A stretch of 64,000 nt of DNA from Collimonas sp. OK412 (lineage in GTDB: Bacteria; Pseudomonadota; Gammaproteobacteria; Burkholderiales; Burkholderiaceae_D): positions 62,001 to 126,000 of the forward strand of contig NZ_FOLC01000015.1 in NCBI RefSeq assembly GCF_900112135.1, given 5' to 3'. Of the stretch, positions 1-64,000 are shown piece by piece. The notes beneath the pieces are model-generated. The model saw only the letters and a list, made by a program, of their open reading frames with translations. It was not told where the DNA came from and ran no database searches. Made by a program: the position numbers and the translations under genes. Each line of letters opens with the position of its first letter. The stretch's first letter is position 1.

Positions 1-888
1 CAGGTTATCGCCGAGGATGTAATGCAGCGCCGAATAGGAACCGCCCATGCGCGTGCCCAGGCCGTTGAGCAGGGTTTCATAGGCAATGCTGCCGTAATTC
101 ATGTCTCTGCCGCTGGTCAGCGCGCCGATGCTGAGGATATCGCCATGGTGCAGCGGATTGAAGACATTCACGGCGGCGCCGAGGCGAGCCCTGCCGGTAT
201 AGCGGTTGCCGAAATTGTCCAGCGTCACATTGCCGGCGACCTGCGCCGTCGGATCGGCTTGCACCTGCAGGTCGGAAGTGCCGACTGCTTCGCCCGGCTT
301 CAGGAGCGCACTGACGGCGACGCCCGGGATATCCGAGGCCAGCAGCAGCGTGCGGTCAAGCCCCGCCTGTGTAACCACTTGCCCGGCTTGCAAAGGCGAC
401 AAGGTTTGCTGCAGCAAGGCGTCGCTCACCCGGCTGCGGTTATCAAGCTTGACCTGGCCGTAACGGGCCTCGATCACCGTCACCTTGACCACGCCGCCTT
501 GGATGGTCTGGGCCGGGATGATGGCGCGCGCCAGCGGATAGCCGTGGTTATGGTAGTAGTCGGTGATGCGCGCAACCACTTCGCCGAGCTGGGCCAAAGT
601 GAGGTTCTTGCCCTCGGCGTCGGCCACCAGCGCATGCAGGGTTGCCGTATCGAACACGGTATTGCCGGACAGCTGGATGCTGGTGACGCTGAATGCCGCA
701 CCCGCCGGCTGCTGGGCGCCGCCCTTCCGTTCGATGGTCAGGCCGGTTCCCGTCGACGAGGGAAGCGCCGGCTTGAGCGGCTGGATCTGCTGCAGTATCG
801 AACCGGCGCCGGGCGGAGTCACCTGATCGGCCGCAAGCGCGGCGAAGGATGGATAGCTGAGCAGCATGGCTGCGATGATCGGCTTCAT
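1..888 (-). CDS. TpsB outer-membrane transporter (ShlB/FhaC/HecB family), partial at the window edge
   Basis: The reading frame runs from an ATG at 888 off the left edge, giving 296 codons and no stop. The N-terminus is a signal peptide (MKPIIAAMLLSYPSFAALAA). A POTRA-type region follows (about residues 65-145, containing the short motif NTVFDTATLHALV and a YHNHGYPLARAIIP segment). The start of the barrel then has LDNFGNRYTGRARLG. In known TPS systems this pore exports the partner exoprotein from the periplasm to the surface. It starts 40 bp after the stop of the FHA-like exoprotein, so the two genes form a tpsA-tpsB operon. The C-terminal barrel lies outside the window. Confidence 0.9.
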   Translation of the reverse strand, partial: MKPIIAAMLLSYPSFAALAADQVTPPGAGSILQQIQPLKPALPSSTGTGLTIERKGGAQQPAGAAFSVTSIQLSGNTVFDTATLHALVADAEGKNLTLAQLGEVVARITDYYHNHGYPLARAIIPAQTIQGGVVKVTVIEARYGQVKLDNRSRVSDALLQQTLSPLQAGQVVTQAGLDRTLLLASDIPGVAVSALLKPGEAVGTSDLQVQADPTAQVAGNVTLDNFGNRYTGRARLGAAVNVFNPLHHGDILSIGALTSGRDMNYGSIAYETLLNGLGTRMGGSYSALHYILGDNL

Positions 889-928
889 TGGATATAGGTA
901 CCTACCGTTATTTTTCATTGAGGCTCGC

Positions 929-3900
929 TTATTCATCCGTGCTCACAATATTGTCCGGCAGCTTGACTCCGCCGCCCGTGATCTTCACTTCCACACCGTT
1001 CATGCCATCGCCGATTTTATTGTTCGGCGGCTGGACATTGAACTGCACCAGGTCGAGCGCCGCCAGGTTGATGCCCGCGTGCGGGGTGGCAAAAACCGAA
1101 TCCAGCGCGGTGATCACGTTCTGCACCGAGACGGGGGCCGACCCCGGTTTCAAGGTCAACGCGGTAGCGTTGCCTGCCGCTTGCACGAACACATAGTTCA
1201 TCGCGCTCAGGCCGCCGCCGTCAATCGCATACAGTCCCGGCAGGCTGGTCGGCTGGACGTTGCTGGTCCAGGTCAGGCTGCCGGCCGTAGCACTGTCCAG
1301 CGTATCGCCTCCCACCAGGCCGCTCAAGGTACCGCTCAGGCCGGCCGGCGTTTGCCCGGCAATGGCGCTTGCCGGGACGGCATTATAGGTAAGCGTCGCC
1401 GGCGTAATACTGGCGCTGGTCGTGGCCGTGCTGCTCACTATATAGTTGCCGGCATCGGCGCCGCTTGCGCTGATGCCCGCTACTGTCACGGTCTTGCCGG
1501 CGCCGGCATTCTTGTCGGCAAAGTTGGCAGAGGTATCGCTGAACGTCAGCGCATCGCCGGCCAGTCCGCCGCTGAGCGTCACCGCGGCCGTCGTATTGCC
1601 GTCATAGGTTTTATTGGCGCCGATGGCGGCAACGGTGATGGCCAGCGGCGTGATATCGGCAGTGGTCGATGCGGTGGCGTTGCTGACCAGGTAGTTGCCG
1701 GCATCCGCCCCGCCGGCGCTGATGCCAGAAACGGTAACCGTCTTGCCCGTGCCTGCATTCTTGTCGCCAAAAGTTGCCGAGGTATCGCTGAATGTCACCT
1801 TGTCGCCGCCTATCAGGCCGCTGCCGGCCAATATCGCCGAACCGGAAGTCGTTGCGTCATAGACCTTGCTGACGCCGCTGGCGGTGACCGTGACCGACTG
1901 CCGGCTGACCGTATAGTCGCCGCTAATGCTGCCCAATATGTAGTTGCCTGCATCGGCGCCGCTCAAGGCGCCATTTGCCGATTCGATGCCGATGTGGGTG
2001 CCGGCAATCAGGTGGCCGCTGCTGCTGGTCAGCCCAGTCGTGTTCACCGAAACGCCGGGGGCGTTGACAAGATCTCCCGAGATGACATTCGATATGCTGA
2101 TTGCGCCGGGCGTCAGCGCTGCGCCGTAGGTCGAGCTGCCCGTCGCTATCGAACCGCTCAAGGCCAGTTGGCTGACGGTGTAGTCGCCGGTGGCGCCGGC
2201 AAAGGTGTAGTTGCCGGCATCCGCTCCGCCCAGGGCCGTGCCCACCGATTCGATGCCCGTGTGGGTACCGGCAATCAGGTGGCCGCTGCTGCTGGTCAGG
2301 CCGGTCGTATTCACGGTGACGGCGCCCGGCGTGACCAGGTCGCCGCTCACGGTGTTGGTGAAATTCACCGCGCCCGGCGCCAGGGTCGAGCCGTAGGTCG
2401 AGCTGCCTGCGCCAACCGTGGCGTTCAACGCCAATTGGTTGACGGTGTAGTTGCCCGTGACCCCGCTGAAGGTGTAGTTGCCGGCATCTGCCCCGCTCAG
2501 CGCACTGACCGTTTCAATGCCGTTATGCGTGCCGGCAATCAGATGGCCGCTGCTGCTGGTAAGACCCGTGGTGTTGACGCCAACCGTGGCCGTCCCCAGC
2601 ACATCGCCTGAGACCGCATTGGTGAAGTTCGCCGCACCCGGCACCAGGGCCGCACCGTAGGTCGAGCTGCCCGTCGCAACCGTGCCGGTCAGGACCAGCT
2701 GGCTGACGGTGTAATCGCCCGTGGCGCCGGCAAAGGTGTAGTTGCCAGCGTCCGCCCCGCCCAAGGCCGTACCCACCGATTCGATGCCGGTGTGGGTGCC
2801 GGCAATCAGGTGGCCGCTGCTGCTGGTCAGGCCGGTCGTATTCACCGTGACGGCGCCCGGCGTGACCAGGTCGCCGCTCACGGCGTTGGTGAAATTCACC
2901 GCGCCCGGGACCAGCACCGAACCGTAGACTGAGCTGCCCGCCGCAACCGTGCCGCTCAAGGCCAGCTGGCTGACGATATAGTCGCCGGTTGGTCCGGTAA
3001 ACGTGTAATTGCCCGCATCGCCCCCGCTCAGCGCGCTGACCGATTCAATGCCGGTGTGGGTGCCGGCGATCAAGTGCCCGCTGCTGCTGGTAAGCCCAGT
3101 CGTGTTGACCGCGACCGTGGCCGTACCCAGCACATCGCCTGAGACCGCATTGGTGAAGTTCGCCGCACCTGGCGTCAGCACCGAACCATAGGTCGAACTG
3201 CCAGTCCCGATGCTGCCGGTCAATGCCAACGGACTCACGGTGTAGTTGCCCGTGACCCCGCTGAAGGTGTAGTTGCCGGCATCGGCCCCGCTCAAGGCGC
3301 TGACCGTTTCAATGCCGTTATGCGTGCCCGCAATCAGGTGTCCGCTGCTGCTGGTCAGGCCGGTGGTATTGACGCCAACCGTGGCCGTACCCAGCGCATC
3401 GCCTGACACCGCATTGGTGAAATTCACCGCGCCCGGGACCAGGACCGCACCGTAGGTCGAGCTGCCCGTCGCAACCGTGCCGGTCAGGGCCAGCTGGCTG
3501 ACGGTGTAATCGCCCGTGGCGCCGGCAAAGGTGTAGTTGCCGGCGTCCGCTCCGCCCAGGGCCGTGCCCACCGATTCGATACCGGTATGGGTACCGGCTA
3601 TCAGGTGGCCGCTGCTGCTGGTCAGGCCGGTGGTATTGACGCCAACCGTCGCCGTGCCCAGCGCATCGCCTGACACCGCATTGGTGAAGTTCGCAGCACC
3701 CGGCGCCAGCACCGAACCGTAAGTCGAGCTGCCCGTCCCTATCGAACCGGTCAAGGCCAGCGGCGTAACGGTGTAATTGCCAATGGCGCCGGCAAAGGTG
3801 TAGTTGCCGGCGTCCGCTCCGCCCAGGGCCGTGCCCACCGATTCGATACCCGTGTGGGTACCGGCAATCAAGTGGCCGCTGCTGCTGGTCAGGCCGGTCG

Positions 3901-6900
3901 TATTCACGGTGACTGCGCCCGGCGTTACCAGGTCGCCGCTCACGGTATTAGTGAAATTCACCGCGCCCGGCGCCAGCACCGAACCGTAAGTCGAGCTGCC
4001 TGCGCCAACCGTGGCGTTCAACGCCAATTGGTTGACGGTGTAGTTGCCCGTGACGCCGCTGAATGTGTAGTTGCCGGCATCGGCCCCGCTCAAGGCGCTG
4101 ACCGTTTCGATACCGGTATGCGTGCCGGCAACCAGGTGGCCGCTGCTGCTGGTCAAGCCGGTGGTATTGACGCCAACCGTCGCCGTGCCCAGCGCATCGC
4201 CTGACACCGCATTGGTGAAGTTCGCAGCACCCGGCGCCAGCACCGAACCGTAAGTCGAGCTGCCCGTCCCTATCGAACCGGTCAAGGCCAGCGGCGTAAC
4301 GGTGTAATTGCCAATGGCGCCGGCAAAGGTGTAATTGCCCGCATCGGCGCCGCTCAGCGTACCGCTCACCGACTCGATGCCGTTATGCGTACCGGCCGTC
4401 AAGTGGCCGCTGCCGCTGGTCAGGCCCGCCGTATTGACGGCCACAGGCGCAGCCGTGACGGTATGGCCAGCGACCATATTGGTGAAACTCACCGTGCCGG
4501 GCACCAGGGCCGAACCATAGACGGAGCTGCCGGCGCTGATGCTGCCGGTCAGCGCCAGCGGATTGATGGTCAATGCGCCGTTAACGAAAGTGATGAGGTA
4601 ACCCTGCTGGCCGGTGGAGGAAAGACCCGACGCGATGATCGTGTAAGTGCCGGCGTTGACCGCCGTTTGCGACGTTCCGCCGTAGCTTAAGCTGCCTGCC
4701 AGGCCGCTCGGCATGGCCGAATATCGATAGCCATTGAGGCCGGTGTAAGTCACGCCATTGTTGCTGGCATAGGCCGCGCCGTTGAAAGTGCTGCTGGCAT
4801 TGTTGGCTGTGACGGTCAGCGCCGTCATGCCGGAAAGTAATAGCGGATAGCCGCCGGACATTATCCAGGTGCCGCTGAAGTCCCATGCGGGATTCAGATT
4901 GCCGTTGGCGGCGGTGCTCGATGTAAAATTGGCCTGGTTCTGCATGTTGGCAGTGGTCATGCCGGTGCCGCCGGCGGACGTAGCCTGGCCGGAGCTTGTC
5001 TTGTCCCAGAAACTGCCGGTGACGGCGCCGGTGCTATTGCCAATCAAGCCGCCAACCAGGGTCGAGCCGGCTCCCGCGCTTACGCTGCCCGTCGAAAAGC
5101 TGTTGGTGACTGTTCCACCGCCGCCGAAGCCATCGTTATTGCCCACCAAGCCGCCGACAAAGCTAGCGCCGGCCGTGCCCGTGACACTGCCTGTGGCATA
5201 GCTGTTGTCGATCGCAGGAGTCCCGCCCGTATTGCCGTAATTGTGGCCAACCAGGCCGCCGACAGCGCTGGTGCCGGAGACGTTGCCGGTCGCATAACTG
5301 TTGGTCACCCTGGCCGAGCCGGTAAAACCATAATTGGAACCGAGCAAGCCGCCTACATATGACGCGCCGCTCACAGAGCCGGTGGCATAGCTGTTGGTAA
5401 TTAATGCGGTGATGCCGACCGCACCGTAGGCATAGCCAACCAATCCGCCGACACTGCTGCTGCCGATCACATTCCCCGTTGCGTAGCTATAGCTGACCGT
5501 ACCCCCTTGCAAAGCACCAAGCAACCCGCCGACGCCAAGGCCGCTCGCGCCACCATTCACCGTGCCGGTAGCATAGCTTCTGGTAATCGTGCCGCCCTGC
5601 TGGTTCCATCCCACCAAGCCGCCGATGTAATCGGAGGCGCCGCTGGCGCTCACGCTGCCGGTCGAGTAACTGTTGCTTATGGGGCCGCTGTTGTAACCCA
5701 CCAGCTGGCCGGTATAGTTCGAACCGGTGACGGAAACGCTCCCCCCCACCAAACCGACGTTGCGCACCACGCCGCTCGATTCTCCAAACAATCCGCGACC
5801 CGAGCTGCTTGCGCTCGGGGTGATCGCGAGGCCGTTGATGGTGTGGCCCAGGCCGTCGAATGCTCCCGTAAAGAATGTGGCGCCTGTGCCTACCGGCGTG
5901 AAGCCCGCGCCGCTGTTCCAGGCGGAAGTGGCGACAGCGCTGATGTCGCTGCCGAGCGCATAGTAGCCCGCGAGATTTCCCACCATTCCCTGCAGGCTGC
6001 CGTCGCCGCTGCTGGCGGCCGTGCCCAGGGAGTTGATGACCGTATAGACATGGTTGTTCATCGTCAGCACGCCGCTGCCGCTGAAATTGACGCGGCCGTT
6101 GAACCCGCTGCTGCCCAAGGCGACATTGACATGGCCGCTGCCAGGCTCCAGGTCCAAGCTGGCGGACCCGCTGGCCGTCATCGTGGCGTTGATGTTCACA
6201 TCGTTGCTAGCGTTCAGGGTCAGCTTGTGGCCGTTCCAGCTGACCGTATCGTCGACGTTGATATTGCCGCTGGTGCCGCTGGCGCCGCTGGCCGAAGAAA
6301 TTGTCACATTGCCCGAGCTTAATGACGCGTTAAGCGCGGCGCCGGTCAGGTCGCCGTTGCTAGGCGCGATCGTGAAATCCGTCGGATCGATCAGCCAGGT
6401 GCCTGCCAGGCCCAGCGCCGCGGCCGTGGTGATCCTGGCGCTATTCGCCACCTTGACGTTTGCTGCGCTGGTCTCAATGAAACCGCCATTGCCGCCGCCA
6501 GGCGCACTGGCGTCAAGCGTGCCGCCGACGTTGACGGTGCCTGCCGCCATGCCGCCCAGCAGGGTAATCGTGCCGCCCTGGTTTTCCACCGTGCGCGCTT
6601 CAATCACGCCGGTGTTGTTGACGACGCTGGCCAGCAACGCATCCTTGGCCCCGGCGCTCATGATCACGCGGCCGCCGTCGGCCTGGATCAGTCCGCCGTT
6701 TTCTGCCGCGCTGTTCAGCACGCTCTGGTCGACCTGCAGCTGCAGCAGGCTGTTGCCGCTGAACGTGAGGGTGACAGCATTGCCGGCGCCGAGCGCCACC
6801 GCGCCCTGCGGCGCGCTGATCGTGCCCTGGTTGCTGACATGGTTGCCGAGCAAGGCGACGTAGCCGCCGTTGGCCGCCGTGATCGCTCCCTGATTGAGCA

Positions 6901-7420
6901 CGCTGCCAGAGCCGCTGCCGCTGAAAATGCGGGTATTGCCGTTCAGGCTCGCGTCATGCAAATCCAGGGTGGACGCAACCAGGCCGCCGACATTGACCTG
7001 GGCGCCGGCGCCGAACAGGATGCCGTTCGGGTTGATCAGGAATACCTGGCCGTTGGCATTCAGGCGGCCGAGGATCTGCGTGCCGTTGGTATCGAATATG
7101 CGGTTGACGGCAATCGCGCTGACCGAGGGCTGCACGAAATTCACCGTTTCTTGCGGAGCGATGTTGAAACCGTTCCAGTTCAGGGTAGCGTTCTGGCTGG
7201 TCTGGCTGATCGTGGTGGTGGCGCCGGATTGGCGGATAGTGCCGCTGCCGGCGACAACCTGGCCGCCGGTCGGCGCCGCCTGGGCGGCAATCGCCGTCAG
7301 CGACAAGGCCGCCGCCACCAGTTTGCGGCGCCCGCCCTTGCCGCGCCCGCGGGTTGTTTCCGCAACTGCAATCCAGCCGTTGGTCACAGTGCTCCAGACC
7401 AGGCGATAGATGTGGTTCAT
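929..7420 (-). CDS. FHA-like two-partner secretion exoprotein (TpsA) with GLUG, MBG/YDG-type repeats
   Basis: Large secreted adhesin of 2163 aa. The start is placed at the ATG at 7420 because MNHIYRLVWS is the classical extended signal peptide (ESPR); an in-frame ATG six codons upstream is less likely. The mature N-terminus holds the haemagglutination-activity/TPS domain (about residues 45-160, with LNWNGFNIAP and FLINPNGILFG). Around residues 530-810 are GLUG-type repeats (SYATGSVSG...GGLVG). Ten copies of an ~88-aa module follow, about residues 955-1840, each ending in ADAGNYTF...YTVS. YDG-like domains (KVYDATTSG, KTYDGNTTA) and a short C-terminal tail come last. There is no toxin signature, so an adhesin or biofilm role is inferred. 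The tpsB gene follows after 40 bp. Confidence 0.92.
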   Translation of the reverse strand: MNHIYRLVWSTVTNGWIAVAETTRGRGKGGRRKLVAAALSLTAIAAQAAPTGGQVVAGSGTIRQSGATTTISQTSQNATLNWNGFNIAPQETVNFVQPSVSAIAVNRIFDTNGTQILGRLNANGQVFLINPNGILFGAGAQVNVGGLVASTLDLHDASLNGNTRIFSGSGSGSVLNQGAITAANGGYVALLGNHVSNQGTISAPQGAVALGAGNAVTLTFSGNSLLQLQVDQSVLNSAAENGGLIQADGGRVIMSAGAKDALLASVVNNTGVIEARTVENQGGTITLLGGMAAGTVNVGGTLDASAPGGGNGGFIETSAANVKVANSARITTAAALGLAGTWLIDPTDFTIAPSNGDLTGAALNASLSSGNVTISSASGASGTSGNINVDDTVSWNGHKLTLNASNDVNINATMTASGSASLDLEPGSGHVNVALGSSGFNGRVNFSGSGVLTMNNHVYTVINSLGTAASSGDGSLQGMVGNLAGYYALGSDISAVATSAWNSGAGFTPVGTGATFFTGAFDGLGHTINGLAITPSASSSGRGLFGESSGVVRNVGLVGGSVSVTGSNYTGQLVGYNSGPISNSYSTGSVSASGASDYIGGLVGWNQQGGTITRSYATGTVNGGASGLGVGGLLGALQGGTVSYSYATGNVIGSSSVGGLVGYAYGAVGITALITNSYATGSVSGASYVGGLLGSNYGFTGSARVTNSYATGNVSGTSAVGGLVGHNYGNTGGTPAIDNSYATGSVTGTAGASFVGGLVGNNDGFGGGGTVTNSFSTGSVSAGAGSTLVGGLIGNSTGAVTGSFWDKTSSGQATSAGGTGMTTANMQNQANFTSSTAANGNLNPAWDFSGTWIMSGGYPLLLSGMTALTVTANNASSTFNGAAYASNNGVTYTGLNGYRYSAMPSGLAGSLSYGGTSQTAVNAGTYTIIASGLSSTGQQGYLITFVNGALTINPLALTGSISAGSSVYGSALVPGTVSFTNMVAGHTVTAAPVAVNTAGLTSGSGHLTAGTHNGIESVSGTLSGADAGNYTFAGAIGNYTVTPLALTGSIGTGSSTYGSVLAPGAANFTNAVSGDALGTATVGVNTTGLTSSSGHLVAGTHTGIETVSALSGADAGNYTFSGVTGNYTVNQLALNATVGAGSSTYGSVLAPGAVNFTNTVSGDLVTPGAVTVNTTGLTSSSGHLIAGTHTGIESVGTALGGADAGNYTFAGAIGNYTVTPLALTGSIGTGSSTYGSVLAPGAANFTNAVSGDALGTATVGVNTTGLTSSSGHLIAGTHTGIESVGTALGGADAGNYTFAGATGDYTVSQLALTGTVATGSSTYGAVLVPGAVNFTNAVSGDALGTATVGVNTTGLTSSSGHLIAGTHNGIETVSALSGADAGNYTFSGVTGNYTVSPLALTGSIGTGSSTYGSVLTPGAANFTNAVSGDVLGTATVAVNTTGLTSSSGHLIAGTHTGIESVSALSGGDAGNYTFTGPTGDYIVSQLALSGTVAAGSSVYGSVLVPGAVNFTNAVSGDLVTPGAVTVNTTGLTSSSGHLIAGTHTGIESVGTALGGADAGNYTFAGATGDYTVSQLVLTGTVATGSSTYGAALVPGAANFTNAVSGDVLGTATVGVNTTGLTSSSGHLIAGTHNGIETVSALSGADAGNYTFSGVTGNYTVNQLALNATVGAGSSTYGSTLAPGAVNFTNTVSGDLVTPGAVTVNTTGLTSSSGHLIAGTHTGIESVGTALGGADAGNYTFAGATGDYTVSQLALSGSIATGSSTYGAALTPGAISISNVISGDLVNAPGVSVNTTGLTSSSGHLIAGTHIGIESANGALSGADAGNYILGSISGDYTVSRQSVTVTASGVSKVYDATTSGSAILAGSGLIGGDKVTFSDTSATFGDKNAGTGKTVTVSGISAGGADAGNYLVSNATASTTADITPLAITVAAIGANKTYDGNTTAAVTLSGGLAGDALTFSDTSANFADKNAGAGKTVTVAGISASGADAGNYIVSSTATTSASITPATLTYNAVPASAIAGQTPAGLSGTLSGLVGGDTLDSATAGSLTWTSNVQPTSLPGLYAIDGGGLSAMNYVFVQAAGNATALTLKPGSAPVSVQNVITALDSVFATPHAGINLAALDLVQFNVQPPNNKIGDGMNGVEVKITGGGVKLPDNIVSTDE
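1901..4558 (-). repeat. Ten-copy tandem array of a 264-267 bp coding repeat
   Basis: Inside the FHA-like gene the unit LALTGS...GSSTYG...GHLIAGTH...GADAGNYTF...YTVS recurs ten times in frame, with a period alternating between 264 and 267 bp. Several units are almost identical at DNA level and fall into two or three sub-types that alternate. This suggests expansion by unequal recombination. Copy number is likely to vary between strains and to be collapsed by short-read assembly. Confidence 0.93.
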
Positions 7421-7438
7421 AGATCCGTGGCGTTTCAT

Positions 7439-8017
7439 GGAGTGATTTCCTCATTGAACCTGCACTACTCAACCAGGCAACGCGCACGGCTAGCCAAGAC
7501 CTGGTCGGCCGCCCGCCTGCTCCTCGCTTCAACAAACCGTGCGGCATCGACATCGACGCCGCGTATTCGTCACGCAGAAACTGTGCTTAAGCTGCCCGGC
7601 GCCGGAACACAGCGGTACGGCTGAGCAGACTTCAATTAAAAATCGTATTACCGCGACAACGGATTCAAAGGACTGTGACTGGCGCAAGGCGCGCCAAAAT
7701 GAAAGTTAACATACAGATAATGTCAACCTGGGGGACATAGCTGGTTTCCCTACCCAGCTTTCTTTTAAGAAATATATTACACCAAGTCAATGTGTTACAC
7801 GCAAGCCAATTGTTAATCTTAATTGTATCTCACTGTATCCGTGCGATTCTGGCCTCAGTTGATTGTCCACAAGACTCTTGCTACGACATTTTTCAAGCAA
7901 GTATTGCTGAATCCTATTGCCGAATCCGGGTTTTCCTGTTCAACTTCGGCTTGCTGGAAGTTAACATTCAGCAACCTTGATCCATATCAAAACAGGCTAC
8001 TCAACGAAGGAAATGCG
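7439..8017. promoter_or_regulatory. Divergent intergenic region between the TPS operon and the tail-collar genes
   Basis: About 580 bp without a convincing gene. A short reading frame at 7792-7980 has no usable ribosome binding site or recognisable protein. A hairpin with 6-bp arms (AGCTGG/CCAGCT) at about 7740-7760 is followed by TTCTTTT and could terminate rightward RNA. The AT-rich stretch 7760-7840 (TTGTTA near 7810) is the likely promoter area for the rightward genes. The leader 7900-8010 ends in a GAAGG ribosome binding site in front of the ATG at 8018. Confidence 0.35.
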
Positions 8018-8608
8018 ATGAACATATTTCTCGGTAGCATCATGACTTTCGGTTTTCAATTCAATCCCAGCGGCTGGCAGCAATGTAACGGCCAAACGCT
8101 CGGCATCGATCAATATTCGGCCTTGTTCGCCTTGCTAGGCACCAACTTTGGCGGCGACGGCGTGCAAACCTTTCAACTGCCGAACCTGCAAGGACGAATG
8201 CCGCTTTGCCAAGGCAACGGCGCCACGCTGAGCCCGCGTGTGATCGGCGAGTTTTCCGGCACCGAAAGCATCTCGATCGGCATCAGCAACCTGCCGTCCC
8301 ACACCCATACCGCCACCTTTACACCTGCCGGCAGCAGCGGCTACACGGTGTCAGGCAACACCACCGGCAACCTGCTGGCGCCCACCGCGACCAACAACAT
8401 CCCGTCGGGATCGCCCGCCGGCACCTCGGCCGGGGCGATCTGGGGCTCGACCGCGCCCACCATCCCCTTGGGCGGCGCCGGCGGCGGCTCCGGAGCTACG
8501 GTGAGCAACGCCCTCACGGGCAACAGCCAAGCAGTGGGAAGCATGAATCCCTACCTGGCGCTGAACTTCAGCATCGCCTTGGCGGGTATTTTTCCTTCGC
8601 GCAATTAA
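8018..8608 (+). CDS. Tail-collar domain protein (microcystin-dependent protein MdpB-like), copy 1
   Basis: A 196-aa protein starting at the ATG after GAAGG (8006-8010). The phage tail collar domain spans residues 5-65: GWQQCNGQ, the aromatic/Gly segment, then FQLPNLQGRMPL. A Gly/Thr/Ser-rich region with SHTHTATF follows, and the protein ends in NPYLALNFSIALAGIFPSRN. These stand-alone collar proteins (MdpB family) occur as tandem paralogues in Proteobacteria outside prophages. Their biochemical role is not established. No signal peptide and no other tail genes are nearby, so a prophage origin is not supported. Confidence 0.88.
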   Translation: MNIFLGSIMTFGFQFNPSGWQQCNGQTLGIDQYSALFALLGTNFGGDGVQTFQLPNLQGRMPLCQGNGATLSPRVIGEFSGTESISIGISNLPSHTHTATFTPAGSSGYTVSGNTTGNLLAPTATNNIPSGSPAGTSAGAIWGSTAPTIPLGGAGGGSGATVSNALTGNSQAVGSMNPYLALNFSIALAGIFPSRN

Positions 8609-8688
8609 GCATTACCGCAGTAAAGCCAGCCGGCCTCGAATAGCAAAAACACCGGTCTTAAACCGCAGCAATGACAAGGGAGATTTCC

Positions 8689-9282
8689 ATGGAAGTGTTT
8701 CTCGGCAGCATAATGACTTTCGGTTTTCAGTTTAATCCTAACGGCTGGCAGCAATGCAACGGCCAGACGCTCGCCATTCAGCAATATGCAGCCTTGTTCT
8801 CGCTGCTGGGCACCACCTACGGCGGCAACGGCACGACATCCTTCCAGCTGCCGAATCTGCAAGGACGGGTGCCGATCGGCCAAGGCAACGGCATCGGCTT
8901 GACGCCGCGCGTACTCGGCGAAGCGGCCGGCACTGAAAACATCTCGATCACCATCAACAATATGCCGTCCCATACCCATGTCGCCACCTTTACGCCGTCG
9001 GGCGGCGGCAGCGGCTACATGGTATCGAGCAATACCACCGGCAACCAGCTGGTGCCGAGCGCGACCAACAACATCTTGTCCGGATCGCCTGCGGGCCCGC
9101 AAGGCGCGGCGATCTGGGGCTCGGCGGCCGGGACCATTCCTTTGGGCGGCAGCAGCGGCAGCGCCGGCGGCACCGTCACCAATGCACTCACCGGCAACAA
9201 CATACCTGTGGGCAGCATGAACCCTTACCTGGCGCTGAACTTCAGCATCGCGCTGGTGGGTATTTTCCCGTCCCGTAATTAG
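8689..9282 (+). CDS. Tail-collar domain protein (MdpB-like), copy 2
   Basis: A 197-aa tandem paralogue of the preceding gene. It shares the opening FLGSIMTFGFQFNP, the collar motif GWQQCNGQ...FQLPNLQGR and the closing NPYLALNFSIAL...GIFPSRN. The start is set at 8689 because AAGGGA (8676-8681) sits at proper distance; an ATG six codons earlier overlaps this site. The intergenic gap is only 80 bp, consistent with co-transcription. A strong terminator follows the gene, so the pair may form its own transcription unit. Confidence 0.88.
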   Translation: MEVFLGSIMTFGFQFNPNGWQQCNGQTLAIQQYAALFSLLGTTYGGNGTTSFQLPNLQGRVPIGQGNGIGLTPRVLGEAAGTENISITINNMPSHTHVATFTPSGGGSGYMVSSNTTGNQLVPSATNNILSGSPAGPQGAAIWGSAAGTIPLGGSSGSAGGTVTNALTGNNIPVGSMNPYLALNFSIALVGIFPSRN

Positions 9283-9294
9283 CGGACAGCAATA

Positions 9295-9333
9295 GCGGGC
9301 AGGCCGGCTAGCGGCCTGCCCGCTGCCGTTTTT
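9295..9333 (+). terminator. Rho-independent terminator after the tail-collar pair
   Basis: A perfect 12-bp GC-rich stem (GCGGGCAGGCCG at 9295-9306, complement at 9312-9323) with a 5-nt loop is followed by TGCCGTTTTTC. Placed 12 bp after the stop of copy 2. Confidence 0.85.
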
Positions 9334-9359
9334 CATTGCCGATAGATAGATTGAATCCG

Positions 9360-9680
9360 ATGCTAGAACTCGTTGACGCCGCTTATTTCACTCCCTCGAC
9401 CGGACAGGTCTGCGCGCTGCAGCTGCCGGACGGCAGCGCCTTGCCGGTGCTGGTCGACAGCGTGAATGTGAAAGCGCAATACCGCAACCCGTATGCGCCG
9501 GAACAGCAGCGCCTGCCGTTCATCGTCACGCTGACTGCGCAGCAAGCCACCGATTTTCTCGAAGGCCCGTGTGCGATCGATTTGCCGCAACGCCAGCGCC
9601 TGGAAGGCGTTTACGTATCGCGCCTGGCGCCGCTCGGACGCGATCCGGCCGGCGCCTATTTCCAGGTGGTGTTCAGCTAA
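9360..9680 (+). CDS. DUF6916-type small protein
   Basis: A 106-aa protein starting MLELVDAAYFTPSTGQVCAL. It looks like the small DUF6916 proteins that commonly accompany MdpB-like tail-collar genes. The family call rests on overall appearance and context. Function is unknown. The start chosen is the ATG at 9360; a TTG at 9336 would lie inside the terminator tail. No strong Shine-Dalgarno is visible. The single cysteine and the pattern LPF(I)VTLTAQQATDFLEGP suggest a compact beta-rich domain, by inference only. Confidence 0.75.
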   Translation: MLELVDAAYFTPSTGQVCALQLPDGSALPVLVDSVNVKAQYRNPYAPEQQRLPFIVTLTAQQATDFLEGPCAIDLPQRQRLEGVYVSRLAPLGRDPAGAYFQVVFS

Positions 9681-9686
9681 AGGGAT

Positions 9687-10187
9687 TCAAGGCTGGCGCG
9701 GATACCACACCATGCGATCGGCCATCAATTGCGATTCCTCCACCTGGAATCCGAGTTCCAGGTAGATGCGCTTGGCGCCGCGATTGTTGTGCCAGACCAC
9801 CACCGTAACCGGGCACTGTACATTGCCGGCGGCTTGCAGCACGCCGCGCAGGACTGCCTTGCCGTAGCCGAAGCCGCGGGCGGCGGCAATGAAAGCAAGG
9901 TAAATAACGCGCACTTCATTGTGGCCGAAATCCACCACCAAGGCGCCGACGGCGGCCTGGGTTTTCTCGATGACGAAATGCATGGCGTTTGGATACTCTT
10001 CTCCGGTGCCCTGCGCATGTACGGCATATTGCTGGGCGACCACCGTTTCGATGAATTCGGGTTCGCCGTCGATCAACTGCAGATCCGGACGGGCGGAACG
10101 ATACAGAGTTGCCAGAAAGGGCTGGTCGCCGGTGGCCGCAGGCCGCAGCGAAATGCCGGCCGGCATGGCAAAGGAAGAAGTGAGCAT
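9687..10187 (-). CDS. GNAT family N-acetyltransferase
   Basis: A 166-aa GNAT fold. The N-terminal strand is ISLRPAATGDQPFLATLYRSAR. The acetyl-CoA-binding segment is IYLAFIAAARGFGYGKAVLRGVLQAA (a degenerate Q/R-x-x-G-x-G/A motif, with RGFGYG). The C-terminal part has VVVWHNNRGAKRIYLELGFQ. It would transfer an acetyl group from acetyl-CoA to an unknown amine. It converges on the DUF6916-like gene, six bases apart. An alternative ATG lies at 10166. Acetyltransferases of this kind recur next to tail-collar/DUF6916 pairs, hinting that it belongs to the same locus. Confidence 0.85.
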   Translation of the reverse strand: MLTSSFAMPAGISLRPAATGDQPFLATLYRSARPDLQLIDGEPEFIETVVAQQYAVHAQGTGEEYPNAMHFVIEKTQAAVGALVVDFGHNEVRVIYLAFIAAARGFGYGKAVLRGVLQAAGNVQCPVTVVVWHNNRGAKRIYLELGFQVEESQLMADRMVWYPRQP

Positions 10188-10213
10188 GCTGAATTTTCTG
10201 AGGAATTGAAGTA

Positions 10214-10243
10214 AATACGGTGGCCGTCAATACGGTGGCCGTC
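10214..10243. repeat. 15-bp perfect tandem duplication
   Basis: AATACGGTGGCCGTC occurs twice back to back (10214-10228, 10229-10243), with a third degenerate start (ACTACGGCTG) after it. It lies in the divergent gap between the GNAT and the hydroxylase gene. Could be an operator or simple slippage. Confidence 0.6.
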
Positions 10244-10403
10244 ACTACGGCTGACATCCATTGCTGGAGCAAGCTTATAACAGAAGCCGCCTTGACGGCT
10301 GGAGTTGCCTCAAATAAAGTACTCCGGCGCAAGATTTTACCCGCGCTGCCGCCAGGCTGAGAAGCGCTGCAACCGACATATCAATTGGATTGAAGGTAGC
10401 CGA

Positions 10404-11102
10404 ATGAACCGATGCCTCAAGTTGCCGCTGCTGTTTGATCCTGATGCGCTGCTGAAGGATTTGCGCGCTTGCGAAGCCATGGAATGGCCGCCGCATTTCC
10501 ATACCGAAGACTATGACGGCCTATGGTCGGGCCTGGCGCTGCGCTCGGCATCCGGCAAGGCGGACGATATCTATTCCCACCCAGGCAGCGCCACCCGCCT
10601 GGATACGCCTTTGCTCGGCCTATGCCCCTATATCGCCGGCATCTTCAACACCTTCGAATGCGAGATAGAGTCGGCCAGGCTGCTGCGCCTGGCGCCCGGC
10701 GCGCTCATCAAGGAACATCGGGACCTGCATACCGGATATCAGTTTGATGTCTTTCGCGTCCACATCCCGATCGAGACCAGCAGGCAAGTGCGATTCCTGC
10801 TTGGGGGACAAGCCTTGGACATGCGCGCAGGCGAGTGCTGGTATGCCGATTTCAGCCTGCCTCACAGTGTCGAGAATTGCGGGGACAGCGCGCGCACCAA
10901 CCTGATCCTGGACTGCAAAAGGAATGACTGGTCGGACCAGCTGTTCCGCCAGGCCGGCTACGATTTCGAGGCAGAGGCGCGCAGCCGCAGGCTTGACAGT
11001 GCAACCCGCGCCATGGTCATCGCGCGCCTGTCCGCGATGAAAAGCGAGACCGCGGAACGCTTGATCAAGCAGCTGGAAGCCGAGGCAGATAGCGATGAAT
11101 AG
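10404..11102 (+). CDS. Aspartyl/asparaginyl beta-hydroxylase-like Fe(II)/2-oxoglutarate dioxygenase
   Basis: A 232-aa protein starting at MNRCLKLPLLFD. The double-stranded beta-helix dioxygenase ligands are visible: His105 and Asp107 in KEHRDLH, His154 in LPHSVEN, and Arg164 (SARTNL) as a likely 2-oxoglutarate anchor. Family members hydroxylate Asp/Asn side chains or small molecules; the substrate here is unknown. The stop overlaps the next start by 8 bp (ATG at 11095), so it is translationally coupled to the sulfotransferase-like gene. The C-terminal ~60 residues are helical and charged. Confidence 0.85.
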   Translation: MNRCLKLPLLFDPDALLKDLRACEAMEWPPHFHTEDYDGLWSGLALRSASGKADDIYSHPGSATRLDTPLLGLCPYIAGIFNTFECEIESARLLRLAPGALIKEHRDLHTGYQFDVFRVHIPIETSRQVRFLLGGQALDMRAGECWYADFSLPHSVENCGDSARTNLILDCKRNDWSDQLFRQAGYDFEAEARSRRLDSATRAMVIARLSAMKSETAERLIKQLEAEADSDE

Positions 11103-12096
11103 CGCAATACAGCAAGAGATGCGGCAAGCCGATGCGGCTGTCGTGGCCGAGGAATGGATACCCTACAAGGTGCTGCGGCAAGAACAGCAATGGCGTTGCC
11201 TGTGGCTCGACCTCGCGGGCAAGCGCATTTCCGAGCCGTTTTTCTCCGACACGATTTTACGCTGCAAAGCCGGTGCCCCAATCAGCCGGCGCTTTGCCAG
11301 CATCAGTTCCCTGGAATACCTGACGGCATGCGCAGCGGCAGCGGCCGACGTGGTCGCGCCAAGCGCATTTATTTTCCATGTTTCGCGCTGCGGCTCAACC
11401 CTGGTTTCGCAACTGCTCGGATTGAGCGAAAAAAATATCACCCTGTCTGAAGTGCCTCTGATCGATGAACTGCTGCGCGCGTCCCGCCAGCAGCCGGATC
11501 CCTCTGAAACGGAAGCTGCGCTGAAAGCCGGCATTTCTTTACTGGGCCGGCGCAGGTTCGGACAGGAAAAGCATTTGTTCATCAAGCTCGACAGCTGGCA
11601 TGTCTTTTTTGCCGGCACGCTGAGAAGGCTTTACCCAGGGGTTCCGTTCGTACTGTTGTACCGCAGCCCGGACGAAGTGGTTTTTTCACATCAGAAGCGG
11701 CGCGGCATGCAGGCCGTGCCAGGGCTGCTTGAACCGGAACTGTTCGGCATGTCACACGCGGAATCGACAAGTTACGATGGCGACCGCTATATCGCCAAGG
11801 TGCTGGAATATTATTATTCGCAATTCTTGCTCATCGCCCAAAATGACGATCGCGCAATCCTGCTGGACTACCGGCAAGGCGGTATCGACATCGTGCGCCG
11901 GCTGGCCAGGTTTGCGGGCATGGCCCTGGATGAGGCAGAAATTGCGGAAATGGCAGTGCGTTCGCGCTTTCATGCAAAATATCCGGAACAGGGATTTGCA
12001 GAGGAAAAGAAAGAATCTTGCGTGTCTGCATATCTTCAGCCGGCACAGGCAATGTATGCCCGCCTTGAGCAACTGCGGGCAAGACTCTCCCGCTGA
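11095..12096 (+). CDS. Sulfotransferase-like P-loop protein
   Basis: A 333-aa protein with a 5'-phosphosulfate loop-like motif FIFHVSRCGSTLVSQLLG (about residues 91-108) and a 3'-phosphate-type segment LLYRSPDEVVFSHQKRRG (around residue 190). This is the pattern of PAPS-dependent sulfotransferases, although the Cys in SRCGST is a variant of the usual loop. The acceptor is unknown. It overlaps the dioxygenase gene, and the two together look like a modification module acting on a shared substrate. No signal peptide, so it is likely cytoplasmic. Confidence 0.8.
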   Translation: MNSAIQQEMRQADAAVVAEEWIPYKVLRQEQQWRCLWLDLAGKRISEPFFSDTILRCKAGAPISRRFASISSLEYLTACAAAAADVVAPSAFIFHVSRCGSTLVSQLLGLSEKNITLSEVPLIDELLRASRQQPDPSETEAALKAGISLLGRRRFGQEKHLFIKLDSWHVFFAGTLRRLYPGVPFVLLYRSPDEVVFSHQKRRGMQAVPGLLEPELFGMSHAESTSYDGDRYIAKVLEYYYSQFLLIAQNDDRAILLDYRQGGIDIVRRLARFAGMALDEAEIAEMAVRSRFHAKYPEQGFAEEKKESCVSAYLQPAQAMYARLEQLRARLSR

Positions 12097-12181
12097 TACA
12101 CAACCGCCATTTCAGCAAATATGCCGCATCAAGCAGGGAATGGTTCATGCCACGCCGGCAGTCCATCGCAAGCGGCGTCAG

Positions 12182-13135
12182 CTACGTAATATGCTTGTGG
12201 CAGATGCAATGCCCCCAGCGGTACAGGTGCATATTGTGCAGCAGGTCCTTGGTTGCCGTCGGCACGCCGCTCAGAAGGATTTCCTTGGCGGTCAGGCCGA
12301 ATACCGCCAGGCTGATCGACGGCGCCAGCGACACCACCGCGTGCCAGGTCCGTTTCGGTATGAACAGCGCGTCGCCCTGCTCCACCCGCGCGTACAAGCC
12401 TTTGGCCTGTTCCAGCTCGCGCAGCTGTTCCAGGTTCTTGTCGAAATGCGCGATGTTGATCGAACTCAGGGTGGCGCCCCAGTCGTATTTTTTCGACGGC
12501 CGCATGAACGCTTCTTCCGACGGCGGGAACATGACAAATTCCTTGATCCCGCGCGCCTGGCAAAACCAGTTGTTGGGCACATCGCGATGCAGTCCGGTGT
12601 GGGTGTTGGCCGGTCCCATGAATACCGATTCCCAGGTCCAGCGCCAGCCCGGCCACAGGCTGCGGATATCGAAATCGCTGCGCAGCTGCGGGAAATCCTC
12701 CAGGATGCTCCATTGCGCCAGGTAGTTCCGATGCGGGGTGAACGATTGCATGTGCGCCCAGTTGAGGTGGAACTCCTCGCCCGGCGGCAACTGCAGGCGC
12801 CGCCGGTTCGGCAGCAGGCCGGCTTCGTCGCTGACCGGCACGGTCGCCAGCGCGGCAAGTTCACGCAGGTACGGCGCAATCGGCAGCAGCGGACGCTCCT
12901 GCGTTTCGCCCTGTTCGACCAGGCCGTTCTGGAATTTCCTGGTCGGCTCCGAGCCGTCCTTGTTGCGCAACTGCGCCATCTTTTCAAAAGACCAGTTTTC
13001 CTGCGCCGGCCAGTTACGCAACGCGCCCTTCACCAGCAAGGGCCGGGTCCGTTCGCCGAAGCCGCCCTCCTGCGCCAGTTGCAATGCGTCGATTTCTTCC
13101 ACCAGCTTAAATGCGGGACCTAAAATTTGTGTCAT
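12182..13135 (-). CDS. JmjC/cupin-8-like Fe(II)/2-oxoglutarate dioxygenase
   Basis: A 317-aa protein from ATG 13135 (MTQILGPAFKLVEEI); a GTG at 13207 would run into the upstream gene. It follows the cupin-like/JmjC plan. The early segment is TRPLLVKGALRNWPA. The core is FMGPANTHTGLHRDVPNNWF, where HRD supplies His and Asp metal ligands, followed by the strand KEFVMFPP and a distal His in IPKRTWHAVV. Such enzymes hydroxylate proteins or small molecules. It is read convergently to the sulfotransferase. A 19-bp gap to the membrane protein upstream suggests an operon with the YbjQ gene. Confidence 0.82.
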   Translation of the reverse strand: MTQILGPAFKLVEEIDALQLAQEGGFGERTRPLLVKGALRNWPAQENWSFEKMAQLRNKDGSEPTRKFQNGLVEQGETQERPLLPIAPYLRELAALATVPVSDEAGLLPNRRRLQLPPGEEFHLNWAHMQSFTPHRNYLAQWSILEDFPQLRSDFDIRSLWPGWRWTWESVFMGPANTHTGLHRDVPNNWFCQARGIKEFVMFPPSEEAFMRPSKKYDWGATLSSINIAHFDKNLEQLRELEQAKGLYARVEQGDALFIPKRTWHAVVSLAPSISLAVFGLTAKEILLSGVPTATKDLLHNMHLYRWGHCICHKHIT

Positions 13136-13154
13136 ATCCTGATTACCTGCGATG

Positions 13155-13457
13155 TCAAGGGAGCCGGCTGTCGTTTTCACTGACGGGGACGTAACGCCGC
13201 TCACCACTGTCGGGGCTGTACCATACGCTCATCACGCGGCCCGATTCAGGATCGACAAAACGCTCCCCGGTTTCCTGCCAAGGGCCGTCGTCCGGTTTGG
13301 GCGCGTGCGCATAGCGCCAGCGTTCCAGCAATACTGCCGCCGCCAGCAGCAAGCCCCAAAAGGCGAACGGCCAGGCGCCGTCGGCGCCGGCAATGACGCC
13401 GACCAGGCCGGCCAGCGCCAGCAGCACCGCAAAACCAAGCAGCAGCAGGCGCAACAT
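13155..13457 (-). CDS. Small membrane protein of unknown function
   Basis: A 100-aa protein with two hydrophobic segments (about residues 2-24 and 29-45), then a soluble tail ending in RYVPVSENDSRLP. The tail contains PESGRVMSVWYSPDSGERRYVP, a small conserved-looking beta segment. It starts 2 bp after the stop of the YbjQ gene and is followed after 19 bp by the JmjC-like gene. The arrangement suggests translational coupling to ybjQ. I do not recognise a family. Confidence 0.7.
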   Translation of the reverse strand: MLRLLLLGFAVLLALAGLVGVIAGADGAWPFAFWGLLLAAAVLLERWRYAHAPKPDDGPWQETGERFVDPESGRVMSVWYSPDSGERRYVPVSENDSRLP

Positions 13458-13459
13458 GG

Positions 13460-13786
13460 TCAGGCCACAACCGGCTCGACCACCACCGCCGTGCCATATG
13501 CCACGATCTCGCTCATGGTCTGTCCCATTTCCGAGGAATCGAAGCGCATCATCACAACTGCGTTGCCGCCCATGCGATGGGCGTTCTTGACCATGCGGTC
13601 GACTGCATGGCGGCGCGCTTCCTCAAGCAGCTGCGTATATTCGGTGATTTCGCCGCCGACCAGCGAGCGCAGCCCAGCCATGATGTTGCCCGCCAGGCCG
13701 CGGCTGCGCACCACCAGCCCGAACACCTGGCCTTTGACTGCCGTGACCCGGTAACCCGAGATGTTTTCTGTCGTGACCACCAGCAT
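13460..13786 (-). CDS. ybjQ: YbjQ/UPF0145 family protein
   Basis: A 108-aa protein matching the usual family length. The start is at the ATG at 13786, preceded by GGGGGAA; ten extra codons are possible upstream. Motifs: VTTENISGYRVTAVKGQVFGLVVRSRG, then GGEITEYTQLLEEARRHAVDRM, then GGNAVVMMRFDSSEMG and IVAYGTAVVVEP. The family is often labelled heavy-metal-binding or pentameric beta-sandwich, but its function is unproven. A three-domain relative occurs at 26531-27655 in this same window. Confidence 0.9.
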   Translation of the reverse strand: MLVVTTENISGYRVTAVKGQVFGLVVRSRGLAGNIMAGLRSLVGGEITEYTQLLEEARRHAVDRMVKNAHRMGGNAVVMMRFDSSEMGQTMSEIVAYGTAVVVEPVVA

Positions 13787-13863
13787 ATTTCCCCCATGAA
13801 GATTGCCGCAATCCAATTGTAAATCAGCGCGCCCGCTTCACGGGAATTTCCTCGGCCGCCGGC

Positions 13864-14889
13864 TCAAACCCGCACCAGCAGCTTGCCGATATTCTTCCCC
13901 TCGAACAGGCTGTTGAGCGCTTCCGGCAATTGCTCGAAGCCATCGACATAGGTTTCCTGGAAAACAATCTCGCCGCTTTTCACCCATGGCGCCACGATCG
14001 CCAGCATTTCATCCATGCGGTGGGCGAAGTCGCGCGCCAGGATGCCCTGGATGGTGGCGCGCTGGAACAGCATGTGCTGCAGGAAGCGCGGACCGAGGTC
14101 AGGCGTGTCGAGGCCGCCGTCATACTGGCTGATGGCGCCGCAAATGATGATGCGCGCGCGCCGCTTGATCAGCGGGATGACGGCGTCGGTGATGGCGCCG
14201 CCGACGTTGTCAAAATAGATATCGACGCCGCCGGTAGCGGACTGGATTGCCGCGCTCAGCGCCGCCGGCGTGGCATGGGCGCGATAGTCGACCGCGCCGT
14301 CAAGCTTCAGCGTTTCGGTAAGGAATCTGCACTTCTCGGGCCCGCCGGCAATCCCGATCACGCGGCAGCCGGCGCGTTTGCCGAACTGCGCCACCAGCGA
14401 ACCGACCGCGCCGGCAGCCCCGGACACCAGCAAGGTATCGCCGGGCCGAGGCCGTCCGGCTTCGGTCAGTCCGAACCAGGCGGTCCGCCCCGGCATGCCG
14501 AGCACGCCCAGCGCGGTGGAAACCGGCGCCGCGGCGGGATCAAGCTTGGTGAGTTCGCTGTGGTGGCAGCGCGCATACAGCTGCCAGCCGCTGTAGGCCG
14601 ACACCCAGTCGCCGGCCTTGAACAGCGGGCTGGCCGACGCCACCACTTCGCCCACCACGCCGGCGCGCTGGACGATGCCCAGCGGATGCGGCACGTCGTA
14701 GGTATTGCGTTCATGCTGCTGGATGCGGATATAAGGATCGACGCTGACGATCCTGGCGCGCAGGATCACTTCATTGGCCGAGAGATTCCCGTCCAGTTCG
14801 GTTGCACGCAACTCGTAGTGTTCATTGCTGACGCGTCCATCGGGACGCTTGACGTAAAACCATTGCTGGTTCTGGTATGTGCTTTGCAT
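13864..14889 (-). CDS. NADP-dependent medium-chain oxidoreductase (CurA/leukotriene B4 12-hydroxydehydrogenase-like)
   Basis: A 341-aa zinc-independent MDR enzyme. The N-terminal GroES-like domain contains LRARIVSVDPYIRIQQHERNTYDVPHPLG. The Rossmann domain has VSGAAGAVGSLVAQFGKRAGCRVIGIAGGPEKC, where the AAGAVG loop binds NADP(H). DIYFDNVGGAITDAVIP and ICGAISQY follow, typical of the alkenal/one oxidoreductase (YncB/CurA) branch. It likely reduces an activated double bond. The start is set at MQSTYQNQQWFYVKRPDG. It is 88 bp downstream of leuD on the same strand and may share that transcript. Confidence 0.88.
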   Translation of the reverse strand: MQSTYQNQQWFYVKRPDGRVSNEHYELRATELDGNLSANEVILRARIVSVDPYIRIQQHERNTYDVPHPLGIVQRAGVVGEVVASASPLFKAGDWVSAYSGWQLYARCHHSELTKLDPAAAPVSTALGVLGMPGRTAWFGLTEAGRPRPGDTLLVSGAAGAVGSLVAQFGKRAGCRVIGIAGGPEKCRFLTETLKLDGAVDYRAHATPAALSAAIQSATGGVDIYFDNVGGAITDAVIPLIKRRARIIICGAISQYDGGLDTPDLGPRFLQHMLFQRATIQGILARDFAHRMDEMLAIVAPWVKSGEIVFQETYVDGFEQLPEALNSLFEGKNIGKLLVRV

Positions 14890-14977
14890 GTCTGGCGCCT
14901 GGTTGCTTTTGGCCTGACAGTGTAGCCAAATTGCAGCGACCGCGCCGGCCACGCCAAAAACCAGGCTTCCGGCGTCG

Positions 14978-15592
14978 TTATGCGGGCGGCAACACGCGTC
15001 CCCAGGGAGCTGCGGCGCAATGCTGCTGCTCGAACATTTCTATGCGCGGCAACAGCTGCAAGGTCGCTCCCACCATATCGAGCCCTTCGACAATCATCTT
15101 TTTATGGCGTGCGCCAAGCGAAAAGCCAAACACATGCGAGGCACTGCGGACTTCCATCCTTTCCAGGTCGATGGCCAGGTGCCTGTCGTTCGCCTGGTCC
15201 TGCAGCAGCAAGCCGATCTGGTCCGCTTCCAGCACCACCAGCAGCAAACGATTGTTCAAGGCGTTGCTGAAAAATATCTCGCCGAAACTGGAAGCAAGCA
15301 CCGCCTCGATGCCCAGTTGCTGCAAACCCCATACCGCATGCTCGCGGCTCGAGCCGCAACCGAAATTGGGGCCGCCGACCAGGATATTGGCATGCGCGTA
15401 CTCGGCGCGGTTGAGCACAAAATCCGGCCTGGGGCTGCCATCGGGATGGAACCGCAAGTCAAACAGCACGCCCTTGTCCAATCCTTCCTTGGTGATGGTG
15501 CGCAAGAACTGCTTGGGCATGATCTGGTCGGTATCCAGGTTGTCGATCAGCAGCGGCGCCGCGATGCCTGTTATGTTTGTCTTGTCATGCAT
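14978..15592 (-). CDS. leuD: 3-isopropylmalate dehydratase small subunit-like (LeuD family)
   Basis: A 204-aa swivelling subunit of an aconitase-family hydro-lyase. Key motifs are DNLDTDQIMPKQFL near the N-terminus and GGPNFGCGSSREHAVWGL, which recognises substrate. The start at 15592 (MHDKTNITG) overlaps the leuC stop by 8 bp. There is no leuB beside it, and the neighbours are a dehalogenase-like hydrolase and an oxidoreductase. It is therefore probably a paralogue of the leucine-pathway enzyme, acting on another 2- or 3-hydroxy diacid. Confidence 0.9.
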   Translation of the reverse strand: MHDKTNITGIAAPLLIDNLDTDQIMPKQFLRTITKEGLDKGVLFDLRFHPDGSPRPDFVLNRAEYAHANILVGGPNFGCGSSREHAVWGLQQLGIEAVLASSFGEIFFSNALNNRLLLVVLEADQIGLLLQDQANDRHLAIDLERMEVRSASHVFGFSLGARHKKMIVEGLDMVGATLQLLPRIEMFEQQHCAAAPWGRVLPPA

Positions 15593-17021
15593 GCCGGTTC
15601 TCCAGTGTGCGGACATCGCTGATGCATCCGGTGATTGCGGCGGCGGCCGCCATCGCCGGGCTCATCAGGTGGGTGCGCCCGCCGCGGCCCTGGCGGCCTT
15701 CGAAATTGCGGTTGGTGGTGGAAGCGCAGCGCTCGCCAGGCGCCAGGACGTCGTCGTTCATCGCCAGGCACATCGAACATCCCGGCTGGCGCCATTCAAA
15801 CCCGGCGTCGATAAAAATTTTGGCCAGACCTTCCTGCTCCGCCTGGCGCCGCACTGCGCCCGAACCCGGCACCACCATTGCCCGGACCGTTGGCGCAACA
15901 CGGCGGCCGCTGACTATCGCTGCGGCGCTACGCAAATCTTCGATGCGGCCGTTGGTGCACGATCCGATGAAGACGCGGTCGACCGGCAGGCCAAGCATGG
16001 TCTCGCCTGCGGCCAGCCCCATGTATTGCAGCGCCAGCGAAATGGCGGCGCGGGCATGGGCGTCGGCTGCCGCCGCCGGATCGGGTATCGGCGCCGTGAC
16101 CGCCACCGCCTGGTCAGGACTGGTGCCCCAGGTCACGAACGGCGCCACTTCCGATGCCGAGAACGCATGTTCGATATCGAAGACGGCATCGGCGTCGGAA
16201 TACAGCTGCTCCCAATCCGCGAGCGCCTGCCTGAATTCCCGCTCGCCAAGGCCGGCTGCTTTCGCCCTGATGTAGTCGAAGGTGGTCTGGTCAGGCCGGA
16301 TCAGCGCCGCCCTGGCGCCGGCTTCCACCGCCATGTTGCACAAAGTCATGCGGGCCTCTGCCGACAGCGCCGCAATCGTCGATCCTGAAAATTCCACCGC
16401 ATAGCCGCGTGCGCCCTGCGCGCCGACGCGGGTGATGACCTGCAAGACCAGGTCCTTGACGGAAGTGCCGGCAGGCAGCGCTCCGTCGACCTTGATGCGC
16501 ATGTCTTGCGCCAGCCGGTAAACCAGGGTTTGCGTCGCCAGGATATGCTCCACCTCGGAAGTGCCGACGCCGAAGCCGAGCGCACCCAGGGCGCCATAGG
16601 TGGTAGTGTGGCTGTCGCCGCACAGCACCACCATGCCAGGCCGGATCCAGCCGTGTTCGGGCGCGATGATGTGTTCGATGCCTTGCTCTTCGTGGTTGGC
16701 GTCGAACAGCTTGATGCCGAAATCGCGGCAATTGCGCTTCAGGTTGCTGGCCTGCAACGCCGACGGCGGATCGACGATCACGCGCTCGGCGACGCTGACC
16801 GGATGGGTCGGAATGATGTGCGACACCACGGCCAGCTGCTGCCCTGGCCGCAGCACCTTGCGGTTTTTCTCGCGCAAGCTGCTGAATGCCTGCGGGCTGG
16901 TGTATTCGTTCATGATATGCAGGTCCGCATACAGCAGCACATGCTGCTCGTCGAGCCTGACAACGGTATGCGAATCCACCAGTTTCCTGTGCAGCGTACG
17001 CTGCGGGATATTGCCATGCAT
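15585..17021 (-). CDS. leuC: 3-isopropylmalate dehydratase large subunit-like (LeuC family)
   Basis: A 478-aa aconitase-family large subunit. The three Fe-S ligand cysteines are visible in IGSCTNGRIEDLR and in QPGCSMCLAMN. CGDSHTTTYGALGALGFGVGTSE is the conserved active-site segment. The enzyme isomerises or hydrates a dicarboxylic hydroxy-acid through a [4Fe-4S] cluster together with the small subunit. It is 17 bp downstream of the hydrolase gene and overlaps leuD, so it sits mid-operon. Biosynthetic leuCD is normally followed by leuB, which is absent here. Confidence 0.92.
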   Translation of the reverse strand: MHGNIPQRTLHRKLVDSHTVVRLDEQHVLLYADLHIMNEYTSPQAFSSLREKNRKVLRPGQQLAVVSHIIPTHPVSVAERVIVDPPSALQASNLKRNCRDFGIKLFDANHEEQGIEHIIAPEHGWIRPGMVVLCGDSHTTTYGALGALGFGVGTSEVEHILATQTLVYRLAQDMRIKVDGALPAGTSVKDLVLQVITRVGAQGARGYAVEFSGSTIAALSAEARMTLCNMAVEAGARAALIRPDQTTFDYIRAKAAGLGEREFRQALADWEQLYSDADAVFDIEHAFSASEVAPFVTWGTSPDQAVAVTAPIPDPAAAADAHARAAISLALQYMGLAAGETMLGLPVDRVFIGSCTNGRIEDLRSAAAIVSGRRVAPTVRAMVVPGSGAVRRQAEQEGLAKIFIDAGFEWRQPGCSMCLAMNDDVLAPGERCASTTNRNFEGRQGRGGRTHLMSPAMAAAAAITGCISDVRTLENRHA

Positions 17022-17038
17022 GGGATAACCTCGGCCGC

Positions 17039-17917
17039 TCAGGCGCTGAAGAACGGCAGGACTTCGGCCAGCAAGGCGTCAGGCGCTTCTTCTGGAATGT
17101 AGTGGCCGCAGGCCAGGGCCTTGCCGCTCAGCTTGCCGGCCAGCTGCCGCCATTCCTGCAAGGGCTGGAAACATTTTTCGATCACGCCTTGGGCGCCCCA
17201 CAGCACCAGCGTCTGGCACTGTATCTTGCGGCCCTGCGCCAGGTCATGGCGCTCGTGCTCGAGGTCGATGCCGGCGCTGGCGCGATAGTCTTCGCAAATG
17301 CCGTGGATGGTGGCCGGGTCGTTGAGGCAGCGCAGGTACTCGGCATAGGCTTGCGGCGTGAACGGCGCCAGGCCGGCGCTGCGGCCGCCTATCGTATGTT
17401 TCAGGTATTCCTCGGGATGGGCGCCGATCAGCATTTCCGGGAACGGCGCCGGCCGGATCAGGAAGAACCAATGGTAATAGGCGGTGGCGAACGCCATCGT
17501 GGTCTGTTCATACATGGCCAGGGTCGGCGCAATGTCCAGCAGCACCAGTTTGCTGACGGCATGCGGATGATCGAGCGCCATGCGATAAGCCACCCGGCCG
17601 CCGCGGTCATGTCCCATCAGCAGGAACTGCGGAAAACCCAGCTGCGCCATCAGGTCGAGCTGGTCCTGCCCCATGGTGCGCTTGGAATAATTACTGTGGT
17701 CCGCCAGTCCGGCCGGCTTGCCGCTGTCGCCGTAGCCGCGCAGGTCGGCTGCGACCACGGTGAAGCGTTCGGCCAGGCGCTCGGCCACCTTGTGCCAGAT
17801 CACATGGGTTTGCGGATGCCCGTGCAGCAATAGCAGCGCGGGGCCGCTGCCGCCACGCAGATATTTGATCCGGGTGCCGTTGACCTCGGCCATGCCGTGC
17901 TCGAATCCAGAAAACAT
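17039..17917 (-). CDS. Alpha/beta hydrolase resembling fluoroacetate/haloacetate dehalogenase
   Basis: A 292-aa alpha/beta hydrolase. The nucleophile elbow GHDRGGRVAYRMALDHP gives Asp104 as nucleophile, with Arg105 and Arg108 placed to bind a carboxylate. LLDIAPTLAMYE and AYYHWFF supply His149-Trp150, the positions of the halide pocket in fluoroacetate dehalogenases. Tyr211 (DYRASAG) and the catalytic His272 (ACGHYIPEEAP) complete the pattern. Substrate specificity is inferred only; epoxide hydrolases share the Asp nucleophile. It is first in a leftward operon with leuC and leuD, and is divergent from the LysR gene. Confidence 0.85.
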   Translation of the reverse strand: MFSGFEHGMAEVNGTRIKYLRGGSGPALLLLHGHPQTHVIWHKVAERLAERFTVVAADLRGYGDSGKPAGLADHSNYSKRTMGQDQLDLMAQLGFPQFLLMGHDRGGRVAYRMALDHPHAVSKLVLLDIAPTLAMYEQTTMAFATAYYHWFFLIRPAPFPEMLIGAHPEEYLKHTIGGRSAGLAPFTPQAYAEYLRCLNDPATIHGICEDYRASAGIDLEHERHDLAQGRKIQCQTLVLWGAQGVIEKCFQPLQEWRQLAGKLSGKALACGHYIPEEAPDALLAEVLPFFSA

Positions 17918-17955
17918 TTGCCGCCCTCCACTGTCCTGTCGTTAGGGGGGATTGT

Positions 17956-17975
17956 ATAACTAGCCCATAGTTTTA
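17956..17975. promoter_or_regulatory. Candidate LysR operator between the hydrolase and lysR genes
   Basis: AACTA-N5-TAGTT (17958-17962 and 17968-17972) is a perfect interrupted inverted repeat of T-N11-A type within an AT-rich 100-bp divergent gap. The position is what is expected for a LysR autoregulatory and activation site. Confidence 0.5.
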
Positions 17976-18017
17976 TAATTCATTGATATTAATTCCATTA
18001 TTTCTTTTAATTTAATA

Positions 18018-18941
18018 ATGAACACGCTCTCGGATCTCGCTTTTTTTGCCATCCTGGTCAAGGCAGGCAGCCTCGCAGCGCTGGCGCGCGAACTCGGCGT
18101 CACCCCGCCCGCAGTCACCAAGCGCCTGGCTAACCTCGAGCAGCGGCTGGGCGTGCGGCTGCTGAACCGCACCACGCGGACCATGAGCGTCACCCATGAA
18201 GGAGAGATTTACCTGGCGGACGGCAGCCGCATACTGGCCGACATCGAAGCGCTGGAACGCACGGTCAGCAACAGCCGCGCCGTGCCCAAGGGACTGTTGC
18301 GCATCAACGCCAGCTTCGGCTTCGGCCGCAAGCATATCGGGCCGGCCGTGTCGGCATTCCGCAAGCGTTATCCGGAGGTGGACGTCCAGCTGCAGCTGTC
18401 GGACCGGCCCTTGAACCTGGCGGACCAGGCTTTCGATATCGGCATACGCATCGGCGAGATGCCGGATGCGCGCATCATTGCCCGCAAGATCGCCTCCAAC
18501 CGGCGCCTGTTGTGCGCAGCGCCGGCCTACCTGAAGCAGCATGCCGCTCCCGCCGGGCCGCGCGACCTGCAGCAGCACGCATGCATCGTGTTGAGGGAAA
18601 ACGACGCCGCCTACGGCAGCTGGCAGCTGAGCAAGGGCAAGCGGCACGAAACCGTCAAGGTGCGCGGCACGCTCAGCACCAACGACGGCGAGATCGCGCT
18701 GGACTGGGCGTTGGCGGGACATGGCATATTGCTGCGTTCCGAGTGGGACGTTGCCCCGTATCTCCGCTCAGGGCGCCTGCGCCAGGTACTTGGCGACTGG
18801 GCACTGCCGCCGTCCGACATCTTTGCCGTCTATCCCGAGCGCCTCAACCTGTCCGCCAAGGTCACGGCGTTTGTCGACTTTGCGGCGGACCGTTTCAAGT
18901 CGCATCTATCCCGGGAAGATGAGACGGGCCATGCCTGGTAG
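18018..18941 (+). CDS. LysR family transcriptional regulator (DmlR-like)
   Basis: A 307-aa LTTR. The N-terminal winged helix-turn-helix contains SLAALARELGVTPPAVTKRLANLEQRLGVRLLNRTTRTMSVTHEG. The effector-binding domain begins at LLRINASFGFGRKHIGPAVSAF, and LADQAFDIGIRIGEMPDARIIARKIA is typical of the DmlR/CrgA-like branch. Divergent placement 100 bp from the hydrolase-leuCD operon predicts that it controls that operon. The effector is unknown; a substrate or product diacid is plausible. Confidence 0.92.
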   Translation: MNTLSDLAFFAILVKAGSLAALARELGVTPPAVTKRLANLEQRLGVRLLNRTTRTMSVTHEGEIYLADGSRILADIEALERTVSNSRAVPKGLLRINASFGFGRKHIGPAVSAFRKRYPEVDVQLQLSDRPLNLADQAFDIGIRIGEMPDARIIARKIASNRRLLCAAPAYLKQHAAPAGPRDLQQHACIVLRENDAAYGSWQLSKGKRHETVKVRGTLSTNDGEIALDWALAGHGILLRSEWDVAPYLRSGRLRQVLGDWALPPSDIFAVYPERLNLSAKVTAFVDFAADRFKSHLSREDETGHAW

Positions 18942-18945
18942 GCGT

Positions 18946-20436
18946 TTACCGGGCAGCGGACGGTTCGGCGTTCCACCAGCCGCCGCCCAGGGCTTGCAGC
19001 AAGGCGGCCGTGTCGGCATAACGCGCAGCCTGCGCGACGATGCGGTCCAGCTCGGTTTGCAAACCCTGGCGTTCTGCATCCAGCAAACTGAGGTGGCTGA
19101 CGCCGCCTGCCTGGTATTGGCGCGAGGCGATCGCCAGGCTGTCTCGCGCATTCTCCGCGGCTTTTGTCCTCGCCTGCAAAACCTCGGCATCGTTCTCCAA
19201 TGCGCGCAAGCTGTCCGCTACCTGCTGCAAAGCCTGCAGCACGGTCTGCTGGTAACCCGCCGCGGCCGCGTCGTAGGCAGCAGCCGCGGCACGTTTTTTG
19301 GCGCGCAGCTCGCCGCCATGGAATAGCGGCTGCATCAGCTTGAGGCCGATATTCCAGACGTTGAGGCTATTGGCCAGGTCGGCGATACGTCCCTGCTCCG
19401 CTCCCACGCTGCCGGACAAGGTCAGTTGCGGATAAAGGTTGGCGCTGGCCACGCCAACCTGGGCGCTGGCCTGGTGCAGCGTCGCTTCGGCGGCGCGGAT
19501 ATCAGGGCGCTGGCGCGCCAGCGTCGACGGCAGGCTCAGCGGCAGCCTGTCCGGCAGCGTCAGGGTGTCCAGCGCAAGCGGCTGCATGTCGGCCTGCGCC
19601 GGCGTCCGTCCCAGGTAGACCGCGAGCTGGTGGCTTGCCTGCGCTAGCTGTTGCTGCAGCGCCGGCAACGCCGCCTCGCTCTGCGCCACCAGCGTGCGCT
19701 GGTTCTTGAGGTCGCGCTCGGCGATGCCGCCGGCGGCAAAGCGCTGCTGCATGATGGCGAGCTGCTGGCGCTGCAGCTGCAGCATCCGTCCGGTGCCCGC
19801 GAGCTGGGCCTGCAGCGAAGCCTGGCGGATCGCGGCTGTCACCACATTGCCGGCCAGCGTCAGCTGCACTGCCTGCAACTCGGCGGCCTGGTTATCCACC
19901 TGCGCCTGCAAGCCTTCCAGCATGCGGGTATTGGCGCCAAAGGCATCGACCGTGTAGGACACGCCGAGAGAGGCGTTGTATAGCGTAAACGGTCCCGCCT
20001 GCGGCACATTGGGAATGCCGAGCGCGGCGGTATCGATCTGCTGGCGTACTCCGCCCAGCTGCAGGTCGACCTTGGGGTAACGGGTAGCGCCGACCTGGCT
20101 GCCCAGGTTTTCGCTGGCCTGGCGCAAGGCGGCTTTTGCCTGCGCCATCGAAGGACTGCTGGTCAACGCCTCGCGCACCAGCGCGTCCAGCTGCGGCGAA
20201 TGGAACAAGGTCCACCATTGCGCCGGAATATCCATGCCGGCGTCGAAACGCTGGGCGGCGCCGCCGGCTCCCGTGCTAGAGACGGTCGCCAGCGGCTGCA
20301 CGCCCGCCGTGTACTGCTGCACGACGGGCCCAGGCGGCGCCTGGAAATCCGGCCCCGCCGCGCACGCCGCCAGCAAGCCGGCCGCGCCCAGGCACAACCA
20401 GGACCTGCGCCGCGGATAACTCAAGATTGGCTTCAT
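18946..20436 (-). CDS. Outer-membrane efflux lipoprotein, NodT/TolC family
   Basis: A 496-aa protein. The start is at MKPILSYPRRRSW (ATG 20436, GAGGAAT upstream). The lipobox GLLAACAAGPDFQAP predicts acylation of Cys. Two TolC-type repeats follow, with coiled-coil segments such as VREALTSSPSMAQAKAALRQASEN and LPDRLPLSLPSTLARQRPDIRAAEATL, and the C-terminus ends in LLQALGGGWW. It forms the outer-membrane channel for the HlyD/ABC exporter whose genes lie immediately upstream (11 bp from the permease stop). Confidence 0.93.
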   Translation of the reverse strand: MKPILSYPRRRSWLCLGAAGLLAACAAGPDFQAPPGPVVQQYTAGVQPLATVSSTGAGGAAQRFDAGMDIPAQWWTLFHSPQLDALVREALTSSPSMAQAKAALRQASENLGSQVGATRYPKVDLQLGGVRQQIDTAALGIPNVPQAGPFTLYNASLGVSYTVDAFGANTRMLEGLQAQVDNQAAELQAVQLTLAGNVVTAAIRQASLQAQLAGTGRMLQLQRQQLAIMQQRFAAGGIAERDLKNQRTLVAQSEAALPALQQQLAQASHQLAVYLGRTPAQADMQPLALDTLTLPDRLPLSLPSTLARQRPDIRAAEATLHQASAQVGVASANLYPQLTLSGSVGAEQGRIADLANSLNVWNIGLKLMQPLFHGGELRAKKRAAAAAYDAAAAGYQQTVLQALQQVADSLRALENDAEVLQARTKAAENARDSLAIASRQYQAGGVSHLSLLDAERQGLQTELDRIVAQAARYADTAALLQALGGGWWNAEPSAAR

Positions 20437-20447
20437 CCCGATATTCC

Positions 20448-21617
20448 TCAATCCAGCGTGCGCCGGTAAAAGCGCAGCGCAATGCCCATCACGACCAGGG
20501 TAAACAGCATCAGCGGCCAGACATTGGGCCAGAGGTCGATCCAGCCGTTGCCCTTGAGCAGGATGCCGCGTATCAGGCGGTTGAAATAAGTCAGCGGCAG
20601 CAGGTTGCCGATGAACTGCGCCCATTTCGGCATGCCCTGGAATGGAAACATGAAGCCTGACAGCAGGATGTTAGGTAAAAAATAGAACATGGTCAGCTGC
20701 ATGGCCTGCAGCTGGTTTTGCGCGATCGACGACAAGGTGATGCCGACCGTCAGGCTGGCGGCAATGAACAGCAGCGCCGCCAGGTAGATCGCCAGCACGC
20801 TGCCCGCAAACGGCACATGGAACATGAAACGCGCGCCGAGCAGGATGATGCTGGCCTGGATCAGGCCGATGGCGATGTACGGCATGATCTTGCCGGTCAT
20901 GACCTCCACCGGCGACACCGGCGTCGCCAGCAGGTTTTCCATGGTGTCGCGCTCGCGCTCGCGGGTCATCGACAGGCCGGTCATCATCACCATCGTCATC
21001 GACAGGATGACGCCCATCAATCCCGGCACGACGTTGTACTGGGTCACGCCTTCCGGGTTATACAGGCGCTGCACCTGCACGTCGAAAGCCGGCGCGCCGC
21101 CGCTGAACCTGGCCAGCGCTCCCTTCAAGTCCTTGTTGGCGACCGACTGCACCAGTTGCGGCAAGGCAGCCAGCGCCATGCCGGTAGCGGTGGGATCGGT
21201 GGCGTCGGCCTCCACCAGCAGCGCCGGCCGTTCACCGCGCAGCAGGCTGCGGGTAAAGTTGGCCGGGATATTCAGGACAAACAGCACTTTTCCTTGCGCC
21301 AGGGCGGTACGGCCGGCGGCCTCGTTCGGCAGCTCGGCGACGATGTCGAAATAATCGGATGCTTTCATGGCGGCGACGAAGGTGCGCGTGAATTCGCTGT
21401 GGTCGGCGCTGATGACGGCGGTCGGCATGTGCTTTGGATCGCTGTTGATGGCGAAGCCGAACAGCACCATCTGCATGACCGGAATCACCGTGATCATGCG
21501 CACCGTGACGCGGTCGCGCATCAGTTGCAGGAACTCCTTGAGCACGATGCTCCACCAGCGCGAATATGAAAAACCCGAAAAACCCGAAAACCCTGAAAAC
21601 CCCGAGAACCCGCTCAT
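20448..21617 (-). CDS. ABC-2 type transporter permease (YbhS/YbhR-like)
   Basis: A 389-aa protein with one N-terminal membrane helix (KEFLQLMRDRVTVRMITVIPVMQMVLFGFAI). A periplasmic domain follows, then five C-terminal helices including GVILSMTMVMMTGLSMTRERERDTMENLLATPVSPVEVMTGKIMPYI, the ABC-2 hallmark. The start ATG at 21617 overlaps the ATPase stop (ATGA). The N-terminus carries five Gly-Phe-Ser repeats encoded by a 9-bp tandem repeat. The E. coli counterpart uses two permeases (YbhS and YbhR); only one is present here, suggesting a homodimer. The frame stays open further upstream, but that part is antisense to nothing and lies within the ATPase gene in another frame. Confidence 0.93.
   Translation of the reverse strand: MSGFSGFSGFSGFSGFSYSRWWSIVLKEFLQLMRDRVTVRMITVIPVMQMVLFGFAINSDPKHMPTAVISADHSEFTRTFVAAMKASDYFDIVAELPNEAAGRTALAQGKVLFVLNIPANFTRSLLRGERPALLVEADATDPTATGMALAALPQLVQSVANKDLKGALARFSGGAPAFDVQVQRLYNPEGVTQYNVVPGLMGVILSMTMVMMTGLSMTRERERDTMENLLATPVSPVEVMTGKIMPYIAIGLIQASIILLGARFMFHVPFAGSVLAIYLAALLFIAASLTVGITLSSIAQNQLQAMQLTMFYFLPNILLSGFMFPFQGMPKWAQFIGNLLPLTYFNRLIRGILLKGNGWIDLWPNVWPLMLFTLVVMGIALRFYRRTLD
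21567..21611 (-). repeat. Five 9-bp repeats encoding (Gly-Phe-Ser)5
   Basis: Five near-identical 9-bp units of the form GG(G/T)TT(T/C)TC(G/A) lie directly after the permease start codon. A change in copy number keeps the frame, so protein length but not expression would vary. Confidence 0.85.
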
Positions 21618-22603
21618 GGCTGCTCCCCGAAATTGTCGGCCGAGCGGTTCATCATGTAGATGAAGACGTCTTCCAGGCTTGTGTCGATCAGCTCCATGCG
21701 CAGGCCCTGTCCCTCGGTCATGCGGCGCAGGGTTTTCTCCAGCAGCGCGGCATCCTTGCCGCACACGTGCAAGGACGTGCCGAACACCACCAGCTGGTCC
21801 ACGCCGGGCTGGCCGTGCAGCTGCTGCGACAGGCCGACCAGCTGGTTGTCGTGGATATCGCCGTTGCGGCTGTTGTAGATCGCCCAGGTGGTCAAGCCTT
21901 GCCCAGCGACGACTTCGGCGGCAGTGCCTTGCACCAGCAACTGGCCGTACGCCAGGTAAGCCAGCTTGTGGCAGCGTTCGGCTTCGTCCATGTAATGGGT
22001 GCTGACCAAGACGCTGATGCCCTCGGCCGCCAGCCGGTGCAGTTCTTCCCAGAAATCGCGGCGCGCGGCCGGATCGACGCCGGCGGTCGGTTCGTCCAGC
22101 AGCAGCAGTTCCGGCTGGTGCAGCATGCTGGCAGCCAGCGCCAGCCTTTGTTTCCAGCCGCCGGACAGGGAGCCGGCCAGCTGTTTGGCGCGGCTGGCCA
22201 GTCCCAGTTTTTCCAGGCTCTGCTCGACCACTTCCCTGCGGTTCTTCATTTCGTAGATGCGGGCGACAAAATCCAGGTTCTCGCGGATGCTGAGATCGTC
22301 CCAGTACGAGAACTTCTGCGTCATATAGCCGACCCGGCGCTTGATCTCCCCGCTTTGCTTGATGATGTCGAAACCCATGCAGGTGCCGTGGCCGGAATCG
22401 GGCGTCAGCAAGCCGCACATCATGCGGATCGACGTGGTCTTGCCGCTGCCGTTCGGCCCCAGGAAGCCGAATATCTCGCCGCGCCGCACCTGCAGCGACA
22501 GGTCCTTCACCACGTGCTTGCTGCCGAAATGCTTGTTGATGCGGTCGACATCGACCACCAGGTCGCCGTTGGCGTTATCGACGCCGCCGGTCGCCGCCGT
22601 CAT
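21614..22603 (-). CDS. ABC transporter ATP-binding protein (YbhF-like)
   Basis: A 329-aa ATPase. Walker A is GPNGSGKTTSIRMM, the signature is LSGGWKQRLALAASMLHQPE and Walker B is LLLLDEPTAGVDPAARRDFW, followed by the H-loop (VSTHYMDEAERCH). E. coli YbhF has two fused ATPase halves; this protein has one. Its start overlaps the HlyD stop by ATGA and its stop overlaps the permease start, giving tight coupling in the order HlyD-ATPase-permease-OMF. Confidence 0.95.
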   Translation of the reverse strand: MTAATGGVDNANGDLVVDVDRINKHFGSKHVVKDLSLQVRRGEIFGFLGPNGSGKTTSIRMMCGLLTPDSGHGTCMGFDIIKQSGEIKRRVGYMTQKFSYWDDLSIRENLDFVARIYEMKNRREVVEQSLEKLGLASRAKQLAGSLSGGWKQRLALAASMLHQPELLLLDEPTAGVDPAARRDFWEELHRLAAEGISVLVSTHYMDEAERCHKLAYLAYGQLLVQGTAAEVVAGQGLTTWAIYNSRNGDIHDNQLVGLSQQLHGQPGVDQLVVFGTSLHVCGKDAALLEKTLRRMTEGQGLRMELIDTSLEDVFIYMMNRSADNFGEQP

Positions 22604-23580
22604 GGCAGCCTCACTTCCAGCGGCTGTCCCGGATGCAGCTTGGGGGCGTCAGCCGGCGCCGGCCGCGCTTCGATCATGTAGACCAGCTTGGCGCGCGACT
22701 GGTTGCTGTAGATGATGGGCGGGTTATATTCGGATTCGGTCGAGATATACGAGATGTGTGCCGCTACGTTGGGCTGGCAGCCGTCGCAGCTGAGGGTCAC
22801 GGCCTGGTTCACCTTGAGCCGCCCCAGCACGGTTTCGGGCACGAAAAAGCGGATCTTCACATTCTCGGGCGGCAGCATGCGCAGCACCGGATTGCCGGCC
22901 GCCACCCATTCGCCTTCACGGTACATGGTGTCGAACACCAGTCCGCTGCGGGTAGCCGTGACCGCTTTTTGCGCCAGTTTCCAGTCGGCCTGCTCCAGCA
23001 CCGCCTGCGCCGCCGCGACCTGGGCCTGCTGCGCCCGCACTTGCGCCTCGCGATTGGGCAGGCGATCCACCGCCAATTGGCTCTGCCATTGCCTGACCTG
23101 GGCGGCGGCAGTCTCCGCCGCGGCGCGCGAATCGTCGAGTTGCTGTTTGGCGATGCCACCGGCCTGGAACTGGAGCTGGTCGCGGCTAAGCTGGAGCGCA
23201 GCCTTGCTGGCGGCAGCCTGAGCTTGGGCCAGCTGCGCGCGCGTTACTTCCTGTTCCTGCGGCCGTTTGCCGCTCTTGATGTCGGCCAATTGCGCCTCGG
23301 CTGCGTTCAGCTGGCGCTGGGCCTGGCGCTGGGCGGCGATCTCGTCGCCCGATTCCAGCATGAACAGCGGCGCGCCCGCCGCCGCCTGCTGCCCGCGCTG
23401 GACTGACAGGCGATCGAGACGGCCTGCCTGCGACGAGGCGACATAGACATACTCGCCTTCCACGTATCCCTGCCAATCGTTGTCGTTATTCGGCGTACAT
23501 GCCGCCAAGGCCAGGTAGCCCAGGGCCGCAAGCGCAAGAGTCGAAGACCGCGGGAAACGTTTGGCAAGGCTGGGCGACAT
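22600..23580 (-). CDS. HlyD-family membrane-fusion protein (YbhG-like), probable lipoprotein
   Basis: A 326-aa periplasmic adaptor. The signal peptide ends in LALAACTPNND, a lipobox. GYVEGEYVYVASSQAGRLDRLSVQRGQQAAAGAPLF forms the first lipoyl half. A long Ala/Gln-rich coiled coil with AEAQLADIKSGKRPQEQ follows, then AVTATRSGLVFDTMYREGEWVAAGNPVLRMLPP and a beta-barrel domain. GAGGAAAA precedes the ATG. It bridges the inner-membrane ABC exporter and the OMF. The gap to tetR is 15 bp. Confidence 0.94.
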   Translation of the reverse strand: MSPSLAKRFPRSSTLALAALGYLALAACTPNNDNDWQGYVEGEYVYVASSQAGRLDRLSVQRGQQAAAGAPLFMLESGDEIAAQRQAQRQLNAAEAQLADIKSGKRPQEQEVTRAQLAQAQAAASKAALQLSRDQLQFQAGGIAKQQLDDSRAAAETAAAQVRQWQSQLAVDRLPNREAQVRAQQAQVAAAQAVLEQADWKLAQKAVTATRSGLVFDTMYREGEWVAAGNPVLRMLPPENVKIRFFVPETVLGRLKVNQAVTLSCDGCQPNVAAHISYISTESEYNPPIIYSNQSRAKLVYMIEARPAPADAPKLHPGQPLEVRLP

Positions 23581-23595
23581 GGGGTTTTTCCTCTG

Positions 23596-24285
23596 CTATT
23601 CGTCTACACGCGGAGCGGGATTCGGAGCGGCCGGCAGCGCCAGCCCGTGCAGCAGCAACGCCGTGACATGCCGCTTCAGGCCATCCTTGTCGAGCAGCGC
23701 TACCTTATTCAAGGGCGGCGGCAAGACCGGCACGTTTTTCAAGGTGCGCGCCATCGCCAGCGGCAGCATGGTCAGGCCCAGCACAGAGATAAAGATCAAG
23801 GCCGGCTCCAGTCCCGGATTGATGGCGCCCGCCTGCTGGCTGCGGCCGACGTTCCCGGCGAACGCGGCCAGCTTGGCCAGCGGCACCCGCCGCACCATGC
23901 GCTCCCGCAGTTCGCCGCCGTCGCTCAGGACCTCGCGCACCCACAAGGCAGGTATCCACGGCATGGTTTCGGTGGCGGCGATAATGCGTTCGACGATGCC
24001 CATGATCATCTGTTCAGGCGGCTCGTTGCCGGTGACTGGATCCCAGATGCTGTTGACGAACAGGCAGACCCGCTCGTCGACTACGGCGTCGATCAGCTGG
24101 TCGCGGTTCTTGAAGTAGTAATGCACCATGGCTGGCGTCACCCCGGCCTGGCGCGCAATCGCCGCCACCGTAGTCGCCGCGACGCCCTGCGATGAAAACA
24201 GCAAGGTGGCGGTATCGAGCAGTTTTTCGCGCGAATCCTGGTCCGACGCCAACGGACGGCCACGCGCAGGTGCTGGTCTGGTCAT
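23596..24285 (-). CDS. TetR family regulator (CecR/YbiH-like)
   Basis: A 229-aa TetR protein with N-terminal HTH REKLLDTATLLFSSQGVAATTVAAIARQAGVTPAMVHYYFKNRDQLIDAVVDE. A ligand domain follows, with the DUF1956-like segment PWIPALWVREVLSDGGELRERMVRR. It is the first gene of an export operon whose order (tetR-hlyD-ATPase-permease) parallels E. coli cecR-ybhGFSR. The palindrome 10 bp upstream of its start codon is the likely autoregulatory operator. Ligands are unknown; the E. coli relative responds to certain antibiotics. Confidence 0.92.
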   Translation of the reverse strand: MTRPAPARGRPLASDQDSREKLLDTATLLFSSQGVAATTVAAIARQAGVTPAMVHYYFKNRDQLIDAVVDERVCLFVNSIWDPVTGNEPPEQMIMGIVERIIAATETMPWIPALWVREVLSDGGELRERMVRRVPLAKLAAFAGNVGRSQQAGAINPGLEPALIFISVLGLTMLPLAMARTLKNVPVLPPPLNKVALLDKDGLKRHVTALLLHGLALPAAPNPAPRVDE

Positions 24286-24294
24286 GCACCAATA

Positions 24295-24314
24295 TTAATC
24301 AATGCATTAATTAA
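24295..24314. promoter_or_regulatory. Palindromic TetR operator candidate
   Basis: TTAATCAATG-CATTAATTAA is a 20-bp palindrome with one mismatch pair, centred 20 bp upstream of the tetR start codon. Its length, symmetry and location fit a TetR-family autoregulatory site covering the promoter of the export operon. Confidence 0.6.
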
Positions 24315-24350
24315 TTACAAGGATGAATATCCAGATCAAAGTCCCATAAA

Positions 24351-24389
24351 AATCGGATAAATCACATTAATAATGTAATTTATCCGATT
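24351..24389 (-). terminator. 39-bp AT-rich palindrome, probable terminator of the SPFH transcript
   Basis: Two 12-bp arms (AATCGGATAAAT and complement) flank inner arms ACATTA/TAATGT around a single central base, with one mismatch pair. Read leftwards the stem is followed by TTTTTATGG. It lies 55 bp after the stop of the SPFH gene and upstream of tetR. It is either an intrinsic terminator or, given its symmetry, a second regulator site. Confidence 0.55.
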
Positions 24390-24444
24390 GATTTAATACT
24401 GTATTTTCAGATTTCTCCGGCAATTATCGCCGCCGGTCATGAAA

Positions 24445-26409
24445 TCATGCGCGCGGCGCCTCATCGCGTTTCAGCGACTGCGCCAGCTCGCCAGCCTTCA
24501 GCGACCCCATCAGCGACAGCAAGGTATTGAACGCATTGGTGTCACCGCCGCCGCCCATCTGGATCTGCGGCACCAACGGCACTTTCGATGTCTCGAACGC
24601 TTCGGCCAGGCGCAGCATCACGGTCTGCATCAGCTGCTTGTCGGCGCCCTCTCCTTGCAACGCTTCGGACTTGGCCTTGATCGCCGAGGCTTCCGCTTCA
24701 CCTACCGATTTGATCGCCGAAGCGCGGCCGGAACCTTCCATTTCCTGCTTGAATTTTTCCGCGTGCGCCAGCGCCTCGATCTCCTGGCGCTTCTTTTCCG
24801 CCGCTTTCACGTTGGCCGAACCCTGGTTTTCCTTGATCGAGATATCCACCAGCGATCCGGTCAGTTCCTTCTGCTTGGCGGCGCGCTGCTCAGCCTCGTT
24901 GAGCTCGCGCTCCTTGTCGGCGGCGATCTGCTTTTGCGCAAAGGTCTCTACCTGTTCCCGCGCAATCTGGCGGTCGCGCAGCTGCGCCATGATGTTTTCG
25001 ATCTTGGTATCGCCAGGCTGCGGTTTGGGCGTGCCGATCAGCACTTCCTGGAATTCCAGCGAATACGCCTGGAAACGCTCCTTCATGTCGGCCGACGCAT
25101 TGGTCTGCAACTCGCTGCGCGACTGGATCAGTTCAATGAAAGTCTTGGTCTGCGAAACATTCTTGAAGTACGACGACACCATCGGATCCAGCGTCTGCTC
25201 CACCAGCTGCGCCACGTTGCCGAAGCGCTGCACCACCATCGGCGCCTTGCGGTAGTCGATATGCACCACCACCGACAACGGCAATTGCGGCTCGAAGGCA
25301 TCCTTGGTGATCAGGGTGATTTCGCGCAGGTTGTTATCGAAGCTGGAACCGCTCTCGCCGGATTTCCACATCAGGACGAAGTTGGTGGTGGGCACCAGCT
25401 CGATTTTTCCGGCATAGGTGTTGAACGCATACTTGCCGGGCATGAGCGGATCGCGCCACACGCCGCGGCAACCGCTCTCGACCAGTTCGCCATGGCTGTA
25501 TTCCTTGCCCGACAAATCGGAGCCTTTGCGGCCGGTGTAGGACACCACCACACCCACATAACCGACCGGAATGATGGTCTTCTTGATCAGCTCGACCGTC
25601 GCAAACAGGCGGTTGATGTAATAAGTACCCTCCACCAGCACCCGCTCCTGGCGGCCGCGCAGGCCGCTCGCCGCCAGGAATTTTTCCGGCTCCTGGAACG
25701 AGTTGTGGCTGTCGCCGACATCCGGCGCCAGCAATTCGTCTTTCGGCAGTCCAGGACCGTCCTGCACCGTCACGATGGCCAGCTGGTCCGAATCGTGGGT
25801 GCCGGCCACTTCCTTGAGCACCACCGGCGTAAAGCCGTTGCGTTCATCCAGCACGCCGCGCATCTGCTCGTAGTAGGCTTTTTCCTTGGCGTCCAGCGAC
25901 AGCGAATAGGTAGCCTCTTCCGTCATCACGACGAACAGGGCCGGATTGATGATGTGCGTGCCTTCGCGCAGTATCTTGCGCTGCGGCCCCTTCTGGCCGC
26001 CGCCTTCAAGGAAGGAACGCACGTCGCGGAAGTCCTCGACCTTGGCGTTGTCGGCCAGCGTCTGTCCGGCAGGCAGGTCGATGCCGTCGCGCGCAAAAAC
26101 ATAGCCGATCTTGCCCTGCGTGACGGAAACCATGGGATGGATGTGGACCCGGAACTGGAACGGCGCAAAGAAATGAAAACCGCCGCGCCTCAGCTCAGGC
26201 TGGAGGCCGGCCTCGCCATGCAAGGCCAGCAGGCCGGCTTTGACCGATCCGCTCGAACTCCACAACTTCTCGACGACGCCGATGCGGTCGTTTGGAATGT
26301 ATCGGACGATGCCCGATACCGAAAAAAACACTGCAAGCACAAAAGCAACTGCAACCAGGATGACAAGGGCCGTGGGAAACCATCCCAGGCTTGATATTAG
26401 ATTAGACAT
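24445..26409 (-). CDS. SPFH/band-7 domain protein (flotillin-like)
   Basis: A 654-aa membrane-anchored SPFH protein. One N-terminal helix is at residues ~10-32 (PTALVILVAVAFVLAVFF). The SPFH core follows, with a beta region around residues 45-130 and the segment ITLITKDAFEPQLPLSVVVHIDYRKAPM at about residue 370. The C-terminal coiled coil contains KAAEKKRQEIEALAHAEKFKQEMEGSGRASAIKSVGEAEASAIKAKSEA, the flotillin Ala/Glu repeat type. It is longer than typical bacterial flotillins (~500 aa). It is 121 bp downstream of a triple-YbjQ gene on the same strand, so the two may be co-transcribed. Confidence 0.88.
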   Translation of the reverse strand: MSNLISSLGWFPTALVILVAVAFVLAVFFSVSGIVRYIPNDRIGVVEKLWSSSGSVKAGLLALHGEAGLQPELRRGGFHFFAPFQFRVHIHPMVSVTQGKIGYVFARDGIDLPAGQTLADNAKVEDFRDVRSFLEGGGQKGPQRKILREGTHIINPALFVVMTEEATYSLSLDAKEKAYYEQMRGVLDERNGFTPVVLKEVAGTHDSDQLAIVTVQDGPGLPKDELLAPDVGDSHNSFQEPEKFLAASGLRGRQERVLVEGTYYINRLFATVELIKKTIIPVGYVGVVVSYTGRKGSDLSGKEYSHGELVESGCRGVWRDPLMPGKYAFNTYAGKIELVPTTNFVLMWKSGESGSSFDNNLREITLITKDAFEPQLPLSVVVHIDYRKAPMVVQRFGNVAQLVEQTLDPMVSSYFKNVSQTKTFIELIQSRSELQTNASADMKERFQAYSLEFQEVLIGTPKPQPGDTKIENIMAQLRDRQIAREQVETFAQKQIAADKERELNEAEQRAAKQKELTGSLVDISIKENQGSANVKAAEKKRQEIEALAHAEKFKQEMEGSGRASAIKSVGEAEASAIKAKSEALQGEGADKQLMQTVMLRLAEAFETSKVPLVPQIQMGGGGDTNAFNTLLSLMGSLKAGELAQSLKRDEAPRA

Positions 26410-26530
26410 ATCGTTTCTTTCTTTATTGTTGTACGACTGTTCTTCCCTGCCGGCGCACCGTCGCGCCAGCCGTCCTGCCATAGGAGATCCACGGCAGGAT
26501 CATTTTTGCTGCTTTCTGGAATCGGGTAAC

Positions 26531-27655
26531 TCAGGAACCCCCGTTGCGGTCCAGCGAAAAGCCGAAATCGCCATCCATCCAGGTGTCTTTGTCGCGGCTG
26601 ATCGCCTGTGCCGGAAGCCCGGCGCTCTTGACCGCAAAACCCGGCATTTTCTTGACGGCGGTGCCGATCGCCATGAATTCGACCAGCCCGCTGCCGATCT
26701 CGGCGATATAGGTCTTCACCCCGACCACTTCCTCGGCCCCAAGCTCATCGGCTTCGTCTTTCAGGCGCGCGATGGCAATCTCGCGCGCGTCATGGATCAG
26801 CGTGGTCAGGTCGCTGATCTCGCCTTTGGTGAAAGACTTGAACGCAGCCATGAAGCCGCCCACCACGCCCAGCGAGTAGATCGACGTCGACATCAGCAGC
26901 TTTACCGGCGCGTAGCCGAGGCTTGTCATTGCCCACAGCTCTTCACCGGTAAGATCGCTGGTGACCGGAGTGCCGTCCGCGCTGGCCGGAAGCGCGCTGT
27001 GCCGCGACGCCGTGCCGGCCATCAGCATCTCATGCGTCCCCATCCACGGCAGGATGGTGGTGCGGATGCCGACCACGGCGTTGGCGCCGTCAGCCTTGGC
27101 CTGGCTCACCAGCCGTTCCAGCGCTTTGTGGCGAGTCGTGTTGAAGATATTGCTGTACTCGGAGATTTCACCGCGCACCAGGGTTTTCAGCGACCCCATG
27201 ATGCCGCCGCCGACGCCCATGGAATAAGCGATGTTGCCGAACGCATGCTGGATCGGCTCATAGCCGGCGTCCATATGGCAATACAGTTCCTGCGCATCGC
27301 CGGCCGTGGTGAAGAAACGGCTGGACGCATCGCGCGCATGGACGCATGAACCGACAAACAGGAACTCCGTGCTGCCGCTGAACGACCGCAGCTCGCTCGA
27401 CACTCCCGCCACACCCGAAGCCCCGTGCTGCGCAGCTTCCTTGCGCATGCGTTCAAATGCATTCGCGCGGCCTTCATGGATCGCCGCCGTCACTTGCGTG
27501 ATCTCGCCGCCGAGCATGTTTTTCAGGCCGGCGCCGATCCCGCCAAGGAAACCCATCGAATTGACGCTGTTGCCGACGACGATTTCACCCGCCGAGTAAT
27601 TCTTTAAAGCCAGGCAAAAAATTTCATTTCCGGATAAACCCGTTACTTTAGCCAT
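26531..27655 (-). CDS. Triple YbjQ-domain fusion protein
   Basis: A 374-aa protein built of three YbjQ/UPF0145-like units. Unit 1: NYSAGEIVVGNSVNSMGFLGGIGAGLKNMLGGEITQVTAAIHEGR. Unit 2: AYSMGVGGGIMGSLKTLVRGEISEYSNIFNTTRHKALERL. Unit 3: IYSLGVVGGFMAAFKSFTKGEISDLTTLIHDAREIAIARL. Each carries the GEI(T/S) helix motif followed by G(A)xxVxGV. Normal family members are ~107 aa and multimeric, so the fusion may be a covalent oligomer. No function is proven. The SPFH gene follows 121 bp downstream. Confidence 0.88.
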   Translation of the reverse strand: MAKVTGLSGNEIFCLALKNYSAGEIVVGNSVNSMGFLGGIGAGLKNMLGGEITQVTAAIHEGRANAFERMRKEAAQHGASGVAGVSSELRSFSGSTEFLFVGSCVHARDASSRFFTTAGDAQELYCHMDAGYEPIQHAFGNIAYSMGVGGGIMGSLKTLVRGEISEYSNIFNTTRHKALERLVSQAKADGANAVVGIRTTILPWMGTHEMLMAGTASRHSALPASADGTPVTSDLTGEELWAMTSLGYAPVKLLMSTSIYSLGVVGGFMAAFKSFTKGEISDLTTLIHDAREIAIARLKDEADELGAEEVVGVKTYIAEIGSGLVEFMAIGTAVKKMPGFAVKSAGLPAQAISRDKDTWMDGDFGFSLDRNGGS

Positions 27656-27978
27656 ACGCCTTCCTTTTTATCGACAATAAATATCCAATGGACCAGCCTG
27701 AACATCCAGGCAGATGAGCCAGAGGACGAATTGATTCTGGACCTTAAAATGGAAGGCTGCTACTGATTTCGAGCAACTGCGGCTCGAATGTTCCTTCAGT
27801 CGTAGTGGAGTGAATTACTGATATTCAGGCTGGATATTTCAGTTTTTGGAAGCAGATGCAGAGAGATGCTGTTCTATCAGACAGATTCAATCCGATATAC
27901 GTCCAGATCGTTCAATTTGAACGCTGGGCGTGTATCGTCGATGGCGTGAAATTTCCTCGTACTGGAATTTCCTGTGGC
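27656..27978. promoter_or_regulatory. Intergenic region with inverted repeats upstream of the triple-YbjQ gene
   Basis: About 320 bp with no credible gene. A 7-bp-arm hairpin (TTCGAGC/GCTCGAA) lies at 27768-27788. A longer-range inverted repeat pairs 27824-27839 with 27679-27702, the left arm being interrupted by a few extra bases. These could be the operator region for the YbjQ-SPFH unit or the end of the lipoprotein transcript. Confidence 0.35.
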
Positions 27979-28506
27979 TTACGTCAAATCCTCAGGACAG
28001 ACGGCGTCTCTTGGAAGAGGCAGCACTTTTATCGGTACGGGAATCCCGTCTTTGGTCACAGTCAATTTGAAACCTCCCAGGTTAAAAAATCCCGAGGGAG
28101 GCGTGACCGTCACGATATACGTTGCTCCGGCCTCGACAGGCATAGCCCAATCTTGTTGGCTCTCCACATTGGCGCTAGCGCCTGGTTGCGTTACCCCAAA
28201 CGCAACATGAGCACCTGCCGCCACCCTTGCCTGCTGTATTTCGCCACTGCGGTTATGCCGCGGTATGATCGCAATGACTCTGCCGAACCTGCTATTCGAA
28301 GGCAATCCCAAAAAACTCGCGCAATGAAGCGGATATCGTAAAAAGAGCCTGGTATCTGTGTAAGGCGCATCCAGCACTATGGTTGCACGGGGCACGTTGT
28401 CTGGAACGTCTGGCACGCTTGGCCGCGGGCCAGATGCCGGCGTGGCGCAGGCAGTGAGGAATGCCAATGAAGCGATATGGGGAGCAAAACGGGTAAGGCG
28501 ATACAT
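27979..28506 (-). CDS. Hypothetical lipoprotein
   Basis: A 175-aa protein with a lipoprotein signal (SLAFLTACATPASG), so the mature protein would start at Cys20. The rest is a beta-rich domain with ATIVLDAPYTDTRLFLRYPLHCASFLG and GATYIVTVTPPSGFFNLGG. Three cysteines remain in the mature chain. AGGA lies 6 bp before the ATG. I do not recognise a family. Located between the CDI locus and the YbjQ/SPFH pair on the same strand. Confidence 0.7.
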   Translation of the reverse strand: MYRLTRFAPHIASLAFLTACATPASGPRPSVPDVPDNVPRATIVLDAPYTDTRLFLRYPLHCASFLGLPSNSRFGRVIAIIPRHNRSGEIQQARVAAGAHVAFGVTQPGASANVESQQDWAMPVEAGATYIVTVTPPSGFFNLGGFKLTVTKDGIPVPIKVLPLPRDAVCPEDLT

Positions 28507-28619
28507 AAAATCCTGTTTTAGAAAGATGAATTAAATCTCAGCGCAGCGAAGCATAAAAATCAAGATTACGAGAAAGGAAAAATCGAAGTCGCGTCCAAGC
28601 TTGCAACAGCATATTAATT

Positions 28620-28796
28620 TCAATTTGTGGCATGGTCGCAAGCCAGTTTTGCTATCCATAGCTCAATATCAGGCGTCTTCATTAATTTTTCGCTCGCACG
28701 GCAACTGTATCGGTATAGTGAAGACAGGAACGGGGCTTGATTGAGCTGCCATATCCATGCCGTCAACGGCACGGTCGTTGATCTCAAAATTTCCAT
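28620..28796 (-). CDS. Short open frame after cdiI, uncertain
   Basis: A 58-codon frame (MEILRSTTVPLTAWIWQLNQ...KLACDHATN) starts 16 bp after the immunity-candidate stop and lies in an AT-rich 306-bp gap (28507-28812). There is no clear ribosome binding site. It could be a real small gene of the CDI cassette, a remnant of an older immunity gene, or chance. Nothing else convincing is seen in the gap. Confidence 0.3.
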   Translation of the reverse strand: MEILRSTTVPLTAWIWQLNQAPFLSSLYRYSCRASEKLMKTPDIELWIAKLACDHATN

Positions 28797-28812
28797 TAAT
28801 TTTTAACAACGA

Positions 28813-29259
28813 TTAAATCTCAGTCGCCAAAACGCGCAAGACTGCGTCAAAAATCTTACTGTTATCATCAACGCAGACAGAAGCTTCATAAATCGATTCC
28901 ATTGCGGCCAAAAATGAATCCTCGCTTCCTGCAAACGACAAGGCGGAGACAGCTCTAGCCTGTCCAAAAAAAAGTAAGTAATCTGGTGTTACAGCAGGAT
29001 CGTCCTCCGCCTTATTTTGTAATTCAAAATATTCTTCGTCGAGTTGCGCGGAAAAATCGTCTAACTCAGCTCTTTTCAGAGGTGACAAATTTCCATTTTT
29101 TTGAAGTAAATCAAGTGCCTCCAAAACATTTCTATCTTCTATATGTGTGATCTTTATGACCAACTGACATGCCAGAAGACTAGCCGCTCGTCGCTGATCA
29201 GAGTTAGCCGTTTGTATTTTTTCTGCAAGCATTGGTGAAACTGTTTCTAAGCGCATCAT
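28813..29259 (-). CDS. cdiI: Candidate CDI immunity protein (CdiI)
   Basis: A 148-aa acidic, mostly helical protein (MMRLETVSPMLAEKIQTANSDQRRAA...) beginning 3 bp after the cdiA stop. It has no signal peptide, as expected for a cytoplasmic immunity protein. Its base composition is much more AT-rich than the surrounding backbone, which is typical of exchangeable toxin-immunity cassettes. The role is inferred from position only; immunity proteins are poorly conserved and I do not recognise the family. It should block the deaminase-like toxin encoded directly upstream. Confidence 0.72.
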   Translation of the reverse strand: MMRLETVSPMLAEKIQTANSDQRRAASLLACQLVIKITHIEDRNVLEALDLLQKNGNLSPLKRAELDDFSAQLDEEYFELQNKAEDDPAVTPDYLLFFGQARAVSALSFAGSEDSFLAAMESIYEASVCVDDNSKIFDAVLRVLATEI

Positions 29260-29262
29260 TAA

Positions 29263-32200
29263 TTAACCTCTCGGATTCTTCGGTAGTGGCTTCAATGGTG
29301 TAGTGACATTTGCACCTGTGGGTGCAATCACGTTCTGGCAAGATGGACAAACCGGCCTCGTTGCTCCAATGTCGATAATTTTCAATCCATTTGCATTCGC
29401 ATATGCAATGATGTCTGCTTCTGCATGCCCAGTACCCGCCACTACAATTTCTCCAGGATTTGACGTCACACCGGGACGTAGGTAACCCCGAGGTTCACTG
29501 GTGCTGATCAATGTAGTACGTAGGCCATTTGCATCTTCAACTACTGCCACGCCCATTGTAATGCGACCTTGCGAATTTGCAGGAATCTGCGACAAAAGAT
29601 CATCAACTCGTGATTGAACTAGCTGCGAGGGATTTTCATAAGCAAGCCCTTTTCCTGCCGTCACTTTTGTCGGAACAGATATGACAGCAGCGCCTCGACT
29701 TGCCAAGGCAGCATCGGCGGCAATACCCGCAACGCCACCAACCATGCCATACAACAACTCGGCCGCGCCAGACGATATCCCGAACATATTCTGCAACGCT
29801 TGCCCGCCGATCGTTGGCTGCACTTGGCCGCTAATCGATGTACTTACGCCTGCCTTAGATTGATCCACTCCCCAACCTGTCAAGGCAGCCCCGCCTGCTG
29901 CAACCAAGCAGCCCAAGCCAGTTTCTGGGCAAGTTATTGCGCCGCCTGCTGTAATGCCCGCTCCAGCTACCGCCGTCGCTGCACCGCCCACTGCCTGCAA
30001 AGTACCTAATGTCCGGGTCGTTATCTGATACGTATTGTTGATGCGTTTGCCGGCGTCAAAATTTGCATCACTAAACACGCCGGTCATTGTGTAGCCAAAC
30101 ATACCGGGTTGCTGCGACAGTTTCAGACGTTCTCCAGCCAGATCTGGGCTATTCCCCAATGCTTCGACCTGGACGTAGTAGTTGTACTCTTTGCTACCTA
30201 CGGCATACTCTGCCGAACAGTGGGCCAATGCACATGCTGCCGCACTTAGTCGTGCTTCTTGCGCAGAACTACCATTGGCGAGCTCATGAATCCGCTGTTT
30301 CTCCTCCGTATGTAATTGGCGATTGTTAGCCTCGACATTCAATCCCGAAGCCGCCCCGGCAGCTCCACCAATCGCCGCACCCAATGCTGTTGCTGCGATC
30401 TGCGCCAGCCCTTGCTTCAGGTCTTTCGGCAGATCCATTTTGTTGATTTCATCGCCGATGATGGTCATTGCCGAAGCCGATGTCAGTGCTCCGGCCGCCC
30501 CACCTAGTCCACCTGCAAGAGCGCCAGTCGCAGTGTGCAACGCGACACGATAAGCGCCGCCTTCGGCCCATTTTGCGGCTTCCGCGTCATCGCCGTTTTT
30601 GACAGCTTCCTTCTGCTTGGCGTCGGCATAATCACCAATATTCTTGGCTGCCTGTTGCCCAAACGTCGAAGTAATCTGCACCTGCGCCGAAACATCATCC
30701 TTGAGCTTCTGTCCATCCCAATCCTTGGTCAACGCACCGCTGCTGTCCTTAGCCGTGCTGACATCGCGATTGATGCTGGCGACTGTTTGCGTGGCTGTAG
30801 TCCCGGTTTTGGCCTGTTGCGCAGCATCGTCGGTGATCGTGACGACACCGCCGCTGATGCCGCTGCGGGTGGTGCTGCTACTGCTGCCGCTGGCGCTGCC
30901 GATCCCTGCCGAAGTGCCGGTGCTGCCGGTCTGGAAGGCTTGCAGCGTTTGCCCGCCTACCGTCGGCGCCTTGGCGGTGCTGCCGTCCGCCGCCTTGCCG
31001 TCGCCCTTGTCGCCGCCCACGCCAAAACCGCCGCTGACGCCAAAACCGCTGGCGTCGAAGTCGCTATGGTTCTTGATGTCGACCTGGGTCAGGGTCTGTG
31101 TCGCCAGGCTGTTCTTGTTGTCCTGGATCGCCTTGTCGCTGCTGGCGATGACGCCGCCCTTGAGGTCGGTGTTGCCGTTGACCTTGACCTGGAAGCCGCC
31201 GTCGCCGGCGGCGATGCCGGATTGTTCGCCGACGCTGGCGAAGCTGCCGTTGACCTTGGTCTGGTTATAGTTGCCGCTGGCGGCAAAACCGTAGCCGATG
31301 GTGACACTGCCGCCTATGCTTTGGTCCTTGCTGTTGTAGTTACTGGTGTCCTGCAGGGACTCGATGTTCAGGTTGCCCTGGCCCGAGGTGCCGATATCGG
31401 CGATCACTTGCCGCGCGCTGGCGACGCCGCCTTTGATGTTGGTATCGTGACCGGACTCCAACGTCAACGTATTACCCGCGACAACATGGGTGTTGTTTTG
31501 CGTGACATCGTCGCCATCCGCCTTGCCGCGGCTGCCCGACGCATTGGCGGTGACGCCGAACGCCAGGCCGTTCTTGCCGTAAGTCGCGGCGATCCCGATA
31601 GCCGCACTGCTCGATGAACTGGTGCTGTGCTGGTCGCTGGTGCTTTGCGTTGCCTGCAGGTTGATGTCGCCATCGGCCTTGATGCTGGCGTCTTTGCCGG
31701 CGCTGATATTGCTGCCGAGGATGTTGACATTGCTGTCCTTGTCAGCGCCGGTGGCGCTGATGGCAAGGTTTCCGCCTGCAGCCACCGAAGAACCCACGGC
31801 AGTGCTGCTGGTCTGCTTGCTTTGGCTATCGCTTTTACTGGAGCCAATGGTCAGGCTGACCGTCACGCTTGGATCGGCGGCGGCCTGGGCCACCGCTTTG
31901 GCGGTCATGGCGGCGGCTGCGGCTGCCAATAGCTTCATGCGCGAATCGTCAGTCTTCTTGGAAGCATCGCCCATCTGCGCAATCGACTGCAGGGCGCTGA
32001 CGATCGGGCTGCTCACTCCGAGCGACAAGCCGCTTTGTTCGGTGTGCGTCTTGTTGTTCTGCTCCGTGGTATCAAAGGCGGCATTAATATCAACCGCTTT
32101 TGCGGCGATGCTGATGTCGCCGGCCGGCGCCATTACCTTGCTGCCGGTTTGCGTGTAGTGTTCGCCGGCGTTGATAGTGATATTGCCGCCGGTCGAGCCG

Positions 32201-35200
32201 ATTACGCTGCCGGTATTGGTAACCGTCTTGAGCGTGCTCTCATTGTCTTGTTCCTTGCTGCCCATGGTGATGCTGGCGCCAGTACTGAAGAGGCCCGAGG
32301 TTTCTTTCTTTTCATACGAGGATTGCGCGCTCTTGCTTTGCGCCGTCACGATATTGACGTTGTTGGCTGCCGCCAGCGTTACGTCCTTGGTGCCGACCAC
32401 ATTGCTGCCCTGGATATTGATGTCATGGCCGGCAACGGCCAGCACGCTGTTGCCCGACACCGTGCTGCCTTCGGCCTGCTGCAGGCTGCTGTGCTTGGCG
32501 ATCGTGGTGGTCGTGGTCGACATGGCGTCGCCGCTCTTGACGTAACTCTCCTGCACCGTGCTGTGTTCAGTGGCGGCGCTCTTGATCGTTACGTCATTGT
32601 TGGCGGCCAGCGTGACTTGCCCGGTCGTTGTCGCCAGGTATGCCGAGGTCAGCGTGATGTTGCCGCTACCTGCCTGGGCCACGGCGTTGCCGCTGGCATC
32701 GGTCGCGCCGCTTGGCGTACCGGTAGCCTTGACCGTCAGGTTGTTGCCGGCGTTGACATTGCCGCCGACCAGCGTTTCGTCGGCGCTGCCGATGCGGTGG
32801 TATTCCTTCTTGCCGACAGTCTGGATATCGTTGACGACGCTGTCCTTGACGGCTTCGATGCTGACATTGCTGCCCGACAGCAGCGCGTTATTGCCGGCGT
32901 TGAGGTTGGCGCCCTTCAACGTCAGGTCGCCGCTCCCGCCCTGGCCTGCGGCCAGGCCCAGGTTGTTGCCGGCGTTGAGGCTGGCTAGCTGGTTGCTGAC
33001 CGTGCTTTCCTTAATGAAGCCGGTGCGGCCTTCAACGCTGTGGCCGGCCGGATTTTCGACATCGATCTGATACTGGCCGGTGACGGCGCTGACCTTGACG
33101 TCGCGGCCAGCGGTGGCGATCAGGTTGCCGCCAGTCGGATTATCCGTGCTGGCAGTACCGATCGCGCTGACGTTGGCGCCCGTGACAACCAGGTCGCGTG
33201 CGGCGTTCAGGGTTACCGTGCCGCCTTGCACCGTAGCGATACGGTCGATATTGGTGCGGGTGCTGGTGGCTTCCGGATTGACGGTGTCGATGGTGCGCGT
33301 TTGCAGCACGATATCGCGCCCGGCCAGCAACGTGACGGTAGAGTCGTTGCCGCTGCCCTGGATCACGCCGGACAGGTTGACCAGGTCGTTGCGGGCGCGG
33401 GCCACGATGTCCTGCCCGCTGATGCGGCCGCCTTGGTTGAGCAGGTCGGTGCCGGCCAGCAGCGTGGTGCTGTTGGTGGCGGCGATGCTGCCGCTGTTGA
33501 CCAGGTCGGAATCGGTCTTGATCATCACGTCGCCGCCGGCGATCAAGGCGCCGCTTTGCTGCAGGTCGCCGCCCTGCGGACGGCGCAGGTAGACCTGCGG
33601 CACCAGCACCTGCTGCGTGCTGCCGTCGGCCAGGGTCACGCTGCGGCTCACCAGCCAGACGATGTCGGTGGTGAGATTCGCCATCTGCTCTGCCGACAAG
33701 GCCACGCCGGGGCTCAGCTGATACTGGTTGGCATAGGCGACGCCGGCGTTCATCAACGCCTTGTATTCGTCTTCGGTACTGGTGTAGCTGGTCAGGTAGC
33801 GGCGCCCTGTGAGGGCCAGGATCTGGTCATTGATCAGCTGTTGTTCGTAGAAGCCGTCGCCATAACGCTTCAGGTTACGTTCAGGGTCGCGATTCAGCGC
33901 CTGCAGGAAATAGTCGCTGGAGAGGAAATTACGCTGGTTGGTAAACCGGGGATCGGTTTCCACCAGGTAGCGCGACCCGGGTTCCGGGTGGATCGTGAAC
34001 AGGCTGTTGTTTGGCAGGATCAGGCGCGGTGCTGTGGTCAAGATAACGTCATGCGCGCGCAAGCCTGTGCCGTTCGCCGCCACGCTTTGCACTACCGGCA
34101 GGGCGCGGCCGATGCTGCCGGCGCCGGCGCCGGTCGCCAGCACTGCATTGACTGCCTGTGCGCCGATGATGCGGGCATTGCCGATGGCGGAGCTGACAGC
34201 GCCGGCGACGCTGCCGTCCGGGTTGGCGGTGCTGACGCCAAGATTGCGGTTATCGGTCTGGTTGCCGGCGTTTTGCTGGTACACCACGGTCGGCAGATCG
34301 ACGCTGATGACTTGCGGAGCCGCATTGTATGGCTGCGCGCCGTCCCAGTTGCGGCAATGGCTGCTGCCAAACGTGCCGCAGCTTTCCACGTGCGTAAACT
34401 CGGCGGTGCCGCTGTAGGTGGTACGGTTCTCGCCCTGCGTGGCAAGATTGCGGACCGTAGGACCAACGATGGCAAGCGCGCCGCCGGCAACGATCTGGCT
34501 ATCCTGGTTGGTGACGGAGCCATTGAGCGTCATGCCGCCGCCGGACAGTATCTGTGCCGGAGCGCTGCTGGTTACTTCGGTGTGGCTTGGGCTTGCCGTG
34601 ACCTTGTACCAGGTGTAGTCCTCGAACTGGTCGAGCCGGTTATCTTCCCTGACGCTGGCATTGTAGCTATCGATCTTAGGAGCGAGCGCATCCAGCGTCG
34701 CCTCATAAGCTGTGCTCCAGACTGCGTAGTCTTTGCGCCACTGCACGCATTGGGGGGTAGTCAAGTCCACCGAGCCGCTGTCGGTCATGAAGGAACAGCC
34801 ACCCGGGCCGCCATTCGGCTCGACTGGCGCGGCCGATGTGACAGCCGCGACGCCGAACTGGGCAAAGACCGGCGAATTCCACGGATAGTTGTCCACAATC
34901 GAGCCGGAGACGCAGGTCTGGCTGTCGCCGCTGCCGCTGCAGGAATCGGGAATCACCGTGCGGGCGGTGGTGACGGTGCTGCGCTGGCCGTATTTGTCGG
35001 GATGGACGATGCAGCTGACCGAGTCGCCACCGCCGCCGACGCCAAAGCAGTCGGATGACTTGTACTTGGTGGCGGAACCGGATGGCTGCACCTGGTCCTG
35101 GTTGATCGCCGGATCGACCACGACCCTGGTGGCCAGATGATTGTCGCGGTTCACCAGGCTGGCGGCGGTGATCGCCACATTGCCTTGCGCTTCGATCTTG

Positions 35201-38200
35201 GCGGAGGCGTTGAGCAGGTTCTGCACCGATCCCTGCAAGTTGCCGTTGCCGTCAATCGCGCCGGCGATGCCCAGGTCGCCCAGGCTGTAGATCAGCCCGC
35301 CTTCGGTATTGCTGAGGTTCTGGACCCCGATCAGCAAGGTATTGCGGGCCGCGATGGTGCCGCTGCCGCTATTGTTGACGGTGCCGCCGCTGATCCTCAG
35401 CAGGTCGCCGTAGATGCGGCCGCTGTTGTTCGTGGTGCCGGCGATGATGTTGGTAGTGACGCCGTCGATCAGGCCGGTGCTGCTGTTGGTCAGCGTGCCG
35501 CTGACGTTCAGGTTGGTGGTCTGGGCGCTGATCTCGCCGGAGTTGGTCAGGTTGCCGGTTGTGACGTTCAGCGTATCGCCCGCGGTCAGGGTGCCGCTGT
35601 TGGTGATGTTGCCGGCATTGACGGTCAAGGTTTTCTGGGCCGACAGCAGGCCGGTGTTGTTGTAGTCGCCGTTGATGTTCAGCGTGACGGCGTTGCTCGA
35701 TGCAATCGTGCCGCCCAGGCTGTTGCTGCTGGTGGTGACGGTGGCGCTGTTGTCGCCGACGATCTTGCCGCCGGCGTTGTTCAGGGCGGTGGCGTTGATC
35801 GTGACATCATGCTTGGCGCTGACCAGGCCGCCGGTATTGTCCAGGCTGGCGGCGCCAAGCGCGGTGGTGATCAGCGCATCCTTGCCAGCCTTGATATTGC
35901 CGCCGGCGTTGCTGATGCTGTTGGCGCTGGCGCGGATATTGGTAGCGCTGATGCTGCCGGCAGCGCTGTTGTCGATATTGACCGCATTCAGCACGGCATC
36001 GCCGTTAGCCGCGACCTGTCCGCCATTGTTGCTAATGCTGCCGGCCGCGGTGATGCCGATGTCGCCCAGCGACTGGATCAAGCCGTTGCTGTTCAGTACA
36101 TTGGCGGCGGTAATCGTATTGCTGCCGTTTGCAACGATCTGGCCGCTGCTGCGGTTATCCAGGTCGCCGGTCACGGTCAGCGTCTGCTTGCCGTTGCTGG
36201 CCACGTAACCGGCCTGGTTGTCGAGGCTGCCGCCTTTCACGTCCAGCGTACCGCCGGAGACGATCCCGCCGCTGTTGCCGCTGCTCCTGTTGACAATCGC
36301 CTGGCCATTGCTGTCGATGCTGGCATTGCCAACCGATTGCAGCAAGCCCTGGGTATTGTTCAGCGCGGTAGTGCTGGTGCTGAGATTGCCGGCTGCGACA
36401 ACCTGTGCGCCCGTGTTGTCGAGCGCGGCCGCCGCGATACTGATGTCCTGGCCGCTGATCAAGCCTTTGACGTTGCTGGTATTGCCTGCGCTAAGCGTGG
36501 TGTTGCCGGCTGCCTGGATCTTGCCGCTGTCATTGTTCAGCGCTTGGCCGCCGGTGTTGATGCCCGCCGCACCTTTGAGCGACGCGATGGTGCCGCCGCT
36601 GTTGTTGAGCTGAGCGCTGGCGATGTCAAGATTGCCGCTGGCGACAACCTGGCCGGCGCTATTGTCAAACGCCTGGCCTTGGGTGTTCAGGACAAGGCTG
36701 GAGCCGCTGGCGATGGTTCCCGCCGCATTGCGGATTTCGCCTGACTGCACAGCCAGTGCCTGGGTGCCGACGATCTGCCCGCCCGCATTGTTGAGCAAGC
36801 CCGCGCCCAGCTTCAGGTCCGCCTGCTGCTTGGCGCTGACCACGCCTTGCGTGTTGTCGAGCGTGCCCGCACTGAGGCTGAGATTGCCATTGCTGGTGAT
36901 CTGGCCGCGGCCATTCTGGATTGCAGCCGCGCTTGCGACAGCGAGGGTATTCACAGCCGACACCAGGCCGGCGCTATTGTCCACGCTGGCGGCGTTCAGG
37001 CTGACCGTATTGTTGGCCGTGACCTGGCCGCCCTGGTTGCCGACCGCGCCGGCATTGATGGTGATCGCATTGGTAGACTGGATCGCACCGCCGTTGTTGG
37101 ACAACGCGCCACTGCCCAGCTTAAGGCTGACCTTGCCGGCGCTAGCATCCGCCGTATTGCCGGCGACGATGACTGAACCGTCGTTGTTCACTGCGCTGGC
37201 CTGGATATCCAGGCTGCTGCCGCTGGAAATCAGCGCGGCCTGGGCGCCGTTCGCGTTGCTGGCGACAGCGCCGGCCTGGATCTCCACCTTGCCGTTGGCC
37301 AGGATGCGGCCGCCGGTGTTGGCCAGGTTTTGGCCGGCCGTATTGATCGCCAGCGCCGCGCCGGACGAAATTTCGCCGCCGCTGCTGTTCAGTGCCTGTG
37401 TATTGAGGGTGGTGCCGGTGGCGCTGGTGACAAGCCCGCCGACATTGCTGGCGGCTCCCGCATTGACCGTCACGCTACCTTTGTTCGATGCCAGGATGCC
37501 TTTGCCGGCACCTGTCGCATCGTTGCTCAAGGCGCCGGTATTGATCGCCAAGGTATCGCGGGCGATGACCTGGCCGCCGTTGTTGGTCAAGCTGGCGGAC
37601 TGGATCTGCGCTCCGCCCGCGGCAGCGCTGGCGGTCGTCCCGGAAGCGATGCTGCCTTGCGTATTGTCGATTGCGCCTGCAGCGCTCAATGCCAGGCTGC
37701 CGGCAGCGTCGATGACGCCCTGGCGGTTGCTCAGGCTGGCGAGGTTGAGTGTCGCCGCGCCGCCGTTCTGGGCGCGCGCAGTCAGCTGGCCGCGGCTATT
37801 GTCCAGCGCTCCGGCGCTGACATTCAACGATGCATCCGATACCAGCGTACCCGCCGTGTTGTTGATTGCCGCGCCATTGGCGTTGACCGTCAAATCAGTC
37901 TTGCCCGACAACACCCCGCCTTGGTTGCTGATGCCTTGGGTAGTCGTGATACGTGTGACCAGGTCGCTGGCGACCAGGCCATTGGCATCGTTGACCAGTT
38001 GCTGCGCATTCAAGGCAACCGCCTGGCTCCCCATCAATTTGCCGCCGCTGTTGTCGAGCTTGCCGGCCGTGGTGACGCCCAGCTGGCCGTTTGCCAGCAA
38101 GGTGCCGCCGACGTTGCTGACCGATGCCGCCTGTATGCCGGCATTCTGCCCGGCCTGCCATATGCCGCCCGCGTTGCTCAGCTGGCCGCCGGCGCTGACA

Positions 38201-39630
38201 TTGAGGTTATTGCCAGCAGCGACATTGCTGCCGCTGGCCCGCAAATTGCCGGCGCTGGCGGTCAGGTTGACGTTCTTGTCAGAGTTGAGCTGGCTGCCAG
38301 AAAAACTGAGATTCTGCGCCTGCAGGTTGAGATCGCCGGCGGCAAGCAGTTTGCCGCCGCTATCCGTGATGCCGGCGGCATTCAGGTCAAGCGCACCGCC
38401 GCTGGCGATAGAACCGCTATTGGCGGCGGCGCCATTGATGGCCAGCGTCAGGTTGTCGGCGCTGCGCTGGATCGTAGAGCCGCTATTGCTCAAGGCGCCG
38501 GCATTGACGATCAGTTGTCCTTGCGAATCCAGCGTGCCCTGCTGCGCCAGGCCGCCGCCGCTGGCGATGGTTGTGCTGCCTTCGCTTTGCGTCTGTCCGG
38601 TCAACACGGTGTTGCCGTTCGCCACCAGCTGGATATTCTGTTTGGCGTAGCTGTCTTTCAAGGTCAGGTCGCCGTTGCTCGACAACACCAGGTTGCCCTG
38701 CAAAGCGGCAACCCGGCCGCTGCTGTTGACGCCGAGACCCTGTTCCGTAGAAACCAGGTACACCTGGTTGGCATACATGCCGCCAAGGTCCTTGATATCG
38801 ATCGCAAAGCGCGGCGCGGCGCCGGTGCCGGCCTGCGGCGTGGTTTGCAGCGTGCCGTACAGCACCTGGTTGGCGCCGGCCAAGGCATTCAGGTTCTTGG
38901 CCCAGACTTCGCCTTCGATCACCAGGCCGCGGGCGATCAGGTCAAGCTGTTCAATATTGCTGGCATTCAGGCCGCCGCTGCCGATCGTCAATTGTCCCTG
39001 GCCGACATTGAAACCGTTGATCGCGCCGTTTGCGCCGAACTGGACCTGGCCGGTGGTCAGGGTGCCGCGATTGGCATTCAGGAAGCCGCAGCCGTCGCAT
39101 GTGATGCCGTTCGGATTGGCGACCACGATGTTGGCGCGTTGTCCCGCCACCTCAATGGTGCCGCGCAGCTGGCTCGGGTTGTTCGACACCACTTCATTGA
39201 GGATGATGCGCGCCGGCGTATTTCCCAACTGCGGATTGCCGGTGATCCAGCCGCCCAGCTGGGTTTGCGTATTGCCGCTGCTGTTGTTGAGAATCAGGCC
39301 GTTGGGATTGACATTGAACTGGCCGTACTGGTTGCGCGAAACGCCGCTGGCGCTGGGCGGTGCGATCAGCACGATCGGCACGCCGTTCTGGGCGCCATCG
39401 ATCAGCGGACGCTGGCCGGCAGGTGCATTGGGCGACGCCGCAATGGGCAGATTGCCTGCCTGCGCCGGCAATACGGCAAGCACGGTCTGGCACAGGTACA
39501 GGGCAAGCATGGCTTTCGCCGTGCGCCGCATCCAGGAACGTGGAGCGGAACGCTCCGATAGCGCAGGTCGCGATGGATCCCGTGCGTTAACTGCGGCTTG
39601 CTGCTGCATTTGTCGTTGATGCGAATTCAT
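29263..39630 (-). CDS. cdiA: CdiA-type contact-dependent inhibition exoprotein with C-terminal deaminase-like toxin
   Basis: A 3455-aa giant TpsA toxin. The start ATG at 39630 has GGGGAAG before it. The signal region (RTAKAMLALYLCQTVLAVLPAQAG) precedes the TPS domain (ISRNQYGQFNVNPNGLILNNS-type, residues ~60-250). Long FHA repeats (DNTQG, NNSGG units) follow, then haemagglutinin repeats. A pretoxin motif, NNRQLHTEEKQRI, substitutes for the VENN marker about 430 residues from the end. The last ~160 residues form the toxin: GTGHAEADIIAYANANG (His3402, Glu3404) and TRPVCPSCQNVI (Cys3428, Cys3431) give the Zn-binding HxE...PxCxxC core of nucleic-acid deaminases. It is exported by the adjacent CdiB-like pore. 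Confidence 0.93.
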   Translation of the reverse strand: MNSHQRQMQQQAAVNARDPSRPALSERSAPRSWMRRTAKAMLALYLCQTVLAVLPAQAGNLPIAASPNAPAGQRPLIDGAQNGVPIVLIAPPSASGVSRNQYGQFNVNPNGLILNNSSGNTQTQLGGWITGNPQLGNTPARIILNEVVSNNPSQLRGTIEVAGQRANIVVANPNGITCDGCGFLNANRGTLTTGQVQFGANGAINGFNVGQGQLTIGSGGLNASNIEQLDLIARGLVIEGEVWAKNLNALAGANQVLYGTLQTTPQAGTGAAPRFAIDIKDLGGMYANQVYLVSTEQGLGVNSSGRVAALQGNLVLSSNGDLTLKDSYAKQNIQLVANGNTVLTGQTQSEGSTTIASGGGLAQQGTLDSQGQLIVNAGALSNSGSTIQRSADNLTLAINGAAANSGSIASGGALDLNAAGITDSGGKLLAAGDLNLQAQNLSFSGSQLNSDKNVNLTASAGNLRASGSNVAAGNNLNVSAGGQLSNAGGIWQAGQNAGIQAASVSNVGGTLLANGQLGVTTAGKLDNSGGKLMGSQAVALNAQQLVNDANGLVASDLVTRITTTQGISNQGGVLSGKTDLTVNANGAAINNTAGTLVSDASLNVSAGALDNSRGQLTARAQNGGAATLNLASLSNRQGVIDAAGSLALSAAGAIDNTQGSIASGTTASAAAGGAQIQSASLTNNGGQVIARDTLAINTGALSNDATGAGKGILASNKGSVTVNAGAASNVGGLVTSATGTTLNTQALNSSGGEISSGAALAINTAGQNLANTGGRILANGKVEIQAGAVASNANGAQAALISSGSSLDIQASAVNNDGSVIVAGNTADASAGKVSLKLGSGALSNNGGAIQSTNAITINAGAVGNQGGQVTANNTVSLNAASVDNSAGLVSAVNTLAVASAAAIQNGRGQITSNGNLSLSAGTLDNTQGVVSAKQQADLKLGAGLLNNAGGQIVGTQALAVQSGEIRNAAGTIASGSSLVLNTQGQAFDNSAGQVVASGNLDIASAQLNNSGGTIASLKGAAGINTGGQALNNDSGKIQAAGNTTLSAGNTSNVKGLISGQDISIAAAALDNTGAQVVAAGNLSTSTTALNNTQGLLQSVGNASIDSNGQAIVNRSSGNSGGIVSGGTLDVKGGSLDNQAGYVASNGKQTLTVTGDLDNRSSGQIVANGSNTITAANVLNSNGLIQSLGDIGITAAGSISNNGGQVAANGDAVLNAVNIDNSAAGSISATNIRASANSISNAGGNIKAGKDALITTALGAASLDNTGGLVSAKHDVTINATALNNAGGKIVGDNSATVTTSSNSLGGTIASSNAVTLNINGDYNNTGLLSAQKTLTVNAGNITNSGTLTAGDTLNVTTGNLTNSGEISAQTTNLNVSGTLTNSSTGLIDGVTTNIIAGTTNNSGRIYGDLLRISGGTVNNSGSGTIAARNTLLIGVQNLSNTEGGLIYSLGDLGIAGAIDGNGNLQGSVQNLLNASAKIEAQGNVAITAASLVNRDNHLATRVVVDPAINQDQVQPSGSATKYKSSDCFGVGGGGDSVSCIVHPDKYGQRSTVTTARTVIPDSCSGSGDSQTCVSGSIVDNYPWNSPVFAQFGVAAVTSAAPVEPNGGPGGCSFMTDSGSVDLTTPQCVQWRKDYAVWSTAYEATLDALAPKIDSYNASVREDNRLDQFEDYTWYKVTASPSHTEVTSSAPAQILSGGGMTLNGSVTNQDSQIVAGGALAIVGPTVRNLATQGENRTTYSGTAEFTHVESCGTFGSSHCRNWDGAQPYNAAPQVISVDLPTVVYQQNAGNQTDNRNLGVSTANPDGSVAGAVSSAIGNARIIGAQAVNAVLATGAGAGSIGRALPVVQSVAANGTGLRAHDVILTTAPRLILPNNSLFTIHPEPGSRYLVETDPRFTNQRNFLSSDYFLQALNRDPERNLKRYGDGFYEQQLINDQILALTGRRYLTSYTSTEDEYKALMNAGVAYANQYQLSPGVALSAEQMANLTTDIVWLVSRSVTLADGSTQQVLVPQVYLRRPQGGDLQQSGALIAGGDVMIKTDSDLVNSGSIAATNSTTLLAGTDLLNQGGRISGQDIVARARNDLVNLSGVIQGSGNDSTVTLLAGRDIVLQTRTIDTVNPEATSTRTNIDRIATVQGGTVTLNAARDLVVTGANVSAIGTASTDNPTGGNLIATAGRDVKVSAVTGQYQIDVENPAGHSVEGRTGFIKESTVSNQLASLNAGNNLGLAAGQGGSGDLTLKGANLNAGNNALLSGSNVSIEAVKDSVVNDIQTVGKKEYHRIGSADETLVGGNVNAGNNLTVKATGTPSGATDASGNAVAQAGSGNITLTSAYLATTTGQVTLAANNDVTIKSAATEHSTVQESYVKSGDAMSTTTTTIAKHSSLQQAEGSTVSGNSVLAVAGHDINIQGSNVVGTKDVTLAAANNVNIVTAQSKSAQSSYEKKETSGLFSTGASITMGSKEQDNESTLKTVTNTGSVIGSTGGNITINAGEHYTQTGSKVMAPAGDISIAAKAVDINAAFDTTEQNNKTHTEQSGLSLGVSSPIVSALQSIAQMGDASKKTDDSRMKLLAAAAAAMTAKAVAQAAADPSVTVSLTIGSSKSDSQSKQTSSTAVGSSVAAGGNLAISATGADKDSNVNILGSNISAGKDASIKADGDINLQATQSTSDQHSTSSSSSAAIGIAATYGKNGLAFGVTANASGSRGKADGDDVTQNNTHVVAGNTLTLESGHDTNIKGGVASARQVIADIGTSGQGNLNIESLQDTSNYNSKDQSIGGSVTIGYGFAASGNYNQTKVNGSFASVGEQSGIAAGDGGFQVKVNGNTDLKGGVIASSDKAIQDNKNSLATQTLTQVDIKNHSDFDASGFGVSGGFGVGGDKGDGKAADGSTAKAPTVGGQTLQAFQTGSTGTSAGIGSASGSSSSTTRSGISGGVVTITDDAAQQAKTGTTATQTVASINRDVSTAKDSSGALTKDWDGQKLKDDVSAQVQITSTFGQQAAKNIGDYADAKQKEAVKNGDDAEAAKWAEGGAYRVALHTATGALAGGLGGAAGALTSASAMTIIGDEINKMDLPKDLKQGLAQIAATALGAAIGGAAGAASGLNVEANNRQLHTEEKQRIHELANGSSAQEARLSAAACALAHCSAEYAVGSKEYNYYVQVEALGNSPDLAGERLKLSQQPGMFGYTMTGVFSDANFDAGKRINNTYQITTRTLGTLQAVGGAATAVAGAGITAGGAITCPETGLGCLVAAGGAALTGWGVDQSKAGVSTSISGQVQPTIGGQALQNMFGISSGAAELLYGMVGGVAGIAADAALASRGAAVISVPTKVTAGKGLAYENPSQLVQSRVDDLLSQIPANSQGRITMGVAVVEDANGLRTTLISTSEPRGYLRPGVTSNPGEIVVAGTGHAEADIIAYANANGLKIIDIGATRPVCPSCQNVIAPTGANVTTPLKPLPKNPRG

Positions 39631-39766
39631 GACTTCCCCGATCCCGTAATTCATTCAATTGCGCAAACGCTGCCGGCCTGGCGGCGCCCTTGCGATATGT
39701 CATTGCCGCCAGTCGTGCCGGCGGTCTATTTTTCTGGACTGCAGTACTGCCTTGAATATCTGTTCA

Positions 39767-41551
39767 TCAAAAAGCGTAGGTCAGCGACACAGAAGGACTC
39801 CAGCGCTGCGTCTTGAAACCTTCCGGCTTGTACAGCGGCGTGCCGAGCGAGGCATCCATCTGCAGCGATTTCCATCTGCCGCGCATGCCGATTGCGGCGC
39901 CGGCCAGCTTGCTGCCGATCAGCTGGGCTTCGCTGGGGCCCCAGACACGGCCGGCGTCAACGCCCAGGTAGATTTGCGTATCGACGCCAGGAACCAGGTT
40001 GGCCGGCATGCTGAGATCGTTGCGAAAATAGAAGCCGCTTTCCGCCAGCAGGACGCTGTCGCCGTCAAAGCCGCGCACGCTGTAACGATTGCCTATGGAT
40101 ATCTGGTCGACCGACAGCAGCGCATCGTTAGTCGCCTGCGCATGTATCGAGCCGGTATATTGGAATGCCTGTTTTCCCAGCGCGAACGGCTGGTTGTAGC
40201 TCGCGTTCAAGGTCCAGATCTGCGGCCGGTTGGTCAGGTTGACGGCGCCGTCCGCCTGCGGAAAATCGTCCTGCGCGCTAAACCACGGCATGCCGCGCTG
40301 ATAGCCGAGGTCGATGTCGAGGTCGCCTTGTCCTATCAACCTCTTGTAGGTCACGCCGGCTTCCAGCCGGGTGGTGCGGCGCCGCTGCACGATCAGCTCG
40401 ACATCGTCCAGGAAACTGTCAGCGTGGCGCGTCGCCACACCTGCATACAGGCCGAATTTGGCCGACGCGGTGCGGATGAAAGTGCGGTGCCATTTGAATT
40501 CGGCGGTATCGCTGGTGCCGCTGGAAAGGAAATTGACCGTGGTTCCCTGCACCACCTGCGCAAACCGGTTGTGGCTGTCTGAAATGGTAAAGGTGTTGTA
40601 ACCCCAGGGAATGCTGTAGTTGAAGGACGCGCTCTGGCTGCGGTGGTTCGGATCCGGCTGGTCGAGATTGCTATTGCCGCTCAGGTTCAGGATGTCGTTC
40701 AGGCCAAGAGGATTATCGAGCGCAAGATAGGCCGATAGCTGGGAACGCCCCAAGGTGCGGCTGCCCGAATTGTCGACCGTGACGCCGCCGCGGATGCGGT
40801 CGCCGAGGCTGCCGCTTTGCCGTTCTATATAGACGACGCTGGTGTCCGGTTCCGCGCCCGGTTCGATGCGCGTCGCCACCGCCTGGCTCGGCAGGCGCTT
40901 CATTTGCTCGACGCCCTGCTCCAGGTCGCGGATGTTCAGGATATCGCCTGGCCCCAATGACGGGATGCCGGGGAAAGCATTGCGCCAGGTTCCCCAGTTA
41001 TCGTCCGCCGCCTGCTTGGCGTCGCCCGCCTTGACCATGCGCACTTCGCTGATGCGGCCGACATGCAGCACCAGCTCCAGGGTGCCGTTGTGAAGATTTT
41101 GCTGCGGCAGGCTGACACGGGTAGTGGCGTAGCCAAGTTCGATCAGCTTGCCATCCAGCGCCGAGGCGATGCGGCGCAAGCCTTCGACGCCGATACAACG
41201 GTTCATGAACGGCAGCCCCGCATCCTGCAGCCAGCCGAAGCGTCCGATACCCTTGCCGGTCAGCGCAGTTTCGCGAATCACGAAGCATGGCGATTCGACC
41301 GGAAGATCGGTGGATACCTTGGTCGATACCGATGGACTCAAGACGTCGGACTTGGGTTGCAGCTGCAGTTGCTGTTCGCGGGTGCGCTCCTCCTGCCGGC
41401 GCAGCCCTTCGGCGGCGCCTCGCTCGATGGTTACCGCGGTCTGCGCCATCCCGTTTTGCGCGGCTGCAGCCAGCAAGGCAACTAAGCCAATCCCCTTTGC
41501 AAAAAACAATAAACAACCATCACCTTTATCCGTTAAGGCGTTGCTCCCCAT
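39767..41551 (-). CDS. cdiB: CdiB-type TpsB outer-membrane transporter
   Basis: A 594-aa ShlB/FhaC-family pore. The signal peptide is GIGLVALLAAAAQNGMAQ. POTRA domains span about residues 80-240, with ETALTGKGIGRFGWLQDAGLPF and GYATTRVSLPQQNLHNGTLELVLHVG. The C-terminal barrel contains the VRGFDGD motif that plugs or closes the pore, and the protein ends in a terminal Phe (SVSLTYAF). It secretes CdiA, whose gene follows 136 bp downstream. The order cdiB-cdiA-cdiI is that of the E. coli-type locus rather than the Burkholderia bcpAIOB order. Confidence 0.94.
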   Translation of the reverse strand: MGSNALTDKGDGCLLFFAKGIGLVALLAAAAQNGMAQTAVTIERGAAEGLRRQEERTREQQLQLQPKSDVLSPSVSTKVSTDLPVESPCFVIRETALTGKGIGRFGWLQDAGLPFMNRCIGVEGLRRIASALDGKLIELGYATTRVSLPQQNLHNGTLELVLHVGRISEVRMVKAGDAKQAADDNWGTWRNAFPGIPSLGPGDILNIRDLEQGVEQMKRLPSQAVATRIEPGAEPDTSVVYIERQSGSLGDRIRGGVTVDNSGSRTLGRSQLSAYLALDNPLGLNDILNLSGNSNLDQPDPNHRSQSASFNYSIPWGYNTFTISDSHNRFAQVVQGTTVNFLSSGTSDTAEFKWHRTFIRTASAKFGLYAGVATRHADSFLDDVELIVQRRRTTRLEAGVTYKRLIGQGDLDIDLGYQRGMPWFSAQDDFPQADGAVNLTNRPQIWTLNASYNQPFALGKQAFQYTGSIHAQATNDALLSVDQISIGNRYSVRGFDGDSVLLAESGFYFRNDLSMPANLVPGVDTQIYLGVDAGRVWGPSEAQLIGSKLAGAAIGMRGRWKSLQMDASLGTPLYKPEGFKTQRWSPSVSLTYAF

Positions 41552-41584
41552 TTGTTGCTTTCTATATATTTTTCCCTGGCGGGA

Positions 41585-41613
41585 ATTATAGTTAGAAAAC
41601 TAACTTCGGATAA
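41585..41613 (-). promoter_or_regulatory. Sigma-70 promoter candidate of the cdiBAI operon with internal inverted repeat
   Basis: A perfect TATAAT -10 box (41585-41590, minus strand) and TTATCC -35 (41608-41613) are separated by 17 bp. The spacer contains GTTAG-TTTT-CTAAC, an inverted repeat that could be an operator. It is 34 bp upstream of the cdiB start. Confidence 0.6.
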
Positions 41614-41741
41614 TCAAAATGTATCTGTATTGTAAATTTTCACAATAATTAACATGCGCGGTGGAAATTGGTTGCGTAACAACAACACAGTCCGATTACA
41701 ATCGATAACATGCCAAGCACCACCTACCGGAGCAGCAACGC

Positions 41742-43031
41742 GTGACAAACCTCAAACTTCCCGCGCAGAACCCAGGCCGTACCGCGGCGATGCCCTTCAT
41801 CATGCTGACCGTATTGATCGACATGATTTCGATCGGCCTGATCATCCCGGTGCTGCCGGTGCTGGTCGGCAAATTCACCGGTTCGCAGGCCGACCAGGCA
41901 TTCTGGTATGGCGCGGTGGCCTTTGCTTTCGGCATCGCCAATTTTTTCGGTTCGCCGATTCTTGGCGCCCTGTCTGACCGCTACGGCCGGCGGCCGGTGC
42001 TGCTGCTGGGATTTTGCGGGCTGGCGCTGAATTTTTTCGCGACGGCGTTTTCAACCGCGCTGTGGATGCTGATCGTGGTGCGCCTGGCGGGCGGCGCCAT
42101 GCAGTCCAATGCCGCGGTCTGCAATGCCTACGTGGCCGACATCACGCCGCCGGAGCAGCGCGCCAAGCGCTTTGGCATGATCGGCGCGATGTTCGGCGTC
42201 GGTTTCATCGTCGGCCCGGTGATGGGCGGTTTGCTGGGCGCCGTCAATCTGCGCTTGCCGTTCATTGTGGCTGGCAGCCTGGCCTTGCTGAACCTGATGT
42301 ACGGTTATTTCGTGCTGCCCGAATCGCTGCCGCCTGAGCGGCGCCGCGCATTCGGCTGGCGGGCGGCCAATCCGCTGGCTTCGCTGCGAGCGTTGTCGCG
42401 CCTGAAAGCGGTCGGGCCGCTGGTGGCGGTGATCGCCTGCAATGGCTTGGCGCAGTTCATGCTATTCACCACCTGGGTGCTGTACACCACGTTCAAGTTC
42501 GGCTGGGGACCCTTGGAAAACGGCCAGTCGCTGGCAGCCGTCGGCATCATGTCGGTGATCGTGCAAGGCGTCTTGCTGGGGCCATTGCTGAAACGCTTCA
42601 GCCCGCAGCGGCTGGCGGTGATCGGGCTGGTCTCCTCCACTGCCGCCTACCTCTTGTGGGGAGCCGCCAGCCAGTCATGGATGATGTATGCGGTGATTTT
42701 CGCCAATATATTCGGCGCCACGGTGAATGCGTCGATCCAGAGCATCATTTCCGGCGCGGTCGATTCGCACAGCCAGGGCCAGACCCTGGGCGCGGTCAGT
42801 TCGCTCAACAGCCTGATGGCAGTGATCGCGCCGGTCATCGGCGCGCCGTTGCTGGGGGTGGTCTCGCATTTGCCCAAGGGCGACTGGCGGATTGGCGCGC
42901 CGTTCTATTTTTGCGCGGTGCTGCAGCTGGCGGCGCTGGTGCTGGCTTTCCTGCATTTCCGGCGCCAGCGCCGCCAGCGCGCCGAGATTCAGCCTGCCGG
43001 CGCCGTACTGGAAACGGAAGACATGCAGTAA
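41742..43031 (+). CDS. MFS drug-efflux-like transporter (TetA/TCR-type)
   Basis: A 429-aa 12-helix MFS protein. It starts at the GTG at 41742 (MTNLKLPAQNPGR) with GGAG before it. The loop 2-3 motif is GALSDRYGRRPVLLLGFCGLALNF, and RLAGGAMQSNAAVCNAYVADITPPEQRAKRFGMIGAMFGVGFIVGPVMGGLLG matches the TetA/Bcr antiporter signature. It probably exports small molecules by proton antiport, but a tetracycline substrate is not shown. It diverges from cdiB and converges on an acyltransferase with no space for a terminator. Confidence 0.88.
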   Translation: MTNLKLPAQNPGRTAAMPFIMLTVLIDMISIGLIIPVLPVLVGKFTGSQADQAFWYGAVAFAFGIANFFGSPILGALSDRYGRRPVLLLGFCGLALNFFATAFSTALWMLIVVRLAGGAMQSNAAVCNAYVADITPPEQRAKRFGMIGAMFGVGFIVGPVMGGLLGAVNLRLPFIVAGSLALLNLMYGYFVLPESLPPERRRAFGWRAANPLASLRALSRLKAVGPLVAVIACNGLAQFMLFTTWVLYTTFKFGWGPLENGQSLAAVGIMSVIVQGVLLGPLLKRFSPQRLAVIGLVSSTAAYLLWGAASQSWMMYAVIFANIFGATVNASIQSIISGAVDSHSQGQTLGAVSSLNSLMAVIAPVIGAPLLGVVSHLPKGDWRIGAPFYFCAVLQLAALVLAFLHFRRQRRQRAEIQPAGAVLETEDMQ

Positions 43032-43047
43032 CCGCCAACGCCGCCGT

Positions 43048-44202
43048 TCAGGCGGCGACCGGAACCCGCAGCGGCGAACCCTGTTCTGGCGCGCGGCTTG
43101 ACAGGCGGCTGAGCGGGATTTCCACCCAGCGATAAAAAAGTGCACCGGCGGCAAGGCTGGCAGCCCAGGCCAGCACCATGCCGCCCGCCTGCAGCAGCGG
43201 CCGCGCCGGCACGAACTTGGCGAACGCCGCGTTGACGACCAGGCAGACCGGGAAATGCACCAGGAAGATCGAGTACGAAATCCGGCCGAACGAACGTATC
43301 CAGGCAAAGCGCTGGCGCGACAGCAGCACGCCGCGCCGGCTCGCCAGCACCAGTGCGCAGGCTACCAGCAAGGCGAGCGCGATGCGGCTGCGGAAATCGA
43401 TCGTCAGTGCGTACAAGGTTGGCACCAGTATCGCCGCCAGCAGCAGCGCCACCGCCGCCGGCCGCCGGCCCAGGTCGCGCGCCCACCAGGCGATCACGCC
43501 CAGGCCGTAGCTGCCGAAGAAATACGGCGCCCAGGCGTCCCAGGCGGCATCGCGGTTGAAATAGAACAGGGAGGCGCTGACGCCGGCCACCACCAGCAGC
43601 GGCGCCAGCCATGGCATCGCGCGCCGCCTGGCGAGGCCGCCGGTCAGCCACAGCAGCATGGTGAGCATGGCGTACAGCTGGAAATCGATGGCGACGTACC
43701 AGGCGCCGGCCGAGATCGATTCATAACCCAATATGGAATGCAGCAATAATGCGTGGGCGGCCAGTTGCATGGCCGTCGGCATGGCGGAGATGGAGTAATG
43801 CGTCATCCACAGCGCGGCCCAGGCGGAAGCGCCTATCGCCAGCACGGTCGCGGCCAGGAACGGCGGCACCAGCTTCATGTAGCGCCGCCACAAGACCCGC
43901 AGCGGGTCGGCGACGGTGGAGCTGCCATGCGGCGACAGCGATTTGGCCGCGAGGAAACCGCCGACCACCAGGAATACCTGGACCGCGATGCGGGCGTATG
44001 TGTCCAGCCAATCGATCAGGCCAGGCGCGACAGGACGAACGTGGTCTGCCATCGGCCCGTAGAACGCCAGGTGGTGCAAGACAATCAGTTGTGCCGCAAT
44101 AACCTTGAGCAGGTCGATAAAGCCGAATTGGAAATTGGAATTACGTTCTGGTGCTTTCGATGAGCTTGGTGGCAGCGGTGAAACGCTCATTGTTACATCC
44201 AT
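43048..44202 (-). CDS. Membrane acyltransferase (acyltransferase 3 family)
   Basis: A 384-aa OafA/YrhL-type integral membrane acyltransferase with about ten helices. It begins GFIDLLKVIAAQLIVLHHLAFYGP, where the FID...HH pattern provides the family's catalytic His region. The segment RIAVQVFLVVGGFLAAKS follows, and SYSIFLVHFPVCLVV is the usual C-terminal motif. It would acylate a surface or exported glycan. No glycosyltransferase genes lie nearby, so the substrate is unknown. A later ATG at 44190 is possible. Confidence 0.85.
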   Translation of the reverse strand: MDVTMSVSPLPPSSSKAPERNSNFQFGFIDLLKVIAAQLIVLHHLAFYGPMADHVRPVAPGLIDWLDTYARIAVQVFLVVGGFLAAKSLSPHGSSTVADPLRVLWRRYMKLVPPFLAATVLAIGASAWAALWMTHYSISAMPTAMQLAAHALLLHSILGYESISAGAWYVAIDFQLYAMLTMLLWLTGGLARRRAMPWLAPLLVVAGVSASLFYFNRDAAWDAWAPYFFGSYGLGVIAWWARDLGRRPAAVALLLAAILVPTLYALTIDFRSRIALALLVACALVLASRRGVLLSRQRFAWIRSFGRISYSIFLVHFPVCLVVNAAFAKFVPARPLLQAGGMVLAWAASLAAGALFYRWVEIPLSRLSSRAPEQGSPLRVPVAA

Positions 44203-44303
44203 GTTAAAAAAGATGCCAATGATAGAGATTCAAACGCGCTTGTCCAGCATAATAATATCTTGTAACATTTCCCAATGGCAACAAATTGGTTATTTAAAAA
44301 ACA

Positions 44304-45670
<1,367 letters not shown>

Positions 45671-45671
<1 letters not shown>

Positions 45672-47476
45672 CAAGTCTCGACCGTTTCCAGCAACGGAAT
45701 CCGCAGCACGAATTCGGCGCCGCCGCCGCTGTGGTTGTTTGCCGTCAGCCGGCCGTTCATCGCCTGCACGATGGACGATGAAATGGCCAGGCCCAGGCCC
45801 AATCCCTTGCCGGACGGCTTGGTCGTGAAAAACGGCTCGAACAGATGCAAGGCGACCTGCGCCGGAATGCCCGGTCCAGAATCGCGGATGCGGATCACCG
45901 CTTCGCCCGCCTCGCAATCCAGCACCAGGGAGACGGTTTTTTGCTCGGCATTATCCACCGCGTCCAAGGCGTTGCGCAACAGGTTGATCAGCACCTGTTC
46001 GGTGCGCACCGAGTCGCCGACCACCTGGGCCGTGCGCCGGATATCGATCTCCAGCTTGGCGCCGTGGGTCTGGAACTCGTTATGCAGCAGCAGCGCCGCC
46101 GCCTCTATCGACTTCGGCAAATCGATGGCGGCGACCGCTTCGTGGCTTTTCCGGGAAAAGCCGTTGAGCTGGCCGACTATCTTGCCCATGCGGGCGCTGG
46201 CATTGCTGATATGGGCCAGGTTTTCGCTGGCCTTGTCGCCCTGGCCGCGGGTCAGGAAGGTCATGGCGTTATCCGCAAACGCCCGGATCGCCGCCAGCGG
46301 CTGGTTCAGCTCGTGGGCGATGCCGGCCGCCATCTGCCCTAGCATGGCCAGCTTGCCGGCCTGGATCAGCTTGTTCTGGGTCGAACGCAACAGGTGTTCG
46401 GTTTCCTGCAGCTTGGCGTACTTGGCTGCCAGCGTCTGGTTCGCCACCATCAATTCCTGCGTTCTCTGGGCAATGGTCCGGTCCAGGTATTCGGCCGACA
46501 CCAGCCGCTCTTCCAGGCGGCGCCGGCGCTGGTACAAGGCCCACAGGGAAATTCCCGCAATCGCCAGCAGCAGCAGCGCCGCCATGGTCCACAGCATGGC
46601 GATGCGGGCGATCCGCGCCTGCGACGGGAACAGCATCAGTTGCCAGCCCAGGCGGCCGACGCTGCGCGTGACGTGCTGGCCGAACTCCGCGCTCTGCCGC
46701 TTCGGCAAAGAACTGACCGGCGTAATCGGCCGGTCGGCGTACTGATGCGTGCCGGTGAGGTCTTGCTGCACGGCTCCGTTGAGCGGATACAGGCTGTGAT
46801 ATTTCCAGTCCGGGCGATTGCTCAGGAACACCACGCCGCTGCTGTCGACCAGCGTGATCGGATCTTCGCTGCTGCGCCAGGTGTGCTCGAATTCGGTCAG
46901 GTCGATCTTGACCGCCATCACCCCCAGCGCGGCATTTTCGCCATGGGCGGCAGCGCTGGCGTAGATCGGCTGGGCGATAAAATAGCCAGGCACATTGGTG
47001 GCGTTGCCGATGCCGTAGAAACTACCGGCGTTGCCTTTCATCGCATCGCGGAAATACGGACGGAAACCGAAGTCCCTGCCGACAAAGCTGGTAGGCGTGT
47101 CCCAGTTGCTGGAAGCCAGCGTCAAGCCTTTGCGGTCCAGTACATAGATCGCCACCACCTTCGATTGCCGCTGGATCAGCTGCAATGTCTGGTTCAGGCG
47201 CTGGATGTTGAGCTGGTCTTCGGGATGGGCCAGCGCCTGCAGCACATCCGACTGGAAGCCGAGGGCAAACGGCAGCGTCTCGAATTTCTGCAGCACCGAT
47301 TCCAGGTCGAGCGCGATGATTTGCAGTTGCCGCTCGCTGGCTTCGCCGACGTCGCCGCCGGCTTTCCTGGCTGCCATGACGTAGGTGGTCAGCGCCACGG
47401 CAACCGCGCCGGCAAGCGCCAGCACGGTCCAGAGCAGCGGCTTGTTCGCCCTCGCCTTCACCAGCAGATTTGTCAT
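45671..47476 (-). CDS. dctB: Sensor histidine kinase (DctB-like)
   Basis: A 601-aa membrane kinase. A first transmembrane helix (LLWTVLALAGAVAVALTTYVMAA) precedes a periplasmic double-Cache-type sensor domain (about residues 40-285), and a second helix lies near residue 290. Then come a coiled coil, the H-box GIAHELNQPLAAIRAFADNA, and the ATP-binding N and G boxes QVLINLLRNALDAV and SGKGLGLGLAISSSIV. DctB kinases sense C4-dicarboxylates. The neighbouring KgtP-like gene supports a dicarboxylate or 2-oxoglutarate role. Confidence 0.93.
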
Positions 47477-47527
47477 GGCAGCCGCCTGAATGGAAAAAAA
47501 ACAGGCGACAGCATCGCCGGCATGGCT

Positions 47528-48880
47528 TTAACGCGATCCAGCCGGCGCACCGCCAGGCGCGTATTGCTGGGTGTCAAGCGGAACGTCTTTGAGATAACCT
47601 TCCTTGCTTGGATCGCGCATCTTGTAAGCGACGATGAAAGCCAGCGCGCACATGCCCGACACATACCAGTAGAAAGTCGATTCCATGCCGGCCTTTTTCA
47701 GCTCCAGCGCAACCAGCTCCGCCGAACCGCCGAAGATCGCATTGCCCACGGCATAAGACAAACCGACACCCAGCGCGCGCACTTCCGGCGGGAACATTTC
47801 CGCCTTGATCAGTCCGCTGATCGAGGTATAGAAACTGACGATCGCCAGCGCCAGGATCACAAAACCGAATGCCGCGTAAGGATTGCTGACATCTTTGAGC
47901 GCATGCAGGATCGGCACCGTCGCCACGGTCGCCAGTGCGCCGAACCAGAGCATCGAAGTGCGGCGGCCGATCCTGTCGGAGAGCGCGCCAAACAGCGGCT
48001 GCATCAGCATGTAGACCAGCAGCGCCGCGGTCATCACGGTGCTGGCCGTTTTCGCGCTCATGCCGGCGGTATTCACCAGGTACTTCTGCATGTAGGTAGT
48101 AAAGGTGTAGAAAATCAGCGAGCCGCCGGCAGTGAAACCCACCACCGTCAGGAACGCCGTCTTGTGTTTCATCAGGCCCGCCAGGGTGCCGGCATCCTTG
48201 TTTTTACGTGTTTCAGCGGTCGAAGTCTCGCTCAGCGATTTACGCAGGTAAAGAGCAACCAGCGCTGCTATCGCGCCCAGCACGAACGGAATGCGCCAGC
48301 CCCAGGCGTGCAGCTGTTCGGTGGTCAGTACCTGCTGCAAGATCACCAGCGCCAGCACTGCGAGCAGTTGGCCGCCGATCAGTGTCACATACTGGAACGA
48401 GGCAAAAAACCCGCGCCGCCCTTCCAGCGCGACTTCGCTCATGTAGGTGGCGCTGGTGCCGTATTCTCCGCCCACCGACAAGCCCTGGAACAGGCGCGCC
48501 AGCAACAGCAGCAGCGGCGCGGCGATGCCGATGGTCTCGAAGGTCGGCAGGCAGGCAATCATCAGCGAACCGCCGCACATCATCAGCACCGAGATCATCA
48601 TGGCGGTACGCCGGCCGTGTTTGTCGGCAATGCGGCCGAACAGCCAGCCGCCGATGGGGCGCATCAGGAAGCCGACCGCAAAGATGGCGGCGGTGTTGGC
48701 CAGTTGCGAAGTCGCGTTGCCGCTAGGGAAAAACTTTGGCGCAAAATAGATTGCGCAAAACGAATAAATGTAAAAATCAAACCACTCGACCAGGTTGCCG
48801 GACGAGGCGCCGACAATGGCGAAAATGCGCTTCCGGGAGTCCGCGGCGGCGGCATGGTCGGACGGATGAAGTGTGGACAT
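47528..48880 (-). CDS. MFS metabolite:H+ symporter (KgtP/alpha-ketoglutarate permease-like)
   Basis: A 450-aa MHS-family transporter. The N-terminal helix contains [25 protein letters not shown], typical of KgtP/ProP/ShiA. It also has [41 protein letters not shown] and [24 protein letters not shown]. It imports a dicarboxylic or keto acid with protons. AGGAG precedes the ATG. It is transcribed in the same direction as the kinase/regulator genes 51 bp downstream, so the transporter and its control genes likely form one unit. Confidence 0.9.
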
Positions 48881-48931
48881 GGTTGTCTCCTGGTTTTAAT
48901 GTTTTTGTGCAATCCTGACAGTCCGCTGCAT

Positions 48932-48948
48932 ATGCAACTTGCGCGCAA
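48932..48948 (-). promoter_or_regulatory. Weak sigma-54-type promoter candidate upstream of the KgtP-like gene
   Basis: Minus strand TTGCGCG-N4-TTGCA has a good -12 element and a poor -24 element (T for the first G), about 55 bp from the start codon. Another candidate with correct GG/GC spacing lies at 48995-49010 (CGGCAGG-N4-TGGC). Neither is convincing alone; the DctD-like activator next door makes one plausible. Confidence 0.3.
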
Positions 48949-49071
48949 GCTACATCATGCCATCTGGAAGGCACAACAGGCAAAGGGGAATAACGGCCAG
49001 CAGCCTGCCGGACTTAGGGGATCGAAGCGAAAAAATAGCTGGGCGAGGACAGATTTTGCCGGATTCGCAGT

Positions 49072-49092
49072 GTCAATAGCCTAGCTATTGAC
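49072..49092. promoter_or_regulatory. Perfect inverted repeat, candidate DctD upstream activator site
   Basis: GTCAATAGC-CTA-GCTATTGAC (9-bp arms) stands about 190 bp before the KgtP-like start, a usual distance for NtrC-family enhancers. The rest of the 584-bp gap 48881-49464 holds no gene I can support, only AT-rich sequence and the slyX leader. Confidence 0.45.
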
Positions 49093-49464
49093 CAAGAAGC
49101 CGGTGAAATATGGTCCGCCCAGGTATTTTTGCAGCCGATCATCCTAAGTTCGACAGGCTGCTAGGGTTACGGCAAACTTGAATCGACGATGCCCACGCTA
49201 TTGCAGCAAGGCAAGATTCTCTTGGCAAGCATTTTTGTCTCCTATGGATTGGTTTTTTATCCAAACCATTGCAGACATCGTGCCAGCCCGGGCAAAAAAA
49301 GCTAAGTATCTGATTTACTGGAGATAATTCCAGAGAAAAGGCAGAGCGCCGGCGCCCGCCGTGCGGATATCCGCAATTGCAGCGCCATTTGTTGCGGATA
49401 TCCGCCCATGCGGACCGCGCTCTTGGGCTACCATCTGCGCTGCAAAAATAAAGGAGCCTGCAAT

Positions 49465-49674
49465 ATGAACCACGAAGACCGCATGGTCGATATTGAAATC
49501 AAGCTAGCCCGCCAGGATGACATGCTGGACGAGCTGAACAAGCTGGTCTACCGGCAGCAGCTGAAAATAGACCAGCTGGAAGCGTTGTGTACAGCACTGG
49601 CGCGGCGGATCAAGGATGCCGCCGACAACAGCAATGCGGGCCAGGTCGCCAACGAACGCCCGCCGCATTACTGA
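49465..49674 (+). CDS. slyX: SlyX family protein
   Basis: A 69-aa coiled-coil protein matching SlyX: EDRMVDIEIKLARQDDMLDELNKLVYRQQLKIDQLEALCTALARRI, ending in the conserved PPHY. AAGGAG sits 9 bp before the ATG at 49465; an upstream in-frame ATG at 49408 has no ribosome binding site. The function of SlyX is not defined. It converges on the aminopeptidase gene with 13 bp between the stops. Confidence 0.9.
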   Translation: MNHEDRMVDIEIKLARQDDMLDELNKLVYRQQLKIDQLEALCTALARRIKDAADNSNAGQVANERPPHY

Positions 49675-49687
49675 TTGCCTGATGGCT

Positions 49688-51499
49688 TTAGAGCGCTTGG
49701 GTCCGGGTCTCCAGCCACTGCCTGGCGTCGCCCCTCACATGCGGCGACAGGCGTGCCCTCACCTCGGCGTGATAGGCATTGAGCCAGTCGATCTCGTCGC
49801 TGCGCAACAGGCTGGCGTCGAGGCAGCGCGTATCGATCGGACACAGGGTGAGCGTCTCGAAGCGCAGGTATTCGCCGAATTCGCTGGCTGCCGCCGGCTG
49901 GTTCAGCACCAGGTTCTCGATCCGCACGCCCCATTGGCCGGGCCGGTAGATGCCCGGCTCGATCGAGGTGATCATGCCCTGCTCCATCGCCGTGTGCGCA
50001 TCAGGCGCAGCGGTGCCGGAGATGACTTGCGGGCCTTCATGCACATTCAGGAAGTAACCGACGCCGTGGCCGGTGCCGTGGCCATAGTCGATGCCGGCGG
50101 CCCAGATCGGCGCACGTGCAATCGCATCCAGCAAAGGCGATTTGATGGAGCGCGGAAACTGCGCTGACGACAGGGCGATCACACCTTTCAGCACCAGCGT
50201 GCAATCGCGCTTTTGCGCTGCCGACGGCTGGCCGACCGGCACCATGCGCGTGATATCGGTGGTGCCGCCCACATACTGGCCGCCCGAGTCGATCAGCAGC
50301 AAACCGTCGCCGCCGATGGTGGCGTGCGATTCGGCGCTGGCCTTGTAGTGCGGCATGGCGCCGTTGGCGTTGAAGCCGGCGATGGTAGCGAAGCTGGGGC
50401 TGACAAAACCCGGCCGGCGCGCCCGTGCAGCGGTGATGTGGGTATCGACCATCAGTTCGGTCACGGTTTCCTTGCCCAATGCCTGCTCCAGCCAGGCAAA
50501 GAATTCGCACAGCGCGGCGCCGTCCTGCTCCATGGCGGCGCGCACATGCGCTACCTCGCCGGAGCTTTTGCGCGACTTGGCGAAGGTGGTCGGGTTGACT
50601 GCCTCTGTCACCTTGGCCGCGGCCGGCACCGCTTGCCGCAATCCGAGCGTGACGCGGCGCGGGTCCAGCAGCAGCGTGGCGCCGGCCGGCAAGGCCGCCA
50701 ATGATGTCGCCGCTTCGGCGTAAGGCGCCAGCGCGACGCCATCCTGGCTGAGCAGATCGAGCAGGGCCGGCGGGACTTTGCCGTCAGCGACGAACAGCGT
50801 GGCTTGTCCCGGTCCGATCAATGCGTGGGCCAGGAATACCGGGTTGTAATTGACGTCGGCGCCGCGCAAATTGAACAGGTAGGCGATGTCGTCCAGGGTC
50901 GAGATGAAGTGCCATTGCGCACCGTGCTGCTGCATGGCCTGGCGCAGCTGCTCCAGCTTGGCCGCGCGCGACAATGGCGCATGCGACGCCTGGTGCTGGT
51001 ACACCTCGGCCATCGGCAAGCCGGGCCGCTCGTTCCAGATCTCGCCCAAGACGTCGAGGTCGGTGCGCAGGCTGCTGCCGCCTTTGGCCAGCGCCTGTTC
51101 CAGCGCACGCGCGGTAGCCAGTCCCAGCACCGCGCCGTCGACCGCCAGCGTTTTGCCGGACGCCAGGTTGGCCGCCAGCCAGTCGAGGTGCAGCAAGCTG
51201 TTGCCCGACGGCGTTTTCATGAGCACGATCTCGGTGCCTGCCAGCTCCGCTTCCGCCTGCGACCAGTAACGGCTGTCGGCCCACAAGCCGGCGAAATCGG
51301 CGGTAATGATCAAATTGGCGACCGAGCCGGTGAAGCCTGATAGCCATTCCCTGCCCTTCCAGCGTCCCGGCAGGTACTCGGACAAATGCGGATCGGCCGA
51401 CGGAATCAGGCAGGCGTCGACATTGTTGCGCTGCATGGCGGCGCGCAGCTGCTGGATGCGCGGCGCGGAAGTATTCTGGGAAAAGGTTCGGGAGTTCAT
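49688..51499 (-). CDS. Xaa-Pro aminopeptidase (M24B family, PepP-like)
   Basis: A 603-aa metallopeptidase of the long (APP1-like) type. Two creatinase-like N-terminal domains (residues ~1-310) precede the pita-bread catalytic domain. The metal ligands are seen in order: LIDSGGQYVGGTTDITR (two Asp), GTGHGVGYFLNVHEGP (His), SIEPGIYRP (Glu) and GVRIENLVLN (Glu). It removes N-terminal residues ahead of proline. The start is uncertain: ATG 51499 has a CCTCCT just before it, and GTG 51541 adds 14 residues; neither has a good ribosome binding site. Confidence 0.92.
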   Translation of the reverse strand: MNSRTFSQNTSAPRIQQLRAAMQRNNVDACLIPSADPHLSEYLPGRWKGREWLSGFTGSVANLIITADFAGLWADSRYWSQAEAELAGTEIVLMKTPSGNSLLHLDWLAANLASGKTLAVDGAVLGLATARALEQALAKGGSSLRTDLDVLGEIWNERPGLPMAEVYQHQASHAPLSRAAKLEQLRQAMQQHGAQWHFISTLDDIAYLFNLRGADVNYNPVFLAHALIGPGQATLFVADGKVPPALLDLLSQDGVALAPYAEAATSLAALPAGATLLLDPRRVTLGLRQAVPAAAKVTEAVNPTTFAKSRKSSGEVAHVRAAMEQDGAALCEFFAWLEQALGKETVTELMVDTHITAARARRPGFVSPSFATIAGFNANGAMPHYKASAESHATIGGDGLLLIDSGGQYVGGTTDITRMVPVGQPSAAQKRDCTLVLKGVIALSSAQFPRSIKSPLLDAIARAPIWAAGIDYGHGTGHGVGYFLNVHEGPQVISGTAAPDAHTAMEQGMITSIEPGIYRPGQWGVRIENLVLNQPAAASEFGEYLRFETLTLCPIDTRCLDASLLRSDEIDWLNAYHAEVRARLSPHVRGDARQWLETRTQAL

Positions 51500-51718
51500 A
51501 GGAGGCTGGCTGGAATGCGCTATTTGGGTGGATGGATTCACTTACCGCTAAGCCGCCAAGCATACCATTGCGAGGGGAAAAACGGGGTCTTGCGACGGGA
51601 TTTGCGACGAACTCTTGCACCCGTCCGCAACTGACAATCGAAAAAACGAGTAAGCTCACACGTCACGGTATCTGCAAAAGAATTCTGATCATCATAATTT
51701 CTCCCAGAGGAAATCGTC

Positions 51719-53839
51719 ATGACCCGCAAAACCCCCATTGAGCTCTATCGCAACATCGGCATCAGCGCGCATATCGACGCCGGCAAGACCACCACTACCG
51801 AGCGCATCCTGTTCTATTCCGGCGTCAGTCACAAGATCGGCGAAGTGCACGACGGCACCGCCACCATGGACTGGATGGAACAGGAGCAGGAACGCGGCAT
51901 CACGATCACCTCCGCCGCCACCACCTGCTTCTGGCAAGGCATGGCCGGCAATTACCCCATGCACCGGATCAATATCATCGATACCCCGGGCCACGTCGAC
52001 TTCACGATTGAAGTGGAGCGCTCGATGCGGGTGCTGGACGGCGCCTGCATGGTCTACGACGCCGTCGGCGGCGTCCAGCCGCAGTCCGAAACCGTCTGGC
52101 GCCAGGCCAACAAGTACACCGTACCGCGCCTGGCGTTCGTCAACAAGATGGACCGGGTCGGCGCCGACTTCTTCCGCGTCCACCAGCAGATCCGCGACCG
52201 CCTCAAGGGCAATCCGGTGCTGGTGCAGATCCCGGTCGGCGCGGAAGACAATTTCCACGGCGTGGTCGACCTGGTCAAGATGAAGGCCATCATGTGGGAC
52301 GACGCCACCCAGGGCGTCAAGTTCGAGTACATCGAGATTCCTGCAGAACTGCAAGCCAGCGCCCAGGAGTGGCGCGGCCGCATGATTGAAGCGGCGGCCG
52401 ACGCCAGCGACGCCATGATGAAAAAATACCTGGACGGCGCCGACATCAGCGAAGAGGAAATCAAGGCCGCGCTGCGCCAGCGCACCATCGCCGGCGAGAT
52501 CGTGCCGATGCTGTGCGGCAGCGCCTTCAAGAACCGCGGTGTGCAAGCGTTGCTGGACGCCGTCATCGATTACCTGCCGGCGCCGACCGATATCCCGCCG
52601 GTGCAGGGCCACGACCAGGACGACCTGGTGGTCGAACGGCGCGCCGCCGACGACGAAAAATTCTCGGCCCTCACCTTCAAGATCATGACCGATCCGTTTG
52701 TCGGCCACCTGAGCTATTTCCGGGTCTATTCCGGCGTGCTGGTGTCGGGCGACGTGGTGTTCAACCCGAACAAAGGCAAAAAGGAAAGGATAGGCCGCGT
52801 GCTGCAAATGCACGCCAACCACCGCACCGAGATCAGCGAAGTGTACGCAGGCGACATCGCCGCCGCGGTCGGCCTCAAGGAAGCCAGCACCGGCGATACC
52901 CTGTGCGATCCGGGCAGCATCATCACCCTGGAAAAAATGGTGTTCCCGGACACCGTGATCTCGCAGGCGGTGGAGCCCAAGACCAAGGCCGACCAGGAAA
53001 AGATGGGTGTAGCGCTCAGCCGCCTGGCCGAAGAAGATCCGTCATTCCGCGTCAAGACCGACGAGGAATCGGGCCAGACCATCATTTCCGGCATGGGCGA
53101 GCTGCACCTGGAAGTGCTGGTGGAGCGCATGCGGCGCGAATTCGGCGTCGAGGCGACGGTCGGCAAACCGCAAGTGGCTTTCCGCGAGACCATCCGCAAG
53201 GTGTGCGAATCCAGCGAAGGCAAGTTCATCAAGCAGTCCGGCGGGCGCGGCCAGTACGGCCACGTGGTGCTGAAAATCGAACCGCAGGCGCCGGGCAAGG
53301 GTTTTGAGTTCGTCGACGCCATCAAGGGCGGCACAGTGCCGCGCGAATACATTCCCGCGGTGGAAAAAGGCGTGCGCGAAACCCTGGCTACCGGGGTGCT
53401 GGCCGGTTATCCGGTGGTCGACGTCAAGGTCACGCTGTTCTTCGGCTCCTCGCACGATGTCGACTCCAATGAAAACGCCTATCGCATGGCGGCTTCGATG
53501 GCGTTCAAGGATGGCTGCCGCAAAGCCAGCCCGGCCTTGCTGGAGCCGATGATGGCAGTGGAAGTCGAGATGCCCGAGGAAAAAATGGGCGACGTGATCG
53601 GCGACCTGTCGTCGCGGCGCGGCATGATCCAGAGCATGGACGACATCCCTGGCGGGGTCGGCAAGATCGTGCGGGCGGAAGTGCCGCTGGCGGAAATGTT
53701 CGGCTACTCCACCACCCTGCGCTCACTGACCCAGGGACGCGCCACTTATACGATGGAATTCAAGCACTACGCGGAAGCGCCGGCCAACATCACCGATGCG
53801 GTGGTGAACGCCAAGCATGTGGGAACAGGCAAGCACTGA
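51719..53839 (+). CDS. fusA: Elongation factor G (likely an additional, non-str-operon copy)
   Basis: A 706-aa translational GTPase with AGAGGAAA before the ATG. The G motifs are intact: [19 protein letters not shown] (G1), [14 protein letters not shown] (G2), [22 protein letters not shown] (G3), NKMDR (G4) and GSAFKNRG (G5). Domain IV has [12 protein letters not shown], and domain V ends the protein. It catalyses translocation of tRNA and mRNA. It stands alone, without rpsL, rpsG or tufA, so it is probably a second EF-G copy; Burkholderiales often carry two. Alternatively it is the main copy in a displaced position. Confidence 0.95.
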
Positions 53840-53867
53840 AACCCGGCATCGTTTGCTTGCAGCGCGA

Positions 53868-54542
53868 CTACAGCTCGTTTTCGTCCAGGTCGTGCTCCAG
53901 GCCGTCAATCGGCAGCAGGTGGCCCAGTTTCGCCGCCTTGGTGTCAAGGTAACGGGTATTGAACGGATTGCGGTTGAGGATCAGCGGAATCCGCTCGACC
54001 ACGGTAATGCCGATTTTCTGCAACGCCGCCACCTTGCGCGGATTGTTGGTCATCAGCCGCAAGGCCGTGATATCCAGGTGCTCCAGCATGGTTTCGCATA
54101 AGCTGTAATCGCGCAGGTCGGCGGCAAATCCCAGCTGCTGGTTGGCTTCCACCGTGTCCGCGCCGCCGTCCTGGATATGGTAGGCGCGCAGCTTGTTGAT
54201 CAAGCCGATGCCGCGCCCTTCCTGGCGCAGATACAGGATGGCGCCGCGCCCTTCGGCGGCAATCTTTTGCAGCGCCCCTTCCAGCTGCGCGCCGCAATCG
54301 CAGCGCTGGCTGAACAAGGCGTCGCCGGTCAGGCATTCGGAATGGACACGCGCCAGGACCGGCGCGCCGTCGTTGACTTCGCCCAAGGTCAGGGCCAGGT
54401 GTTCTTTGCCGGTAGCGTGTTCGATAAAGGCATGCAGCTGGAAGGTCGCCCAAGGCGTGGGCAGCGCGCAAGACGTCACATACTCCAGTTTTTGGTCGGT
54501 TACGGCGGCGGCCAGGCTGCTTTTGTTATTAGTGGTGCTCAT
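53868..54542 (-). CDS. ribA: GTP cyclohydrolase II
   Basis: A 224-aa stand-alone RibA, first committed step of riboflavin synthesis (GTP to 2,5-diamino-6-ribosylamino-pyrimidinone phosphate, formate and pyrophosphate). The zinc cysteines are in [18 protein letters not shown], the catalytic segment is [30 protein letters not shown], and [11 protein letters not shown] lies near the C-terminus. It is not fused to RibB. It converges on the EF-G gene, 28 bp away. The upstream 54543-54775 gap is AT-rich and holds no recognisable riboswitch. Confidence 0.95.
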
Positions 54543-54775
54543 CAGATGGATTTATGGTGAATAAAAGGCATGGCATTGCATAAATGGCATGCCGATAACA
54601 TGCATTTCGGTTTTAACGTTACATAACATATCAATTACTAGCCATCCATTTTACGAGCATTCGAAAAAACACGTATGACGCTCCTGCAACTGTATCTTGC
54701 CAGCGATGAAATTGACCGGATGACAACTGAATATCGGCACGAGACCGTAAAACAGGTGCGGTAACGGTTGGAGAC

Positions 54776-56149
54776 TCAACCCTTAGGCCATGCGATTTTG
54801 TCAAACAGCTGTTGCAGCCGCTTGCCGCGCTGCGGGTTGACCATCCGCACATAGGCGATCCTGCCGGCCAGGAATTGGCGATGATTGTCTCGCCCATCCC
54901 GGTTTTGCGATGCCGGTCCGTGGCGGATGCAGTTTGTCAGCGCAGCCTTCAGGTTGTCGAATTCCTGGCGCGGGATATTGGGGTGGCGGTTGACCACGAT
55001 GCCGGTTACCTGCTGCCTGGCGCCGCTGCGCATCATCCGGGTTTTCCTGGTGTTGACCGAAAACCCCTCTTCCAACGCGATCGCCGCCACTTGCACATGG
55101 AAACGGTCCATCGCCCGTTCCAGTTCGCCGTCGCCGGAAAACGCCAGGTCGTCGGCGTAGCGGCTGTAACCGGCGTTGAGCGAGGCCGCCAGGGCCTGCA
55201 GCCGCAGATCCAGCCGGTAAGCGCACAAATTGGCAAGCGCCGGCGAGCACGGCGAGCCTTGCGGCAGATGGCGCTGGCGAAAAACCTGCCGTTCCTGCCA
55301 GGACAATGCGCCGGCGCTTGCCGGATCTTGATGATTCAGTACGCTGCCCGGCGTCCGGTGCGTGCAAAGGCGGGACAGGATGCCGGCAACCCTGGACGGG
55401 TAACCCAGCCCGGTAAATAGCGCATGGATCCGCGCCGCCGGGATGCTGGTGAAAAAATTCTTCAAGTCCATGCGTATCACTACCCGCTTGCCGGCATGGC
55501 GCGCCGCATGCGTCACGCATGAGTGGCCGCGCCGGAAACCTTGCGCCGCCGGGTGCAGCGGCAGCAGGTCGAGCAGGCCGCGCAGTATCTGGCCTTGCAT
55601 GGTCCGCAGGCGCGGCTTGGGAATTTCGAGCAGGCGCAGCCCGCCGCTCCGTTTTGCTATCCAGCGATGGTGGTAATGCTGCAGGGCTGCCGCCGGCGGC
55701 GGACTAGTGCGCCATTTGTCGGCGAACCAGTCCAGCTCGGACGGCCCTGCCTTGAGCCACTGCGCGAGGTCGGCAGTGGTGGCTAGCGCAGGCAGCGGCA
55801 GCGCCGATACCCATGCCGGCTTGCCGGCTGGCAGAGGCAGGTCCAGGCAAAAATGCCGGATCTGCGGCGGCTCGCTATCCAGCCATGCATCGGCAAAGCC
55901 TTGGTGCGCCAGGATCAGCGCGGCCAGTTCGGTGCGGCCATGGCGATGCAGCCGGTCGCCGAACTGTTTGTATACAGCCCGGCACAATGAAGGTATCCAG
56001 CGCCATTTCTTTCCAAGCGCCCGTCTTGCGCCTTGCTGCATGGCCTCAACGCTCGCTTCGCGCGCGAGGAAGGTGTCGGCAAGAGCCAAGGCGACGAAAG
56101 TTTGTGGAGTCATTTGCTCAAGGTAAGCGAGGCGGCGGAGAGCCTTCAA
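54776..56149 (-). CDS. Retron-type reverse transcriptase with N-terminal extension
   Basis: A 457-aa RT. All core motifs are present: AAQGFRRGHS (residues 201-210), RMDLKNFFTSIP (226-237), LPQGSPCSPALANL (295-308), the catalytic RYADDLAFSGD (330-340) and the retron-specific VTGIVVNRHPN (381-391). No maturase, integrase or HNH domain follows, so it is not a group II intron or retroelement. Residues 1-140 form a helical extension, as in the long myxobacterial-type retron RTs. The start is TTG 56149 or ATG 56113; an in-frame stop excludes anything longer. The 300-bp leader is unusually structured and probably encodes the msr-msd RNA. No separate effector gene lies on the same strand. Confidence 0.9.
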   Translation of the reverse strand: MKALRRLAYLEQMTPQTFVALALADTFLAREASVEAMQQGARRALGKKWRWIPSLCRAVYKQFGDRLHRHGRTELAALILAHQGFADAWLDSEPPQIRHFCLDLPLPAGKPAWVSALPLPALATTADLAQWLKAGPSELDWFADKWRTSPPPAAALQHYHHRWIAKRSGGLRLLEIPKPRLRTMQGQILRGLLDLLPLHPAAQGFRRGHSCVTHAARHAGKRVVIRMDLKNFFTSIPAARIHALFTGLGYPSRVAGILSRLCTHRTPGSVLNHQDPASAGALSWQERQVFRQRHLPQGSPCSPALANLCAYRLDLRLQALAASLNAGYSRYADDLAFSGDGELERAMDRFHVQVAAIALEEGFSVNTRKTRMMRSGARQQVTGIVVNRHPNIPRQEFDNLKAALTNCIRHGPASQNRDGRDNHRQFLAGRIAYVRMVNPQRGKRLQQLFDKIAWPKG

Positions 56150-56165
56150 CCAGTCCCGTCATGCG

Positions 56166-56200
56166 TGAGCCGAGCCTGCACCGTGGTGCAGGGCCGCTCA
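56166..56200 (-). promoter_or_regulatory. Hairpin just ahead of the reverse transcriptase start
   Basis: A perfect 8-bp stem CCTGCACC/GGTGCAGG with a 2-nt loop is extended by TGAGC/GCTCA across a small internal loop. It ends about 17 nt upstream of the TTG start and could limit RT translation or mark RNA processing. Confidence 0.5.
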
Positions 56201-56229
56201 TGCGTTGCATTGCCCAGCCAAAATATCCC

Positions 56230-56244
56230 GCGGGGTAACCCCGC
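56230..56244 (-). promoter_or_regulatory. GC-rich hairpin in the RT leader
   Basis: GCGGGG-TTA-CCCCGC on the minus strand, followed by GGGATATTTT. It could be a 3' boundary or attenuator between the structured RNA and the RT coding region. The T-run is too distant for a clear terminator. Confidence 0.45.
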
Positions 56245-56272
56245 AGAGGCGTCCCATTACACAAGGTAACAG

Positions 56273-56412
56273 TGCGCCGGCTTGAAGGGTCCGCCGCCCG
56301 GCCACACTATGTGAATATGGCAGGAGTGTCAACTGGCGTGCGGGCGGCGCCGCGGCCCTGCATGCTTGCCTAGGCAAGCATGCGATTTCAACTATCTGTC
56401 GGTGGCGGCGCA
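56273..56412 (-). ncRNA. Candidate retron msr-msd RNA (nested three-way junction)
   Basis: On the RT strand, outer arms TGCGCCG (56412-56406) and CGGCGCA (56279-56273) could be a1/a2. Inside, TTGAA (56391-56387) pairs with TTCAA (56286-56282). Together they enclose a perfect 24-nt palindrome (56383-56360, arms GCATGCTTGCC, TA loop) and a long msd-like hairpin (56358-56287). The long hairpin has GGG/CCC at its base, nine GC pairs, then GCC/GGC and ACACT/AGTGT closing a 16-nt loop. The placement directly upstream of the RT and the nested fold match retron architecture. The branching guanosine is unassigned; it should be a G in 56405-56392. The boundaries are predictions by eye. Confidence 0.5.
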
Positions 56413-56450
56413 TATTATTGTTAGAATCTTACCTGTTGAATTTTTTTAAT
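56411..56450. promoter_or_regulatory. Shared AT-rich divergent promoter region (pqiA and retron)
   Basis: For the rightward pqiA, TAGAAT (56422-56427) is a good -10. For the leftward RNA, TTCAAC-17 bp-TAATAT is possible, but its predicted start would trim the proposed a1 arm. The two promoters overlap, so the units may interfere with each other. Confidence 0.4.
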
Positions 56451-56455
56451 ACTTC

Positions 56456-57094
56456 ATGCGCGAAGTCCCCAACCTGATTGCCTGCGAAGGATGCGATGCC
56501 CTGTATCGCAAGGTACAGCTGCGCCGTGGAGAGATTGCCCATTGCCCGCGCTGCGGCACCGAATTGGAGCGTGACGCCGGCCGCCAGCGTGAGCGCATCC
56601 TGCCGCTGACGGTGGCCAGCCTGATCATGTTCGTGATCGCCAACAGCTTTCCCATCGTCGAAATCGAGCTGCAAGGCTTGAGCAGCCGCACCACCCTGTT
56701 CGGCGCGGTGCTGTCGCTGACCACCGAAGGCATGTCGCTGGTGGCCCTGCTGGTGCTGGCCACCACCATCCTGTTTCCGCTGCTGCAGCTGCTGTTCCTG
56801 TTTTACCTGCTGGTGTCGCTGCGTAATCAGCGTAACCCGCAGCGCCGCCCGCCCGGTTTCAGCTGGCTGGTAAGGGCCATGCAAAGCTTGCGGCCGTGGG
56901 GCATGGTGGAAGTGTTCTTGCTCGGTGTGCTGGTGGCGGTAGTGAAATTATCGAATATGGCGACCGTGATCCCGGGCGTGGCCCTGTGGGCGTTCGGCGT
57001 GCTGACGGTGCTGCTGACCGCGGTGGTGTCTTTCAACCCCCGGCACTTCTGGCAGATGGCCTATGCCGAACGCAGCCAGGAAGAGATTGCATGA
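56456..57094 (+). CDS. pqiA: PqiA-like membrane protein, first half
   Basis: A 212-aa protein starting MREVPNLIACEGCDALY. A zinc-ribbon-like pair CEGC...CPRC (residues 10-34) precedes four membrane helices (SLIMFVIANSFPIVEIELQG, LVALLVLATTILFPLLQLLF, MVEVFLLGVLVAVVKLSNMA and GVLTVLLTAVVSF). E. coli PqiA is one ~417-aa protein with two such modules; here each module is a separate gene. It is an inner-membrane partner of the PqiBC lipid-trafficking tunnel. No Shine-Dalgarno is visible. Its stop overlaps the next start. Confidence 0.9.
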   Translation: MREVPNLIACEGCDALYRKVQLRRGEIAHCPRCGTELERDAGRQRERILPLTVASLIMFVIANSFPIVEIELQGLSSRTTLFGAVLSLTTEGMSLVALLVLATTILFPLLQLLFLFYLLVSLRNQRNPQRRPPGFSWLVRAMQSLRPWGMVEVFLLGVLVAVVKLSNMATVIPGVALWAFGVLTVLLTAVVSFNPRHFWQMAYAERSQEEIA

Positions 57095-57810
57095 GCACCG
57101 GCGCCGCCACCGCGAATACTGCCGTTCCCGCCGAAGACGAAGACCTGGCGGTGCGCACCGCCGCCGGTCTTGGCATGATGTCCTGCCATCATTGCGGCAC
57201 CGTCTGGCAAGAGGTGCGCGAACACGAGCATTGCGGGCTCTGCGGCACCGCGCTGCACCTGCGCAAGCCGGACAGCATCCGCCGCAGCTGGGCTTTCCTG
57301 ATCGCGGCCTGCATCATGTACATCCCGGCCAACCTGATGCCGGTGATGATCACCAAGACCTTGCTCGGCGTGCAAGAGGATACGATCATGAGCGGCGTGA
57401 TCTATTTCTGGGTATCCGGCGCCTGGGAGCTGGCGGCGATCATTTTCATCGCCAGTTTCCTGGTGCCGCTGTTCAAGCTGGCGTCCCTGATCCTGTTGAC
57501 CTGGACCGCGCAGAAGCGCAGCCGCTGGCGCCGCCTGCAGCGCGCCAAATTGTACCGGCTGGTGGAAATCATCGGCCGCTGGTCGATGCTGGATGTATTC
57601 GTGGTGTCGCTGCTGGCGGGCCTGGTGCAGATCGAAGGATTCGCCAAGATCACCGCCGGTTTCGGCGTGCTGGCGTTTGCCTCGGTGGTGGTGCTGACCA
57701 TGCTGGCGGCGCTCAGCTTCGATCCGCGCCTAAATTGGGACAACAGCGGGGACAGCAGCGATCAAGAGATGGATGAGAATCAGAGGATGAAAGCACAAGA
57801 TGAGCGATGA
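57091..57810 (+). CDS. PqiA-like membrane protein, second half
   Basis: A 239-aa protein from the ATG at 57091 overlapping the previous stop. The zinc-ribbon-like motif CHHCGTVW...CGLCGTAL precedes four helices, including AFLIAACIMYIPANLMPVMI and SMLDVFVVSLLAGLVQIEGFAKITAG. The latter, with its WSMLDVFVV signature, is typical of the C-terminal PqiA module. The acidic tail SDQEMDENQRMKAQDER overlaps the pqiB start. The frame remains open upstream, but that region belongs to the first pqiA gene. Confidence 0.9.
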   Translation: MSTGAATANTAVPAEDEDLAVRTAAGLGMMSCHHCGTVWQEVREHEHCGLCGTALHLRKPDSIRRSWAFLIAACIMYIPANLMPVMITKTLLGVQEDTIMSGVIYFWVSGAWELAAIIFIASFLVPLFKLASLILLTWTAQKRSRWRRLQRAKLYRLVEIIGRWSMLDVFVVSLLAGLVQIEGFAKITAGFGVLAFASVVVLTMLAALSFDPRLNWDNSGDSSDQEMDENQRMKAQDER

Positions 57811-59434
57811 AAACACCCGCGGCGGCGCCCTGCCTCCTTTGCCCGAGCCCAAGCTGAGCCGCAAGCGCGACTGGCTGCCGTCGCTGATCTGGCTGATCCC
57901 GATCGTCGCCGCGGTAGTCGGCTTGACGCTGGTGGTCAAGATCCTGGTCGAACGCGGGCCGTCGATCACCATCACCTTCCGCACCGCGGAGGGCCTGGAA
58001 GCGGGGAAAACCAAGGTCAAGTACAAGGACGTCGATATCGGCCTGGTGCAAACCATCACCCTGAGCAAGGATCGTTCGCACGTGCTGGCCAATGTCCAGC
58101 TGTCGAAGGAAGCCGAAAGCTTTACCGCCGCCGACACCCGTTTCTGGGTAGTGCGGCCGCGGGTAGCGGCTTCCGGCGTCTCCGGCCTGAGCACCTTGCT
58201 GTCGGGCGCCTACATCGGCGCCGACGCCGGCACTTCCAAGGAAACCAAAGACGAATTCACCGGCCTCGAAGTGCAGCCTATCGTCAGGCTCGACGCCTCC
58301 GGCAAGCAATACATGCTGCACGCCACCGACATCGGTTCGCTGGACATCGGCTCGCCGGTCTACTACCGCCGCATCAAGGTCGGCCAGCTGGCGGCATTCG
58401 ACCTGGACGCCGACGGCAAAGGCGTGACCTTGCGCATTTTCATCGATGCGCCTTACGACAAGTTCATCGGGGTCAACACCCGTTTCTGGCATGCCAGCGG
58501 CTTCGACATGCAGATCAACGCCAGCGGCTTCAAGCTGCGCACGCAATCGCTGGCGACCGTGGTGCTGGGCGGCATAGCCTTCCAGGCGCCGGACGACCAG
58601 CTCGGCACCACAGCCAAGGAAAACACCACCTTCAACCTGGCCGCGGACGAAGAAGCCGCCCTGAAGGAACCGGACGGCCCGTCGGAAACCGTGGTGATGT
58701 ATTTCAACCAGTCGCTGCGCGGCCTGACGCCAGGCACCACCGTCGATTTCCGCGGTGTGGTGCTGGGCGAGGTCAAATCGATAGGCATAGAGTACGATAC
58801 CAAGCGCCGCGAATTCAGCATGCCGGTGGTGGTGCAGGTCTATCCCGAGCGGCTGGGACGCCGTTATGCCGAGGATGAAAAACACTCGAGCTACACCGCC
58901 AAGCAGCGCCTGCAATACATGGTCAGCCGCGGCCTGCGGGCGCAGCTGCGCACCGGCAACCTGCTGACCGGCCAGCTGTATGTCGCACTCGACTTTTTCC
59001 CGAAGGCGGCGCCGGCCACCATAGATACATCGAGCGCCATCATCGAGCTGCCGACCATCCCCAACAGCCTCGATGAAATCCAGTCGCAGATCGCCGAGAT
59101 CGCCAAGAAACTCAGCAAGGTGCCGTTCGACCAGATCGCCGCCGACCTGCAGAAAACCCTGGGCACCCTGAACCGCACCCTGCTCAATGCCGAACAGCTG
59201 ACCAAGAGCCTGAACAACGACGTCGCGCCGGAAATCACTGCTGCCATGAAGGATGTGCGGGTCACGCTGGACAACGCCAACCGCACCCTGTCCGACAATG
59301 CGCCGCTGCAGCAGGATATCCGCGCGACCCTGCAGGAACTGACACGCTCGGCAGCGTCGGTGCGGATCCTGACCGACTACCTGGAACGCCATCCGGAAGC
59401 CCTGATCCGCGGCAAGCAAGAGGAAAAGAAATAA
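57800..59434 (+). CDS. pqiB: Intermembrane transport protein PqiB (MlaD/MCE family)
   Basis: A 544-aa protein with one N-terminal helix (WLPSLIWLIPIVAAVVGLTLVVKIL), then three MCE/MlaD domains: GPSITITFRTAEGLEAGKTKVKYKDVDIG (about residue 55), IGSLDIGSPVYYRRIKVGQL (about 180) and NQSLRGLTPGTTVDFRGVVLGEV (about 300). A C-terminal coiled coil (LSKVPFDQIAADLQKTLGTLNRTLLNAEQLTKSLNNDV) follows. In E. coli, PqiB hexamers form a tunnel across the periplasm for lipids. It overlaps pqiA2 by 11 bp and pqiC by 1 bp. Confidence 0.95.
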   Translation: MSDENTRGGALPPLPEPKLSRKRDWLPSLIWLIPIVAAVVGLTLVVKILVERGPSITITFRTAEGLEAGKTKVKYKDVDIGLVQTITLSKDRSHVLANVQLSKEAESFTAADTRFWVVRPRVAASGVSGLSTLLSGAYIGADAGTSKETKDEFTGLEVQPIVRLDASGKQYMLHATDIGSLDIGSPVYYRRIKVGQLAAFDLDADGKGVTLRIFIDAPYDKFIGVNTRFWHASGFDMQINASGFKLRTQSLATVVLGGIAFQAPDDQLGTTAKENTTFNLAADEEAALKEPDGPSETVVMYFNQSLRGLTPGTTVDFRGVVLGEVKSIGIEYDTKRREFSMPVVVQVYPERLGRRYAEDEKHSSYTAKQRLQYMVSRGLRAQLRTGNLLTGQLYVALDFFPKAAPATIDTSSAIIELPTIPNSLDEIQSQIAEIAKKLSKVPFDQIAADLQKTLGTLNRTLLNAEQLTKSLNNDVAPEITAAMKDVRVTLDNANRTLSDNAPLQQDIRATLQELTRSAASVRILTDYLERHPEALIRGKQEEKK

Positions 59435-60066
59435 TGACATCCACCACATCAACACGCATCTGCGGCATTGCTGCCGCGCTACTGCTGGCCGGCTGCACTT
59501 CCGCTCCCACCCACTTTTACACGCTGGCGGCGCCGGCAGCGGCGGCGCCGGCCATCCAGAATTCCAGGCTGTACATCGACGTCGCGCCGGTCTCCCTGCC
59601 AGAACGCCTGGCGCGGCCGCAACTGGTGGTGCGCAGCGCCGGCAGCGCTTCCAGCACGCGGGTCGACATCCTGGAGCAGGAACGCTGGTCGTCGCCGTTC
59701 AACAATGAATTGCGGGACGCGCTGGCCAGTGGCATCGCCAATCGCCTGGGTGCGATCGACGTCAGCCGCAGCGGCCGGCCGACGGACCAGCCGGTGTACC
59801 GGATTGCGGTCGAGCTGCGCGAATTCGACGCCGTGCCCGGCGACAAGGTGCAAGCCACTTACGGCTGGACCATCAGCCGTTCCGACAACGGCCGCAGCAG
59901 CGCCTGCCAGCTGAACGTGGCGGCCGCAGTCACTCCGGGGATAGATGGCTTGGTGCTTGGGGTGCAGCGCACCGTTGCGGATGTGGCCAATGGCATTGCC
60001 GCCAACATCACGGCATTCAAGGCGAATCCCGCAGCCGCTTGCCAGGTCGCCAGTCCGCAGGCATGA
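59434..60066 (+). CDS. pqiC: PqiC-like outer-membrane lipoprotein
   Basis: A 210-aa lipoprotein. The signal GIAAALLLAGCTSAPTHFYTLAAP gives an acylated Cys, and THFYTL is the ABC-transport-auxiliary (PqiC/YmbA) signature. The core includes YIDVAPVSLPERLARPQLVVRS and VDILEQERWSSPFNNELRDALASGIANRLG. It anchors the PqiB tunnel at the outer membrane. It is the last gene of the four-gene pqi operon and converges on the pseudouridine synthase gene. Confidence 0.92.
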   Translation: MTSTTSTRICGIAAALLLAGCTSAPTHFYTLAAPAAAAPAIQNSRLYIDVAPVSLPERLARPQLVVRSAGSASSTRVDILEQERWSSPFNNELRDALASGIANRLGAIDVSRSGRPTDQPVYRIAVELREFDAVPGDKVQATYGWTISRSDNGRSSACQLNVAAAVTPGIDGLVLGVQRTVADVANGIAANITAFKANPAAACQVASPQA

Positions 60067-60091
60067 ACATCAAAAAAGCATCAAAAAAACG

Positions 60092-60826
60092 TCAGAAGCG
60101 TTCGTAACCCAGCAGATAGCGCCATTCGCCGACCGCCAGGCCGGCCATCGGCAGGCGGCCGATACGGATGCGCTTGCTGGCCACCACTTGCAGCCCGACC
60201 TGTTCGCACATGTGCACGACCAGCCCGCGCGGCGGCGCCTTGAGGGCGAAACGCAGGCGTCTTTCGTTTTGCCAGCTGACCTTGATCGGCGGCAGCGGCT
60301 TGCGGTTGAAACTCAAGCCGTGGTTCAGCAATTTCAGCCCGTCGGGAATGATGTCGCCCGCGACTTCGACTATGTATTCATGCTCGATCTTGGCGGCGTC
60401 GTCCACCAGCTTGCGGGTTACCCGCCAGTCCTGGGTAAACACCAGCAAGCCGCTGGCCAGCGTCTCCAGCGGTTCGATCAGGTTCAGGTTGGCCAGGTGG
60501 CGCTTCAGGAAACGCAGTTCGGCGCGGTCGGCGGCGGCGCGCTTGTCCGGCACGATCAGCTGCGCCGCCAGCTCGCTCAGCGCCGGGCCGGCGAACAGGT
60601 CGAGGCCGGCCGGCTTGTGGAACAGGATGGTGACCGGGTCTTGCGGTTCAAGCGTAGCGTCCGCGGCCAGCTCCACCTGCTGCCGCGCACCGATGCGCAA
60701 GCCAGGTTCTTCCACCACTTTGCCATCGACCTTGACCCAGCCGCCCTCGATATATTGTTCCGCCTCGCGGCGGGAGCAGGAAACCAGTTCGGCGAGATGT
60801 TTTGCAAGGCGGATTGATTCAGTCAT
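60092..60826 (-). CDS. RsuA/RluF-type pseudouridine synthase family protein with Asp-to-Glu at the catalytic position
   Basis: A 244-aa protein. The N-terminal S4 RNA-binding domain (RLAKHLAELVSCSRREAEQYIEGGWVKVDGKVVEEPG) precedes the synthase domain. The family's catalytic motif is normally LDxxTSGLLL; here it reads PLETLASGLLVFTQDW, so residue 121 is Glu (codon GAG) where Asp is the nucleophile. HEYIVEVAGDI and LKAPPRGLVVHMCEQVGLQVVASKRIRIG follow as usual. It may be a non-catalytic RNA-binding relative or an unusual active form. Confidence 0.85.
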   Translation of the reverse strand: MTESIRLAKHLAELVSCSRREAEQYIEGGWVKVDGKVVEEPGLRIGARQQVELAADATLEPQDPVTILFHKPAGLDLFAGPALSELAAQLIVPDKRAAADRAELRFLKRHLANLNLIEPLETLASGLLVFTQDWRVTRKLVDDAAKIEHEYIVEVAGDIIPDGLKLLNHGLSFNRKPLPPIKVSWQNERRLRFALKAPPRGLVVHMCEQVGLQVVASKRIRIGRLPMAGLAVGEWRYLLGYERF

Positions 60827-60885
60827 GTATGAGGTCCGGAGACATAAAAATTGCGGACGGCCATTGTAACCGTCTTACCCCTGGT

Positions 60886-61110
60886 TCATTTGCGATACAG
60901 TTCAGGCCGCGGCTTGTTGCGCTGTTCGTAGATCGTCTTGGCGTCTTCGCGCGCGCGCTCCAGCGTACGCATGACGGGATCGTCGTCGTGCAGGGTGAAA
61001 AAATCCTCGGCTTGCGCGTTCATCACATACTTGATCGCGGCCTTCTCTTTCACGTCGTACAGCTCCACCAGCAAGGTGGTGACTTCATCCAGGTATTCTT
61101 CATAGGTCAT
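60886..61110 (-). CDS. Small conserved-looking hypothetical protein
   Basis: A 74-aa acidic, helical protein (MTYEEYLDEVTTLLVELYDVKEKAAIKYVMNAQAEDFFTLHDDDPVMRTLERAREDAKTIYEQRNK). It has no signal peptide or membrane helix. The codon use and neat spacing upstream of the pseudouridine synthase support a real gene, with ACCGGAGTCAACC before the ATG giving a GGAG ribosome binding site. I do not recognise a function. Confidence 0.7.
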   Translation of the reverse strand: MTYEEYLDEVTTLLVELYDVKEKAAIKYVMNAQAEDFFTLHDDDPVMRTLERAREDAKTIYEQRNKPRPELYRK

Positions 61111-61212
61111 GGTTGACTCCGGTGTTCCTTGCCGCGCTCACCTTCATCCACGGTGTTACAGGAAGAGCCCGGCGAGCGTATTTTGCACCAAATGCGCCTG
61201 AGGACCAAGCCA

Positions 61213-62757
61213 TCAGGATGAATGTCCCCGCACCGGCGGCTTCAATGCGGCGAATCTTCGCCACAAGCGGCTGATTTCTGGCTTGTGTTTGCCGCCGGAA
61301 GCCAGCAGGCTGACCGCCACGCCGCAGGATCCGGCCAGTTCGGGATGCAGCTCTGCCAGCTGCTGCAGCAGCTGGGCAGCGACGCTGCGGTCGTTGTCCG
61401 CGCCCAAGCCATCTTGCAAGTCGCCGAGCGCCGCCAGGTAGGCATGGGTGTGCCTGGCCGGAAAATACGACACAAAGAATTCGGTGGCGTAGCGCGCCTT
61501 CTTGGCCGCGATCCTTACCCGGTGGCGCCTGGCGGCGTCCTGCCGCTTGATGCGGCTGCCCCGTTTCAGCAATTTTTTCTGCAGCCCCGCGAGCTTCCTG
61601 ACCGCGAATTTTTCCAGGGGCGCAGACAGCGCGGCCACCTGCCCTGCGCCCAGTTCTTCGCGCCAGCGCCGCCCTTCTATCCAGCTGCCCAGCAATAACA
61701 GCAGGCGCGTATATGCGCGCGAAGTCACCGCAGTCGCGACCGCCTGGCGACGCCTGCCGGCTTCACTGAAAGTGAGCTGCCGCAAACTGTCCAGCTGCCG
61801 CTCGTCCGGGCAACGCCTTACCGCTTCGTCCAGCGTCGCCACGGCCAGCACCTCCCAATCGCGGGCAGGCCCCAGCGTGGCCGCCAGCCAGTCAAGCCGT
61901 TCCGCTATTTCCGGCGGCGCCGAGATGACCTTTTTAAACAGGCCCAGCACAGCGCGCAAACGCCGCAATCCGACCCGCATCTGATGCAGGCTTTCCGGAT
62001 CGGCGCCATGCACCACGCCATCTTCATTGCCTTGCATCTGCGCCAGGCAATTGCCGAGCAGGGCCTGGAATCCCTGCTCCAGCGTCAAGCCGGACGCCAG
62101 CTCGATCGGCTTGGCCTTGACCACGGCAGGCGCGTGCGGCGCATGCATGGCATAACCGCGCTCGGCCTTGCTGGCGTTGGCGGCGCGCAGCGGCAGCGTC
62201 TGCTGCAAGGCCAGCGCCAGTTCAAACAGGCTGGCCGCGTTGCCGGCCTTGAGCTCCAGTTCGATTTCGCTGATCGGAATGCTCTTGCCGCCATGCAGGA
62301 TTTCGCCCTGGTCCAGGGCTAGCTCGACTTCGTCCCCGGCCTGCGACCGCAGCAGCCAGATTGTGCGTTTGAATTGTGTGGTGAATATCGGCAGCAGACG
62401 ATTGGCAAGGCTTGGCGCCGCCAGCAATGCAGCCACCGCCGAACCGGGCTCCAGCAGTCCGCACAGCGCGTGCAAGTCAGGCGCCGCGCCGCTGACCTCG
62501 GACTCCCATTCAGGGCGTTGATGCAAGCCGGCTGCCGCCTGGCCGCCGCTCTTGCAAGTCTGGATCCAGCGCGAGCCCGCCTTGCGCACCCGCAGCGCAG
62601 TGTGGCTGCGCTGCAGGTGCAGGTCGGGCGTGTCGAAGTAGATGCTGGTCAGCTGCTGTGACCGGGGCTTGCCGGTGGCGTAATGTTTTAACAGGGGATG
62701 GCGGCGAAAGCTTGCGACGTCCCGCGGCTCCAGTAGCAGTTTTAATTCGATTTCCAT
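61213..62757 (-). CDS. CYTH and CHAD domain protein (inorganic triphosphatase-like)
   Basis: A 514-aa protein. The CYTH domain spans residues 1-200, with the ExExK motif MEIELKLLLEP, SIYFDTPDLHLQRSHTALRVRKAG for phosphate binding and ISEIELELKAGN. This resembles YgiF, which hydrolyses tripolyphosphate using metal ions. The C-terminal CHAD domain (about residues 220-510) has ESLHQMRVGLRRLRAVLGLF and HRVRIAAKKARYATEFF, histidine- and arginine-rich helices known to bind polyphosphate. It is monocistronic. Confidence 0.92.
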   Translation of the reverse strand: MEIELKLLLEPRDVASFRRHPLLKHYATGKPRSQQLTSIYFDTPDLHLQRSHTALRVRKAGSRWIQTCKSGGQAAAGLHQRPEWESEVSGAAPDLHALCGLLEPGSAVAALLAAPSLANRLLPIFTTQFKRTIWLLRSQAGDEVELALDQGEILHGGKSIPISEIELELKAGNAASLFELALALQQTLPLRAANASKAERGYAMHAPHAPAVVKAKPIELASGLTLEQGFQALLGNCLAQMQGNEDGVVHGADPESLHQMRVGLRRLRAVLGLFKKVISAPPEIAERLDWLAATLGPARDWEVLAVATLDEAVRRCPDERQLDSLRQLTFSEAGRRRQAVATAVTSRAYTRLLLLLGSWIEGRRWREELGAGQVAALSAPLEKFAVRKLAGLQKKLLKRGSRIKRQDAARRHRVRIAAKKARYATEFFVSYFPARHTHAYLAALGDLQDGLGADNDRSVAAQLLQQLAELHPELAGSCGVAVSLLASGGKHKPEISRLWRRFAALKPPVRGHSS

Positions 62758-62844
62758 GCTTCTAGCATACTTCCAAACCGCTGCTTTCAGTAAGCTATTG
62801 TGTTAATGCCATGCACCTGGATTGAGCCGGAACCAGCCAGAATC

Positions 62845-63057
62845 CTAGAATTCGCGGCTGCGCGAACGGCAGGCTCGCTTCATCGCCGGAATCATGCTGT
62901 AGCCGCTTTGCCGATAATAACGATAGAAATAGAAAAAGGTTTTCATGTCAGGCGCGCCAATGTCCGAGGGATTGAGGGTTTCCAGCAAGAACGGAGCGCG
63001 TGGCGCGGCAGTTGACCAGATGTCGATGAAATAACAATCTTTAACCTTTGCACTCAT
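62845..63057 (-). CDS. Small hypothetical protein, uncertain
   Basis: A 70-codon frame (MSAKVKDCYFIDIWSTAAPRAPFLLETLNP...) rich in aromatic residues (FFYFYRYYRQSGYSM) and with a basic C-terminus. GGGCAGG sits close before the ATG. It has no recognisable domain. It lies between the CYTH-CHAD and DUF1275 genes, reading away from the latter. It may be a genuine small protein. Confidence 0.45.
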   Translation of the reverse strand: MSAKVKDCYFIDIWSTAAPRAPFLLETLNPSDIGAPDMKTFFYFYRYYRQSGYSMIPAMKRACRSRSREF

Positions 63058-63172
63058 CCTGCCCGCTTCTAGCCCGCTTCTAGCCCAACTCTTGTCCGAT
63101 AGCCGGCCCTGCCTGCACAGCCGGCTTCCGGCAGCGTAATATCATGCTGTCCAGATCAAGCGATTGTCATCG

Positions 63173-63928
63173 ATGCCGATTCCATATTTGAGAAAACTGA
63201 CTGGCAAGGAGCGCAGCCAGCAAGCAAACCGCCACCTGGCGTTTTTCCTGTCCTTCATCGCCGGCGCGATCAATGCCGGCGGCTTCCTCGCGGTCGGGCA
63301 ATACACTTCCCACATGTCCGGCATCGTTTCGTCGATGGCGGACAATCTTGCACTGGGTTCGCTGGGGCTGATGCTGGCTGGCCTGGCATGCCTGCTGTCG
63401 TTCCTGTTCGGCGCCATGACATCTGCCCTGCTCATCAACTGGGGACGGCGGCAAGACCTCCATGCGGAATTTGCGCTGCCTTTGATGCTGGAAGCGGGCT
63501 TGCTGCTGGTGTTTGGCCTGCTGGGCGGCAACCTGGAAGGACATAAATGGCTGTTCGTGCCGATCACCGTGATACTCCTGTGCGCCATCATGGGTTTGCA
63601 AAACGCCATCATCACCAAGATTTCCAAAGCCGAGATCCGTACCACCCATATCACCGGCATGGTCACCGACATCGGCATCGAACTCGGCAAGCTGGTTTAC
63701 TGGAACCGGCTGGAGCCTGGCAGCAAGCAGCCAGACGTCATCGCCGACCGCGCCAAATTGCGGCTGCTAACCACCCTGGTCATGCTGTTTTTCAGCGGCG
63801 GCCTGGTCGGGGCACTGGGCTTCAAGCATATCGGCTTCATCGCCACCGCGGTGCTGGCCGCTACCTTGATGTGCCTGGCGATCGTGCCTATCGTCGACGA
63901 TTTCCTGAAATTTCAGCGCAATGCCTGA
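63173..63928 (+). CDS. DUF1275 (YoaK-type) family membrane protein
   Basis: A 251-aa integral membrane protein with about six helices. It shows the family signature AFFLSFIAGAINAGGFLAVGQYTSHMSGIVSSMADNLALG and, later, IMGLQNAIITKISKAEIRTTHITGMVTDIGIELGKL. The family is of unknown function. The start is taken at MPIPYLRKLTGKE (ATG 63173); a TTG nine bases earlier is possible. It has no evident operon partners and converges on a partial efflux gene at the right edge. Confidence 0.88.
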   Translation: MPIPYLRKLTGKERSQQANRHLAFFLSFIAGAINAGGFLAVGQYTSHMSGIVSSMADNLALGSLGLMLAGLACLLSFLFGAMTSALLINWGRRQDLHAEFALPLMLEAGLLLVFGLLGGNLEGHKWLFVPITVILLCAIMGLQNAIITKISKAEIRTTHITGMVTDIGIELGKLVYWNRLEPGSKQPDVIADRAKLRLLTTLVMLFFSGGLVGALGFKHIGFIATAVLAATLMCLAIVPIVDDFLKFQRNA

Positions 63929-63959
63929 ATTCAAGACAAGGCTTGTGATTGCTTAAGTA

Positions 63960-64000
63960 CTACCAGCCGCCGCCCAAGGCGCGAAACGTCGCCACCACGG
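63960..64000 (-). CDS. C-terminal end of an outer-membrane efflux protein (NodT/TolC type), partial
   Basis: The last 12 codons read VVATFRALGGGW then stop. The ALGGGW ending is the hallmark of NodT-family OMFs and matches the ending of the OMF at 18946-20436. The rest of the gene lies beyond the window. Confidence 0.65.
   Translation of the reverse strand, partial: VVATFRALGGGW

What the first reader, a model, noticed from the sequence alone, without database searches (positions are those of the whole stretch)
54776..56412. Retron candidate: reverse transcriptase with a structured msr-msd-like leader
The RT carries all core motifs plus VTG, and no intron maturase or endonuclease domain. Its leader on the same strand folds by eye into nested arms. 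An outer 7-bp GC-rich pair encloses a 5-bp helix, which itself encloses a perfect 24-nt palindrome and a 70-nt hairpin. This order (a1, msr stem, msd hairpin, a2, RT) is that of retrons. No known RNA sequence is recognised, so the RNA would be new.
Basis: partly seen in the sequence, partly recalled or inferred. Interest (0 to 1): 0.82.

Follow-up and report, generated by a model that had tools for sequence, protein, structure and literature searches.

The report
Solitary retron with conserved leader RNA

Summary
The reverse transcriptase (RT) at 54776-56113 (minus strand) is a retron RT. That 41-pair fold at 56273-56412 keeps only 29-31 pairs in three close relatives, with 0-1 compensatory changes. 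The true RNA runs from about 56304 to 56125. Its a1 (56298-56282) pairs with a2 (56149-56131) and ends at a guanosine (56281) that is G in 86 of 88 sequences. Two msr hairpins and one msd hairpin lie between. Covariation is strong: 34 of 37 pairs change on both sides among 88 chosen sequences, and 23 of 28 in a separately aligned set of 39. Of 392 family genomes, 41 hold the RT and 40 of these the RNA; none has the RNA alone. The RT clade (support 99) is sister to PADLOC type XIII-like RTs (support 89). No recurring neighbour gene was found, so it looks solitary, with a clade-specific N-terminal domain of about 105 residues. PADLOC already holds the RT lineage as RT_other; no Rfam 15 family matches the leader. 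DNA product and biological role are untested.

The parts
56304..56332 (-). Promoter-like element: TTGACA (56332-56327), 17-nt spacer, TAGTGT (56309-56304)
   Evidence: TTGAnn-N17/18-TAnnnT 57-68 nt upstream of msr hairpin 2 in 29 of 33 loci, window included. The generic promoter scan found no site in the region. Conserved position; promoter function inferred.
56125..56304 (-). Retron non-coding RNA (msr-msd) as delimited by covariance model R1
   Evidence: R1 hit, 174 bits, E 3.7e-49 (the window is one of the model's own rows); alignment of 33 loci; covariation.
56282..56298 (-). a1 arm: GGCGGCGGA, one unpaired C, CCTTCAA
   Evidence: Pairs with a2 over 9 + 7 bp (sequence; fold). In A4 all 14 modelled a1/a2 pairs (helices 1-4) show changes on both sides.
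56281..56281 (-). Predicted branching (priming) guanosine directly after a1
   Evidence: G in 86 of 88 sequences at this position, context CAAGC in 55; exceptions L076 and L123. Role inferred from retron biochemistry (PMC6868368 passages).
56248..56278 (-). msr hairpin 1 (variable sequence)
   Evidence: Predicted in the window. The segment between branch G and hairpin 2 folds better than its shuffles: mean z -2.2, z below -1 in 76 of 88 sequences.
56227..56247 (-). msr hairpin 2, TCTGCGGGG-TTA-CCCCGCGGG; candidate RT-recognition hairpin
   Evidence: 9 pairs, 96.3% of cells paired, 6 with changes on both sides; loop TTA/CTA/ATA in 81 of 88. [quoted passage not shown]
56166..56200 (-). msd hairpin (template of the msDNA stem-loop)
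   Evidence: 11 pairs modelled in two helices, all 11 with changes on both sides (helices 8 and 9).
56150..56226 (-). Predicted reverse-transcribed region (msd). Starts opposite G56150; end not determined (somewhere 56204-56226, about 55-77 nt)
   Evidence: The base just 5' of a2 is G in 87 of 88; start and end inferred, not measured.
56131..56149 (-). a2 arm: TTGAAGG, CTC, TCCGCCGCC
   Evidence: Pairs with a1.
54776..56113 (-). Retron reverse transcriptase, 445 aa from ATG 56113
   Evidence: PADLOC RT_other 476 bits, RT_outgroup 452 bits; dN/dS 0.16-0.21 in the four pairs that involve a genus member.
55799..56113 (-). Clade-specific N-terminal domain of the RT (about residues 1-105)
   Evidence: No Pfam match at E 0.1 in the window's copy; no match to the N-terminus of three type XIII-like RTs; aligned over 19 members.

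Best explanation
This is a two-part (RNA + RT) retron. A promoter at 56332-56304 starts a transcript at about 56298, so the RNA's 5' end is the a1 arm itself; the RT is read from the same strand downstream. The RNA folds with a1 paired to a2, leaving G56281 exposed at the end of that helix beside the first template base, G56150. The RT binds the RNA (most likely through the GGGG-UUA-CCCC hairpin), primes on the 2'-OH of G56281, copies the msd hairpin upstream of a2 and stops before hairpin 2. The product would be an msDNA of about 55-77 nt joined to the msr RNA. Shown here: the RNA, its helices by covariation, the conserved G positions, co-occurrence with the RT, purifying selection, and no recurring partner gene in the flanks searched. 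Inferred: transcription start, the 2'-5' branch, msDNA length and the RT-binding hairpin. Biological role: most likely a sensing or anti-phage role with the effector function supplied by the RT's own N-terminal domain or a host protein; this last step is a guess.
For: RT is retron-type: the 25 listed of 54 PADLOC matches all bear retron RT type names; Ec86 RT is the best PDB match; the group II intron model scores 54 bits against 185 for the retron St85 model, both below their cut-offs. RNA: the minimum-energy fold of 56127-56306 has the full a1-msr-msd-a2 layout, z -2.77. Covariation: 22 of 37 pairs compensatory in A2, 33 sequences; A4, 88 sequences: 95.5% of cells paired, 34 of 37 pairs changed on both sides, score 0.553 against at most 0.096 when slid; MAFFT-aligned set of 39 distant sequences: 94.3% paired, 23 of 28 pairs, score 0.486 against at most 0.117. 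Co-occurrence: 40 of 41 RT-bearing genomes among 392; of the 12 RT-bearing genomes that gave no row to the model, 11 are hit; 78 of 80 named loci have the RNA on the RT strand upstream. Branch G 86 of 88, template G 87 of 88. dN/dS 0.08-0.24 in eight pairs.
Against: No transcript or msDNA was seen. The retron motif NAXXH reads HAARH in the window (the N is replaced). No effector gene is linked, so a defence role is unsupported. One of the three nearest relatives (L003) has a premature stop at codon 335, and 11 of 15 genus genomes lack the element, so it is dispensable. Two of 88 sequences (L076, L123) lack G at the aligned branch position and L123 also at the template position. The generic promoter scan did not support the promoter. 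G410, an RT-bearing genome with a 36% identical RT, has no RNA hit.
Confidence: 0.88

Rival explanations
1. The first reader's structure (outer pair, 24-nt palindrome, 70-nt hairpin at 56273-56412) is the msr-msd, and the downstream element is something else.
For: It folds well in the window itself: -65.5 kcal/mol, z -2.9.
Against: 29-31 of 41 pairs kept in three close relatives with 0-1 compensatory changes; outside the genus no alignable sequence upstream of the promoter-like element; the palindrome is imperfect even in L002 and L003.
Confidence: 0.03
2. The conserved leader is a cis-regulatory RNA (RT autoregulation or riboswitch-like leader), not a template for msDNA.
For: It sits directly upstream of the RT start codon, and a2 ends only about 17 nt before the ATG, so a1/a2 pairing could affect translation.
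Against: The layout is that of retrons: exposed G next to the first template base, a1/a2 helix, separate msr and msd hairpins. In one relative the RNA lies 3.3 kb upstream of an open RT frame, unless that is an assembly fault. No genome searched had the RNA without the RT. A dual role is not excluded.
Confidence: 0.06
3. A conventional tripartite retron whose effector is encoded elsewhere in the genome or was lost in this lineage.
For: Retrons typically comprise an RT, a template RNA and a toxic effector (abstract of PMC12548924).
Against: No protein family recurs beside the retron: at most 8 of 80 loci share any neighbour family within the fetched flanks of up to 4 kb; the two largest clusters of adjacent ORFs (6 and 5 loci) are translations of the RNA region itself. 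Here the flanks are a GTP cyclohydrolase II gene and a PqiA gene, also next to each other in relatives without the retron. A trans-encoded or very small effector cannot be excluded.
Confidence: 0.25
4. A decaying relic with no present function.
For: L003 has a premature stop at codon 335; L113 and L130 have early internal stops; 11 of 15 genus genomes lack the element.
Against: The window's frame is intact; dN/dS is 0.16-0.21 for the four pairs that involve a genus member; RNA pairing is preserved in the window.
Confidence: 0.05

Closest known systems
PADLOC retron RT_other / RT_outgroup lineage
   Same: All 50 scanned clade members match both models at E 1e-60 or better, and both are the window's best PADLOC matches.
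   Different: No difference seen at the RT level. What PADLOC or Mestre et al. 2020 say of the RNA could not be checked: the paper is not held and PADLOC's RNA models are not among the tools.
PADLOC type XIII-like retron RTs, including proteins of the lengths of Mx162 RT (485 aa) and Mx65 RT (427 aa) in a Myxococcus genome
   Same: Sister group in the RT tree (joint branch support 89); myxococcal retron RTs also have extended N-termini (PMC6868368 passages).
   Different: Separate clade (support 99); different N-terminus (hhalign probability 0.2%, three type XIII-like sequences); RNA model R1 has no hit below E 0.39 at those loci. Both kinds coexist in one Myxococcus genome. The names Mx162 and Mx65 rest on recalled protein lengths.
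Retron-Eco1 (Ec86)
   Same: Best PDB match of the RT; a1/a2 arms, an msr hairpin whose loop carries an RT-recognition motif (PMC11754653 passages), an msd hairpin.
   Different: Eco1 has an adjacent effector and no N-terminal extension (recalled); no Rfam family matches the RNA here.
Lone retron RTs in environmental isolates (Retron-Sda1, Retron-Bth1; PMC12548924 passages)
   Same: Retron RT without the usual effector.
   Different: Those two are single isolates, disrupted by other elements (abstract); here the absence of a recurring neighbour holds for the 80 loci of one clade.

Membership tests
Retron | Retron-type RT with YADD and VTG motifs, no maturase or endonuclease domain | tested here: met
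   D321, D322 invariant and Y319, G371 at least 90% conserved in A6, 50 members
Retron | Region X motif NAXXH | tested here: inconclusive
   HAARH in the window; H206 invariant in A6, 50 members; A203 at least 90% in A3, 13 members, not listed in A6. The review reports two validated retrons that also lack the N.
Retron | ncRNA with complementary a1/a2 ends next to the RT gene | tested here: met
Retron | Priming guanosine at the inner end of a1 | tested here: met
   G in 86 of 88, by position only; priming itself not testable
Retron | msDNA with 2'-5' branch | not testable with these tools
   Needs nucleic acid from cells
Tripartite retron (RT + RNA + effector) | Conserved effector gene or fused effector domain | tested here: not met
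   No recurring neighbour, no recognised fused domain. The N-terminal domain is unassigned, so a fused effector of unknown fold is not excluded.
PADLOC retron type XIII | RT closest to the type XIII model | tested here: not met
   RT_XIII is third, 329 bits against 476 for RT_other; separate clade
PADLOC RT_other / RT_outgroup | Best match of the RT | tested here: met
   Best and second match of the window's RT; 50 of 50 members match both models
Rfam RNA families (4227 models) | Covariance-model match in the leader | tested here: not met
   54500-56800 searched at E up to 1: one match, below its gathering score, on the other strand inside the RT gene

The most novel reading that the evidence does not exclude
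A many-phylum clade of two-component retrons in which no separate effector exists and the RT's clade-specific N-terminal domain, held in check by its own msDNA, is the effector: a fused RNA-DNA-protein immune switch of a kind not yet described for this lineage, with a previously undefined RNA family.
Probability: 0.22. Interest if true: 0.72.

Novelty: new variant of a known kind. Interest (0 to 1): 0.5.

Why it matters
What a retron does without an effector gene is an old question, going back to the myxobacterial msDNAs. This lineage gives a broad set of apparently solitary retrons with a precisely delimited RNA, which makes the question testable by simple expression, point mutation and domain deletion. 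The covariance model also gives a way to annotate the RNA, and short single-stranded DNA producers are useful in genome editing.

Tried and rejected
Rejected: orphan copies of the RNA; each genome with a hit had one, always with the RT (one search used stricter filters that lose weak matches). Rejected: a conserved neighbour as effector. Rejected: membership of type XIII. Led nowhere: viral contigs gave 73 loci with at most 35% identity over the best segment and phage records 4 with at most 34%. Plasmid records gave 13 matches at E 1e-30, the best three being large Burkholderia replicons at 48-57% identity. The generic promoter scan found no site. Pfam on the N-terminal domain of 19 members gave only scattered weak matches, best E 0.011. 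Structure prediction was asked for nine times and the machine was busy each time, so no model and no fold search exist. Papers: eight searches; passages seen of PMC6868368, PMC9252829 and PMC11754653; outline, abstract and passages of PMC12548924; Mestre et al. 2020 is not held. None of what I saw describes this RNA, but the library lacks much of the retron classification literature, so that is weak evidence.

Choices that could flatter the result: A4 used 88 sequences, 29 of the 33 of A2 and 59 of the 80 named loci; near-duplicates, truncated loci and the weakest hits were left out, and its alignment is fitted to the model. A5 used 39 of the 80 named loci, aligned by MAFFT, but with coordinates taken from model hits. 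A6 used 12 window-kin loci and 38 of the 80. Six of the 80 have a stop in the matched RT stretch; in four it is at the natural end, in L113 and L130 it is at codons 80 and 65. L020 was left out of A2 because no RNA was found next to its RT (it lies 3.3 kb away). In the tree 127 rows were used.

Corrected on checking: I had read L021 as a broken copy; its two early stops lie before its first ATG, so its RT is open. I had named L115 as a branch-G exception; it is L123.

Full report
Check of the observation. The frame at 54776-56149 (minus) is open. The listed TTG start lies inside the conserved a2 arm; the ATG at 56113 is the likelier start, as homologues have an ATG at about the same place. The protein matches retron RT models best: PADLOC RT_other 477.5 bits, RT_outgroup 451.9, RT_XIII 328.8; best PDB match Ec86 RT; in Pfam only RVT_1 passes its cut-off. 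It is not conserved: in L002, L003 and L004 it keeps 31, 31 and 29 of 41 pairs, with 0, 0 and 1 compensatory changes.

Finding the real RNA. The RT was found in 4 of 15 genus genomes, the window's included, in 41 of 392 family genomes and in 9 of 399 order genomes, two of these from the window's own genus, all at E 1e-60 or better. Aligning the leaders of 34 loci showed conservation beginning at a TTGA..N17..TA...T element and running to just before the ATG. The element was found in 29 of 33 loci, window included; of the four misses, L018 failed because the hairpin used as anchor did not match the pattern, L031 and L032 have TTGC, and L039 has no match. Window 56127-56306 folds as a1/a2 helix, two msr hairpins and an msd hairpin, z -2.77 with 1 of 200 shuffles as good.

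Covariation. A2 (33 sequences): 37 pairs, 22 with compensatory changes. A4 (88 chosen sequences, aligned by the model): 95.5% of cells paired against 74.4% shuffled and at most 47.2% slid; 34 of 37 pairs with double changes; score 0.553 against at most 0.096 slid. A5 (39 distant sequences, aligned by MAFFT, structure predicted anew): 28 pairs, 23 compensatory; 94.3% paired, score 0.486 against at most 0.117 slid (its structure comes from the same alignment, which favours it over slid versions). Most of the first msr hairpin was not modelled, but its segment folds better than shuffles with mean z -2.2, and z below -1 in 76 of 88.

Anatomy. The base after the a1 helix is G in 86 of 88, the base before a2 is G in 87 of 88, and the hairpin-2 loop is TTA, CTA or ATA in 81 of 88. 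The exceptions are L076 and L123. The template just 5' of a2 is conserved in sequence: at -10 A in 64, -9 C in 61, -6 G in 81, -5 A in 65, -4 C in 73 of 88, so the 5' arm of the predicted msDNA is conserved too.

RNA and RT go together. Model R1 hits 4 of 15 genus genomes, the same four as the RT, and 40 of 392 family genomes, all within the 41 RT genomes; the 41st, G410, has a 36% identical RT. Twenty-nine of the 41 contributed rows to the model; of the 12 that did not, 11 were hit, the weakest (G158) at E 2.1e-9. Among 80 named loci, 78 have a hit on the RT strand upstream at E 1.8e-4 or better; at least three of the 80 (L054, L055, L064) are the same contigs as model rows by length. Of the two misses, L081 begins 74 bases before the match and L130 has an internal stop in its RT. 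In a further 38 loci the only hits below E 0.01 were L222-L227, which are the clade loci of six myxobacterial genomes already counted among the 80, and L047 and L048, which the tree puts inside the clade.

Phylogeny. A quick maximum-likelihood tree of 127 RT domains puts the window in a branch of 92 rows with support 99: the 90 expected members plus L047 and L048. By record titles these come from Pseudomonadota, Planctomycetota, Acidobacteriota, Myxococcota, Actinomycetota, Verrucomicrobiota, Gemmatimonadota and Bdellovibrionota; many are metagenome bins, whose names can be wrong. The sister group of 12 rows holds mostly myxobacterial RTs; its four members scanned (L228, L229, L233, L240) match PADLOC RT_XIII best. 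Support of the joint branch is 89, below the starred level, and the tree has no bootstrap. One Myxococcus genome holds four such RTs: one of this clade, one of 485 aa with a long inverted repeat upstream, one of 427 aa and one of 472 aa. I read the 485- and 427-aa proteins as Mx162- and Mx65-like from recalled lengths; no call proves it.

Solitary state. All-against-all BLAST of ORFs in the flanks (up to 4 kb) of 80 loci found no family in more than 8 loci. An all-against-all phmmer of ORFs next to the retron (75 loci with 700 bases downstream, 72 with 1200 upstream) gave as its two largest clusters (6 and 5 loci) translations of the RNA region itself. Very small or very fast-evolving partners could be missed. 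In the window the neighbours are a GTP cyclohydrolase II gene and a PqiA gene.

Genomic site. In the four genus genomes with the retron it lies upstream of the GTP cyclohydrolase II gene at the same site. Of the 11 others, 10 show the start of the pqiA gene and a spacer without the retron, and L220 has unrelated sequence (read by eye). L210 is a close relative with a clean short spacer; compared with L003 the retron allele adds about 1.66 kb. The 24-nt palindrome of the window lies at the left junction.

Selection. dN and dS for eight pairs give ratios of about 0.08 to 0.24; the four pairs that involve a genus member give 0.16 to 0.21.

The N-terminal domain. Residues 1-105 have no Pfam match at E 0.1 in the window's copy and no profile similarity to the N-terminus of three type XIII-like RTs (a small alignment, so weak). 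No structure could be predicted.

Verdict. A retron, of a lineage whose RT is already modelled by PADLOC, with a leader RNA that no Rfam 15 family matches. Its mechanism of DNA synthesis can be stated with good confidence from the anatomy; its biological role cannot.

Noticed in passing
L062:501-680 and L062:4001-5341 (Massilia rubra CCM 8692): The retron RNA and an open RT frame are separated by about 3.3 kb holding a P-type (E1-E2) ATPase ORF of 792 aa; if not an assembly fault, the RT would have to use its RNA over a distance.
   Followed up: partly
56360-56383: Perfect 24-nt palindrome GCATGCTTGCCTAGGCAAGCATGC at the left junction of the retron; only part of it is kept in L002 and L003, and it is not seen in L004.
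   Followed up: partly
L210 (G004) against L003: A close relative has an empty spacer at this site; the junctions share about 6 nt (CTTGCC/CCTGCC), so gain or loss may have gone through short homology.
   Followed up: partly
L003: A genus relative whose RT frame has a premature stop at codon 335 although its RNA scores as high as the window's.
   Followed up: no
window 56150-56161 and homologues: The single-stranded template between the msd hairpin and a2 (AC..GAC..G) is conserved in sequence, beyond what pairing needs.
   Followed up: partly
L007/L017, L011, L015/L016 (G008, same genus): Another genus member has three other RT loci; L011 matches PADLOC RT_II-A best.
   Followed up: no
L218 (G008), spacer upstream of the GTP cyclohydrolase II gene: The retron-free spacer of one relative carries a stretch bounded by inverted repeats (GAGGCTGTTGCAAACACA ... 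TGTGTTTGCAACAGCCTC), read by eye; possibly a small mobile element at the same site.
   Followed up: no
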